37,806 bases of DNA from Kiritimatiellia bacterium (GTDB lineage Bacteria > Verrucomicrobiota > Kiritimatiellia > RFP12 > UBA1067): NCBI GenBank assembly GCA_017525225.1, contig JAFXTB010000074.1:1-37806 (forward strand), read 5' to 3'. Of this stretch, positions 1 to 37,806 are shown one piece after another (the stretch's first letter is position 1; the number at the start of each line of letters is the position of its first letter). The notes under the pieces are model-generated. The model saw only the letters and a list, made by a program, of their open reading frames with translations, searched no databases and had not been told where the DNA came from. The translations under genes were made by a program, and so were the position numbers.

Positions 1-1926
1 ATGCATGAGGAACATGCGCTCGTTCCAGAGCGCGTTCGCTATCGCGGCGCACGTCTCGAGATAGGCGTCCTCGTTGGGAAGGTCGTAGTCGTCGCCGAAC
101 GCCTCGCCGGCCGAGCCGAGCCTCTTGTCGGCGTAGCTCACCCTCCTGTGCGCGCCGATGCCGCCGTTGAGATGCAGCTTCCTGCCGACGACGTTCTCCC
201 AGATGGCATCGATGGCCGTAAGGTACGACCTGTCGCCCGCGAGCGCCGCGACATCTGCCATGCCGCAGTAGAGGTAGCCTGCGCGCACGGCGTGGCCTAT
301 CGCCTCGCGCTGCTCCACCACCGGCAGGTGGTCCTGGAGGCTGGCGTTCCACGTGGCGCGCAGGTCCTTCCGCCCGCGCATGTCGAGGAACGTCTTGGCG
401 AGCGCGAGATACCGCCTTTCGCCGGTGACGCGGTAGAGCTTGCATAGGGCCAGCTCGATCTCCTCGTGTCCCGGCGCCTCCTTGATCTGCGTGGGACCGA
501 ACCCGAACGTGCGGTCCACGAGATCGGCGCTCCTGATTGCCACATCGAGAAGATTGCGCTTGCCGGTGGCCTGCAGATACGCGACCGCCGCCTCGTACAT
601 GTGGCCCACGTTGTAGAGCTCGTGGCTGGCGCCACAGTCGCTCCAGCGGGTGGGCCCCATCCTGCCGTACTGCATCTTGCCGTTCTTGACCCCGTAGTTG
701 AAGTGGAGCGTGCGCGCGGTGTATAGGTATCCATCGGGCTCCTGCGCCTTGGCGATCTGCGCGATGAGACGGTCCAGATATTTCTCAAGCGCGGGGTCGG
801 GGTGGGTGGCGAGCGTGTACGCGGCGCCCTCTATCACCTTGTATACGTCTGAATCGTCGAACGGAATCCCCTTGAACGTTCCCCACTCCCGCCTGGCGGC
901 GGCCTCGAAGTTGGGGATGCGCGCGAGTTCGCACTTCTCGAAGTCGGTCTTCACCGTCACGAGCCGGTTCGTCTCCAGGCGCGGACGCCAGAAACCGCCC
1001 GTGAACGAGACTTCCGTCATCTCCACCGGCCGAACCGGATAATCATTCGCGGAGTCGCGTTCCAGGATGCCGCGTATCGAGGCGACCTCCTCTGGCGTAA
1101 GGCCGCATTCATGGATCACATAATGGGCGATCTTGTCGCGCAACGTCGCGCCGGGACGCTTCTTCATCTCTTTCACCATCGACGCAAACAGAAATGGCTT
1201 AGAGTCCACCCTCACACGCGAACCAAAGGCGCCGCCGAAGGTCGTAAGCTCGTAGTCTATCGAGAGGTCGGTCTCGCTTACGCCGCACAACCCCTCAAGC
1301 AGAAACGCAAGCGATCCCGTTCGGTCCGCGCCTCCCCAGCAATGGAAATAGATCGGATAGTTGGACCTGTCGGCAAACACGCGCAACAGCTGCGCCACGC
1401 ATACGGTATTGCTCAGAAATTTCATGTAGCCCGCACAGCTGATGCGCACCAGCCTGGCGCCGGGGACGGGCGTCTCGTCCGGCGTGGGGCTTTCGCCGCG
1501 CGCCCTCAGGTCGAGATCCGTCTTTATCCCCAGCCGCTTTGCAAGCGTATCTGCGCCTGCCGGCGTTATGAAAAGCCCGTGGCTGCGCTTCTGCCCGGGC
1601 CGGAAGCAAGCCGGATTCGTCTGGCAGTTGGGTTCGGCCCCGCGATACGCCAGCCCCGTCTTCAATCCTGTCCACCCACCGATGTCGCGGAAATTCCTTG
1701 TGCCGTCCACATTCACCCAGCCTACAGGCGAGGGCCCCGGCACGTCTTGGCGGATGCCGCCTGCGCGTTCCTTGAAGAGACGCACTATGGAATTGGTGTA
1801 GGCGTCATCCGCCGCGTACGCCGCCCGCGCGCTGCGTATGAAGTCGCCCACTACGTCACCGGGCGGAGATGGCGGACAGTTGCCGAGTGCTGTGCAGCAA
1901 AACAGGATGCCAAGGAGTTTTTTCAT
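1..1926 (-). CDS. Secreted tyrosine phosphatase / GH127 glycosidase fusion (3' end missing)
   Basis: The frame is open from an ATG at 1926 to the window edge (642 residues, C-terminus missing). An export signal (MKKLLGILFCC) is followed by a Y_phosphatase3-type domain: NFRDIGG near residue 83 and the P-loop HCWGGADRTG with nucleophile Cys196 and Arg202 (CX5R). From about residue 296 it reads as GH127 (DUF1680, beta-L-arabinofuranosidase family), opening with TGGFWRPRLETNR. GEAF (Glu608) and ETC (Glu624, Cys626) have the spacing of the acid/base Glu322 and zinc ligands Glu338/Cys340 of Bifidobacterium HypBA1. The nucleophile cysteine would lie beyond the edge. AAGG lies 9 nt before the ATG. 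It is the last visible gene of a minus-strand operon, 64 bp after the oxidoreductase gene. The P-loop suggests an active phosphatase. The sugar substrate is unknown; GH127 relatives have other specificities. Confidence 0.85.
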   Translation of the reverse strand, partial: MKKLLGILFCCTALGNCPPSPPGDVVGDFIRSARAAYAADDAYTNSIVRLFKERAGGIRQDVPGPSPVGWVNVDGTRNFRDIGGWTGLKTGLAYRGAEPNCQTNPACFRPGQKRSHGLFITPAGADTLAKRLGIKTDLDLRARGESPTPDETPVPGARLVRISCAGYMKFLSNTVCVAQLLRVFADRSNYPIYFHCWGGADRTGSLAFLLEGLCGVSETDLSIDYELTTFGGAFGSRVRVDSKPFLFASMVKEMKKRPGATLRDKIAHYVIHECGLTPEEVASIRGILERDSANDYPVRPVEMTEVSFTGGFWRPRLETNRLVTVKTDFEKCELARIPNFEAAARREWGTFKGIPFDDSDVYKVIEGAAYTLATHPDPALEKYLDRLIAQIAKAQEPDGYLYTARTLHFNYGVKNGKMQYGRMGPTRWSDCGASHELYNVGHMYEAAVAYLQATGKRNLLDVAIRSADLVDRTFGFGPTQIKEAPGHEEIELALCKLYRVTGERRYLALAKTFLDMRGRKDLRATWNASLQDHLPVVEQREAIGHAVRAGYLYCGMADVAALAGDRSYLTAIDAIWENVVGRKLHLNGGIGAHRRVSYADKRLGSAGEAFGDDYDLPNEDAYLETCAAIANALWNERMFLMH

Positions 1927-1990
1927 TGTGTCGGACCTTCTTGTCGTGGTGGTAGGAGCGTCATTGCATCAAATCCCTCTCCGCGGCAAC

Positions 1991-4840
1991 CTACGGCGTT
2001 TCCAGCACGTCGATGCCGGATACGGAGCCGTAGCGGTCGGGCGAATCAAGCCGCCAGACGACCTTGCCGTCCTTGTCGAACTCTATCACCTGCCAGCCCT
2101 TGAAGCTGTCATCGGGACCATGACCTGTCCAGTTGGCCACATATATGTGTCCGTTCGGCTGCTCCTGCAGCTGGGCGTAGAACACGTTCTTCTTGCCGCC
2201 CTGGTCCGCCGTCCATGCCGAGACGAGCCTGCCGTCGCCGTCGAAGCGCAGCAGCTGCGCGCCATAGCCAGCGCCGGCCCAGTAGCCCTTCCCCGCGCGG
2301 TCGGGGATGACCTCGAAGAGGTTGCGGCCCTTGGGCATCTCCACGTTGCGCAGGATCGCGCCGTCGGCCTCCGGCGCGTCGCCTTCCGGCAGTCGGCAGA
2401 TGGCAAAGCCCTTCTCGTACGCCAGCACGAGGTCGCCGTTTGCCAGCCGCGTCATCGTGCGCCCATACCAGAGGCCGCGGAACACAGCGGTCGAGACGAG
2501 GACGCGGTCCTTCGAGAAACGGCGCACGAGTATCCTGTGGTCCTTCTTGGAGCCGCGCGGGTTCACCGAGGCGAGGAATCCGCCATCGGGCAGGTCGCAC
2601 ACGCTCGTAACAATGTCGAGCGAGTCGTGGCGGAACGTGTCGACGATCCTGTGCGCCTTCAGATCGGCCACCATGAACCCATTCTTGCATACGAACCTGT
2701 ACAGGCCGTCGCCGATGCGCGTTAGATTCCAGATCGGCTTCTCGGCGTCGATCGAGAAGCACGCCTTCGGGTCGGCGGAGTCGTAGACATGCAGCTTCTC
2801 CCGCGATTCGTCCGCGAGTACGAGCCGCCGCCGTCCATCCTGCAGCTGAGGATGCTCGTTGCGGTGGACGAATCCCTTCGCCTTTATGTCCGCCGCCTTG
2901 TCCGGCGAGATCGGCCCTTTCGGCGGATAGATGTGCGCCCAGCCGCGCCGGTTGAAATCGTACTTCTCGCCCAGGCCGTTGCTGTATCCGTGGAACGTCG
3001 GAAGCGGCGGCACGCCGGCGGCCATCCGGGCCTTGAGCGCATCCAGATGCCGCGAATGCACTTCGCGCGGAGTGGCACCCTTCTCCTTGCAGATCGAAGC
3101 GGCCAGCCCCACCACCTCGCCGAGCATGCCGAGCGTGCGCTGTACGCGCACGGCGGCGAAGGCCACGTGCGAGCAGCTGATGTCGCGGCCGGCCAGGAAG
3201 AGGTTCGCGCAGTCGCGCGCGTAGAGGCAGCGGTACGGCACCGGGTAGTCCGCCCCGAATCCGCGATGGTAGGCCGCGCTGCGGAACGGTTCCGCGAACT
3301 TGCGGAGGTTCTCGGGGTCGGGGAAGTGCAGATCCACGTCCCACGTGATCGCGGCGGTGGCGTCGGGATGGCGCACCTGGTTCTCCAGGTCGTTCTGCGT
3401 AAGCACGTAGTCGCCAACCGTCCGGTAGCTCTCGCGCTTCCCGCCGATCGGTGATATCCAGGAGAAGGCGACGCAGGAGTATTCGGAACGGCGTGGCGAA
3501 CGGTTCTTCACCCAGTTCCAGTTTGAGAAGATGGCCAGGAGCCCATAGTCCCGGATGCGTTCCGCGTCGTCCGCCATGTCGCGCAGGAAGCCCGTCTCCT
3601 GCTCCCACGAGCCGCGCGTCTGGTAGTAGCCGGTGGAATCGTCGATCGGCAGCGCCCACGCCGATATGTCGGGGAACGGTCGGGGCGACGGATGCTTCTG
3701 GGTGAGCCACTGCACGGACATCCCCATCACCTGCCTATCGCCCGTCTCCGGCGCGCTGATCTCGTTGAAGCGGCTGCGCGCCTCGCGTCCGTACATCACC
3801 TCGCATCCGGCGAGGCGCGAGAGCACCGCATCGCCCGTGGCATCGCAGAACAGCCGCGCCCGGTGGCGCGTGACGGCGCCGGTACGCGTGTCGCGCGCAA
3901 GCACGGCCGCGATGCGGTTGGTCTCGGCGCCGTCCATCTCCACGGCGAAGACGTACTGTTGGAAGCGCAGCGTCGGCGAGACGCCCGGCACGCCGCCCCA
4001 GTACAGGTCGCGCGCGTGGAACGCCGCCTCCTTGCGCGCATCCTCGTAGTAGGAGGCCGGAAGCGGGATGCCGTAGCCGAAGATTGGCTGGATCTCCTCC
4101 ACCACGCGCCCCAGCGCCGGATAGGGCTGCGCGTGGATGCGCCCGCCAAGGCCCACGCGCACCTCGGATGAATTGCATCCGCCAAGCACCCCGCGGTCCT
4201 GCAGGAGAAGCGTGTCGACGCCGGAGCGCGCGGCGGCAAGCGCCGTGCACGACCCCGCGAAGCCGCCGCCCACAACCACGAGGTCGTAGACCTTCGAATC
4301 GTCCTTGACGGCTGGAGCCGGCGGATGTTCAGGCGGACGTGCCGATTGATCCACCGTAAGCCACAGCGCATCGCATCGGCCGTTGAATCCCGTCAGATCG
4401 TGGAGGGCGAGACGGACCGACCCCGCGGCAAGATCCACCTCGCCAGCCCTGGCCCAGTGCCAGGCCGCATCGCCGCCGCCCAGCTCTGCCGCGAGCGGCA
4501 CTCCGTTCACCAGCACCGTGAAGCGTCCGGCGGCAACAGGCCGCCCGTCCGCGCCGGGACGCGGCCACACGGCGTTCCAATTGCGCGTGCGCGCCCACAC
4601 CACGTAGCGTCCGGTCGCCGGCACCTCCACCTCCGTCTCGGCATCGGCTACCGGCACTCCATACCCGTGGGCCATCAGATAGCTGGAACCGATCTGGCGG
4701 GTGGACTGCGTCTCGACCGTCCAGCCGCCGAGGCTCCGGAAGCCCTCGCACTCCACACGCAGCGATCCGGGCTGGACGCCGCCGCACGCGGCGAGGACAG
4801 TCGCCGCGAGCAGCCCTGAAGCAAGCGATACCGTCTTCAT
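1991..4840 (-). CDS. FAD-dependent oxidoreductase lipoprotein with C-terminal propeller-like domain
   Basis: 949 residues. The N-terminus is a lipoprotein signal with lipobox LAAC (Cys19), placing it in the periplasm or on the outer membrane. Residues about 25-165 form a beta-rich, carbohydrate-binding-like module (ATGRYVVWARTRNW). The FAD_oxidored (PF12831-type) domain starts at about 183 with the Rossmann motif GGGFAGS (191-197) and GGCNSSEVRVGLGG (220-233); a second FAD motif, LFLAGRDIS, is near residue 540. Residues about 640-949 look like a beta-propeller of repeating strands. The family is common in PVC-group polysaccharide-degradation loci; substrate and electron acceptor are unknown. 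The start lies 8 nt after the isomerase stop, without a clear Shine-Dalgarno, suggesting translational coupling. Family is clear, reaction is not. Confidence 0.85.
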   Translation of the reverse strand: MKTVSLASGLLAATVLAACGGVQPGSLRVECEGFRSLGGWTVETQSTRQIGSSYLMAHGYGVPVADAETEVEVPATGRYVVWARTRNWNAVWPRPGADGRPVAAGRFTVLVNGVPLAAELGGGDAAWHWARAGEVDLAAGSVRLALHDLTGFNGRCDALWLTVDQSARPPEHPPAPAVKDDSKVYDLVVVGGGFAGSCTALAAARSGVDTLLLQDRGVLGGCNSSEVRVGLGGRIHAQPYPALGRVVEEIQPIFGYGIPLPASYYEDARKEAAFHARDLYWGGVPGVSPTLRFQQYVFAVEMDGAETNRIAAVLARDTRTGAVTRHRARLFCDATGDAVLSRLAGCEVMYGREARSRFNEISAPETGDRQVMGMSVQWLTQKHPSPRPFPDISAWALPIDDSTGYYQTRGSWEQETGFLRDMADDAERIRDYGLLAIFSNWNWVKNRSPRRSEYSCVAFSWISPIGGKRESYRTVGDYVLTQNDLENQVRHPDATAAITWDVDLHFPDPENLRKFAEPFRSAAYHRGFGADYPVPYRCLYARDCANLFLAGRDISCSHVAFAAVRVQRTLGMLGEVVGLAASICKEKGATPREVHSRHLDALKARMAAGVPPLPTFHGYSNGLGEKYDFNRRGWAHIYPPKGPISPDKAADIKAKGFVHRNEHPQLQDGRRRLVLADESREKLHVYDSADPKACFSIDAEKPIWNLTRIGDGLYRFVCKNGFMVADLKAHRIVDTFRHDSLDIVTSVCDLPDGGFLASVNPRGSKKDHRILVRRFSKDRVLVSTAVFRGLWYGRTMTRLANGDLVLAYEKGFAICRLPEGDAPEADGAILRNVEMPKGRNLFEVIPDRAGKGYWAGAGYGAQLLRFDGDGRLVSAWTADQGGKKNVFYAQLQEQPNGHIYVANWTGHGPDDSFKGWQVIEFDKDGKVVWRLDSPDRYGSVSGIDVLETP

Positions 4841-4848
4841 GCCGGAGG

Positions 4849-5367
4849 TCAGTCCCGTATGGCTTCCACCTTCTTGCGCGCGTCCTCCAGGAACGGCGCG
4901 AGCGGCTCAAGCGTCTCGGTGAACCTGGTGTCGAGGAACGCATCGGCGGCGGCGTTGGCCATCATCTCGCCCCAGATCATCTGGCCCATGCAAAGGACGT
5001 TCGCATCGTTGATCGCTCGGCACATCTTCGCGGCGAAGACGCTCTCCACCACGGCGGCGCGCACGCCCTTGAAGCGGTTGGCGATCATGCTCATGCCCAT
5101 GCCCGTGCCGCAGAACAGGAACGCCCTCTTCGCTTCGCCCCTCTGCATCGCGCGGCAGACGTCCACCGCGCTCTCGAAATAGGGCTTCTCCTTGTTGGCA
5201 TCGGTCGCGCCAAGGTCCTTCACGGCGAAGCCACGCTCCTCGAGGTGCTTCACCACGGCGTTCTTCAGACCCACGGCGAACGGATCCGCCGCCACCAGGA
5301 TCGTCTCCTTCGCCCCGCACACGCATGCGGCGGCCAGCGACACGCCTGCAACTACTGCCTTCTTCAT
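4849..5367 (-). CDS. RpiB/LacA/LacB-family isomerase-like protein with a signal peptide
   Basis: 172 residues. The ATG at 5367 is chosen because AAAGGAG lies 8 nt upstream. Residues 1-19 (MKKAVVAGVSLAAACVCGA) form a typical export signal. The fold then begins where cytosolic RpiB begins (ETILVAAD at about 21-28) and keeps the phosphate/active-site loop FCGTGMGMSMIANRFKGVRAA with the family's catalytic cysteine. Two positions deviate from E. coli RpiB: the DH pair of the first loop reads DP, and the histidine of QHNDTNVL reads Ile in AINDANVL. Ordinary ribose-5-phosphate isomerase activity is therefore doubtful. RpiB and LacAB enzymes are normally cytosolic, so an exported form is odd. It lies between the SIS gene and the oxidoreductase gene in one operon. 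It could be a sugar-binding or epimerase-like derivative. Confidence 0.8.
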   Translation of the reverse strand: MKKAVVAGVSLAAACVCGAKETILVAADPFAVGLKNAVVKHLEERGFAVKDLGATDANKEKPYFESAVDVCRAMQRGEAKRAFLFCGTGMGMSMIANRFKGVRAAVVESVFAAKMCRAINDANVLCMGQMIWGEMMANAAADAFLDTRFTETLEPLAPFLEDARKKVEAIRD

Positions 5368-5419
5368 ACTGTCTGCTCCTTTCAACTCAATGACATGATC
5401 ATTTGCACAAGCCGCACTT

Positions 5420-7108
5420 CTAGCGCAATGCCGCCAGCGCCACCTGGACGGGCGAAGGCTCCTCCCTGCTGGACCAGTCCTGCGACGCGATCCATTCCTG
5501 CGCGGAGAAGATGCGCTGCGCGGCCTCCTCGTACGATACGCCGCCAAGCTCCACGAGAAGGCGGATGCACCTGTCTACGAGCTTCTTGTTGCTCATCGAC
5601 ACCCAGCTCATCCAGTTGCCGGCAATCCGCCCCATCGCCGCCATCGTTCCGGTGGACAGGCAGTTGAACGCGAGCTTGACGGCAAGGTGCTTCCATATCT
5701 CAAGCGGAGAATCCGCAATCGGGAAGTCGAAGCGGAACTCCCTCCTCTCCGGCCACGCCGCCGCAAGGCGCTCCGCGGCCGAAACGAAATCGGGCGTCTC
5801 GCCAGGCACGCGCAGCACCACCGCCGCCGCGCGGGACACTCCCTCGATGCGCTCCGGCGACGGCTCGTTGCCGATCATGTACGTGACCAGGTCGCCATAG
5901 CCGATGGCCGGCGGATGGTCGATGAAGCACTGCGGCATGCCGAGCGAACGCGCGTCCTCCGCCGTGAACTCCAGGCACCTCGGCCGGCGCCGCATCATCT
6001 CGGTCCAGCATTCCTCGGTGGGATGCAGCGGATTCTTCACAAACGCCCAGCTCTGCGAGTAGCCCTTCTCCCGGCTCGACCGGATCGGCGGGATCATGAA
6101 CGTCGGCGCGCGCTCGGTGTTGTCGGTGAAAAGGTCGAGCATGCACTTGTCGGCGAGGTACGTGATCTGCCCGCCCGCCTCGTAGACCCCCTTCTCGAAC
6201 TCTATGGCCGTTACCAGCCCGGCGCGGCCGGCGGGCGATTCAAGCCCCGCGAGCAGCCTTTCGAACGCCACGGTGTAGTCCGCCGCCGTCTCCTTCGCAA
6301 AGCGCGGCATGATCCGGCAGAGCGCCGCCTCGAGCGCGCACGAGCAAAGGACCTGCTCGGAACTGGTAGCCTGCATGCGCGTGGAACCGGCCACGGACAT
6401 CGCCCCGCAATAGATGTCGATCACCGTCACCTTCGGGTTGTCTATCGCCTCACGGCAGCGGTCAAGATGGCCTCGCAGCAGATCCGCCGGGTTGTTGAAC
6501 ACGAGGAAGCATCTCGCGCCGTGCTCGGCGGCATACTTCAGGGTGCCGAGCACGGACGATGTCTCGCCGCCTTCCGTGATTGCCACGAACGTATCGCCCT
6601 CGCCGACATCGAGCGCCGCAGCCTGGCGGCGCCCGCCCTCCGCGAAGTCCTCGAAGAACTCCACCGAGCGGATAAGCGCGAAATCGCCGCCCGTCATGAT
6701 CGAGGCAGAGCGGTCGGCAAGCTTCAGCTCATCGGGCGAAAGCTCGGCGGCGCGGCGGTGGAAGAAGTCGCGCCACATTGATTCAAGGAGTATCGAAAGC
6801 CGCCCTGTGGCGCCGCAGCCGGAGAAGACGATGCGCCCCTTCTGGCCCGTCACGGACTCGACCATCGAATCCACCAGCTTCGCGAAGCGCCGCCCAGCGA
6901 ACACATGCCGCATCGTGATGGGCATCTGCCTGTCGCCGCGCTGCAGGCACTGCACGCCCGCGAGCGTCGAACGCTTGAAGTCCTCCTCCAGCGTGGCGGT
7001 TATCGGGTTCGACTGCTCCGTGGGCAGGAATCCCAGCTGGAACTGCTTTTCGTTGTCTATGAAGTCGCGGGCCTTCTGCCGCGCCGTATCCGTTATGGCC
7101 ATTTCCAT
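5420..7108 (-). CDS. Double SIS-domain protein of the MurQ/GCKR superfamily
   Basis: About 562 residues with no signal peptide, so cytosolic. The first SIS domain has SGCGATGRLSILLE (compare the GxGTSGR motif of MurQ and glucokinase regulatory protein) and ITEGGETSSV. Mid-protein GSTRMQATSSEQ matches the substrate-loop region. The C-terminal part (LAFNCLSTGTMAAMGRIAGN, then SNKKLVDR) matches the end of the second SIS domain and the start of the UBA-like tail in MurQ/GCKR. At this length it resembles two-SIS GCKR-like proteins rather than MurQ (about 300 residues). A sugar-phosphate-binding, lyase or isomerase role is likely; etherase activity is unproven. An upstream ATG at 7147 would overlap the preceding gene. 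The ATG at 7108, with GAGAGGG 11 nt upstream, is preferred. Confidence 0.8.
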   Translation of the reverse strand: MEMAITDTARQKARDFIDNEKQFQLGFLPTEQSNPITATLEEDFKRSTLAGVQCLQRGDRQMPITMRHVFAGRRFAKLVDSMVESVTGQKGRIVFSGCGATGRLSILLESMWRDFFHRRAAELSPDELKLADRSASIMTGGDFALIRSVEFFEDFAEGGRRQAAALDVGEGDTFVAITEGGETSSVLGTLKYAAEHGARCFLVFNNPADLLRGHLDRCREAIDNPKVTVIDIYCGAMSVAGSTRMQATSSEQVLCSCALEAALCRIMPRFAKETAADYTVAFERLLAGLESPAGRAGLVTAIEFEKGVYEAGGQITYLADKCMLDLFTDNTERAPTFMIPPIRSSREKGYSQSWAFVKNPLHPTEECWTEMMRRRPRCLEFTAEDARSLGMPQCFIDHPPAIGYGDLVTYMIGNEPSPERIEGVSRAAAVVLRVPGETPDFVSAAERLAAAWPERREFRFDFPIADSPLEIWKHLAVKLAFNCLSTGTMAAMGRIAGNWMSWVSMSNKKLVDRCIRLLVELGGVSYEEAAQRIFSAQEWIASQDWSSREEPSPVQVALAALR

Positions 7109-7124
7109 GATGTCTGCGTCCCTC

Positions 7125-8351
7125 TCAAAGATCCCCGATGATGACACCCGGATCCTCCTTCACGATCTCGGACCCGATGTCCCAGAAGCTGCGGCAGTCC
7201 ATCAGCTTCAGCTCCCCCACGCCCAGCCTCTCGCGGCGTATCTCGAGCCCGCGCCTGACCGCCTCGCGGAAGAAGCGCGCATTCTCGGCGCGGGTGTAGA
7301 ACTCGCGCGGACCCGGCACCGCGTCCGGCACGAACTTCCACGTGATCGATCCGTCCGCAAGGCGCACGTCGTAGTAGGACGGCCCTCGGCCGGGCAGGCC
7401 GTAGTGCGTCTCGAAGCAGTGTACGAACGACACGCGGCCGATGGAGCTTCCGAAGAGGAGTATCTTGCCGCCCATGTCCTTGACCACCATCGGGCACGAA
7501 TTGTCCGAGAACGGCGCCTCGTCCTCCACCTGCCTCGAAAGCACCTCCGCCGCGCGCGGCCCCAGCCCCGCCCACGAATGAGAGATGTGCACGCCCCTCG
7601 GCGCGTCCGGCCAGAGGCGCATGAACTCCAGGGGAAGTGTGCCTACCCAGCGCACGGCCTCGCTCGCCCTGTCGCGGAAGTCGCTCGGACGATGGTCCCA
7701 CCGCTTGCTGATCCCGTTCAGGAAGCACTCGGAGCGCTGGAACGTGGGCACGAAGAAGTTCCCCTCGGGACCGATCGTCTCGATGATCGCGTCCAGGATC
7801 GTCTTCGCCCCTCCCTCGATGCGCCCGCATGCGGAGAGCGCCGAATGGACGAGCAGTGTGTCGCCACGCCGGACGCCTACCGCCGCGAGCGCCGCCAGGA
7901 TCTCGTCCTTGCCGACGGTCGGGTCGCCGCTGCGGTCGCGCTTCTGCGGCAACTCCGGGACGATCGCCGCCAGCGTTCCCTCCGATCCTCCAGATGACTC
8001 CAGCCGGATCTTCAACGCGCCACCGGCGGCGAGCGTGCGCAGGCGTACGCCCGAACGCGGCGATACGGCCAGGACTGCAAGACCGCCCGGTTCGCCGCCG
8101 ACGGTGAACGCGGGTATCTCGTCCGGCCGCTCGAAACGGTCCGGCGTGAAGTCGCTCACAAATCCAAGCACGCCGCGCGCGGTGAACGCGGCGACCTGCA
8201 CCGCCCCTGCCGGAGTCTCCGGCTCAAGCACCACGATTGTCCCCCTTGCATCCTCGCCTGCAAGGAACTGCGCCTCCGTGAGCGCCTTCGCCGTGAAGCC
8301 ATCCTGCGGCAGAGGCGAAAGCGCGCGAAAGTTGAAGCTCATGTCCGCCAT
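7125..8351 (-). CDS. AAC(3)-family acetyltransferase with N-terminal PA-like domain
   Basis: 408 residues from the ATG at 8351, 5 nt after the beta-helix gene stop. Residues about 150-408 are an Antibiotic_NAT/AAC(3) domain: a DEILAALAAVGVRRGDTLLVHSALS opening written here only as its key part RRGDTLLVHSAL, then FFVPTF, and a GKILLFGSSIGRVSFVHCFE core. Residues about 25-140 (GTIVVLEPETPAG, GVLGFVSDF, IPAFTV, LRTLAAGGALKIRLE) read like the protease-associated (PA) domain usually found in M28-type peptidases. The frame is continuous, so this looks like a true fusion. No signal peptide is visible. Many AAC(3) homologues outside pathogens act on sugars or other amines, so the family name does not establish drug resistance. 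The operon context favours an amino-sugar or glycan-related substrate. The PA assignment is moderately sure. Confidence 0.8.
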   Translation of the reverse strand: MADMSFNFRALSPLPQDGFTAKALTEAQFLAGEDARGTIVVLEPETPAGAVQVAAFTARGVLGFVSDFTPDRFERPDEIPAFTVGGEPGGLAVLAVSPRSGVRLRTLAAGGALKIRLESSGGSEGTLAAIVPELPQKRDRSGDPTVGKDEILAALAAVGVRRGDTLLVHSALSACGRIEGGAKTILDAIIETIGPEGNFFVPTFQRSECFLNGISKRWDHRPSDFRDRASEAVRWVGTLPLEFMRLWPDAPRGVHISHSWAGLGPRAAEVLSRQVEDEAPFSDNSCPMVVKDMGGKILLFGSSIGRVSFVHCFETHYGLPGRGPSYYDVRLADGSITWKFVPDAVPGPREFYTRAENARFFREAVRRGLEIRRERLGVGELKLMDCRSFWDIGSEIVKEDPGVIIGDL

Positions 8352-8356
8352 CTGTC

Positions 8357-11300
8357 CTACCTCAATATCATGACGGCGCCTGGGAGCCTGTTCTGCAATT
8401 CGTAGCAGCCGAGATCGGGCAGCGCCGACGGGTCCTCGGCAAGCGCCCTGCCCTGCGTGACAACGCGCGGATTGCCGATAAGGTCGATGGCGTCGGTCGT
8501 CATCCACGGCAGCATCAGCCCGTTGTCGCGGCAGACGCTCCCGCGGATCATCCAGTCGTTGGCGGCGGCATTCACGAAACCAGGCTTGGCGTTGACGAAG
8601 CAGTTCGTCTGGTAGAAGAGCTGCACGGTGCCGATGTCGGTCGAGAAGCAGCAGTTCGTCGCATACACCGGGTTGTACCTTGCGCTATTCTGTTTCACGA
8701 ATGAGCCGCTTGTCCGCCACAGGATGCAGTTCACAAGCGTCAGCACCCAGGTTTCCATGTTATCGTCATTCCTATAGCCGATGACATAGCCGTTCTTGTT
8801 CACCAGCGTGCAGTTCTCAAGCGTAAGCTTCTTCGTATTGTATTTCATCAGCGTCGGAAATGTCGATGAATCTATGACCATGAGGCAGTTCCTGTATGTG
8901 CCGCCGCCGAATACGGCGCTCGTCCTGGTTTCAGTGAAGCGACTGCGCTCGATCTCGACGTTTGAGTCGCCGGTATATATCGAGCCGGTGTCGGAAGCAT
9001 TGTCCTCAAACACAAGGTCGACGCCGAGCGTGTATGACCTTGGATAGAACGCGCCGTATCCCGCCCCGGAATTACCGATGAACGTGCAGTTGGTGACGAG
9101 CGATCCATACGGATGGGCAAGGCCGGAACCCTGGCGCGACCAGGCGCTGCTTGCAAGGACCGTGTCGCATACGTTGCTGATGAAGTTGCAGTTCGCCACG
9201 TATGTGTGTACCGCCGAGTTGTTTGTGGAACACGTGTACCCCCCGCCGGAGCGATGCGCCACGTTGTTTATGAACGAGCAGCCGATCAGCGTGGCGGAAT
9301 ACCAGGAAAGCCCCGTCGTAAGGTCGATCACCTTGGTCGCCGAGATGCTCGGCTCGACGCCACATCCGCCGCCGCCGAAGATCGCCGTGCAGCCGGTGAA
9401 CGTGCAGTTCTCGACCCATCCGCCGAAGAACGCCGCCCCGCCGCCGTTCACCGCCTCGCAATCGGCGAAGCGGCAGTTGATCACGCGCGAAGGCATCCAG
9501 CCCGCTCCGGGCGAACGGCCGTAGAAGAGCAGTCCGCCGCCGTTGCCGGCGAAAGGCTGCGACGCGGTAGGCCCGTTCGTGAGCGCTACACCATTGGTGA
9601 ATGTAAGCCCTTCGAGGAGGACAGGGCGCCAGTTGACGGGATTGAGATCGGATTCCACTATGCTTGTATCGCCCCAGTGCACGAGCATGACGCGTCTGGC
9701 GCCGGCACCGTCGATGATCGTGTTGGCAGGGTCCGGATTGCCGTCCGCGCCACAGCTCACTACCTCGAGCGAGCGGTTGGAGATCACAAGCGTCGCGGCC
9801 GGCTGGTAGAGCCCCGGCTTCACGAGAAGTCGCCAACCGTCTGGCGTGCCGTCGATCGCCGTCTGGAAGTCGGTGAAGGCGTCGGCCCAGTCGCCGGTCG
9901 CCTCGCCGACTGTCGAGACGAGGCGCTTCGTATAGAAGTTGTCATAATCGCCGGACTGCCATTCGCAGCAGCCAAGATCCGGCAGCGTGCCGACGACGCG
10001 CGGTTTACCGTCCAGATCCACGGCATCTGCGGTCATCCAGCCGAGCTCAACGCCCCTGTCGCGCAACGGAGATTCACTGTGCAGACGGTAGTCATACTCG
10101 GCCGGGCAGAGGAACCTGTGCCCCCCCTGCGGCAAGATGAAGCACTGGGGATCGTACGTCAGGCCACCTATGCTCTGAAAGGCGGAGAGGCAGCAGTTCG
10201 AGACCATCAAGGGCGATGTCGAGTCCGCCGCCCGGAGCTTGTTGGTGGCGGTGAATATGCAGTTGACGGCCAGGTTGGTATAGCCTCCATTGGGAACCGC
10301 GAATATCGCAGCGCTGTCCTGGTTGTCGGCGATCGTGCAGTTCTCGAGTACGAATCCCATCCCGGATTTTCCTTTCGTAGGATCTGTGGGATAATACCGC
10401 TGGAATATTTCGCACGAACTCGTCCGTTCGTTCCTCGCGAAGAGACAGTTGCGTACACGTGTATCTTTTACATTATTGACGAAGATCAGGGCATCACTTG
10501 CAAACGAGTTCCCGATGAACCTGCAATCCCGGATCTCCGCGGGAGTGTTCGCAACGCAAATCGTACCGTATCTGCCGCTGGTGCAGCCGGTGATGTAGTT
10601 CTCCGTGAACGCCCTGAACGTGCAGTTGGAGACGCCCTCGGCTGATCCAGTGATGTACATGACGATACCATACATGTATTTCGTCGCCTGCGTATACACG
10701 GTGGCCGTGCCGGTGAACGTGCAGTCCTTGATTGTCGAGCCGTCGTGTACGCGAAGGCAGCCGCCGGAGAACGATGCCGGCGAGTCGGTCGTCTGGCGGG
10801 CGGTGTACGAATCGAAGGTACAGCCTTCGATGGTGGTGCGTCCCTGCTGCAACCTGACCACGCCGCCAACGACGTTGGACGCCAACACCGAGTTGTCCTT
10901 GAAGTAGCATCCCCTGATGGTGCCATGCTGCGACGGCTGGGTTATTCCGTTCACGTACGCGAACCGTATGGCGGAACCTCCTGCAACGCTGGCCTCCGCC
11001 GTTAAGGAGTTGTTGGAGAAGACGCAATCCTGCACGATCCAGCTGTTGGCATTGGTCACAAGGAGGCATGATCCGGTGGAGTTGTTGCCCCTGAATACGC
11101 AGTTGGACAAGTTGAAGGAGGACGCGGTCGGCTCGGCGAATATCGCGGAGGCGCTGTCGACGACGTCGATGCTGCCATTCGCGAAGGTTAGATTGCACAC
11201 TCTGGCATCACTCGCCTTCAGGTCCATGATCTGGGAGCTGCCGCCGCCGTCAAGCACTACATCCTCCCTCGGCACGGGAAGATCGGCGTCGCTCCATGAA

Positions 11301-11581
11301 CCGTTCTGGATGTTCAACCCCGGCTTGTCCACGACGATGGGCGTCGTCACGTCGTGCGTGCCCGGCGCGAGGATGATCGTATCGGCGCTGCCCGCCGCTA
11401 CCACGGCATCGGCGACGCTGCTGTAGATCTGGTAGGTTCCGCTGTCCGTCCAGACGGAAGAGACGGCCCCGCTCGACGGGACGCCATCCCTGGGAAGTAC
11501 ATATCGGTTATCGGCATTTGAGATCAACGGAACGGCGATTGCGACCGCATACGCCAGCATCATGCCTTTTGGAGTCTTCAT
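8357..11581 (-). CDS. Secreted right-handed parallel beta-helix protein with two choice-of-anchor-Q-like units
   Basis: 1074 residues, first gene of the operon. The ATG at 11581 has GAAAGGA 8 nt upstream; an earlier in-frame start lacks such support. A signal peptide (MKTPKGMMLAYAVAIAVPLISNA) is followed by many short strand repeats with N-C/F-x-x-N patterns (VRNCLFARN, VENCTFTGC), typical of a parallel beta-helix (pectin-lyase-like) surface. The protein is internally duplicated: each half starts with a DAF/VADAV-type segment and ends in a matching cap, TADAVDLDGKPRVV...LPDLGCCE near residue 520 and TTDAIDLIGNPRVV...LPDLGCYE at the C-terminus, like choice-of-anchor-Q domains. No catalytic residues stand out, so polysaccharide binding or adhesion is as likely as lyase activity. 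Confidence 0.85.
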   Translation of the reverse strand: MKTPKGMMLAYAVAIAVPLISNADNRYVLPRDGVPSSGAVSSVWTDSGTYQIYSSVADAVVAAGSADTIILAPGTHDVTTPIVVDKPGLNIQNGSWSDADLPVPREDVVLDGGGSSQIMDLKASDARVCNLTFANGSIDVVDSASAIFAEPTASSFNLSNCVFRGNNSTGSCLLVTNANSWIVQDCVFSNNSLTAEASVAGGSAIRFAYVNGITQPSQHGTIRGCYFKDNSVLASNVVGGVVRLQQGRTTIEGCTFDSYTARQTTDSPASFSGGCLRVHDGSTIKDCTFTGTATVYTQATKYMYGIVMYITGSAEGVSNCTFRAFTENYITGCTSGRYGTICVANTPAEIRDCRFIGNSFASDALIFVNNVKDTRVRNCLFARNERTSSCEIFQRYYPTDPTKGKSGMGFVLENCTIADNQDSAAIFAVPNGGYTNLAVNCIFTATNKLRAADSTSPLMVSNCCLSAFQSIGGLTYDPQCFILPQGGHRFLCPAEYDYRLHSESPLRDRGVELGWMTADAVDLDGKPRVVGTLPDLGCCEWQSGDYDNFYTKRLVSTVGEATGDWADAFTDFQTAIDGTPDGWRLLVKPGLYQPAATLVISNRSLEVVSCGADGNPDPANTIIDGAGARRVMLVHWGDTSIVESDLNPVNWRPVLLEGLTFTNGVALTNGPTASQPFAGNGGGLLFYGRSPGAGWMPSRVINCRFADCEAVNGGGAAFFGGWVENCTFTGCTAIFGGGGCGVEPSISATKVIDLTTGLSWYSATLIGCSFINNVAHRSGGGYTCSTNNSAVHTYVANCNFISNVCDTVLASSAWSRQGSGLAHPYGSLVTNCTFIGNSGAGYGAFYPRSYTLGVDLVFEDNASDTGSIYTGDSNVEIERSRFTETRTSAVFGGGTYRNCLMVIDSSTFPTLMKYNTKKLTLENCTLVNKNGYVIGYRNDDNMETWVLTLVNCILWRTSGSFVKQNSARYNPVYATNCCFSTDIGTVQLFYQTNCFVNAKPGFVNAAANDWMIRGSVCRDNGLMLPWMTTDAIDLIGNPRVVTQGRALAEDPSALPDLGCYELQNRLPGAVMILR

Positions 11582-11637
11582 GGCTGTATTCCTTTCAACG
11601 AGACCTGTCCACATTTACTGCCCTGTCAGCAGCCTGT

Positions 11638-11666
11638 ATTGTACCATCAGAGACCGAAGATTGCAA
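11638..11666 (-). promoter_or_regulatory. Promoter of the six-gene minus-strand operon
   Basis: On the minus strand a -35 TTGCAA (11661-11666) is 17 bp from a -10 TACAAT (11638-11643), with TGG directly before it (extended -10). This predicts a leader of about 50 nt before the beta-helix gene ATG at 11581. All six downstream genes have gaps of 5-64 nt, consistent with one transcript. The same TTGCAA/17 bp/TGG arrangement occurs at the hipBA promoter. Confidence 0.7.
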
Positions 11667-11781
11667 GGGGAACAGAAATCAGACGGCCATCAGATCGAGG
11701 AGGTGCATGCGCGGTCCCATCGTCTTCTCCTTGCTGGCCTTTCGGTTGCCGAGGACCACTCCGGCAAAATCGCGCACTGGG

Positions 11782-12490
11782 TCAACGGCGATCGCCGGGC
11801 GCATAGCCAATGGGGTCGCCGTTCGGCGTAAGCCAACGGAGCGCAGAGCCGGTTATGCGTCCATCGCGGCAGAAGAACACGCGGTAGCCACCGTCTCCTA
11901 CCGTGAATCCGCGCCCGACCGGAGTCATGGTCTCCACGGAGCGTACGGCGTGGCGTCCGATTCTTATGAGCGCAGTCGTTGTTGCCTATGAACTGCCGCC
12001 ACGGCACGGCAAGACGACCGGTGACGTATTTCTTGTAGTGCGCCCACTTCCTCTCGGCCCATGACCACGTGCGGGGGTCCATCGTGACTCCGCTCGTGAG
12101 GTCGCCGGTGAGGAAAAGCATGGATGGTCTGACGGGAAGCCGGTTCATGGCGTTTATTTCGTCTATGAAGCAACGCCCCATGAACTTGTCCTTCATCTGC
12201 AACGCCCCACGATCCCAATCAGGATTCTCCGTCATGTGGAGGTCGGAGGCGTGCAGAAAGTAAAAAGCATCATTTGCGTCCGGATCCCATCCACAGGCGG
12301 AAGCGGCTGCGGGAAAGTCATAGTCCGCGCCGTGTTCCGCGCACCATGCCCGAAACGAGGCAGACACCGCACCCGTGGCGGCAAGGCGTTTCAGAAAACC
12401 GCGTCTATCCATTGGAATCGATGCCCCAAAATCCCTCATGAAAATCCACTTGATACCTCCATTCCCCAGTCTTCTAAAGGTAGTTTTCAT
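11782..12490 (-). pseudogene. Broken Tat-exported metallophosphoesterase gene
   Basis: The ATG at 12490 has AAAGGA 9 nt upstream. The N-terminus carries a twin-arginine signal (MDRRGFLKRLAATGAV). Calcineurin-like motifs follow in order: SDLH, GDLT and GNND. The frame then changes character at about 11,965-11,972: the original frame becomes an Arg-rich shadow, while the +1 frame gives a sensible tail (RIGRHAVRSVETMTPVG, ending DPIGYAPGDRR, stop at 11782-11784). The usual middle part and the GHxH metal motif between GNND and this tail are absent, so an internal deletion plus frame change is the simplest reading. Promoter and ribosome site are intact, suggesting recent decay. A single assembly error could explain the frame change but not the missing segment. 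Confidence 0.7.
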
Positions 12491-12524
12491 TTGCCGGATT
12501 CCTTTGAGGGTTTGAACGGTAGAA

Positions 12525-12553
12525 ATGGTAGCACACTTCCCCGTTTTGCGCAA
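12525..12553 (-). promoter_or_regulatory. Promoter of the broken metallophosphoesterase gene
   Basis: On the minus strand, TTGCGC (12548-12553), a 17 bp spacer and TACCAT (12525-12530) preceded by TGC (extended -10). It diverges from the hipBA promoter, and its -35 lies only 10 bp from the upstream hip palindrome. Repressor binding there could affect both directions. Confidence 0.5.
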
Positions 12554-12563
12554 CACAAACTTT

Positions 12564-12577
12564 TTCCCGCTCGGTAA
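12564..12577. promoter_or_regulatory. Upstream putative HipB operator
   Basis: TTCCCG-CT-CGGTAA, one mismatch from the perfect palindrome 50 bp downstream (12614-12627). It lies just before the hipBA -35. Shared sequence and spacing, plus the known autorepression of hipBA operons, make it a likely operator. E. coli HipB recognises a different palindrome, so the assignment rests on position and repetition. Confidence 0.6.
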
Positions 12578-12586
12578 TTTTAAGCG

Positions 12587-12615
12587 TTGCAACTGGGAAA
12601 GAAATATGGTATATT
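12587..12615 (+). promoter_or_regulatory. hipBA promoter
   Basis: TTGCAA (12587-12592), 17 bp, TATATT (12610-12615) with TGG immediately upstream (extended -10). It lies between the two palindromes, and the second palindrome overlaps the end of the -10 box, an arrangement suited to repression. Confidence 0.7.
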
Positions 12616-12627
12616 ACCGTTCGGTAA
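12614..12627. promoter_or_regulatory. Downstream putative HipB operator
   Basis: Perfect palindrome TTACCG-TT-CGGTAA overlapping the 3' end of the -10 box and the predicted transcription start. It pairs with 12564-12577 at 50 bp, close to five helical turns, so two HipB dimers would bind the same DNA face. Confidence 0.65.
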
Positions 12628-12647
12628 AACCCAGAGGGTTGTACAAC

Positions 12648-12878
12648 ATGAAACACACAGAACAGAAGTCTGCCGTCGAGATCGGATTGCTAGTAAAGGC
12701 GGAACGCAAACGCCAAGGCGTCACGCAGATGCAGCTTGCCGGCATTGCAGGGACTGGTATCCGGTTCATCTCCGACCTCGAGAACGGCAAAGGCACAATA
12801 CAGGTGCAGAAGCTGCTGAAGGTACTTCAGACGCTTGGCCTTGGTCTCTTCATCTACTCGCCATGGGACAATAAATGA
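12648..12878 (+). CDS. hipB: HipB-like antitoxin, XRE-family repressor
   Basis: 76 residues. The ATG at 12648 is chosen over an upstream in-frame ATG because AGAGGG lies 9 nt before it and the upstream alternative would place the promoter inside the gene. Residues 10-65 form an XRE helix-turn-helix (LVKAERKRQGVTQMQLAGIAG, then RFISDLENGKG) with the HipB-type end KLLKVLQTLGLGL. It should bind DNA as a dimer, repress its own promoter and neutralise HipA. The stop overlaps the hipA start (ATGA, 4 nt), so translation is coupled. Two palindromes flank the promoter and are the likely sites. Confidence 0.9.
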   Translation: MKHTEQKSAVEIGLLVKAERKRQGVTQMQLAGIAGTGIRFISDLENGKGTIQVQKLLKVLQTLGLGLFIYSPWDNK

Positions 12879-14110
12879 TGGACCAGCTCAATGTCTATCT
12901 CTGCAACCGACTTGCAGGTGTCCTTCAGCGCGAACCCAATGGCTCGCTCACATTCCGTTATCTTCCTGAGTACATCGCATCCGAGGAAGCCACCCCGCTT
13001 TCCAGCACATTGCCCTTGGAAGCGGAACCTTTTGGCGAACGTGACATTGCAGCATTCTTCTCAAATCTCCTTCCCGACGAGAGTGTCCGCCGCCGTATCG
13101 CGGACATTCTTCGGTTGTCGACAGAAGACACATTCGGACTTCTTCGGGAAATAGGCTGTGACTGTGCAGGGGCGATCGCGTTCTATGAACCGCCGCGAAA
13201 ACCAAACGAACTCGCAGCACCTGTGTTTCGGAAGCTTTCAGACAGCGAAGCCGCCACATTGCTGCGAAACCTCGCAAACAGGCCGCTTGGCATAGACGAG
13301 GAGTTCCGAGGCATCTCGGGCGCCGGTGCGCAAGACAAGCTTATCGCTTGCCTCAAGGACGGGAAGGTCCTTCTCCCTCTCCACGGAACGCCTTCAACCC
13401 ATATCTTCAAGCCGAACATCGACAGATTCCCCGACAGCGTATTCAACGAATGGTTCTGCATGAAGCTCTCCAAGGCATGTGGATTTGACACCGCAGAATG
13501 CGACATTCTGACATTCGGCGGCGACCCCTTCTACGTAACGAGACGCTACGACCGCGAAGAGTTGGCTGGCATCGTGTACCGTCTTCACCAGGAGGATTTC
13601 TGTCAACTGCTCAAATGCCGCCCTGAAATAAAGTACCAGGACCAGGGCGGGCCATCAATCGTCGAATGCACCAAGTTGCTGCTATCGATGCGTCTTCCAC
13701 TTTCGGACGTGATTTCGTTCGTGAACCGGTGCATATTCAATTTCATCATCGGAAACGGCGATGCGCACGGCAAGAACTTCTCGATCCTATATCGAAACGG
13801 TACACCGCGTCTCGCGCCAGTATATGACATAATCTGTACCGCGGTCTATCCATCAATCGCAAAAAAGATGGCGATGAAGTACGACGGAAAATTCGAGTTC
13901 CGCTGGATAACGCCGGGCAAGATAGCCAGGACGTTCGCCCGCGCAGGGATTCGCGAGAATGTGGTCATGGACGCCATCTCGCGCCAGTGTGCGTTTGTAA
14001 AAGACAATCTTCCTAGGCTTGTCGACGAAGCGAACGCCTCGCATCCGTCCGCCATCTACCACGACATCGTTCAGGGAATTCACCGCCGAATCCGCCAGTT
14101 GAACATATAA
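12875..14110 (+). CDS. hipA: HipA-like serine/threonine kinase toxin
   Basis: 411 residues, full length for the family. After the HipA_N region (residues about 5-105) the kinase part shows the P-loop ISGAGAQDKL with Ser148 at the place of the E. coli autophosphorylation serine, HIFKP (Lys179), the catalytic loop GNGDAHGKN (Asp296, Asn301) and the metal-binding Asp318 in PVYDI. All key residues are present, so an active kinase is expected. E. coli HipA phosphorylates glutamyl-tRNA synthetase; related HipA kinases hit other synthetases, so the target here is open. hipB overlaps its start. The G+C of the pair looks slightly lower than that of its neighbours by eye, and the module adjoins a broken gene, which fits lateral acquisition without proving it. 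Confidence 0.92.
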   Translation: MMDQLNVYLCNRLAGVLQREPNGSLTFRYLPEYIASEEATPLSSTLPLEAEPFGERDIAAFFSNLLPDESVRRRIADILRLSTEDTFGLLREIGCDCAGAIAFYEPPRKPNELAAPVFRKLSDSEAATLLRNLANRPLGIDEEFRGISGAGAQDKLIACLKDGKVLLPLHGTPSTHIFKPNIDRFPDSVFNEWFCMKLSKACGFDTAECDILTFGGDPFYVTRRYDREELAGIVYRLHQEDFCQLLKCRPEIKYQDQGGPSIVECTKLLLSMRLPLSDVISFVNRCIFNFIIGNGDAHGKNFSILYRNGTPRLAPVYDIICTAVYPSIAKKMAMKYDGKFEFRWITPGKIARTFARAGIRENVVMDAISRQCAFVKDNLPRLVDEANASHPSAIYHDIVQGIHRRIRQLNI

Positions 14111-14151
14111 AGGATCCAGGCCCCCCGAACCCGCTGAAACCATGGCAGCGA

Positions 14152-15534
<1,383 letters not shown>

Positions 15535-15544
15535 GTCGCGGTAT

Positions 15545-15574
15545 ATTATACTCTATATTGACGGCTTTTGGCAA
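15545..15574 (-). promoter_or_regulatory. Promoter of the NtrC-type regulator, near-leaderless
   Basis: On the minus strand, -35 TTGCCA (15569-15574), 18 bp spacer, consensus -10 TATAAT (15545-15550). The ATG begins 10 nt after the -10, so transcription should start within a few bases of the initiation codon. Confidence 0.7.
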
Positions 15575-15724
15575 GAGGGAAGCGATTCTGGAGGTTCCCC
15601 ATTTTTTTTCTAGGCTGGTGCGGTGGCAAGCGCGCACGTTCGGGAGAAGCGCAAAAGCGCAAGTGACATGCCTGAAAATCTGGAGATTCGCATTCAGGGA
15701 GTGGATGCGGTGACGTAAATGTTG

Positions 15725-15730
15725 TATAAT
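15725..15730 (+). promoter_or_regulatory. -10 box of the EEP/GDPD gene, leaderless arrangement
   Basis: Consensus TATAAT with only 6 nt (ACCGCC) before the ATG at 15737. The -35 is weak. This places the expected transcription start at or inside the start codon. Confidence 0.55.
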
Positions 15731-15736
15731 ACCGCC

Positions 15737-17443
15737 ATGAAAAACACCTACTTGAAAACGGCCGCGGCATCCGCCGTCGCCCTGCTGACTGTAAACGCCG
15801 CCCCGATCCGCTTCATGTCGTTCAACATATATGGCGGAGGATATGGAGGCTTCATGGCCGAGGAACGCGAAGAACGCGCGATCGCCGTGGTGCGCCGCCA
15901 GTCGCCCGATATAGTCTCATGGCAGGAGGTGAACGGCGCATGGTGGAAGAGCCGGCTCTTCAACGAGATGTCGGAATTCGGAATCGTGCGCGGCGACGAG
16001 GACGAGGCGCTTGTCCGCGCCGGGGCCGTCCTCGCCGAGCGGCGCAACAACTGGGTCAACCATGAACCGCTCATGTACCGGCTATCGCGGTTCAAGCTCC
16101 TGGACAGCGGCCTCGACTTCTACCATATCATTCTCCAGAAGGAGAAGAGCCTCACATGGGCCGTGCTCGAGGACAAGCAGGACGGCCGCCGGTTCATAGC
16201 CTTCGCCACGCACTACTGGTGGAAGTCCAACGGCGACGAGTCCGACGCGATCCGCGAACTCAACACGCGCCATGTACTCGCCCGCATCGAGAAGATCCGC
16301 GCAAAGTGGGGAAGCCTTCCCGTCGTCGGCGGCGGCGACCTGAACTGCTCAAAGGACGCACTCGCCCTGAAGACGTTCGAACAGTTCGGCTTCGCCAATG
16401 CCGGAGAGGTTGCACCCGAGGCATCGACCGTCCCCAGCTGGCACGGAAACCTCGTTCGCGACGAACAGGGCCGATGCAAGGGACGCGCGGGCGAGAAGGG
16501 ACGCGAGCGCGACGCCATGCTGGACCACATCTTCTTCAGCCTCGACGGTTTCCGCGCCATCAGGCATGACGTGGTGACGGAGGAGGACGCAATCAACATC
16601 TCGGACCATTCGCCCGTCATCGCAGATCTCGAGCTGCTTCCGCCAGCAGAACCCGCAGGCCCTGTCGAAATGCAGGTCATCGCCCATCGCGGATGGTGGG
16701 GAGGCGCGGTGCCGCAGAACTCCCTCGAAGCCATCCGCCGCGCCTACGCCGCAGGTTGCACATGGGTGGAGTCGGACTTCCACCATACCAAGGCCGGACA
16801 GATGGTGTGCATCCACGGGGGACGCGAGCTCAAGGCCTTCACCGGCTGCAGCAAGAGGGTCGTGGACCTGACGCCCGAGGATGTCGCCGAACTGGACCTC
16901 AACGCGAGATCAAAGGAGAAGAAAAAGAAGGTACACAGGATACCGCTTCTTGCGGACGTCCTTGCGGCAGTTCCTTCGAACGGCGTGCTCCAGGCCGAGA
17001 TCAAGGGATATTCGAAGCAGTACGCGGATGTCTTCGATGCGGCCGTAAAGGCCGCCGGCTTGTCCGAGAAGAACATCGTCGTATCCTCGTTCAGCTACCA
17101 TTCGCTCAAGGACTTCAAGTCGCGCTATCCCGGATACCGCACCGTCTGGCTGATCGGTCTGAACCGCCGGGAGCCTTTTGACGTGCAGGACACGATAGCT
17201 AAATGCAAAGAGGCGAAGATCGACGTGTTCTGTCCTGGCTGCGCCTCGACGCGCAACGTACTCACGCGCCAGGATGCAGATGCCATCCGCAAGGCAGGCA
17301 TCGAATTCCGCCTGTTCGGCGTCAATTCACCAGCCGAACTCTGGCAGGCGCGCAACCTTGGAGCGGTAGGTTTCACCTGCAACTACCCGGATGCCGCGAT
17401 GGCGTGGGCGCGTTCGCTGGGAGGCGTGAACCTGAAGAGGTGA
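15737..17443 (+). CDS. Secreted EEP nuclease/phosphatase - GDPD fusion
   Basis: 568 residues with a signal peptide (MKNTYLKTAAASAVALLTVNA). An earlier in-frame ATG at 15719 would put the -10 box inside the gene, so 15737 is preferred. Residues about 22-300 are an endonuclease/exonuclease/phosphatase domain: RFMSFNIYGG, SWQEVN, ATHYWW, GGGDLN and the closing ISDHSPV carry the expected Asn, Glu, His and Asp residues. Residues about 313-568 are a glycerophosphodiester phosphodiesterase domain: IAHRG (His317, Arg318), VESDF (Glu345, Asp347) and AEIKGY. The usual HD after the catalytic strand reads HGG, so the second catalytic histidine is present but its Asp partner is not. Together the domains could act successively on phospholipids or phosphodiesters outside the cytoplasm. 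The pairing is unusual; specificity is inferred only. Confidence 0.87.
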   Translation: MKNTYLKTAAASAVALLTVNAAPIRFMSFNIYGGGYGGFMAEEREERAIAVVRRQSPDIVSWQEVNGAWWKSRLFNEMSEFGIVRGDEDEALVRAGAVLAERRNNWVNHEPLMYRLSRFKLLDSGLDFYHIILQKEKSLTWAVLEDKQDGRRFIAFATHYWWKSNGDESDAIRELNTRHVLARIEKIRAKWGSLPVVGGGDLNCSKDALALKTFEQFGFANAGEVAPEASTVPSWHGNLVRDEQGRCKGRAGEKGRERDAMLDHIFFSLDGFRAIRHDVVTEEDAINISDHSPVIADLELLPPAEPAGPVEMQVIAHRGWWGGAVPQNSLEAIRRAYAAGCTWVESDFHHTKAGQMVCIHGGRELKAFTGCSKRVVDLTPEDVAELDLNARSKEKKKKVHRIPLLADVLAAVPSNGVLQAEIKGYSKQYADVFDAAVKAAGLSEKNIVVSSFSYHSLKDFKSRYPGYRTVWLIGLNRREPFDVQDTIAKCKEAKIDVFCPGCASTRNVLTRQDADAIRKAGIEFRLFGVNSPAELWQARNLGAVGFTCNYPDAAMAWARSLGGVNLKR

Positions 17444-17462
17444 CCCCCGAGGCGACCGAGAC

Positions 17463-17487
17463 GGACGCGACGGGGCGCGTCCCTCCC
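17463..17487 (-). repeat. REP-like palindrome, GGAG type (copy 1)
   Basis: GGACGCG (17463-17469) and CGCGTCC (17476-17482) form a 7-bp stem around ACGGGG. On the minus strand the stem is preceded by GGAG (17483-17486), the tetranucleotide hallmark of REP elements. It sits between convergent genes, and the same core recurs at 31188-31211. Confidence 0.6.
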
Positions 17488-17506
17488 GGGCAGCTCGCAA
17501 TTCTCA

Positions 17507-17537
17507 TTTTTGCGAAACTTTCTCAATTTTGCAAAAA
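17507..17537. terminator. Possible bidirectional terminator
   Basis: TTTTTGC (17507-17513) and GCAAAAA (17531-17537) form an inverted repeat between the convergent EEP/GDPD and gspF genes. The stem is short and the loop long (17 nt), so the assignment is weak. Confidence 0.3.
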
Positions 17538-17559
17538 CCGCCTTCCGGCGCATGCCTTG

Positions 17560-18633
17560 TCAGCTCGCGAGCGACCCGAGGTTGAAGATGGGCAGGAACA
17601 TCGCAAGCACGATCGTGCCGATGACCGCGCCAAGGAACACCATGAGGAACGGTTCCATGAGCGATGTGAGGGTGCCCAGGATCGTCTCGACCTCCTCGTC
17701 GTAGGAATCCGCCACGGAATCAAGCATTTCCTCCACCTTGCCCGCCTTTTCGCCTGCGGCGAGCATGCGCACCATGAGAGTGGGCATGTAGGGCTTGCCG
17801 TCCAGCGACGGGCTTATCTGGTTACCCTGCTCCACCTCAAGCCGTGCCGCCATGATGGACTTCTCCAGCACCGTATTGCCAAGCGACCCGGAAACCACCT
17901 TCAGCGACTTGAGGATCGGCACACCTGCGGCGACCATCTGCGCCAGAAGGCGGCAGAAACGCGCGATGCAGGCCTTCTGGTTCAACACCCCGAACACTGG
18001 CATCTTGAGCATCCATTCGTCGAACTTGAGCCGGCCGCGCTCCGTGCGCTTCCAGCGCCTGAACACCCATACCGCCGCCACGGCAGACGGCACGATGATG
18101 TACCACCAGGCCTTCACGAAGTCCGACACGTCGACAAGCTTCTGCGTGAGCCACGGCAGCTCCTTGCCGAAGCCGCTGAACATCTCCGCGAACACTGGCA
18201 CGACGAACTGGATAAGCCCACCCGCGAGCAGGAATGCGATCGACATGATGACAGCCGGGTACGTCATCGCGCTCTTCACCTTCTTACGCAGACGCGAGGC
18301 GGAGGTCATGATCATCGCCAGCCGCTTCATGATCGGGGCGAATTCGCCCGACTGCTCGCCGGCTACCACCATGTTCACGTACATCTCGTCGAAGAGCTGC
18401 GGGAAGTCCCCAAGACCCGTCGACATCGGCTCGCCACCCTCGATCACCTCCGAAAGGTGCCGCAGCACACCCTTGAAATCCGGATCGTCGCACTGCTCCT
18501 CGAGCGTCTGTATCGCCGCGAGGATCGTCATGCCCGCGCCAAGCATGGACGCGAGCTGCCGCGTGAACGGAATCACCTGCGTCGCCGCCAGCTTCTTGGC
18601 GCGCTTCACCTTGACTGGATTTCTACTCGCCAC
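17560..18633 (-). CDS. gspF: Type II secretion / type IV pilus inner-membrane platform protein (GspF/PilC family)
   Basis: 357 residues with two T2SF domains: the first around 20-145 (FTRQLASMLGAGMTILAAI, VAGEQSGEF), the second around 220-345 (FCRLLAQMVAAGVPI, MLAAGEKAGKVEEML). Three hydrophobic segments lie near residues 125-150, 175-195 and 325-350, giving the usual topology. It is the membrane platform coupling the ATPase to pseudopilus assembly. Its start overlaps the gspE stop by 11 nt, so the two are co-translated. No secretin or major pseudopilin gene is next to it; those parts must lie elsewhere. Confidence 0.92.
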   Translation of the reverse strand: MASRNPVKVKRAKKLAATQVIPFTRQLASMLGAGMTILAAIQTLEEQCDDPDFKGVLRHLSEVIEGGEPMSTGLGDFPQLFDEMYVNMVVAGEQSGEFAPIMKRLAMIMTSASRLRKKVKSAMTYPAVIMSIAFLLAGGLIQFVVPVFAEMFSGFGKELPWLTQKLVDVSDFVKAWWYIIVPSAVAAVWVFRRWKRTERGRLKFDEWMLKMPVFGVLNQKACIARFCRLLAQMVAAGVPILKSLKVVSGSLGNTVLEKSIMAARLEVEQGNQISPSLDGKPYMPTLMVRMLAAGEKAGKVEEMLDSVADSYDEEVETILGTLTSLMEPFLMVFLGAVIGTIVLAMFLPIFNLGSLAS

Positions 18634-20368
18634 CTGTCACCTCAAATGCCGCCTCAAGCGACGTTACTCCGGCGCGCACCTTGCGCATGCCGGCCTCCTT
18701 CAGCGTCACCATGCCCTCCTCCAGCGCGAGAGCCTTCAGCTTCTCCGCATCGCCGCCGCGCTCTATGATGCCGCGCACCCGGGTTGATATGGGCAGCACC
18801 TCCATGAACGCGCCACGCCCCTTGTAGCCGGAATTGTGGCACTTCGGGCATCCACCCGGACCGTATATCTGCACGCCTTCAAACGGCTTGGGATCAACGC
18901 GGTTCGCCTCCAGCAGCTCCATGTTGACGTCCACGGGCTTGCGGCAGAGCGGACAGAGCTTCCGGAAGAGACGCTGCGCCTGCGCGAGTATGAGCGAACT
19001 CGCCAGCAGAAACGGCGGCACCTCCATGTCGATAAGACGCGGTATGACGCCGCACGCATCGTTGGTGTGCAGCGTCGAAAGCACAAGGTGGCCCGTCAAG
19101 GCGGCCTTCACGGCGATGTCGGCCGTCTCGTTGTCGCGGATCTCGCCCACGAGCACGATATCCGGGTCCTGACGCAGCACGGAGCGCAGGATTCCCGCGA
19201 ACGTAAGCCCCTGCGCCACGTTCACATGGCACTGGTTGACGCCGGGAAGCTCGTATTCCACGGGATCCTCCGCCGTCACGATGTTGACGTTCGGCTGGTT
19301 TAGGTCCTGCAGGCAGGAATAGAGCGTGGTCGTCTTGCCCGAGCCGGTCGGCCCCGTCACGAGGATGATGCCGTGCGGCTGGTCGATCGCGAACTTCATC
19401 GCCTTGTAGGCGTATTCGTCGAGCCCCAGCGAAGCGAGGCCGGGGGCGAGGTTCGCCTTGTCGAGAATACGCATCACTACCTTCTCGCCATGCACGGTCG
19501 GAAGGATCGATACGCGCACATCGACTTCCTTCTTGAGCGCCTTCACCTTGAAGCGGCCATCCTGCGGCTTGCGGCGTTCGGCGATGTCGAGGTTCGACAT
19601 GATCTTGATGCGCGAGACGACCGCCGCATGCAGGGCCTTTGGCGGAGCCGGACGCTCCACCAGCTCACCGTCTATGCGGTAGCGCAGGCGCGAGGTACGT
19701 TCCCCGGCTTCGAAATGGATGTCCGACGCCTTGGTCTTCAGCGCCTCGATCATCATGGTGTTGACCATTCGTATGACAGGCGCCTCGCCGGCCGATTCGG
19801 CCGTCGCGTCGATCGCGTCCTCCTTCTCCTCGACGGAGGAGAACTCGATCTCCGCATCCTGCCCCTTCATGATGGTCTCCATCGCGAGGGCGGGATTGGC
19901 GGCATCCTCCTGCGCCTTGAGGCGGCCAAGCGCCTCCATCACGTCCCGCTCCGGCGCCACGCACGGCCAGATGCGCCCGCCAACCGCATGCGCCACCTCT
20001 TCCTGCGCAGGCAGATCAAACGGATCGGCAAAGGCGATCGTGAGCCGCCCGGCAAGCTTCATCACCGGCACGGCCTTCGCCTTGAACCAGAAATCAAGCG
20101 GCTTTGGCTCGAGAAGGTCGCGTACGATGGCGAAATTCTCAGGCAGCGGCAGCGGCGGCATGTTGAGGTAGTCCGCCACCGCCAACGTGAAGGCAGCAGG
20201 ATCGACAAGGTTCTTCTGCACCAGATACCGCTCAAGCGGCGTGCGGGCCTGACGAGCCTCCTCGGCGACAACCGACAGCTTCTCCGCATCGATCACGTTG
20301 AGCTTCAACAGCGCATCGGAGAACTTCGAATAGCGCGTTCGCGCCTTCTTTATGGATAAAATGGGCAT
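18623..20368 (-). CDS. gspE: Type II secretion / pilus assembly ATPase (GspE/PilB family)
   Basis: 581 residues from MPILSIKKARTRY. N-terminal GspE_N-like region (residues 1-150), then the RecA-like ATPase with Walker A GPTGSGKTTT (Lys345), Asp box EDPVEYEL, Walker B VLVGEIRD and the His box STLHTND. A four-cysteine metal site follows (C472-x2-C475, C507-x2-C510), as in GspE/PilB enzymes. It powers assembly of the pseudopilus. The frame stays open upstream through a 9-bp minisatellite that would encode Ser-Gln-Pro repeats, reaching a GTG at 20548 inside the preceding gene. No good ribosome site supports either start, and 20368 fits the family start best. It overlaps gspF by 11 nt. Confidence 0.9.
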   Translation of the reverse strand: MPILSIKKARTRYSKFSDALLKLNVIDAEKLSVVAEEARQARTPLERYLVQKNLVDPAAFTLAVADYLNMPPLPLPENFAIVRDLLEPKPLDFWFKAKAVPVMKLAGRLTIAFADPFDLPAQEEVAHAVGGRIWPCVAPERDVMEALGRLKAQEDAANPALAMETIMKGQDAEIEFSSVEEKEDAIDATAESAGEAPVIRMVNTMMIEALKTKASDIHFEAGERTSRLRYRIDGELVERPAPPKALHAAVVSRIKIMSNLDIAERRKPQDGRFKVKALKKEVDVRVSILPTVHGEKVVMRILDKANLAPGLASLGLDEYAYKAMKFAIDQPHGIILVTGPTGSGKTTTLYSCLQDLNQPNVNIVTAEDPVEYELPGVNQCHVNVAQGLTFAGILRSVLRQDPDIVLVGEIRDNETADIAVKAALTGHLVLSTLHTNDACGVIPRLIDMEVPPFLLASSLILAQAQRLFRKLCPLCRKPVDVNMELLEANRVDPKPFEGVQIYGPGGCPKCHNSGYKGRGAFMEVLPISTRVRGIIERGGDAEKLKALALEEGMVTLKEAGMRKVRAGVTSLEAAFEVTGGE

Positions 20369-20400
20369 CGAAACAATAGAAGCAGAAACTATGCCAGACG

Positions 20401-20490
20401 AAGGTTGGGAAGGTGGTGAAGGTTGGGAAGGTGGTGAAGGTTGTGAGGGTTGTGAAGGTTGGGAGGGTTGTGAAGGTTGGGAGGGTGGGG
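20401..20490. repeat. 9-bp minisatellite, ten units, G-rich on plus strand
   Basis: Ten consecutive 9-bp units of pattern A(A/G)GGT(T/G)G(T/G)G, beginning AAGGTTGGG AAGGTGGTG. It lies between the C69 peptidase gene end (20496) and the gspE start (20368). The unit length is a multiple of three, so copy change would not shift a reading frame; on the minus strand it reads Ser-Gln-Pro. The same unit appears inverted at 21648-21691. G-runs of two to four bases could allow quadruplex-like structure. Confidence 0.9.
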
Positions 20491-20495
20491 AGAGT

Positions 20496-21611
20496 TTAGT
20501 CTTCTGGGGGGAGGTCGTGGTTGCGAAGGCGGCGAAGGGCTTTTTCACCTGTGGCGGTATCAGGCGGCAAATCGCCGGCGTGCGGTTTGAACACTACGTA
20601 CTTGTTCTCGCAAGGACGTCCCACCGTGCGATGGATTTCGCTCTCGGCAGGTGTTGCGCCCATGATGCACACAAGCGATTCAAGGGTCGTATTTCGGCAG
20701 ATCGGCTGCAGGTCCGTCTGGTTGTTTTTCGGGTGCTTCGGATTCACAGCCCATGGCATGCCCTCGTAATGCGATGAAAGGGCTCGCTTTATGTCTGCCG
20801 CCGATACCTTGTGCGCCGGCTTTACGGAAAAGGGATATTCACTTCCAGGCGTCAAATCCACGCCTGCGGCGATGCGGTAGGCATCCATCCAGCGATGGAG
20901 GTTGTAGGGGGACTTCCAGTCGCGCGGTCCCTGGTAGAAGGCGATGAAATCAAAGTCCGGACCTTTGGCGGAAATGTTCGCCGATACGATGTCGCCTGGA
21001 AGTATCTTGTGCACGGTGAGGCAGTTGGGGAATATGGCCACGGCATCGTCAGGACACCGTCTCGCCACAAAGCGCCTTCCATGAAGTACCTCTACGACCC
21101 ATATCTCGTCGCGATCGGCGATCGTGAAGAGGCGCGATGGCTTTGTATATCCGAACCGGGTGACGAGGTTTGTCATGATGTCGACGCCCTCGCGAGCGCT
21201 GTGTGCACGCTCGATCATGTCGCAGCGAAGGCGATAGCCGATGCCATCGCCGGTGAGGGACGAGTATTCCCCCTCCTTCTGCAGATTCCCCTTGCGTCCG
21301 GCCCACTCCTTCACCACGCCGCCGTTGTTGGAGAACACGATCACGCCGTGTTCGTTGAAGAAGGCGTGGGCGATGGGTTGCGGACCCTTTTGCGCCTTGA
21401 CCTCGGACCAGTATGCCGCTGCGGCCCCCTCGCGACGCGGCAGATACGCGTGGCGCATGAAGCATCCGGCATGATGGTCCTCGTTGTGGGCCACGATCGT
21501 ATAGCCCGTGGTACTTGCCTTCTTGCCGACAAGTATTGCCGTGCAGGCGTCCGCACAGCACGACACCGCGACGGCGAGCACGAGAAGTAGATAGGAAGCT
21601 TTCGTTTTCAT
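20496..21611 (-). CDS. Secreted C69-family (PepD-like) Ntn-hydrolase peptidase
   Basis: 371 residues. A signal sequence (MKTKASYLLLVLAVAVSCCADA) ends just before CTAILVGKKAS: Cys23 would become the N-terminal nucleophile of a peptidase C69 Ntn-hydrolase after cleavage. The family pattern continues with GYTIVAHNED, FNEHGVIVFSNN and ADRDEIWVVEV. Relatives are dipeptidases or amide hydrolases; the substrate here is unknown. A -10 box only 7 nt before the ATG predicts a leaderless transcript. The gene splits the secretion cluster: gspE follows it, the pseudopilin operon diverges from it, and 9-bp minisatellites in opposite orientation bracket it, which hints at insertion into a pre-existing cluster. 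Confidence 0.87.
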   Translation of the reverse strand: MKTKASYLLLVLAVAVSCCADACTAILVGKKASTTGYTIVAHNEDHHAGCFMRHAYLPRREGAAAAYWSEVKAQKGPQPIAHAFFNEHGVIVFSNNGGVVKEWAGRKGNLQKEGEYSSLTGDGIGYRLRCDMIERAHSAREGVDIMTNLVTRFGYTKPSRLFTIADRDEIWVVEVLHGRRFVARRCPDDAVAIFPNCLTVHKILPGDIVSANISAKGPDFDFIAFYQGPRDWKSPYNLHRWMDAYRIAAGVDLTPGSEYPFSVKPAHKVSAADIKRALSSHYEGMPWAVNPKHPKNNQTDLQPICRNTTLESLVCIMGATPAESEIHRTVGRPCENKYVVFKPHAGDLPPDTATGEKALRRLRNHDLPPED

Positions 21612-21618
21612 GGCCGGA

Positions 21619-21627
21619 ATTATACCA
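21619..21627 (-). promoter_or_regulatory. Extended -10 of the C69 peptidase gene, leaderless arrangement
   Basis: On the minus strand, TGG-TATAAT, with the -10 ending 7 nt before the ATG at 21611. No convincing -35 is seen at 17 bp, which fits an extended -10 promoter. Confidence 0.6.
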
Positions 21628-21647
21628 TTTCCCTCGTTATTGGTCTA

Positions 21648-21691
21648 CCCCTCCCAACCTTCCCAACCTTCTCAACCCTCACAACCCTCAC
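21648..21691. repeat. 9-bp minisatellite, about five units, C-rich on plus strand
   Basis: About five units whose complement is TG(T/G/A)GA(A/G)GGT, the same unit as at 20401-20490 but inverted. It lies between the C69 peptidase gene and the pseudopilin operon, so the two arrays form an imperfect inverted repeat about 1.2 kb apart around one gene. Confidence 0.8.
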
Positions 21692-21722
21692 TTGGCACAC
21701 AATCTGCTACTCTTATATTGAT

Positions 21723-22607
21723 ATGGCAGAAGAAACGCCCAAGTTCGATCCAAAGCTTGAAGAAGGCATAGCCTACTTCGAGAAGATGTTGCAGGTGATG
21801 CCGGAAGACCGCACCACCTTGGAATTTCTTTGCGTGGCCTACGGGCAGATTGGCGAGCCCGTCAAGCAGCGCAAGGCGCTCATATCCCTTGCCGGCGTTC
21901 TGCTGAAGGAGAAGGATCTTGAATCTGCCGACCGCATAGCAGAGCGGCTGGTGCAGTATCGCGAACCCGATGCGCAGGCGGCGGTCCTTCGCATCCGCGC
22001 GGCACACGGCCTGGGCATGGGTCTCGGGCCAGCCAGCGGTCAGGCAGGCACGTCCGCCGCTGCGGGCGAAGCCGCCCATCCCACCAGCAGTCCCCAGACG
22101 GCAACGCTGCACATCGCCATCAAAGCGGAAAAGGATCTGGTGCAGGCGCTCGTGGCACGCAAGACGCTCGATGAATCCACTGCCGACGACATACTGCGAC
22201 ACCTTGCCGAACTGGAGAACATGCCAGGGTGCTTCCTTGTGTCGGCGCTGGCGATGCTGGAAAAGGAGAACACATCCATCGGCGAGATGGCAGCAGCCGC
22301 GGTGGCCGAGGATGCCGGCGCCCCGCCGATCCCGCTTGAGGCTTTCGAGATCACTCCGGAACTGGCGCAGATACTGCCCGAATCGCTCGTGCGCGTTCGC
22401 GGCATCCTGCCGTTCGCCAGGCTCGGCGGCACGCTGCTCGTGGCCACGCTCAACCCTGCGGATTCATCGCTCCGGCACCAGGTGGAAGCGTCCGCAGGCA
22501 GCCCCTGCCGCTTCTACCTGGCCCATCCGCGCACGATGGAAGAGACGCTCGACCGGCTCTTTGCAGAGGCTCCCGTGAATCCGGAAGAGGGGGAGGAGGG
22601 CTCCTGA
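21723..22607 (+). CDS. TPR protein with C-terminal MshEN/GspE_N-like domain
   Basis: 294 residues with no signal peptide. Residues about 10-100 form TPR-like helical repeats (EGIAYFEKMLQVMPEDRTTLEFLCVAYGQIGE is the start, given by its key residues YFEKML and AYGQIG). Residues about 110-130 are an Ala/Ser-rich linker. Residues 205-285 (PLEAFEITPELAQILPES, LLVATLNPAD) match the N-terminal domain of GspE/PilB ATPases, the fold that in MshE binds cyclic-di-GMP. There is no ATPase part, so it is probably an adaptor or regulator of secretion or pilus assembly. It leads the plus-strand pseudopilin operon. The c-di-GMP role is inference. Confidence 0.75.
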   Translation: MAEETPKFDPKLEEGIAYFEKMLQVMPEDRTTLEFLCVAYGQIGEPVKQRKALISLAGVLLKEKDLESADRIAERLVQYREPDAQAAVLRIRAAHGLGMGLGPASGQAGTSAAAGEAAHPTSSPQTATLHIAIKAEKDLVQALVARKTLDESTADDILRHLAELENMPGCFLVSALAMLEKENTSIGEMAAAAVAEDAGAPPIPLEAFEITPELAQILPESLVRVRGILPFARLGGTLLVATLNPADSSLRHQVEASAGSPCRFYLAHPRTMEETLDRLFAEAPVNPEEGEEGS

Positions 22608-22608
22608 A

Positions 22609-23055
22609 ATGCGCGTTCGCGGCGGTAGCTTCGGCTCCAAGGCCGGCGTGACGCTCGTCGAGGTGATGCTCGCCGGGGCGATAACCGCGCTTGTATCGCT
22701 TGCGACGCTGGAAGGCTTCATAGTCGCCGCGAGGATCGCCCACGAGAATGCCGAGCTCCTGCGCGCGGACGGCGTGGCGTTCGACCTGCTTTGGCGCAGG
22801 TTCTATGGCGACTTTGATCTGTTGCGTTCCACCCAGGGCCAGACGCCGCCCTTGCGAAACACCAATAACGACAGCGACTCCCCCTACAGATCCACAACCC
22901 TGGGCAACGATCGGCCGGACTACAACTACCGGGAAAGCGTCATCCCGCAGGGTAGCGGCAAGCTGCTCGCCATCGATCTCCAGTATGGGGCGGACGGCCA
23001 GTTCACGCGCCATCTGCAGGTTTTCCGTTCCGATATCCCGCGTACCTCCAACTGA
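22609..23055 (+). CDS. Prepilin-like protein (minor pseudopilin)
   Basis: 148 residues. A class III signal: a short basic leader ending AG, then VTLVEVMLAGAITALVSLA with Glu at mature position 5 and a hydrophobic alpha-helix. A GGAGG-type ribosome site lies at the end of the upstream gene, whose stop is 1 nt before this ATG. It should be cleaved by prepilin peptidase and form part of a pseudopilus. The body (FDLLWRRFYGDFDLL) resembles GspJ/PilW-type minor pilins in layout, but the exact class cannot be fixed. Confidence 0.85.
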   Translation: MRVRGGSFGSKAGVTLVEVMLAGAITALVSLATLEGFIVAARIAHENAELLRADGVAFDLLWRRFYGDFDLLRSTQGQTPPLRNTNNDSDSPYRSTTLGNDRPDYNYRESVIPQGSGKLLAIDLQYGADGQFTRHLQVFRSDIPRTSN

Positions 23056-23057
23056 CC

Positions 23058-23585
23058 ATGCGCACGCATCCCCATAGATCCGGCTTCTCGCTGGTCGAGA
23101 CGATGGTGGCATCATCCATCGCCGTCATAGCGTTCATCGCGGTTGCCAGTACCTTCCTTTTCTGCCAGCGGATGCTCCGCCTGACGATGGCGGAATCCGA
23201 ATCCACCCTTGCCCTACGCGAAATGCGCGAAAGGCTGTTATTCCGCGCCGGACCCGGACTCCGAAGCGGACTGCTTACCGGCAAGGCATCGGCCGACTCT
23301 GCTTCCATAACGATGAACTGGGAGACGATCGACGGCGATCCCGACGAATCCCTGCCGAACAAGATACGTCTCGTCTGGCGCACGGATGAGGGACAGAGCG
23401 GCAGCTATTTCTTCAATGAGCGCATATCGCACACGCCATACAACATCAAATGGTTCAAGCCCGGCGACTTCCGGCTGCAACAGTCATGGGCGCAGACGGT
23501 TGACCTCCCGCGCATCCGGATCGGGTTGGGGGACATAGGTGGCGGAGTGGTACCCGCCACCGCATGGCTGCTCCTGCCGCAATGA
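23058..23585 (+). CDS. Prepilin-like protein (minor pseudopilin)
   Basis: 175 residues. Leader MRTHPHRSG, then FSLVETMVASSIAVIAFIAVA with Phe1 and Glu5 of the mature protein, a textbook type IV prepilin N-terminus. The hydrophobic helix is followed by a mixed globular part. The ATG is 2 nt after the previous stop, so this belongs to the same operon. Probably GspI- or GspJ-like; the subclass is not certain. Confidence 0.87.
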   Translation: MRTHPHRSGFSLVETMVASSIAVIAFIAVASTFLFCQRMLRLTMAESESTLALREMRERLLFRAGPGLRSGLLTGKASADSASITMNWETIDGDPDESLPNKIRLVWRTDEGQSGSYFFNERISHTPYNIKWFKPGDFRLQQSWAQTVDLPRIRIGLGDIGGGVVPATAWLLLPQ

Positions 23586-23600
23586 GAAGGGCAAGTTCGA

Positions 23601-25544
23601 ATGAAAGCGACCAATTCCAGATACGGTTTCGTCCTGCCCGTGACGCTTTTCCTGATGGCACTGTGCACGGTTGCAGTGGCGACGGTTCTTGGATATGTGT
23701 CGTTCACCACGCGCATGACCGCCCTGCACCTAGGTAACTCCGTATGCCGCCTCGCGGCGCAGTCCGCCATAGAAGCCACGAAAAGCGAGATATACCGTGC
23801 ATTCTACACCTATTCCGGCGGCAGCTCCGTGCGCATCGGTACCATGACGGGAACGGCCTTCAACTGGTTCGACAGCTACTCACAGGGAACCGCCGCCACG
23901 GCGACCGCCCCTGGCACGCCATCTTACATCGGTTCAGGTACCGTCGTCACGCTTCCAGGAACTACGAACATCAATGGCTGCATCGTGACACCGATCGTCT
24001 GGCACTCCGAGCGAATCACCGGCCAGCCAGCGGCCATCGTGACGCTGCGTGCGACCGCCGTGCGTGAAAATCCAGGCGGGATGACATCAACCTCTACGAT
24101 AGAGGAGCGCATCCGCTTCGCTCTCATGCGCTCGCGCGTGTTCGACAACGCCTACTTCGTCAACAACTACGGCTGGTTCCAGGGCAGCTCCATCACCGCC
24201 AACGGCGACGTACGCGCCAACGGCAACCTCTATCTCGACTCTGGCTGCACCGTGAACGGACACGCCTATGCCGCGAGGAACGACGAGCTTGGCGTCATCG
24301 GAACGATCCAGAACACCGGCAAGATGCAGAGCCAGAGCGCGTACTGGAGTAACTGCGGCTCGTTCGCAAGGCCCACTTCGCCCGCATACACCGGCGGCGA
24401 CTACTACGGCGGCGGCTATGACACCTCCTTCACCGTCACCGAACGCCTGCACCCCTACCAGGACGAGCTGACGATGCCGTACATCTCCGACCTCTCAGAA
24501 TACATAAAATACGCCCAGGATTCTGGTGGCAAGCTCTCTGGCGGCATCTCGTACAAGATCGACTCCAACGGCAACGTGACGCAATCCTCGCTCGGCACCA
24601 TCAACGCCCATTATGATGGCGCGGGCCCCTCCGGCAACACAAGCCTTTCCGACAAGGGCGCGCTCGTCCTTGAAGGTACCGCCTCAAACCCAATCGTCAT
24701 TGATGGCCCCGTGGTGATTGATTCGGATGTGGTGATCCGCGGCTACGTCAAGGGCCAGGGCACCATATATTCCGGACGCAACATCCACATCGTAGGTACG
24801 ATCCAGTACGTCAATGGACCCACCTGGAGCCATCCCGACACGAATCCCGACGCCACCGCCGCCGCGAACGCGAGCAAGGATCTTCTCGGCCTCGCCGCAA
24901 AGGGCAACATCGTGATGGGTGACTACACCCTCTCCTCCTGGCTTGGCTCCAGCTCCAGCGGCCTGCAGTACTACCTCAAGAACGGTCCATACGTGCAGAA
25001 GTACATCTGCGACGAATCCGACAAGAACATCGGCTATCCACGCACCACGGAATATGGCTGGACCTCCAACGAATCGAAGTTCTGCGGCGACTACACGCAG
25101 AAGGATGGCGGCAAGAAGGTGAATGTGACGTCCACCACGCAAACCGTCTATGACCCCAAAACGCGCCGCTACGTGCAGCAAACGACAACGACGATCGCCG
25201 ATTCAGCCACGCGCAAGTACTACGAATCCGTCTGTCCGGAAAAGCTCATCCAGCACCTCTGCGCCGACACGCAGAGCTCGCGTGGCGCCTATCAGCCCAC
25301 CATCACGCGCATCGATGCCGTAATGTACAACAACCACGGTATCATCGGCCACATCGGCAACTGCACGATAAACGGGTCGCTGGTATGTCGCAACGAAGCA
25401 ATGATATACGAGGGCGGTCTGAAGATCAACTGGGACCATCGCCTCTATTCGGGTTTGAGCGGCAGCATGTCGAACGCGCTAGGCCTGCCCATGGACGCCT
25501 CGCGCCCTCCGCAGACGCTCTCCTGGCGCGAAGTCTCAAATTAA
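23601..25544 (+). CDS. Large PilX/GspK-like pilus-associated protein
   Basis: 647 residues. The leader MKATNSRYG precedes FVLPVTLFLMALCTVAVAT. Mature position 5 is Val, not Glu, as in GspK-type minor pseudopilins that cap the fibre. The first 190 residues resemble a PilX-type N-terminus. The rest contains bactofilin-like short strand repeats (NPIVIDGPVVIDSDVVIRG, YSGRNIHIVGTI), suggesting a beta-solenoid, and a C-terminal part with INGSLVCRNEAMIYEGGL. A GAAGGG ribosome site precedes the ATG. It is the largest pilin-like gene of the operon and may be a tip or adhesin subunit (inference). Confidence 0.8.
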   Translation: MKATNSRYGFVLPVTLFLMALCTVAVATVLGYVSFTTRMTALHLGNSVCRLAAQSAIEATKSEIYRAFYTYSGGSSVRIGTMTGTAFNWFDSYSQGTAATATAPGTPSYIGSGTVVTLPGTTNINGCIVTPIVWHSERITGQPAAIVTLRATAVRENPGGMTSTSTIEERIRFALMRSRVFDNAYFVNNYGWFQGSSITANGDVRANGNLYLDSGCTVNGHAYAARNDELGVIGTIQNTGKMQSQSAYWSNCGSFARPTSPAYTGGDYYGGGYDTSFTVTERLHPYQDELTMPYISDLSEYIKYAQDSGGKLSGGISYKIDSNGNVTQSSLGTINAHYDGAGPSGNTSLSDKGALVLEGTASNPIVIDGPVVIDSDVVIRGYVKGQGTIYSGRNIHIVGTIQYVNGPTWSHPDTNPDATAAANASKDLLGLAAKGNIVMGDYTLSSWLGSSSSGLQYYLKNGPYVQKYICDESDKNIGYPRTTEYGWTSNESKFCGDYTQKDGGKKVNVTSTTQTVYDPKTRRYVQQTTTTIADSATRKYYESVCPEKLIQHLCADTQSSRGAYQPTITRIDAVMYNNHGIIGHIGNCTINGSLVCRNEAMIYEGGLKINWDHRLYSGLSGSMSNALGLPMDASRPPQTLSWREVSN

Positions 25545-25546
25545 AA

Positions 25547-25588
25547 CCCACCTAACCACCAACCACTAGCCACTAATCACTAACCACT
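25547..25588. repeat. 7-bp tandem repeat, six units
   Basis: Six heptamers close to AACCACT (CCCACCT, AACCACC, AACCACT, AGCCACT, AATCACT, AACCACT) fill the gap between the pilX-like stop and the next ATG (25593). No ribosome site remains in the gap. A change of copy number would alter gene spacing in steps of 7 nt. Confidence 0.85.
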
Positions 25589-25592
25589 AATA

Positions 25593-25901
25593 ATGATCGA
25601 GGCAAAAGAAGACATAGCTCTTGTGACGGAACGGCAGGTTCGCGACGTCGAACAGGGACAGGCCCAGGCAAAAGCCATAGCCGAGGGTCGCGAAGTCCAT
25701 CCTGCCATGCTGGAGGCATCATCCGCGACGCCTCCCCCCGCCATAGACCTTGCCCTGCCGTCCGTACAGGTCCAGACCATTCAGCGGCCGCCCCAGCCGC
25801 CGCCCGATCCAGATACCGCCATGCGGCATCTGCGCCTCTCAATCGTTGCAGTGATCGTTCTGGTCCTCTTCCTCTTCTGGCTACGTCAAAAGAAGAGTTG
25901 A
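25593..25901 (+). CDS. Small tail-anchored membrane protein, unknown function
   Basis: 102 residues. A charged N-terminal half (MIEAKEDIALVTERQVRDVEQGQAQAKAI by composition rich in Glu, Gln and Ala), a Pro-rich stretch (RPPQPPPDPD) and one C-terminal hydrophobic segment (residues about 82-97, LSIVAVIVLVLFLFWL) ending RQKKS. This is a tail-anchored layout with the N-terminus in the cytoplasm. No family is recognised. It is the last gene of the pseudopilin operon, separated from the pilX-like gene only by the heptamer repeat. No Shine-Dalgarno is visible. Confidence 0.65.
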   Translation: MIEAKEDIALVTERQVRDVEQGQAQAKAIAEGREVHPAMLEASSATPPPAIDLALPSVQVQTIQRPPQPPPDPDTAMRHLRLSIVAVIVLVLFLFWLRQKKS

Positions 25902-26252
25902 AAGGTTAGCTTCTTCAAAGAATTTTGTGGGGGGCACATTGCGGTTTGACCACGGAAACCTCGGAAGCCCGCGTTCGCGGGACACCGAAAGCAGCATGAA
26001 AGAGGCCTTTGGACATTTCGCTGATATTCGTCCTTCTTCAATTTCCCGATGTTTTGAATAAGGGTGATTTGCGGCTGAAATGTGTGAAACCTCTATTTCT
26101 CAGCCCTTTCCGTGCCGCACATGGGTGCGTTTCGGAGTATTCAGTGGTTGGAATCTCCACAAAAAACATTGAACCGTCAAAGGCTAACAAAGGTAGGGTC
26201 ACGCGTCCCGCGTGACCGTGGACGCGCGTCCCTACCATTCAACTCTTCAACT
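25902..26252. other. Intergenic region between convergent genes
   Basis: No convincing gene is seen. It holds a small perfect hairpin CCCGCG-TT-CGCGGG (25968-25981), a CACGGAAACCTCGGAA stretch like the simple repeats of PVC-group intergenic DNA, an inverted REP pair (26192-26236) and an 8-bp repeat TTCAACTC near 26239-26254. A 68-codon frame at 26009-26215 has no ribosome site or homology that I recognise. Confidence 0.6.
26192..26236. repeat. Inverted REP pair (REPIN-like), GTAG type
   Basis: Outer arms GGTAGGG (26192-26198) and CCCTACC (26230-26236) enclose two palindromes: TCACGCG-TCC-CGCGTGA (26199-26215) and GGACGCGCGTCC (26220-26231). Each palindrome is preceded on its own strand by GTAG, the arrangement of two head-to-head REP sequences. 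Confidence 0.65.
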
Positions 26253-27206
26253 CTAGAACTCGTCCGGCAGATCGATGCGCATGGTGCGGCTCTTCGATGC
26301 CTCGGTGGATTTGTCGGCGGCGGCAGGCGCAGGCTGCTTCTCTTCATCGAACAGCAACGCATCGATTCTAATCGTCCTGTTCTTAAGCACCGAAGGATCA
26401 AGATCCTCGACCTCCATCGCCGAAATTATCTCCTTCTTCGTTTCCGCATCCCCGGTCATGGCGTACGTCGTACCAGGTTCGGATTTGGACGGCACTAGCA
26501 ATATGGCGCCGCAGGCAGGGCATTCCGCCTCATAGCCGATCGTCTCCATCGGCGCGATTATCTCCTGCCCACATGTTGTGCACTTGAACGAAATGGCCTG
26601 ATCCCCCTTCACCTCAGGCGCATCAATGAATCCATCGCTAGACTTCTCCGCCTCTTCTGCCACTGGGGCTGCCGTCTCGGCAGGTTTCTCTGTCTCTTCG
26701 GCCACAGGGGCGGCCGGCTCAGCAGGTTTCTCCGCCGCTTCAGCCACAAGGGCGGCCGGCTCGGCAGGCTTCTCCGCCTCCTCGGCCACAGGGGCAACCT
26801 CGGCAGACACCCCCTGCGCCACAACCGAGGCTTCTGCGGCGGCCGCCTTTTCAGCCTCCTTCTGGGCCATGAGCGCGTTATATTCCTCCAACTTCATGGG
26901 GGCAACGCGCGGAGCGACGGTCTCCTTTGCCCGTTTGGACAGCACCACATGGAGTGAATCGCGCTCCGGCAGCATCAGCTGTTCACCCGTTATCGGATTG
27001 CGTACCTTGCGCGGCTCGCGCCGCACTACATCAAACTTGCACAGCCCTGGCAGTATGAAATAGTTGGCCTTCGCCTCGCGATAGGCTATCTCGATTATCG
27101 CTTCAAGCGCCGCGCGCGACTGGCGCTGTGATATTCCCGCGCGGAAAGCCAGCTCCTTGATCAACCGACTCTTCGTATAGGCTCTCTTTTTCGGTGTCGC
27201 ATCCAT
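26253..27206 (-). CDS. HU-like DNA-binding protein with acidic repeats, zinc ribbon and RT(I/M)RID motifs
   Basis: 317 residues from the ATG at 27206, with AAGGGAG 8 nt upstream; longer in-frame starts run under the divergent gene. Residues 10-95 are an HU/IHF-type domain (SRLIKELAFRAGISQRQ, FILPGLCKFDVV, the DNA-arm signature RKVRNPITGE). Residues 138-191 are four 14-residue Ala/Pro/Glu repeats (APVAEEAEKPAEPA type). Residues 207-239 are a zinc ribbon with C209-x2-C212 and C229-x2-C232. The C-terminus has two copies of a short motif, RTIRID (277-282) and RTMRID (307-312), the last followed by LPDEF at the end. It likely binds DNA as a nucleoid or regulatory protein; the repeated motif may be a docking or phosphorylation site. 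This combination is not one I can name. Confidence 0.8.
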   Translation of the reverse strand: MDATPKKRAYTKSRLIKELAFRAGISQRQSRAALEAIIEIAYREAKANYFILPGLCKFDVVRREPRKVRNPITGEQLMLPERDSLHVVLSKRAKETVAPRVAPMKLEEYNALMAQKEAEKAAAAEASVVAQGVSAEVAPVAEEAEKPAEPAALVAEAAEKPAEPAAPVAEETEKPAETAAPVAEEAEKSSDGFIDAPEVKGDQAISFKCTTCGQEIIAPMETIGYEAECPACGAILLVPSKSEPGTTYAMTGDAETKKEIISAMEVEDLDPSVLKNRTIRIDALLFDEEKQPAPAAADKSTEASKSRTMRIDLPDEF

Positions 27207-27287
27207 GAAAACATCTCCCTTCCTAACAAGATACAGCAAAATCCGTGCCAGTCCACCAGCTCGGTTTTTATCTTTTTGACTTTGTCG

Positions 27288-27309
27288 GATGCGTGGAATA
27301 TGGTAGAAT
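27288..27309 (+). promoter_or_regulatory. Extended -10 upstream of the MBL-fold gene
   Basis: TGG-TAGAAT (27301-27309), with TTGTCG at 27282-27287 giving a 16 bp spacer. The ATG is 43 nt after the -10. Confidence 0.5.
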
Positions 27310-27351
27310 CTCCGCGTTGAATCTATTTGACATCTAAAAACGGATCTAGAG

Positions 27352-28311
27352 ATGAACCAGAAAAATGGAATTGCAGACAGTCGCTTGACGGTTACGACAG
27401 GATCTTTGCCGCTCGGGCGTAGAACTTTCGTCAAAGGTGCGCTTTGCGCGGCGGCGACGGGGATCGGGAGCATGCTTCCTGCAGTGGATTGCGCGGACGA
27501 TGCCCTGGACCAATGGCAGCGGGACACCGATCTCGTGAAGGCCGACGTCTACAACCAATACATGCGCGATGGCGACAAACGAGGATTGGTCTCGCTTGAG
27601 AACCTCGAGCGTGCATTTGAGAAGGTGTTCCGAGAAGTCGGCGAGACGGCCGTCGGGGATGTGCCTGCGATATGGAGCGTCTATAACATGGGGTACATTG
27701 TAAAGACGCGCGAGGCCCTTTTCTCGATCGATCTCGTCCATAGACGCGCACCGGAACTTGCTCCCCGCCTGGATTTCGCGCTCATAACCCACAATCACGA
27801 CGACCATTGGCGGCCAAACTTCTACAGGCAGATGGATGGCGCTGGAAAGACCGTCATATCCAACTTTCTGGATAATTACGGGGTTCGCAACTGGAGAAAG
27901 GACGGCGGCTTCACACGCGCAGTCAAGACCTTCAAGATAAAGGATGTGGAGATCAGGACGACTCTTGTCGACCATAACGACTACCTCATAGATTTCACGA
28001 CCGCCTTCGAGATACGCGTCGGCAACTGGATATTGTACCATACAGGCGATTGCGGCAAAGGCAGCGAAGCCAAGCTTGGAACGGCATGGGGGCGGCCGGA
28101 TCTGTGGCTCTTCTTCCCCGGTTGCGGGATAGATGTGGCAAAGGCGATGGCCAAGGTGAATCCGAAGCGGGTGGTTTTCGGGCACCTCTGGGAACTAGGC
28201 CATACGAAGGGCCGACTCACCACGCCAATGGTACGCGCCGCCAGGGCAAAGGCGGGATCGGCAGGCTTCACAAACGTGTCCACCGCACTCTGGGGTGACA
28301 GGATCTGCTAG
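27352..28311 (+). CDS. Tat-exported MBL-fold metallohydrolase
   Basis: 319 residues. A twin-arginine signal (LGRRTFVKGALCAAATG, Arg23-Arg24) indicates folded export, typical for a metal-loaded enzyme. The metallo-beta-lactamase fold shows THNHDDH (His147, His149, Asp151, His152), then the GDCG aspartate motif and a GHLWELGH segment near the end. These are the ligands of a binuclear metal site. The substrate cannot be read from sequence; UlaG-like or lipid/sugar phosphate relatives are possible. It diverges from the HU-like gene. An extended -10 lies upstream. The start lacks a clear ribosome site. Confidence 0.82.
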   Translation: MNQKNGIADSRLTVTTGSLPLGRRTFVKGALCAAATGIGSMLPAVDCADDALDQWQRDTDLVKADVYNQYMRDGDKRGLVSLENLERAFEKVFREVGETAVGDVPAIWSVYNMGYIVKTREALFSIDLVHRRAPELAPRLDFALITHNHDDHWRPNFYRQMDGAGKTVISNFLDNYGVRNWRKDGGFTRAVKTFKIKDVEIRTTLVDHNDYLIDFTTAFEIRVGNWILYHTGDCGKGSEAKLGTAWGRPDLWLFFPGCGIDVAKAMAKVNPKRVVFGHLWELGHTKGRLTTPMVRAARAKAGSAGFTNVSTALWGDRIC

Positions 28312-28338
28312 AAAGTCTGGATTGCCTCGCTTGTCGCT

Positions 28339-28367
28339 TTGCCTTTTGGCATCGTTTCTGCTACAAT
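28339..28367 (+). promoter_or_regulatory. Promoter of the PAS gene
   Basis: TTGCCT (28339-28344), 17 bp, TACAAT (28362-28367) preceded by TGC (extended -10). The ATG at 28395 follows with GAGG 10 nt upstream of it. Confidence 0.65.
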
Positions 28368-28394
28368 AGAAACACGAACTGAGGTAATTGTCTC

Positions 28395-29000
28395 ATGAAA
28401 TTCTGGTTTGGGAAGAAAGAGGGTACCGGCGAGGTTCCGGAGAAGGCGGATGCGACCGTTGTATTCGCCACGGAAGCGGAGCGTCCAGCAGAGGCGTCGC
28501 CGGCCGGTTCGGCGCAGACGGATGCCGCGGCAGCGGCTGGCGGACATCAGGCGGGCAAGGCGGCGGCGCAATCCGCCCCTGCGCCGTCTGCAGGGCCTAC
28601 GGTTCCAATCCGGCCGCAGAAAGGGCAGAAGGCCCTATACTACCAGATGATGAATGCGCTCTACGACGCCGTGCTCATTCTGGACGACAACGGCCATGTG
28701 GTGGATTGCAACGAGCGGACATCCTCCATATTCGGCCACTCGCGCGAAGAGCTGTGGGATGCCGCCGTGACGGTTCTGATACCGGGCATAAACCCGCAGA
28801 TATTCGCAAAGATGAAGGAAGGTCTGCACGGCAACAGGCGCGTGATGATCAACGCCCGCTGCCATCGCAAGGACGGCACCACATTCCCTGGCGAGGTGGG
28901 GGCGGGGCTCATGGACCTCACCGGTGAGAACCTCGTGCTGACCGTCCGCAACATCGAAAAGCGCGCACCCGTGCGCGCCATCATCAGACCCGCCTCGTGA
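28395..29000 (+). CDS. Stand-alone PAS-domain protein
   Basis: 201 residues. Residues 1-75 are low-complexity, Ala/Pro-rich and probably disordered. Residues about 78-190 are one PAS domain: ALYDAVLILDDNGHVVDCNE, SREELW, a MINARCHRKDGTTFPGEV core and the closing LVLTVRNIEKR. No kinase, cyclase or HTH output domain is fused, so it must work by protein contact, for example with a partner kinase or regulator. A ligand (haem, flavin or other) cannot be predicted. The DeoR regulator gene follows after 31 nt in the same direction, and may share this promoter. Confidence 0.85.
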   Translation: MKFWFGKKEGTGEVPEKADATVVFATEAERPAEASPAGSAQTDAAAAAGGHQAGKAAAQSAPAPSAGPTVPIRPQKGQKALYYQMMNALYDAVLILDDNGHVVDCNERTSSIFGHSREELWDAAVTVLIPGINPQIFAKMKEGLHGNRRVMINARCHRKDGTTFPGEVGAGLMDLTGENLVLTVRNIEKRAPVRAIIRPAS

Positions 29001-29031
29001 CGGAGCTTCGAAGGCGATTGCCGTTCATGCC

Positions 29032-29742
29032 ATGGAGAAGCTGCGCACCCACCTCATCCTTGAATATCTCAAGAAGTGCAAGACCTGCACTCTGACCGAG
29101 CTGATGGAGCGTTTCGGCGTCAGTTCGGCGACCATCCATCGCGATGTAGCGGAGCTGGCGCGCAGGGATGCCGTGGAACGGGTGCGCGGCGGACTTATCT
29201 TCCGATCGCCGCCTCCAGGCCGCGACGGCGGCGCCGAATATGCCGAACGTGTCGTCACAAACCGCGCTGGGAAGGTAGCCGCCGCGCAGAAGGCGCTGGC
29301 GTGCATCACGGAGGGCGACATCCTCTTCCTGGATTCGTCCACCACGGTGTACGAGCTCGCAGTCATGCTCGTCAAGTCCGACATCGCCCACCTTACGATC
29401 GTCACCAACTCCGTGTCGATAATCCAGAACTTCCGAAAGATGCCCGCCCACTGGGTGCTTATCGGCCTCGGCGGCACCTACGATCCGCAGCTGAACTCCA
29501 TCCTCGGCGCCGCGGCGCTGGCGCAGCTTGCGGAATTCAACATCACAAAGGCGTTCGTATCCGCATTCGGCGTCAACGAGCACGATGTCACCACGAACCA
29601 CGAAAGACAGGCGGAGATCATCAGGAAGGTCCTCGCCGCCGCGGACAGGCGCTACCTCATCGCCGACCGTTCGAAGATCGGTCGTACCGGCCTCTACCGG
29701 CTCGCCACCCGTAGCGCGTTCAATGCAATCTTCACAGGATGA
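29032..29742 (+). CDS. DeoR-family transcriptional regulator
   Basis: 236 residues. N-terminal winged helix (LTELMERFGVSSATIHRDV, ERVRGGLI) and a DeoR C-terminal sensor domain with family patterns LDSSTTVYELA, VTNSV, a FVSAFGV segment and DRSKIGR. DeoR proteins sense sugar phosphates and usually repress neighbouring catabolic genes. The SGNH esterase gene starts 49 nt downstream and is a likely target or operon partner. The helix-turn-helix and sensor are intact. The ATG at 29032 gives the normal family length; its ribosome site is weak. Confidence 0.88.
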   Translation: MEKLRTHLILEYLKKCKTCTLTELMERFGVSSATIHRDVAELARRDAVERVRGGLIFRSPPPGRDGGAEYAERVVTNRAGKVAAAQKALACITEGDILFLDSSTTVYELAVMLVKSDIAHLTIVTNSVSIIQNFRKMPAHWVLIGLGGTYDPQLNSILGAAALAQLAEFNITKAFVSAFGVNEHDVTTNHERQAEIIRKVLAAADRRYLIADRSKIGRTGLYRLATRSAFNAIFTG

Positions 29743-29791
29743 GGGAACGTGCATGGTCCGCACCCGATTGGAAAGGAAAGGAAAGACTCTC

Positions 29792-31165
29792 ATGAAAAGA
29801 CCCCTGTTTTACGGCGCTCTGGCGCTGATGCCCCTCGTTGCCACGGCCAAGCCATTCAAGGATGGCGACGTGGTGGTGTTCTTCGGCGATTCGATAACGC
29901 ACGGCGGACTGTACCACGAATACATCACCGACTACTACCGCACGCGTTTCCCGGAGGCTGACATACGGTTCATAAATTCGGGCATCGGCGGCGATACCGC
30001 ATCCGGCGCGATGCCGCGCATCCCCGTGGATGTCGCAGAATACAATCCCACGCACGTGGCATACCACTTCGGCATGAACGACGTCTCGCGCGGCAACTAC
30101 ACCTACACGCCCACGTCGGCATCGCTGCAGCGCGCTGAAGCGGCCCAGATCCGCTACCGCGAGAACATGTCGGCCCTGGTCGCGAAGGTAAAGGAGGCCG
30201 TCCCCGGCGCGAAATCAATCTACTTCACGCCCACGCCGTACGACGATACCGCCGTGATAACCAACATCCCGCCCGGCGCTACAGGCTGGGCCACCGTGAA
30301 CCAGCAAGGCTGCAACACGGGCCTCGCGCTGATGTCGGGCTTCATACTCGCCAAGGCCAAGAAGGACGGTGCAATGGGCGTGGACTGGTTCTCCACCTTG
30401 CAGAACTACATCATGGACCACCGCAAGGGCAACCCCTATTTCAAGCTCACAGGCTACGACCGCGTCCATCCAAGGACCCTCGGCCACTCGCTCATGGCAT
30501 GGAAGTTCCTGAAGGACCAGGGCGTGCCGGCCGTCGTGTCGGATGTGGCGGTGGATGCCGCCTCCGGCCAAGCCACCCGCAGCAACAACGCCACCGTTTC
30601 CGAGATCGCCCGCACCGGCGGCGGCATCGCCTTCACGCTGCTGGCGAAGTCGCTCCCCTTCCCGATCCCCGCCGAGGCGCAGGACGCCGCCCGCGAGCTG
30701 GGCATCGAAGATGCGCTCAACCGCGAAACGCTCGCCGTCGCAGGTCTCGCCCCCGGATCGTACACGCTCAAGATCGATGGTGCCGAGATCGGCGAATGGT
30801 CCTCCGAGGAATGGGCGCAAGGCGTGCATCTCGGCTTCAACGCCAAGACTCCCCAATACGCCCAGGCGCGCAAGGTGTTCGACGAAACAGCCCGCCTCAG
30901 CGCGTCCGAACGCATATTGCGCGGATACCATTCGGCGCGCTGGTACTACGGTCGGCGCGCGCCCGTTGACGACGTCAAGGCCTTCGCCGCCTGGTTCGAG
31001 AAGAACGAGCCGAAGAAGGATGGCGGCTTCGCGCAGCGTGTGCCTGGCTACTGCAAATACTGGCCCACCTACCGCCAGACGCGCGAACAGCTTCGCGCCG
31101 ACCAGGAGAAGGCGCGCGAGCTGGGCAGGCCCAAGGCACACCGCTACGAGATAACGCGCCGCTGA
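29792..31165 (+). CDS. Secreted SGNH/GDSL-family esterase
   Basis: 457 residues from the ATG at 29792, which follows an AAGGAAAG ribosome site; a longer start would overlap the regulator. A signal peptide (MKRPLFYGALALMPLVATA) precedes the SGNH blocks: GDSITHGG with nucleophile Ser34, GGDTASG (block II), FGMND (block III) and DRVHP with Asp223/His226 completing the triad. About 220 further residues form an added C-terminal region (LKIDGAEIGEWSSEEW, a wall-like alpha/beta part). SGNH enzymes of this type de-acetylate polysaccharides, which fits the secreted, glycan-centred repertoire. The exact ester substrate is unknown. Confidence 0.87.
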   Translation: MKRPLFYGALALMPLVATAKPFKDGDVVVFFGDSITHGGLYHEYITDYYRTRFPEADIRFINSGIGGDTASGAMPRIPVDVAEYNPTHVAYHFGMNDVSRGNYTYTPTSASLQRAEAAQIRYRENMSALVAKVKEAVPGAKSIYFTPTPYDDTAVITNIPPGATGWATVNQQGCNTGLALMSGFILAKAKKDGAMGVDWFSTLQNYIMDHRKGNPYFKLTGYDRVHPRTLGHSLMAWKFLKDQGVPAVVSDVAVDAASGQATRSNNATVSEIARTGGGIAFTLLAKSLPFPIPAEAQDAARELGIEDALNRETLAVAGLAPGSYTLKIDGAEIGEWSSEEWAQGVHLGFNAKTPQYAQARKVFDETARLSASERILRGYHSARWYYGRRAPVDDVKAFAAWFEKNEPKKDGGFAQRVPGYCKYWPTYRQTREQLRADQEKARELGRPKAHRYEITRR

Positions 31166-31180
31166 CGATGTTTCAAGAAT

Positions 31181-31216
31181 GACCGGAGGACGCGACGGGG
31201 CGCGTCCCTCCCGGTC
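31181..31216 (-). repeat. REP-like palindrome, GGAG type (copy 2)
   Basis: Inner core GGACGCG-ACGGGG-CGCGTCC (31188-31207), identical to the copy at 17463-17482, inside outer arms GACCGG (31181-31186) and CCGGTC (31211-31216). GGAG precedes the stem on the minus strand. It starts 16 nt after the esterase stop, so it may also act as a terminator. Confidence 0.65.
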
Positions 31217-31327
31217 TGAATTTTTTCTGACTTTGCCTTGTCAGATTTCCATGTCGCACCGTCCTTCCACATTGTAAGCGGGAGACGGTCTCCTGCAAAA
31301 CCTTCAAAGCAGAAAGTCAGGTGTGAT

Positions 31328-31573
31328 ATGAACAACAAGAAATTCCTCGTCGCCCTCATGGGCCTTCTCGCAGTCGCAGGCACGGCATTCGCACATCCCG
31401 GATGCGGCCCGGCGCCAACGGTCCGCCACAGCGCACCGTTCTTCGCGCCTCCTACCCCTCCTCCGCCGCCTCCCCCTCCGCCACCGCCTCCTCCCCCTCC
31501 GCCGCCACGGCACCATGGATGGGGTCACCACGGAGGCGGTCACCATGGAGGCGGACATCACGGATGGCGGTAG
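31328..31573 (+). CDS. Small secreted Pro-rich / His-Gly-rich protein
   Basis: 81 residues. A signal peptide (MNNKKFLVALMGLLAVAGTAFA) is followed by a short Cys-containing segment, 17 consecutive prolines encoded by mixed CCN codons, and a C-terminal tail of His-His-Gly repeats (HHGWGHHGGGHHGGGHHG). The varied proline codons argue for selection on the protein rather than replication slippage. The His-rich tail could bind metal ions; this is inference. The polyproline stretch would normally need EF-P for translation. No family is recognised. It lies between the SGNH esterase gene and convergent M20 gene. Confidence 0.7.
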   Translation: MNNKKFLVALMGLLAVAGTAFAHPGCGPAPTVRHSAPFFAPPTPPPPPPPPPPPPPPPPPRHHGWGHHGGGHHGGGHHGWR

Positions 31574-31589
31574 ACGTAGACTGGCAACG

Positions 31590-31617
31590 GACCCGCAGGC
31601 ATGCACGCCTGCGGGTC
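31590..31617. terminator. Bidirectional terminator hairpin
   Basis: GACCCGCAGGC (31590-31600), loop ATGCAC and GCCTGCGGGTC (31607-31617): an 11-bp perfect stem between the convergent small secreted gene and the M20 peptidase gene. There is no clear T-tract, so the terminator call rests on the stem and position. Confidence 0.6.
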
Positions 31618-31630
31618 TGGTTTGATGCGT

Positions 31631-32974
31631 TCAGCCTTTCAGGGCCTTGAGCATTGAAGCGGCCCAGGCCCTGCACATGGCGAACTGCTCGAAGCCGAAC
31701 GACTCGTTCGGGGAGTGGATGCAGTCTCCGCTCTGCCCAAAGCCCACCAGCAGCGGCGCCGCGCCGGAGAGGGTCCTGAGGGCGGAAACGATCGGGATCG
31801 ACGCACCATCCCACTGATACACGGCGCCACGGGGATCAAGCTCTCCCAGCACATGCGCCGCGAGCCGGAACAGCGGACTTGCCAGCGGCAGACGGAATCC
31901 TGCGGCCTCACCGGTCAGCTCTTCGATGAAGAGCTTCATCCCGCGGGGAAGATGCGCCTTGAGATGCCGTTCCAACGCGGCAAAGGCGGTTGCCGGAACC
32001 ATGCCGGGCACGAGCCGCATCGACAACTTCGCGATCGCCTGGCATGGGATCACCGTCTTGGACCCCGGCCCGCCGTAGCCGGAATGCACGCCATTGACCT
32101 CGATCGTCGGACGGAACGAATTGCGTTCGGTGAGCGTAAGCCCCATCTCGCCACCTACCGGCGGCACGCCTACATCGCGCTCGAACTCCTCCGGCGATAC
32201 GGCCGCCCCTTCCGCGGCGGCACGCTCGGCCTCCGTGGGCGGTTCCATACCGTCCATGAAACCACGCACCGCGATGGCCCCGCTCTCGTCGTGCAGCGAA
32301 GCCAGCAGCTCGCACATCGCCTGCGCGGCGTTCGGCGCGATGCCTCCGTACGCGCCGGAATGCAGATCGCGGTTGGCACCTTCCAGACGGATGGTGAAAT
32401 GCGACACTCCCCGCAGCCCCGCGACGATCGCAGGACGAAGCTCCTTCGCCGCCGAAGTATCGCAGACGGCCAGCACATCCGCCTTGAGCCTGGCACGGAG
32501 CGAGGGCGCGAGCCTGCCCAGCACTACGCTGCCGCTTTCCTCCTGGCCTTCAAGCAGTATCTTGAGCGTGGGCGCATCGTTCGAAAACTCCGCAAGGAAG
32601 TCCCTGAGGCCGCAGAGAAAGGCGAAGAACTGGCCCTTGTCGTCCTGCGCGCCGCGCGCATATACGCGGCCATCCCGAACGGTAGGCTCGAACGGCGGAG
32701 TGTCCCAGGCGTCGAGCGGATCCGGCGGCTGCACGTCGTAGTGTCCGTAGAACAGGACCGTGGGCGCACCTTCCGCGCCGCGCCGTTCGGCGAAGAGGAA
32801 CGGCGGATGGCCGCCCTCCGTGATGAGTTCGCCGGTGAAGCCGAGCGGCGCCAGCCATTGCCTGAGCCACATCGCGCACTGCACGCAATCGCGTAGATGC
32901 ATCGGATCTGCGCCAATGGTCTGGAAGCGCAGCAGCTCGAAGTATTCGTCCCTTGTGGAATCTTCCATGTCCAT
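31631..32974 (-). CDS. M20-family metallopeptidase (dipeptidase type)
   Basis: 447 residues. Metal-site motifs in order: YGHYDVQ (His78, Asp80), GAQDDKGQ (Asp111), and LEGQEESGS (catalytic Glu145 and ligand Glu146). A dimerisation lid follows around residues 195-320 and the closing metal histidine region near the end. No signal peptide, so it is cytosolic and acts on imported peptides. The ATG is 4 nt after the transporter stop. Coupling with the FucP-type transporter suggests import followed by hydrolysis of one compound, perhaps a peptide-linked sugar, but this is inference. Confidence 0.9.
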   Translation of the reverse strand: MDMEDSTRDEYFELLRFQTIGADPMHLRDCVQCAMWLRQWLAPLGFTGELITEGGHPPFLFAERRGAEGAPTVLFYGHYDVQPPDPLDAWDTPPFEPTVRDGRVYARGAQDDKGQFFAFLCGLRDFLAEFSNDAPTLKILLEGQEESGSVVLGRLAPSLRARLKADVLAVCDTSAAKELRPAIVAGLRGVSHFTIRLEGANRDLHSGAYGGIAPNAAQAMCELLASLHDESGAIAVRGFMDGMEPPTEAERAAAEGAAVSPEEFERDVGVPPVGGEMGLTLTERNSFRPTIEVNGVHSGYGGPGSKTVIPCQAIAKLSMRLVPGMVPATAFAALERHLKAHLPRGMKLFIEELTGEAAGFRLPLASPLFRLAAHVLGELDPRGAVYQWDGASIPIVSALRTLSGAAPLLVGFGQSGDCIHSPNESFGFEQFAMCRAWAASMLKALKG

Positions 32975-32978
32975 GCCC

Positions 32979-34490
32979 TCAGTCTTCCCTGCGCCTGCCG
33001 CTGCCGCGGAACACCACGGCGTATGCGAACATGGCGACGAAGCAGATCACGGGTATGAAGAAGGATGCGCGCAGGGCGCCGGACGACGAGCGAAGGTTCG
33101 CATCCCAGGCATACGAGTACATCGGCACCAGCGAGAAGAACGCGCTCTCCTTCGCGCTGATCACGGACGCCATCCACGGCGTTATCACGGCTCCGCCAAG
33201 GATGGCCATGATCATGCCTGGCCCTCCCAGCTTGAAGCACTTGGGGTCGAGTCCGCCCAGCGCCATGCCGTAGATGGTCGGAAACAGGATCGCCATGAAC
33301 ACGCTTATGCCCACGAGTGCGATCACGTTGGCGGAGAACGGCACTCCGCACACGGTGAACAGCACGTTCGACGGCAGGTATATCGTGCCGAGCGAACAGA
33401 TCGTGCCGCACACGCAGAACGCCGCCATGATGCGCCAGGGGGCTATCCACTTCATCGCGTAGGAACCGGCCCAGCAGTTCGCGGTATGGATGGCGATCGC
33501 CAGCAGGTAGTAGGTGGCGGCCTGGTCCGGCGGCACGCCAAGCTCCTTCTGGCAGTAGGCGTTCATCCATGTCCACACCGCGATCTGCATGCCCACGTAG
33601 GCGAACAGGGCGATCACGCCGAAGACGTAGCGGGGCGTGCGCACCAGCGCCATGAACGACGCCCTGTAGGAAGGGATCGTGAAGATGCAGGTGAAGGGGC
33701 CGATCATGCCGCACAGCATCCACGCAAGCTTGTCCATATCGGGGAAGAGCCAGCCCGTGAGGGCGAACGGCGCGGCGGTGAGAAGCATGGCGCTTGCCAC
33801 GTGCGAGATGCGCGTGCGCAGCGGCGCACGGTTCGCCTCGGACTCCACGGCGGTGCGGATGGGATGCCGCAGGAAGTACAGCCAGATGGAGAGCATCACC
33901 AGGCACAGGCCCACGTAGGGCACGCATATCCACACCAGCTCCGTGTGCACTATCCCCCGGAGCGTCTCGGCGGGAAGGGTCAACCGCTCTTCCACGGTCG
34001 CAGGGTTGAGGTGCGCGAGGATGATCTTCTGCGCGAGGAATATTCCCACGAGCGACCCCACGGGATTCATGGCCTGCGCGAAGTTGAGCCGCCGGATGGC
34101 GGTCTTCGGGTCGCCCAGCGCCAGCATGCAGGAATTGGACGACGCCTCCAGGATCGCGCACCCGCCTGCCACCACGAATATGCCGATGAAGTAGAAGTCG
34201 AAGCTCTGGTGCACGCATGCCGGGATGTATAACAACGCGCCGCATACGTACACGCCCAGGCCGATCAGTATGCCGGCGCGGAACGAGAACTCCTCCACGA
34301 GAATCGAAGTGAACAACGCCAGCACCGCGTACGCCCCGTAGAAGGCCACCTGCACCAGTACGGCCTTGGACTGATCCATTGTGAAGATGCGCTGGAAGGC
34401 CGGCACCAGGTTGTCCGTCATGTTGTTGACCACACCCCAGAGGGCGAAGCAGGATATCAGCAGGATCAGGGTGAGCTTGGAATTCTTCAT
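32979..34490 (-). CDS. FucP-type major facilitator superfamily sugar/H+ symporter
   Basis: 503 residues with about 12 hydrophobic helices. The N-terminus (WGVVNNMTDNLVPAFQ) aligns with E. coli FucP. The functional residues Asp46, Glu135 and Asn162 of FucP have equivalents at Asp26, Glu115 (LEASSN) and Asn142 (AMNPVG) with the same spacings (89 and 27 residues), so a proton-coupled sugar transporter is likely. The loops near residues 165-185 are longer than in FucP. The M20 peptidase gene follows within 4 nt. Sugar specificity is unknown. Confidence 0.88.
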   Translation of the reverse strand: MKNSKLTLILLISCFALWGVVNNMTDNLVPAFQRIFTMDQSKAVLVQVAFYGAYAVLALFTSILVEEFSFRAGILIGLGVYVCGALLYIPACVHQSFDFYFIGIFVVAGGCAILEASSNSCMLALGDPKTAIRRLNFAQAMNPVGSLVGIFLAQKIILAHLNPATVEERLTLPAETLRGIVHTELVWICVPYVGLCLVMLSIWLYFLRHPIRTAVESEANRAPLRTRISHVASAMLLTAAPFALTGWLFPDMDKLAWMLCGMIGPFTCIFTIPSYRASFMALVRTPRYVFGVIALFAYVGMQIAVWTWMNAYCQKELGVPPDQAATYYLLAIAIHTANCWAGSYAMKWIAPWRIMAAFCVCGTICSLGTIYLPSNVLFTVCGVPFSANVIALVGISVFMAILFPTIYGMALGGLDPKCFKLGGPGMIMAILGGAVITPWMASVISAKESAFFSLVPMYSYAWDANLRSSSGALRASFFIPVICFVAMFAYAVVFRGSGRRRED

Positions 34491-34504
34491 TTCAGATATC
34501 GCGC

Positions 34505-34519
34505 ATCTATGGTATAGAT
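34505..34519. promoter_or_regulatory. Palindrome between tRNA-Ser and transporter gene
   Basis: ATCTAT-GGT-ATAGAT, a 6-bp-arm palindrome 14 nt before the transporter ATG. It could be an operator for the transporter or part of a terminator for the tRNA. No regulator can be assigned from the sequence. Confidence 0.35.
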
Positions 34520-34524
34520 CAAAC

Positions 34525-34618
34525 TGGCGGAGGAGGAGGGGTTCGAACCCTCGATACGGAGATTAGACCGTATGGCGATTTAGCAAACCGCTGCCTTCAG
34601 CCACTCAGCCACTCCTCC
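34525..34618 (-). tRNA. tRNA-Ser (GCU anticodon)
   Basis: Acceptor 5' GGAGGAG pairs with CTCCTCC, followed by discriminator G and an encoded CCA (3' end at 34525). The anticodon stem-loop has TTTGCTAAA with anticodon GCT at 34582-34584. A long variable arm (type II, about 17 nt with its stem CATACGG/CCGTATC-like pairing) and GGTTCGAACCC as T arm are visible. This serves AGC/AGU codons. Total length is 94 nt. Confidence 0.95.
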
Positions 34619-34632
34619 GGCGAACGCCGTAC

Positions 34633-34661
34633 ATGATACGGTTTTTCCGTGCGGAAATCAA
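34633..34661 (-). promoter_or_regulatory. tRNA-Ser promoter
   Basis: On the minus strand, TTGATT (34656-34661), 17 bp, TATCAT (34633-34638). Transcription would start about 8 nt before the tRNA 5' end. It starts just 12 nt downstream of the siroheme-decarboxylase-like gene's stop. Confidence 0.65.
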
Positions 34662-34673
34662 GCGGGAAATGCA

Positions 34674-35657
34674 TCAATCCGCAAAAAAAGTCATGGAGGT
34701 CTTCTTGTGTTCGCGCGTGGATACGAGCATTATGCCCCCTTCGAGCCCGGTGGCGGCCTCCAGCCGGGCGAACGCTGCGGCGGCCTCGGCGGCGGAACGG
34801 GCATGCACCATCGCAAAGAGGTTGTACGGAAATTCCGGCACCGCCGGACGCTCGTAGCAGTGCGTCACCTCGTCGCAGGCGGCAAGCGCACGGCCTGCGG
34901 ATGTAGAATCCCCCTCCACGCGCCAGCAGCACATGCCGTTGGCCGTCCATCCTGCCTCGCGGTGCGCCAGCAGAAGCCCGATCCGCCTGAGACGGCCCGA
35001 ACGCCGCCAGATCTCAAGCCGGGAAAGAAGGTCCCACTCCTTCTGTCCAGCCTGCCCGGCAAGGGCGGTGAAGTAGTCGGCTCGGACCTCCGTGTCGCCC
35101 TGCATCGCACGGATGATCGCGCGGTCTGCAGGCGTCACGGGCGCATCGTCCGCCACGGACTCATCGCGCGTGCGCGTGGCCGCGCCGAAGACTACGTCCA
35201 CCTTGTATCTACGCGTGGCCGGAAGGAAATGCACGGTGTACGGGGCGAGCCGCGCACGGACGTCCTGCGCCATCGCATCGAAGTCATCGGCGGGACAGGA
35301 CAGCGTGAACCACAGGTTGGGCATGCCGGCATCCCGCGTACGACCCGCCTCGAAATCGAAGGGTTCGCGCACATAGCAGTGCGTGACGCCCCCGAGCGGG
35401 GTGACCGCAGCCGCGGCGGAGTCAAGCGATGCCTCCGGCACCTGTACGGTGCATAGGACCGACCTGTACCCGACCCGCCGCGTATCGAAGACCGCCCCGA
35501 ACCGGCGCACTATGCCCTGCCGGCGGCATCGCTCCACAAATTCAATCACCTCGTCCTCACGGCGGCCAAGGCCCTCCGCCAGCAACCTGAACGGGCGCGG
35601 CGCTATCGGCAGGCCGCGCTGCAGCGCGGCGAGCATCTCCTGTTCAGAGGCGGTCAC
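34674..35657 (-). CDS. Fused siroheme-decarboxylase-like (AhbA/AhbB-type) protein
   Basis: 327 residues with two similar Lrp/AsnC-like halves. Half 1 (about 1-165): helix-turn-helix-like start, VGYRSVLCTVQVP and HCYVREPFDFEAG then NLWFTL. Half 2 (about 175-327): GWTANGMCCWRVE and HCYERPAVPEFPYNLFAMV. The H-x-Y-x-R...(Y)NL(W/F) pattern is that of siroheme decarboxylases (AhbA/AhbB, NirD/L/G/H), which take siroheme to didecarboxysiroheme on the alternative haem route of anaerobes. In bacteria and archaea AhbA and AhbB are usually separate partners; here both halves are on one chain. The GTG start overlaps the lptE-like stop (GTGA). An ATG at 35636 is an alternative. Confidence 0.75.
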   Translation of the reverse strand: MTASEQEMLAALQRGLPIAPRPFRLLAEGLGRREDEVIEFVERCRRQGIVRRFGAVFDTRRVGYRSVLCTVQVPEASLDSAAAAVTPLGGVTHCYVREPFDFEAGRTRDAGMPNLWFTLSCPADDFDAMAQDVRARLAPYTVHFLPATRRYKVDVVFGAATRTRDESVADDAPVTPADRAIIRAMQGDTEVRADYFTALAGQAGQKEWDLLSRLEIWRRSGRLRRIGLLLAHREAGWTANGMCCWRVEGDSTSAGRALAACDEVTHCYERPAVPEFPYNLFAMVHARSAAEAAAAFARLEAATGLEGGIMLVSTREHKKTSMTFFAD

Positions 35658-36214
35658 CGGGACTTCCCGGCCCCAGTCGCCTGCTTGCCCTTGGGCGAGC
35701 CGAACGACCATGCCACGAGATCGTCCACCACCTGCCTGCCAAGGTCCTGGCCTATGCGCATGGCGGCGTTGCGCTGTCCGGTAAGAAGGTCGTTCTGCGT
35801 AAGGAAGGATGTCTCGGCCGCGTATTTGCGGTTGTCCACCAGCACCTTCCCGGTCTTCTTGTCGATTATGGAGACCTCTGCGGTCACCACGTAGCGGTAC
35901 GAGTTGGCCCTCGTGCCCAGGGAACGATCGTAGGTGAGCGCGCCGCGCTGGACATTGACTATCGACCCCTGCAGCTCTATGGCGGCATCCCCGGTGCGAC
36001 GGAGCTTGAAGGTGCCTTCGCGCTGCAGCTCGCGGCGGAGCTGCTGGGTGGTGATCGGTCCCAGTTCGGCGGCGTTCGTACGGTTCTCGAACACCGGCAC
36101 GGCGACCGTGCGGTATTCCTCCGGCACGGCGCTCTTCCATGTGTAGCTCGCGCATCCGCACAGCACGGCGGCGAGCAAGGTGGCCACGGCCACGGCGTTG
36201 ATGAAGTTCTTCAT
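35654..36214 (-). CDS. LptE-like LPS-assembly lipoprotein
   Basis: 186 residues. Lipoprotein signal MKNFINAVAVATLLAAVLCGC with Cys21. The body follows the LptE pattern: RTVAVPVFENRTNAAELGP, then TQQLRRELQREG, and a beta-rich part (ALTYDRSLGTRANSYRYVV). LptE plugs the LptD outer-membrane barrel and helps deliver lipopolysaccharide, so the organism should have an LPS-type outer membrane. The start overlaps the bamD-like stop (ATGA, 4 nt) and it is followed by the decarboxylase gene with a further 4 nt overlap. Family-level confidence is good; the symbol is not certain. Confidence 0.78.
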   Translation of the reverse strand: MKNFINAVAVATLLAAVLCGCASYTWKSAVPEEYRTVAVPVFENRTNAAELGPITTQQLRRELQREGTFKLRRTGDAAIELQGSIVNVQRGALTYDRSLGTRANSYRYVVTAEVSIIDKKTGKVLVDNRKYAAETSFLTQNDLLTGQRNAAMRIGQDLGRQVVDDLVAWSFGSPKGKQATGAGKSR

Positions 36215-37272
36215 TCCTCTTTGCCTTTCGCATCTTGAGCCGCGCCGGACATGCCACGCAGTTCGTCCAGCCGGCGGCTCACTTCCTCGGCATGGACTGA
36301 TTCCGGGTATTCCTCTAGAAACCTCTCGTATGCCGCCGTCGCCGCATGCGATGTACGCTGGCGGGAGTCGTAGAACTTGGCGCGCACATAGGCGTCCTCG
36401 GCCATGTAGGACCTCAGCTCGTCCAGCCAGCCCTTCATCTCCTCGGCGTTCGCATGGTCCGGCATCCGCTTCAGCGTGAGGTTGAGGTAGCTGGCCGTAT
36501 CCTTGCAGCGCGGCAGGTTGTATGCGAGACGGCGGACGAGCCACATGCGGGCCTTGGCCTGCAGATATGCCGCAGCGTCCGCCTCCGGCGAATCGGGGAA
36601 GCGGCTCATCAGCGCCGCGTACACGAGCACCGCCTCCTCGTACTGCTGGTCCTGCTCGCGGAGGTCCGCGATCTTCAGCATCGCCTCCGGCACGTACTTC
36701 GCGCCGGGCGCGCGGCGCACCACCATCTCGTAGCGCTGGCGCATCACGCGCGTGGAGGTGAAGGACATCCCGAGGAACGTCCTCTTCTCGCGCAGCATCA
36801 GGTTGACGAGCTTGTACTGGTATTCCACAAGCTCCGCATAGGCGCAGGACCGCGGATAGAAGTCGAGCAGATAGCTCAGCTGCTCATATGCCTCGTCATA
36901 CTCCTGCATGGACTTCGCCAGCAGCATGGCGAACATCAGCTGCGCCTGGGGCGCCTCCTTGGAGGCCGGCCATTCGCGCACGAGCGCGTCGCACATCTTG
37001 CAGGCCTGCTTGAAATCGTTCGCCTCCGCCAGCTCCTTGGCGTACGCGAACTGCTCGGCGGGCGTAGGCCTTGCCACGCTCAGCCACCACGAGAACCACG
37101 CCTTTTCGCGGCGCTCCGGCTTCGGCAGGTCGTCAAGACCGTCGAATCCCGGATAGGCATCCGTCGCATACGGGGAATTGCCGCCGAGCCCGGAGCCGGC
37201 AACGCGGTGCCCCGGCGCCGCGCACACGGCGCCCGCCACCAGGACCATCGCCGCCAAAAGGGATCTCTTCAT
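36211..37272 (-). CDS. BamD/YfiO-like outer-membrane assembly protein with TPR repeats
   Basis: 353 residues. A signal peptide (MKRSLLAAMVLVAGAVCA) is followed by a charged linker and TPR-like helical pairs from about residue 70 (FAYAKELAEANDFKQACKMC by type, then EEAVLVYAALMSRFPDSPEAD and YERFLEEYPESVHAEEV). These F-P-S/T-x-x-A-E repeats typify BamD/YbgF-type proteins of beta-barrel assembly. There is no good lipobox (the Cys is preceded by AV), unlike E. coli BamD, so anchoring may differ. It overlaps the lptE-like gene by 4 nt, uniting two envelope-assembly functions. A GGAAAG ribosome site precedes the ATG. Confidence 0.75.
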   Translation of the reverse strand: MKRSLLAAMVLVAGAVCAAPGHRVAGSGLGGNSPYATDAYPGFDGLDDLPKPERREKAWFSWWLSVARPTPAEQFAYAKELAEANDFKQACKMCDALVREWPASKEAPQAQLMFAMLLAKSMQEYDEAYEQLSYLLDFYPRSCAYAELVEYQYKLVNLMLREKRTFLGMSFTSTRVMRQRYEMVVRRAPGAKYVPEAMLKIADLREQDQQYEEAVLVYAALMSRFPDSPEADAAAYLQAKARMWLVRRLAYNLPRCKDTASYLNLTLKRMPDHANAEEMKGWLDELRSYMAEDAYVRAKFYDSRQRTSHAATAAYERFLEEYPESVHAEEVSRRLDELRGMSGAAQDAKGKEE

Positions 37273-37307
37273 CTTTCCAGCCTCTTCCTGAATTGCAGAA
37301 CGCCGCC

Positions 37308-37316
37308 ATTATACCA
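37308..37316 (-). promoter_or_regulatory. Extended -10 of the bamD-like operon
   Basis: On the minus strand, TGG-TATAAT; a TTCTCA (37331-37336) at about 17 bp could be a weak -35. The leader to the ATG at 37272 is about 30 nt and contains a GGAAAG ribosome site. Confidence 0.6.
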
Positions 37317-37359
37317 TAAAGGCGCGAAGGTGAGAAGATGGGAATTACGCACGGGCGGC

Positions 37360-37398
37360 GGTAGGGCTATCGCCCCACCTCCGCTGAAGCTTCGGCGG
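37360..37398. repeat. REP-like element, GTAG type
   Basis: GGTAGGG (37360-37366) runs into a small stem GGGC-TATC-GCCC (37364-37375), and a second hairpin, CCGCTGAAG/CTTCGGCGG with one wobble pair, follows at 37381-37398. It lies between the bamD-like promoter and the end of the next minus-strand gene. Confidence 0.5.
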
Positions 37399-37432
37399 AC
37401 AAGCCCGCGACCACCGCATTCACGTTCCCCGC

Positions 37433-37806
37433 TCAAAGCGGCGCGGAGGCAGCGAAGCCGGGGAAGTTGTTCGCCGCCGACGGCGCGAAGTAGAGCGGCA
37501 CCTCGCCCGTGAACGGATCGGCGTCCGCCGCCGAGGTCGGTATCACAACCGTCGAACACGTCGGCTTGTAGTAGACGGCCTTCTTCGTCTTCTTGTCCTT
37601 CTTGCCCGTGTCGTAGGTCAAGGTCGCCGTAACCGCGCCCGCCGTCGTCACCTTGAGCGACAATGTGATAAAATAGGTCAGACCTGTTTTATCACCGTCA
37701 CCTGGTAGGGCCGCCTCGCCGAGGCGGCCGCCATCAGCGTCCCACATATTCCCATCTTGATCCTTGAAATAAACCCTGCCCGTCTCGTTGGTGTATACCT
37801 CATACG
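37433..37806 (-). CDS. C-terminal part of an unidentified protein (5' end outside the window)
   Basis: The frame enters from the right edge and ends at 37433 with APSAANNFPGFAASAPL, giving 123 residues here. It begins YEVYTNETGRVYFKDQDG and continues with beta-rich sequence (TYFITLSLKVTTAGAVTATLTYDTG) and a Lys-rich stretch (KKDKKTKKAVYYKPT). It resembles the C-terminus of a secreted or surface protein, but no family is recognised. Two palindromes (37665-37695 and 37704-37729) lie inside the frame without breaking it. An internal ATG at 37747 is probably not the start, since the frame stays open beyond it with sensible sequence. Confidence 0.6.
   Translation of the reverse strand, partial: YEVYTNETGRVYFKDQDGNMWDADGGRLGEAALPGDGDKTGLTYFITLSLKVTTAGAVTATLTYDTGKKDKKTKKAVYYKPTCSTVVIPTSAADADPFTGEVPLYFAPSAANNFPGFAASAPL
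37665..37695. repeat. 31-bp inverted repeat inside coding sequence
   Basis: Arms of 15 nt (GTGATAAAATAGGTC and GACCTGTTTTATCAC) match with one mismatch around a single A. It encodes part of the DKTGLTYFITL segment in frame. Its centre AGGTCAGACCT resembles the GGTCAGACC palindromes often seen near Y1-transposase REP elements. Confidence 0.75.
37704..37729. repeat. REP-like palindrome inside coding sequence
   Basis: GGTAGGG (37704-37710) followed by the stem GGCCGCCTC-GCC-GAGGCGGCC (9-bp arms, 37709-37729). The minus-strand frame reads through it as GGRLGEAALPG. It carries the same GTAG tag as the element at 26192-26236. Confidence 0.7.

Follow-up and report, generated by a model that had tools for sequence, protein, structure and literature searches.

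The Fusion Gene and Its Surroundings

The stretch of DNA analyzed here (the window, 37,806 nucleotides) is a complete contig of a 4.2-Mb genome assembly of 180 contigs from a Kiritimatiellia gut bacterium. Its left end carries the 5' part of a gene on the minus strand (1..1926), 642 of 921 codons. The frame starts with an ATG at position 1926, is free of stops to position 1, and passes off the contig end. The remainder was found on another contig of the same genome, C61, at bases 142-981. The start of C61 is an exact 141-base copy of window positions 1-141 in reverse orientation, and this overlap is consistent with adjoining nodes of an assembly graph. When the two are joined, the translation is 921 residues long, with a stop at C61 base 981.

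The initial annotation had described a single frame joining a phosphatase to a GH127 glycosidase, and two Pfam domains were indeed identified in it. The N-terminal leader, MKKLLGILFCCTALGNCPPS (1867..1926, minus), was judged by eye to be a signal peptide and is possibly a lipoprotein signal (LGNC). The MptpB-like phosphatase domain (Y_phosphatase3, PF13350; residues 72-286; 1069..1713, minus) was matched at an E-value of 1.9e-20, with 74.3 bits against a curated cut-off of 22.2. The phosphatase end then meets the mature GH127 start at LERDSAN (residues 287-293; 1048..1068, minus). The first part of the GH127 beta-L-arabinofuranosidase domain follows (residues 294-642; 1..1047, minus), with the remainder on C61. 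The match to the GH127 catalytic domain covers residues 306-641 (E-value 5.8e-82, 276 bits against a cut-off of 24.9). These E-values exclude chance as the source of both domain matches. No CBM was matched in the Pfam search of the protein. The architecture of the fusion protein is new and its folds are known.

The neighboring genes are on the same strand. An FAD-dependent oxidoreductase (PF12831; 1991..4840, minus) lies upstream, 64 bases from the fusion gene. It is followed by a LacAB/RpiB sugar-phosphate isomerase (PF02502; 4849-5367, minus) whose N-terminus, MKKAVVAGVSLAAACVCGA, resembles a signal peptide; export would be unusual for a sugar-phosphate isomerase. A GKRP-like SIS-domain protein (PF22645; 5420-7147, minus) is encoded three genes upstream of the fusion. 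A search for anti-phage defense genes with PADLOC gave no match.

The GH127 Domain

The glycosidase matches solved GH127 enzymes over most of its length, namely 6ex6 (E-value 6.9e-181), the Geobacillus enzyme 4qjy (9.9e-123), and HypBA1 3wkw (1.3e-90). In HypBA1, the reference enzyme of the family, the key residues are E322, E338, C340, C417, and C418, and the nucleophile is a zinc-bound cysteine (PMC10728902). The fusion protein has E608 (codon at 103-105), E624 (55-57), and C626 (49-51), all on the minus strand. Their spacing equals that of E322/E338/C340, with the two Glu residues 16 apart and the Cys two after the second. On the translation, these three residues, together with Cys196 and Arg202 of the phosphatase, proved to be as first annotated. 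The nucleophile expected beyond the left edge was also located, as the motif WFGCSCCPVN with C692/C693 is present on C61.

By its Pfam score, its matches to characterized enzymes, the Glu/Glu/Cys residues, and the CC pair within the shared CxCC motif, the protein is, as judged from sequence, a full member of GH127. The C-terminal module would then be an active retaining GH127 beta-L-arabinofuranosidase with zinc-bound C692 as the nucleophile. It differs from known GH127 enzymes in having a phosphatase domain in place of its own signal peptide. Some GH127 orthologues carry a C-terminal F5/8-like domain, which the fusion protein lacks. In two loci of relatives (L229, 609-5855; L230, 3642-7889), GH127 is itself part of fusions, with GH2 and DUF4838 or with DUF5696/GH101-like domains.

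The Phosphatase Domain

The AlphaFold model of the phosphatase has a pLDDT of 88.7. The closest fold is that of MptpB (1ywf; Z 19.0, 187 residues, rmsd 2.3), and the next is the Clostridium difficile PTP (8dhi; Z 18.4). Lower matches are the inositol pyrophosphate phosphatases Siw14 and PFA-DSP1, followed by laforin (4r30; Z 10.5) and other PTP-fold enzymes. The P-loop, HCWGGADRTG (residues 195-204; 1315..1344, minus), contains the nucleophile Cys196, an in-loop Asp, and Arg202. C196 and R202 make up the CX5R motif of the cysteine-based PTP superfamily. Across 50 aligned relatives, five loop residues (His, Cys, Gly, Asp, and Arg) are invariant. Because of this invariance, the domain is under selection as an enzyme, and a dead phosphatase domain was rejected on the same ground. 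The domain would act as a cysteine-based phosphomonoesterase of the MptpB fold, with Cys196 as the attacking nucleophile, Arg202 as the phosphate-binding residue, and the in-loop Asp as the general acid.

The MptpB-like atypical lipid phosphatases are defined (Beresford 2010, from PMC3091653) by their fold, by phosphoinositide phosphatase activity, and by the P-loop HCXXGKDR, whose Lys and Asp are strictly conserved. MptpB acts on phosphoinositides, with the Asp as a catalytic residue and the Lys as the one that contacts the phosphoinositide (PMC3091653). The fusion protein has this fold and retains the Asp, but the Lys is replaced by Ala. Ala is found at this position in most of 79 relatives. 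From its sequence, the domain is best classed as a PF13350 member and not, by that family's definition, as an MptpB-type lipid phosphatase. Its chemistry should be the same as that of MptpB and its substrate should be different. In L215, L216, L219, L227, and L233, which come from G067 and a related family, the P-loop is a further variant, HCxxGQDRT, with Gln at the MptpB Lys position.

Characterized MptpB-like enzymes (Mycobacterium tuberculosis PtpB 1ywf, Listeria Lmo1800, and C. difficile PTP 8dhi, all PF13350) act on phosphoinositides and phosphopeptides. They share with the domain described here the fold and a CX5R P-loop with an in-loop Asp. MptpB is secreted, and the fusion protein is likewise predicted to be, from its leader. 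The differences are the Lys to Ala change and the attached glycosidase. The initial annotation had named the domain a tyrosine phosphatase, but the MptpB/C. difficile PTP fold and the altered P-loop HCxxGADRTG are not those of a classical tyrosine phosphatase. The name is a family label and not a function.

The Junction

The two halves of the protein have separate relatives across the 115 family genomes. The GH127 orthologues, about 60 in number and most with 50-76% identity, have alignments that begin only at about residue 292 of the query. Phosphatase relatives align only up to about residue 290. The GH127 orthologues that were examined have their own signal peptide immediately before the aligned start, and the phosphatase orthologue of the same genus is a stand-alone protein of 315 residues. 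In the fused frame, there is neither a spacer or intergenic stretch nor a second signal peptide, and only LERDSAN stands between the domains. A base error or a lost stop codon could not yield this join because the spacer and the GH127 signal peptide are gone from the frame, although a deletion could. A sequencing error that joined two genes, which had been raised as a possible flaw, was rejected since no remnant of that spacer or signal peptide is left.

The junction sequence has no second match anywhere in the genome, no repeat lies at the junction, and no match was found in viral contigs. The tetranucleotide correlation across the junction (0.758) is on a par with that between two stretches within the window (0.763), and it is above the correlation with the relatives tested. 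A chimera is thus not supported by composition. Third-position GC is 0.74 in one half and 0.87 in the other, which fits two genes of unlike origin. The fusion is probably real, with the caveat that it is seen in a single assembly.

Fusions and Neighborhoods in Relatives

The exact pairing of this phosphatase with GH127 is rare. It was present in one of the 115 family genomes, and no second case was found in those genomes or among the 79 loci of the genome collection. The pairing had been thought unfamiliar, and to that extent the impression holds, but it is not an isolated oddity. It is one case of broad phosphatase-glycosidase fusing in this lineage. The genome itself encodes seven PF13350 proteins, including a GH36-like/phosphatase/GH78 protein of 1755 residues, a phosphatase with a PD40 propeller, and a metallophosphoesterase with a phosphatase. 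Immediately downstream of the gene for the first of these (L035, contig C69, 7817-13081), and in the same direction, is a GH127-family gene (4613-7783).

PF13350 was identified in 74 of the 115 family genomes. Fusion partners in the family are GH78, GH29, GH106, DUF4838, beta-helix, esterase with BNR, Exo_endo_phos, and calcineurin-like metallophosphoesterase domains. In other families of the phylum, GH5 is joined to the phosphatase, and in two loci (L220 and L223) the phosphatase is joined to CBM9. These fusions have the same phosphatase family, are secreted, and come from the same lineage or related phyla; they differ from the fusion described here in the partner. Partners other than glycosidases also include PD40 propellers, leucine-rich repeats, and very long repetitive proteins. 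In proteins of approximately 2000-3000 amino acids in L068, L069, L080, L087, and L101, a single phosphatase domain lies close to the N-terminus, and long stretches of further sequence come after it. The named relatives belong to Kiritimatiellae, Verrucomicrobia, Lentisphaeria, Clostridia, and one Planctomycetia record, and are mainly from herbivore guts.

In a tree of 115 phosphatase domains, the glycosidase partner types are on separate branches. Because of this separation, the fusion of phosphatase and glycosidase probably arose repeatedly. The phosphatase of the fusion protein is sister (100/100) to a stand-alone protein of the same genus in this tree.

An unfused version of the pair was also found. 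L146 has a stand-alone phosphatase gene of the same clade and, no more than about 20 bases behind it, a GH127 gene that starts with a signal-like sequence. The order matches that of the fusion. Genes for beta-helix, metallophosphoesterase, laminin-G, and GH2-like proteins belong to the same-strand run. In L152 and L155, a GH127 gene is several kb from the phosphatase with housekeeping genes between and after, and it was set aside as weak evidence. Among the neighbors of Clostridia phosphatases are GH28-like proteins, one GH29, and another phosphatase. In three Clostridia loci (L153, L159, and L165), the phosphatase belongs to the same clade, lacks an obvious signal peptide, and sits immediately downstream of a gene encoding about 530 amino acids, GH28-like in L153 and L159. 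This pair may be active inside the cell. The 52 genes that adjoin phosphatases have no dominant enzyme family and housekeeping genes are common among them, so the operon context alone leaves the substrate unsettled.

Proposed Function and Origin

The reading that is modestly favored is a secreted bifunctional enzyme, phosphatase and GH127, for phosphorylated glycans, that was joined by a deletion. The deletion would have linked a phosphatase gene to a downstream GH127 gene, so that the stop codon was lost together with the spacer and the GH127 signal peptide. The phosphatase would take phosphate esters off a carbohydrate chain, and the attached glycosidase could then trim it. A phosphorylated carbohydrate is suggested as the substrate because the partner families cleave linkages of rhamnose, fucose, arabinose, and glucan and include a carbohydrate-binding module. 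Removal of phosphate from glycans had been proposed at the outset. Both enzymes look intact and this reading has the best support. What the sequences show is the architecture, the intact catalytic residues, the recurrent phosphatase-glycosidase fusions, and the unfused pair; from these we infer the two activities, the glycan substrate, the order of action, and the deletion. We know of no phosphate-bearing substrate with beta-L-arabinofuranose. The glycan role may not extend to every member of the phosphatase family, given the partners that are not glycosidases. The mixed neighborhoods and the single occurrence of the GH127 pairing also count against this reading.

A less probable role is scavenging of phosphate from small molecules and lipids of the gut, such as inositol phosphates, phytate, and phosphoinositides. 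The link to glycosidases would then serve solely to hold the phosphatase at the cell surface or in plant debris. The fold is close to that of MptpB, which acts on phosphoinositides (PMC3091653), and to those of Siw14 and PFA-DSP1. The calcineurin-like and Exo_endo_phos fusions suggest processing of a phosphodiester and then a monoester. However, the phosphoinositide-binding Lys is Ala in most members, and the partners are mostly glycan enzymes, with the CBM9 domain included.

A true protein phosphatase is rather unlikely. It would act on Tyr, Ser, or Thr of secreted or host glycoproteins from which the glycosidase strips the glycans. PF13350 is annotated as a tyrosine phosphatase, and a bifidobacterial beta-L-arabinooligosaccharide system targets plant hydroxyproline-rich glycoproteins (PMC7263609). 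The rhamnosidase, fucosidase, and GH5 partners and the GH28 neighbors point instead to polysaccharides. Feed plants are also not known to offer extracellular phosphoproteins as a common substrate, which counts against a protein phosphatase.

Slightly more doubtful still is that these are two separate genes, joined either in a chimera of the assembly or by an accident of one strain that has no function. Its confinement to one genome of the family and the difference in third-position GC would agree with this. Against it are the in-frame join at the exact domain border, the repeat-free junction, tetranucleotide profiles as similar as those of two stretches within the window, and the similar fusions in relatives and in the same genome. 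Finally, the very many different partners are reminiscent of binding modules, but a non-catalytic binding or scaffold role is highly improbable because a dead domain would lose the Cys, Asp, and Arg that are invariant in 50 relatives.

The proposed glycan phosphatase has a parallel among eukaryotes. SEX4 is a glucan phosphatase of the PTP superfamily with a carbohydrate module. Laforin also combines a PTP-superfamily phosphatase with a carbohydrate module and acts on phosphorylated glucans (PMC3724922 and other papers). Both share with the fusion protein a PTP-superfamily phosphatase joined to a carbohydrate-related module. They are eukaryotic and intracellular, their phosphatases are of a different subfamily, and their modules are for binding, whereas the module of the fusion protein is a glycosidase. 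A PTP domain with a CBM, as in laforin and SEX4, is not found in the fusion protein; the CBM9 domains are in the relatives from other families. The phosphatase is best viewed as analogous to laforin and SEX4 and not as a relative of laforin. No phosphatase-glycosidase fusions of this kind were found in a literature search, a limited test with incomplete journal coverage, and the recurrent pattern is apparently undescribed.

A broader proposal, held more tentatively than the function of the single protein, is that the HCxxGADRTG clade of the MptpB fold (Kiritimatiellota, Verrucomicrobiota, Lentisphaerota, and Clostridia) could consist of bacterial glycan phosphatases that were repeatedly recruited as catalytic modules of glycosidases. 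Each natural fusion names a candidate linkage, and the proposal is therefore testable partner by partner. If the module acts on glycans, it would be a bacterial counterpart of the eukaryotic glucan phosphatases and would point to gut glycans with phosphate esters that glycosidases are unable to clear by themselves. If the broader proposal is true, phosphorylated glycans would be a regular and overlooked part of gut bacterial digestion.
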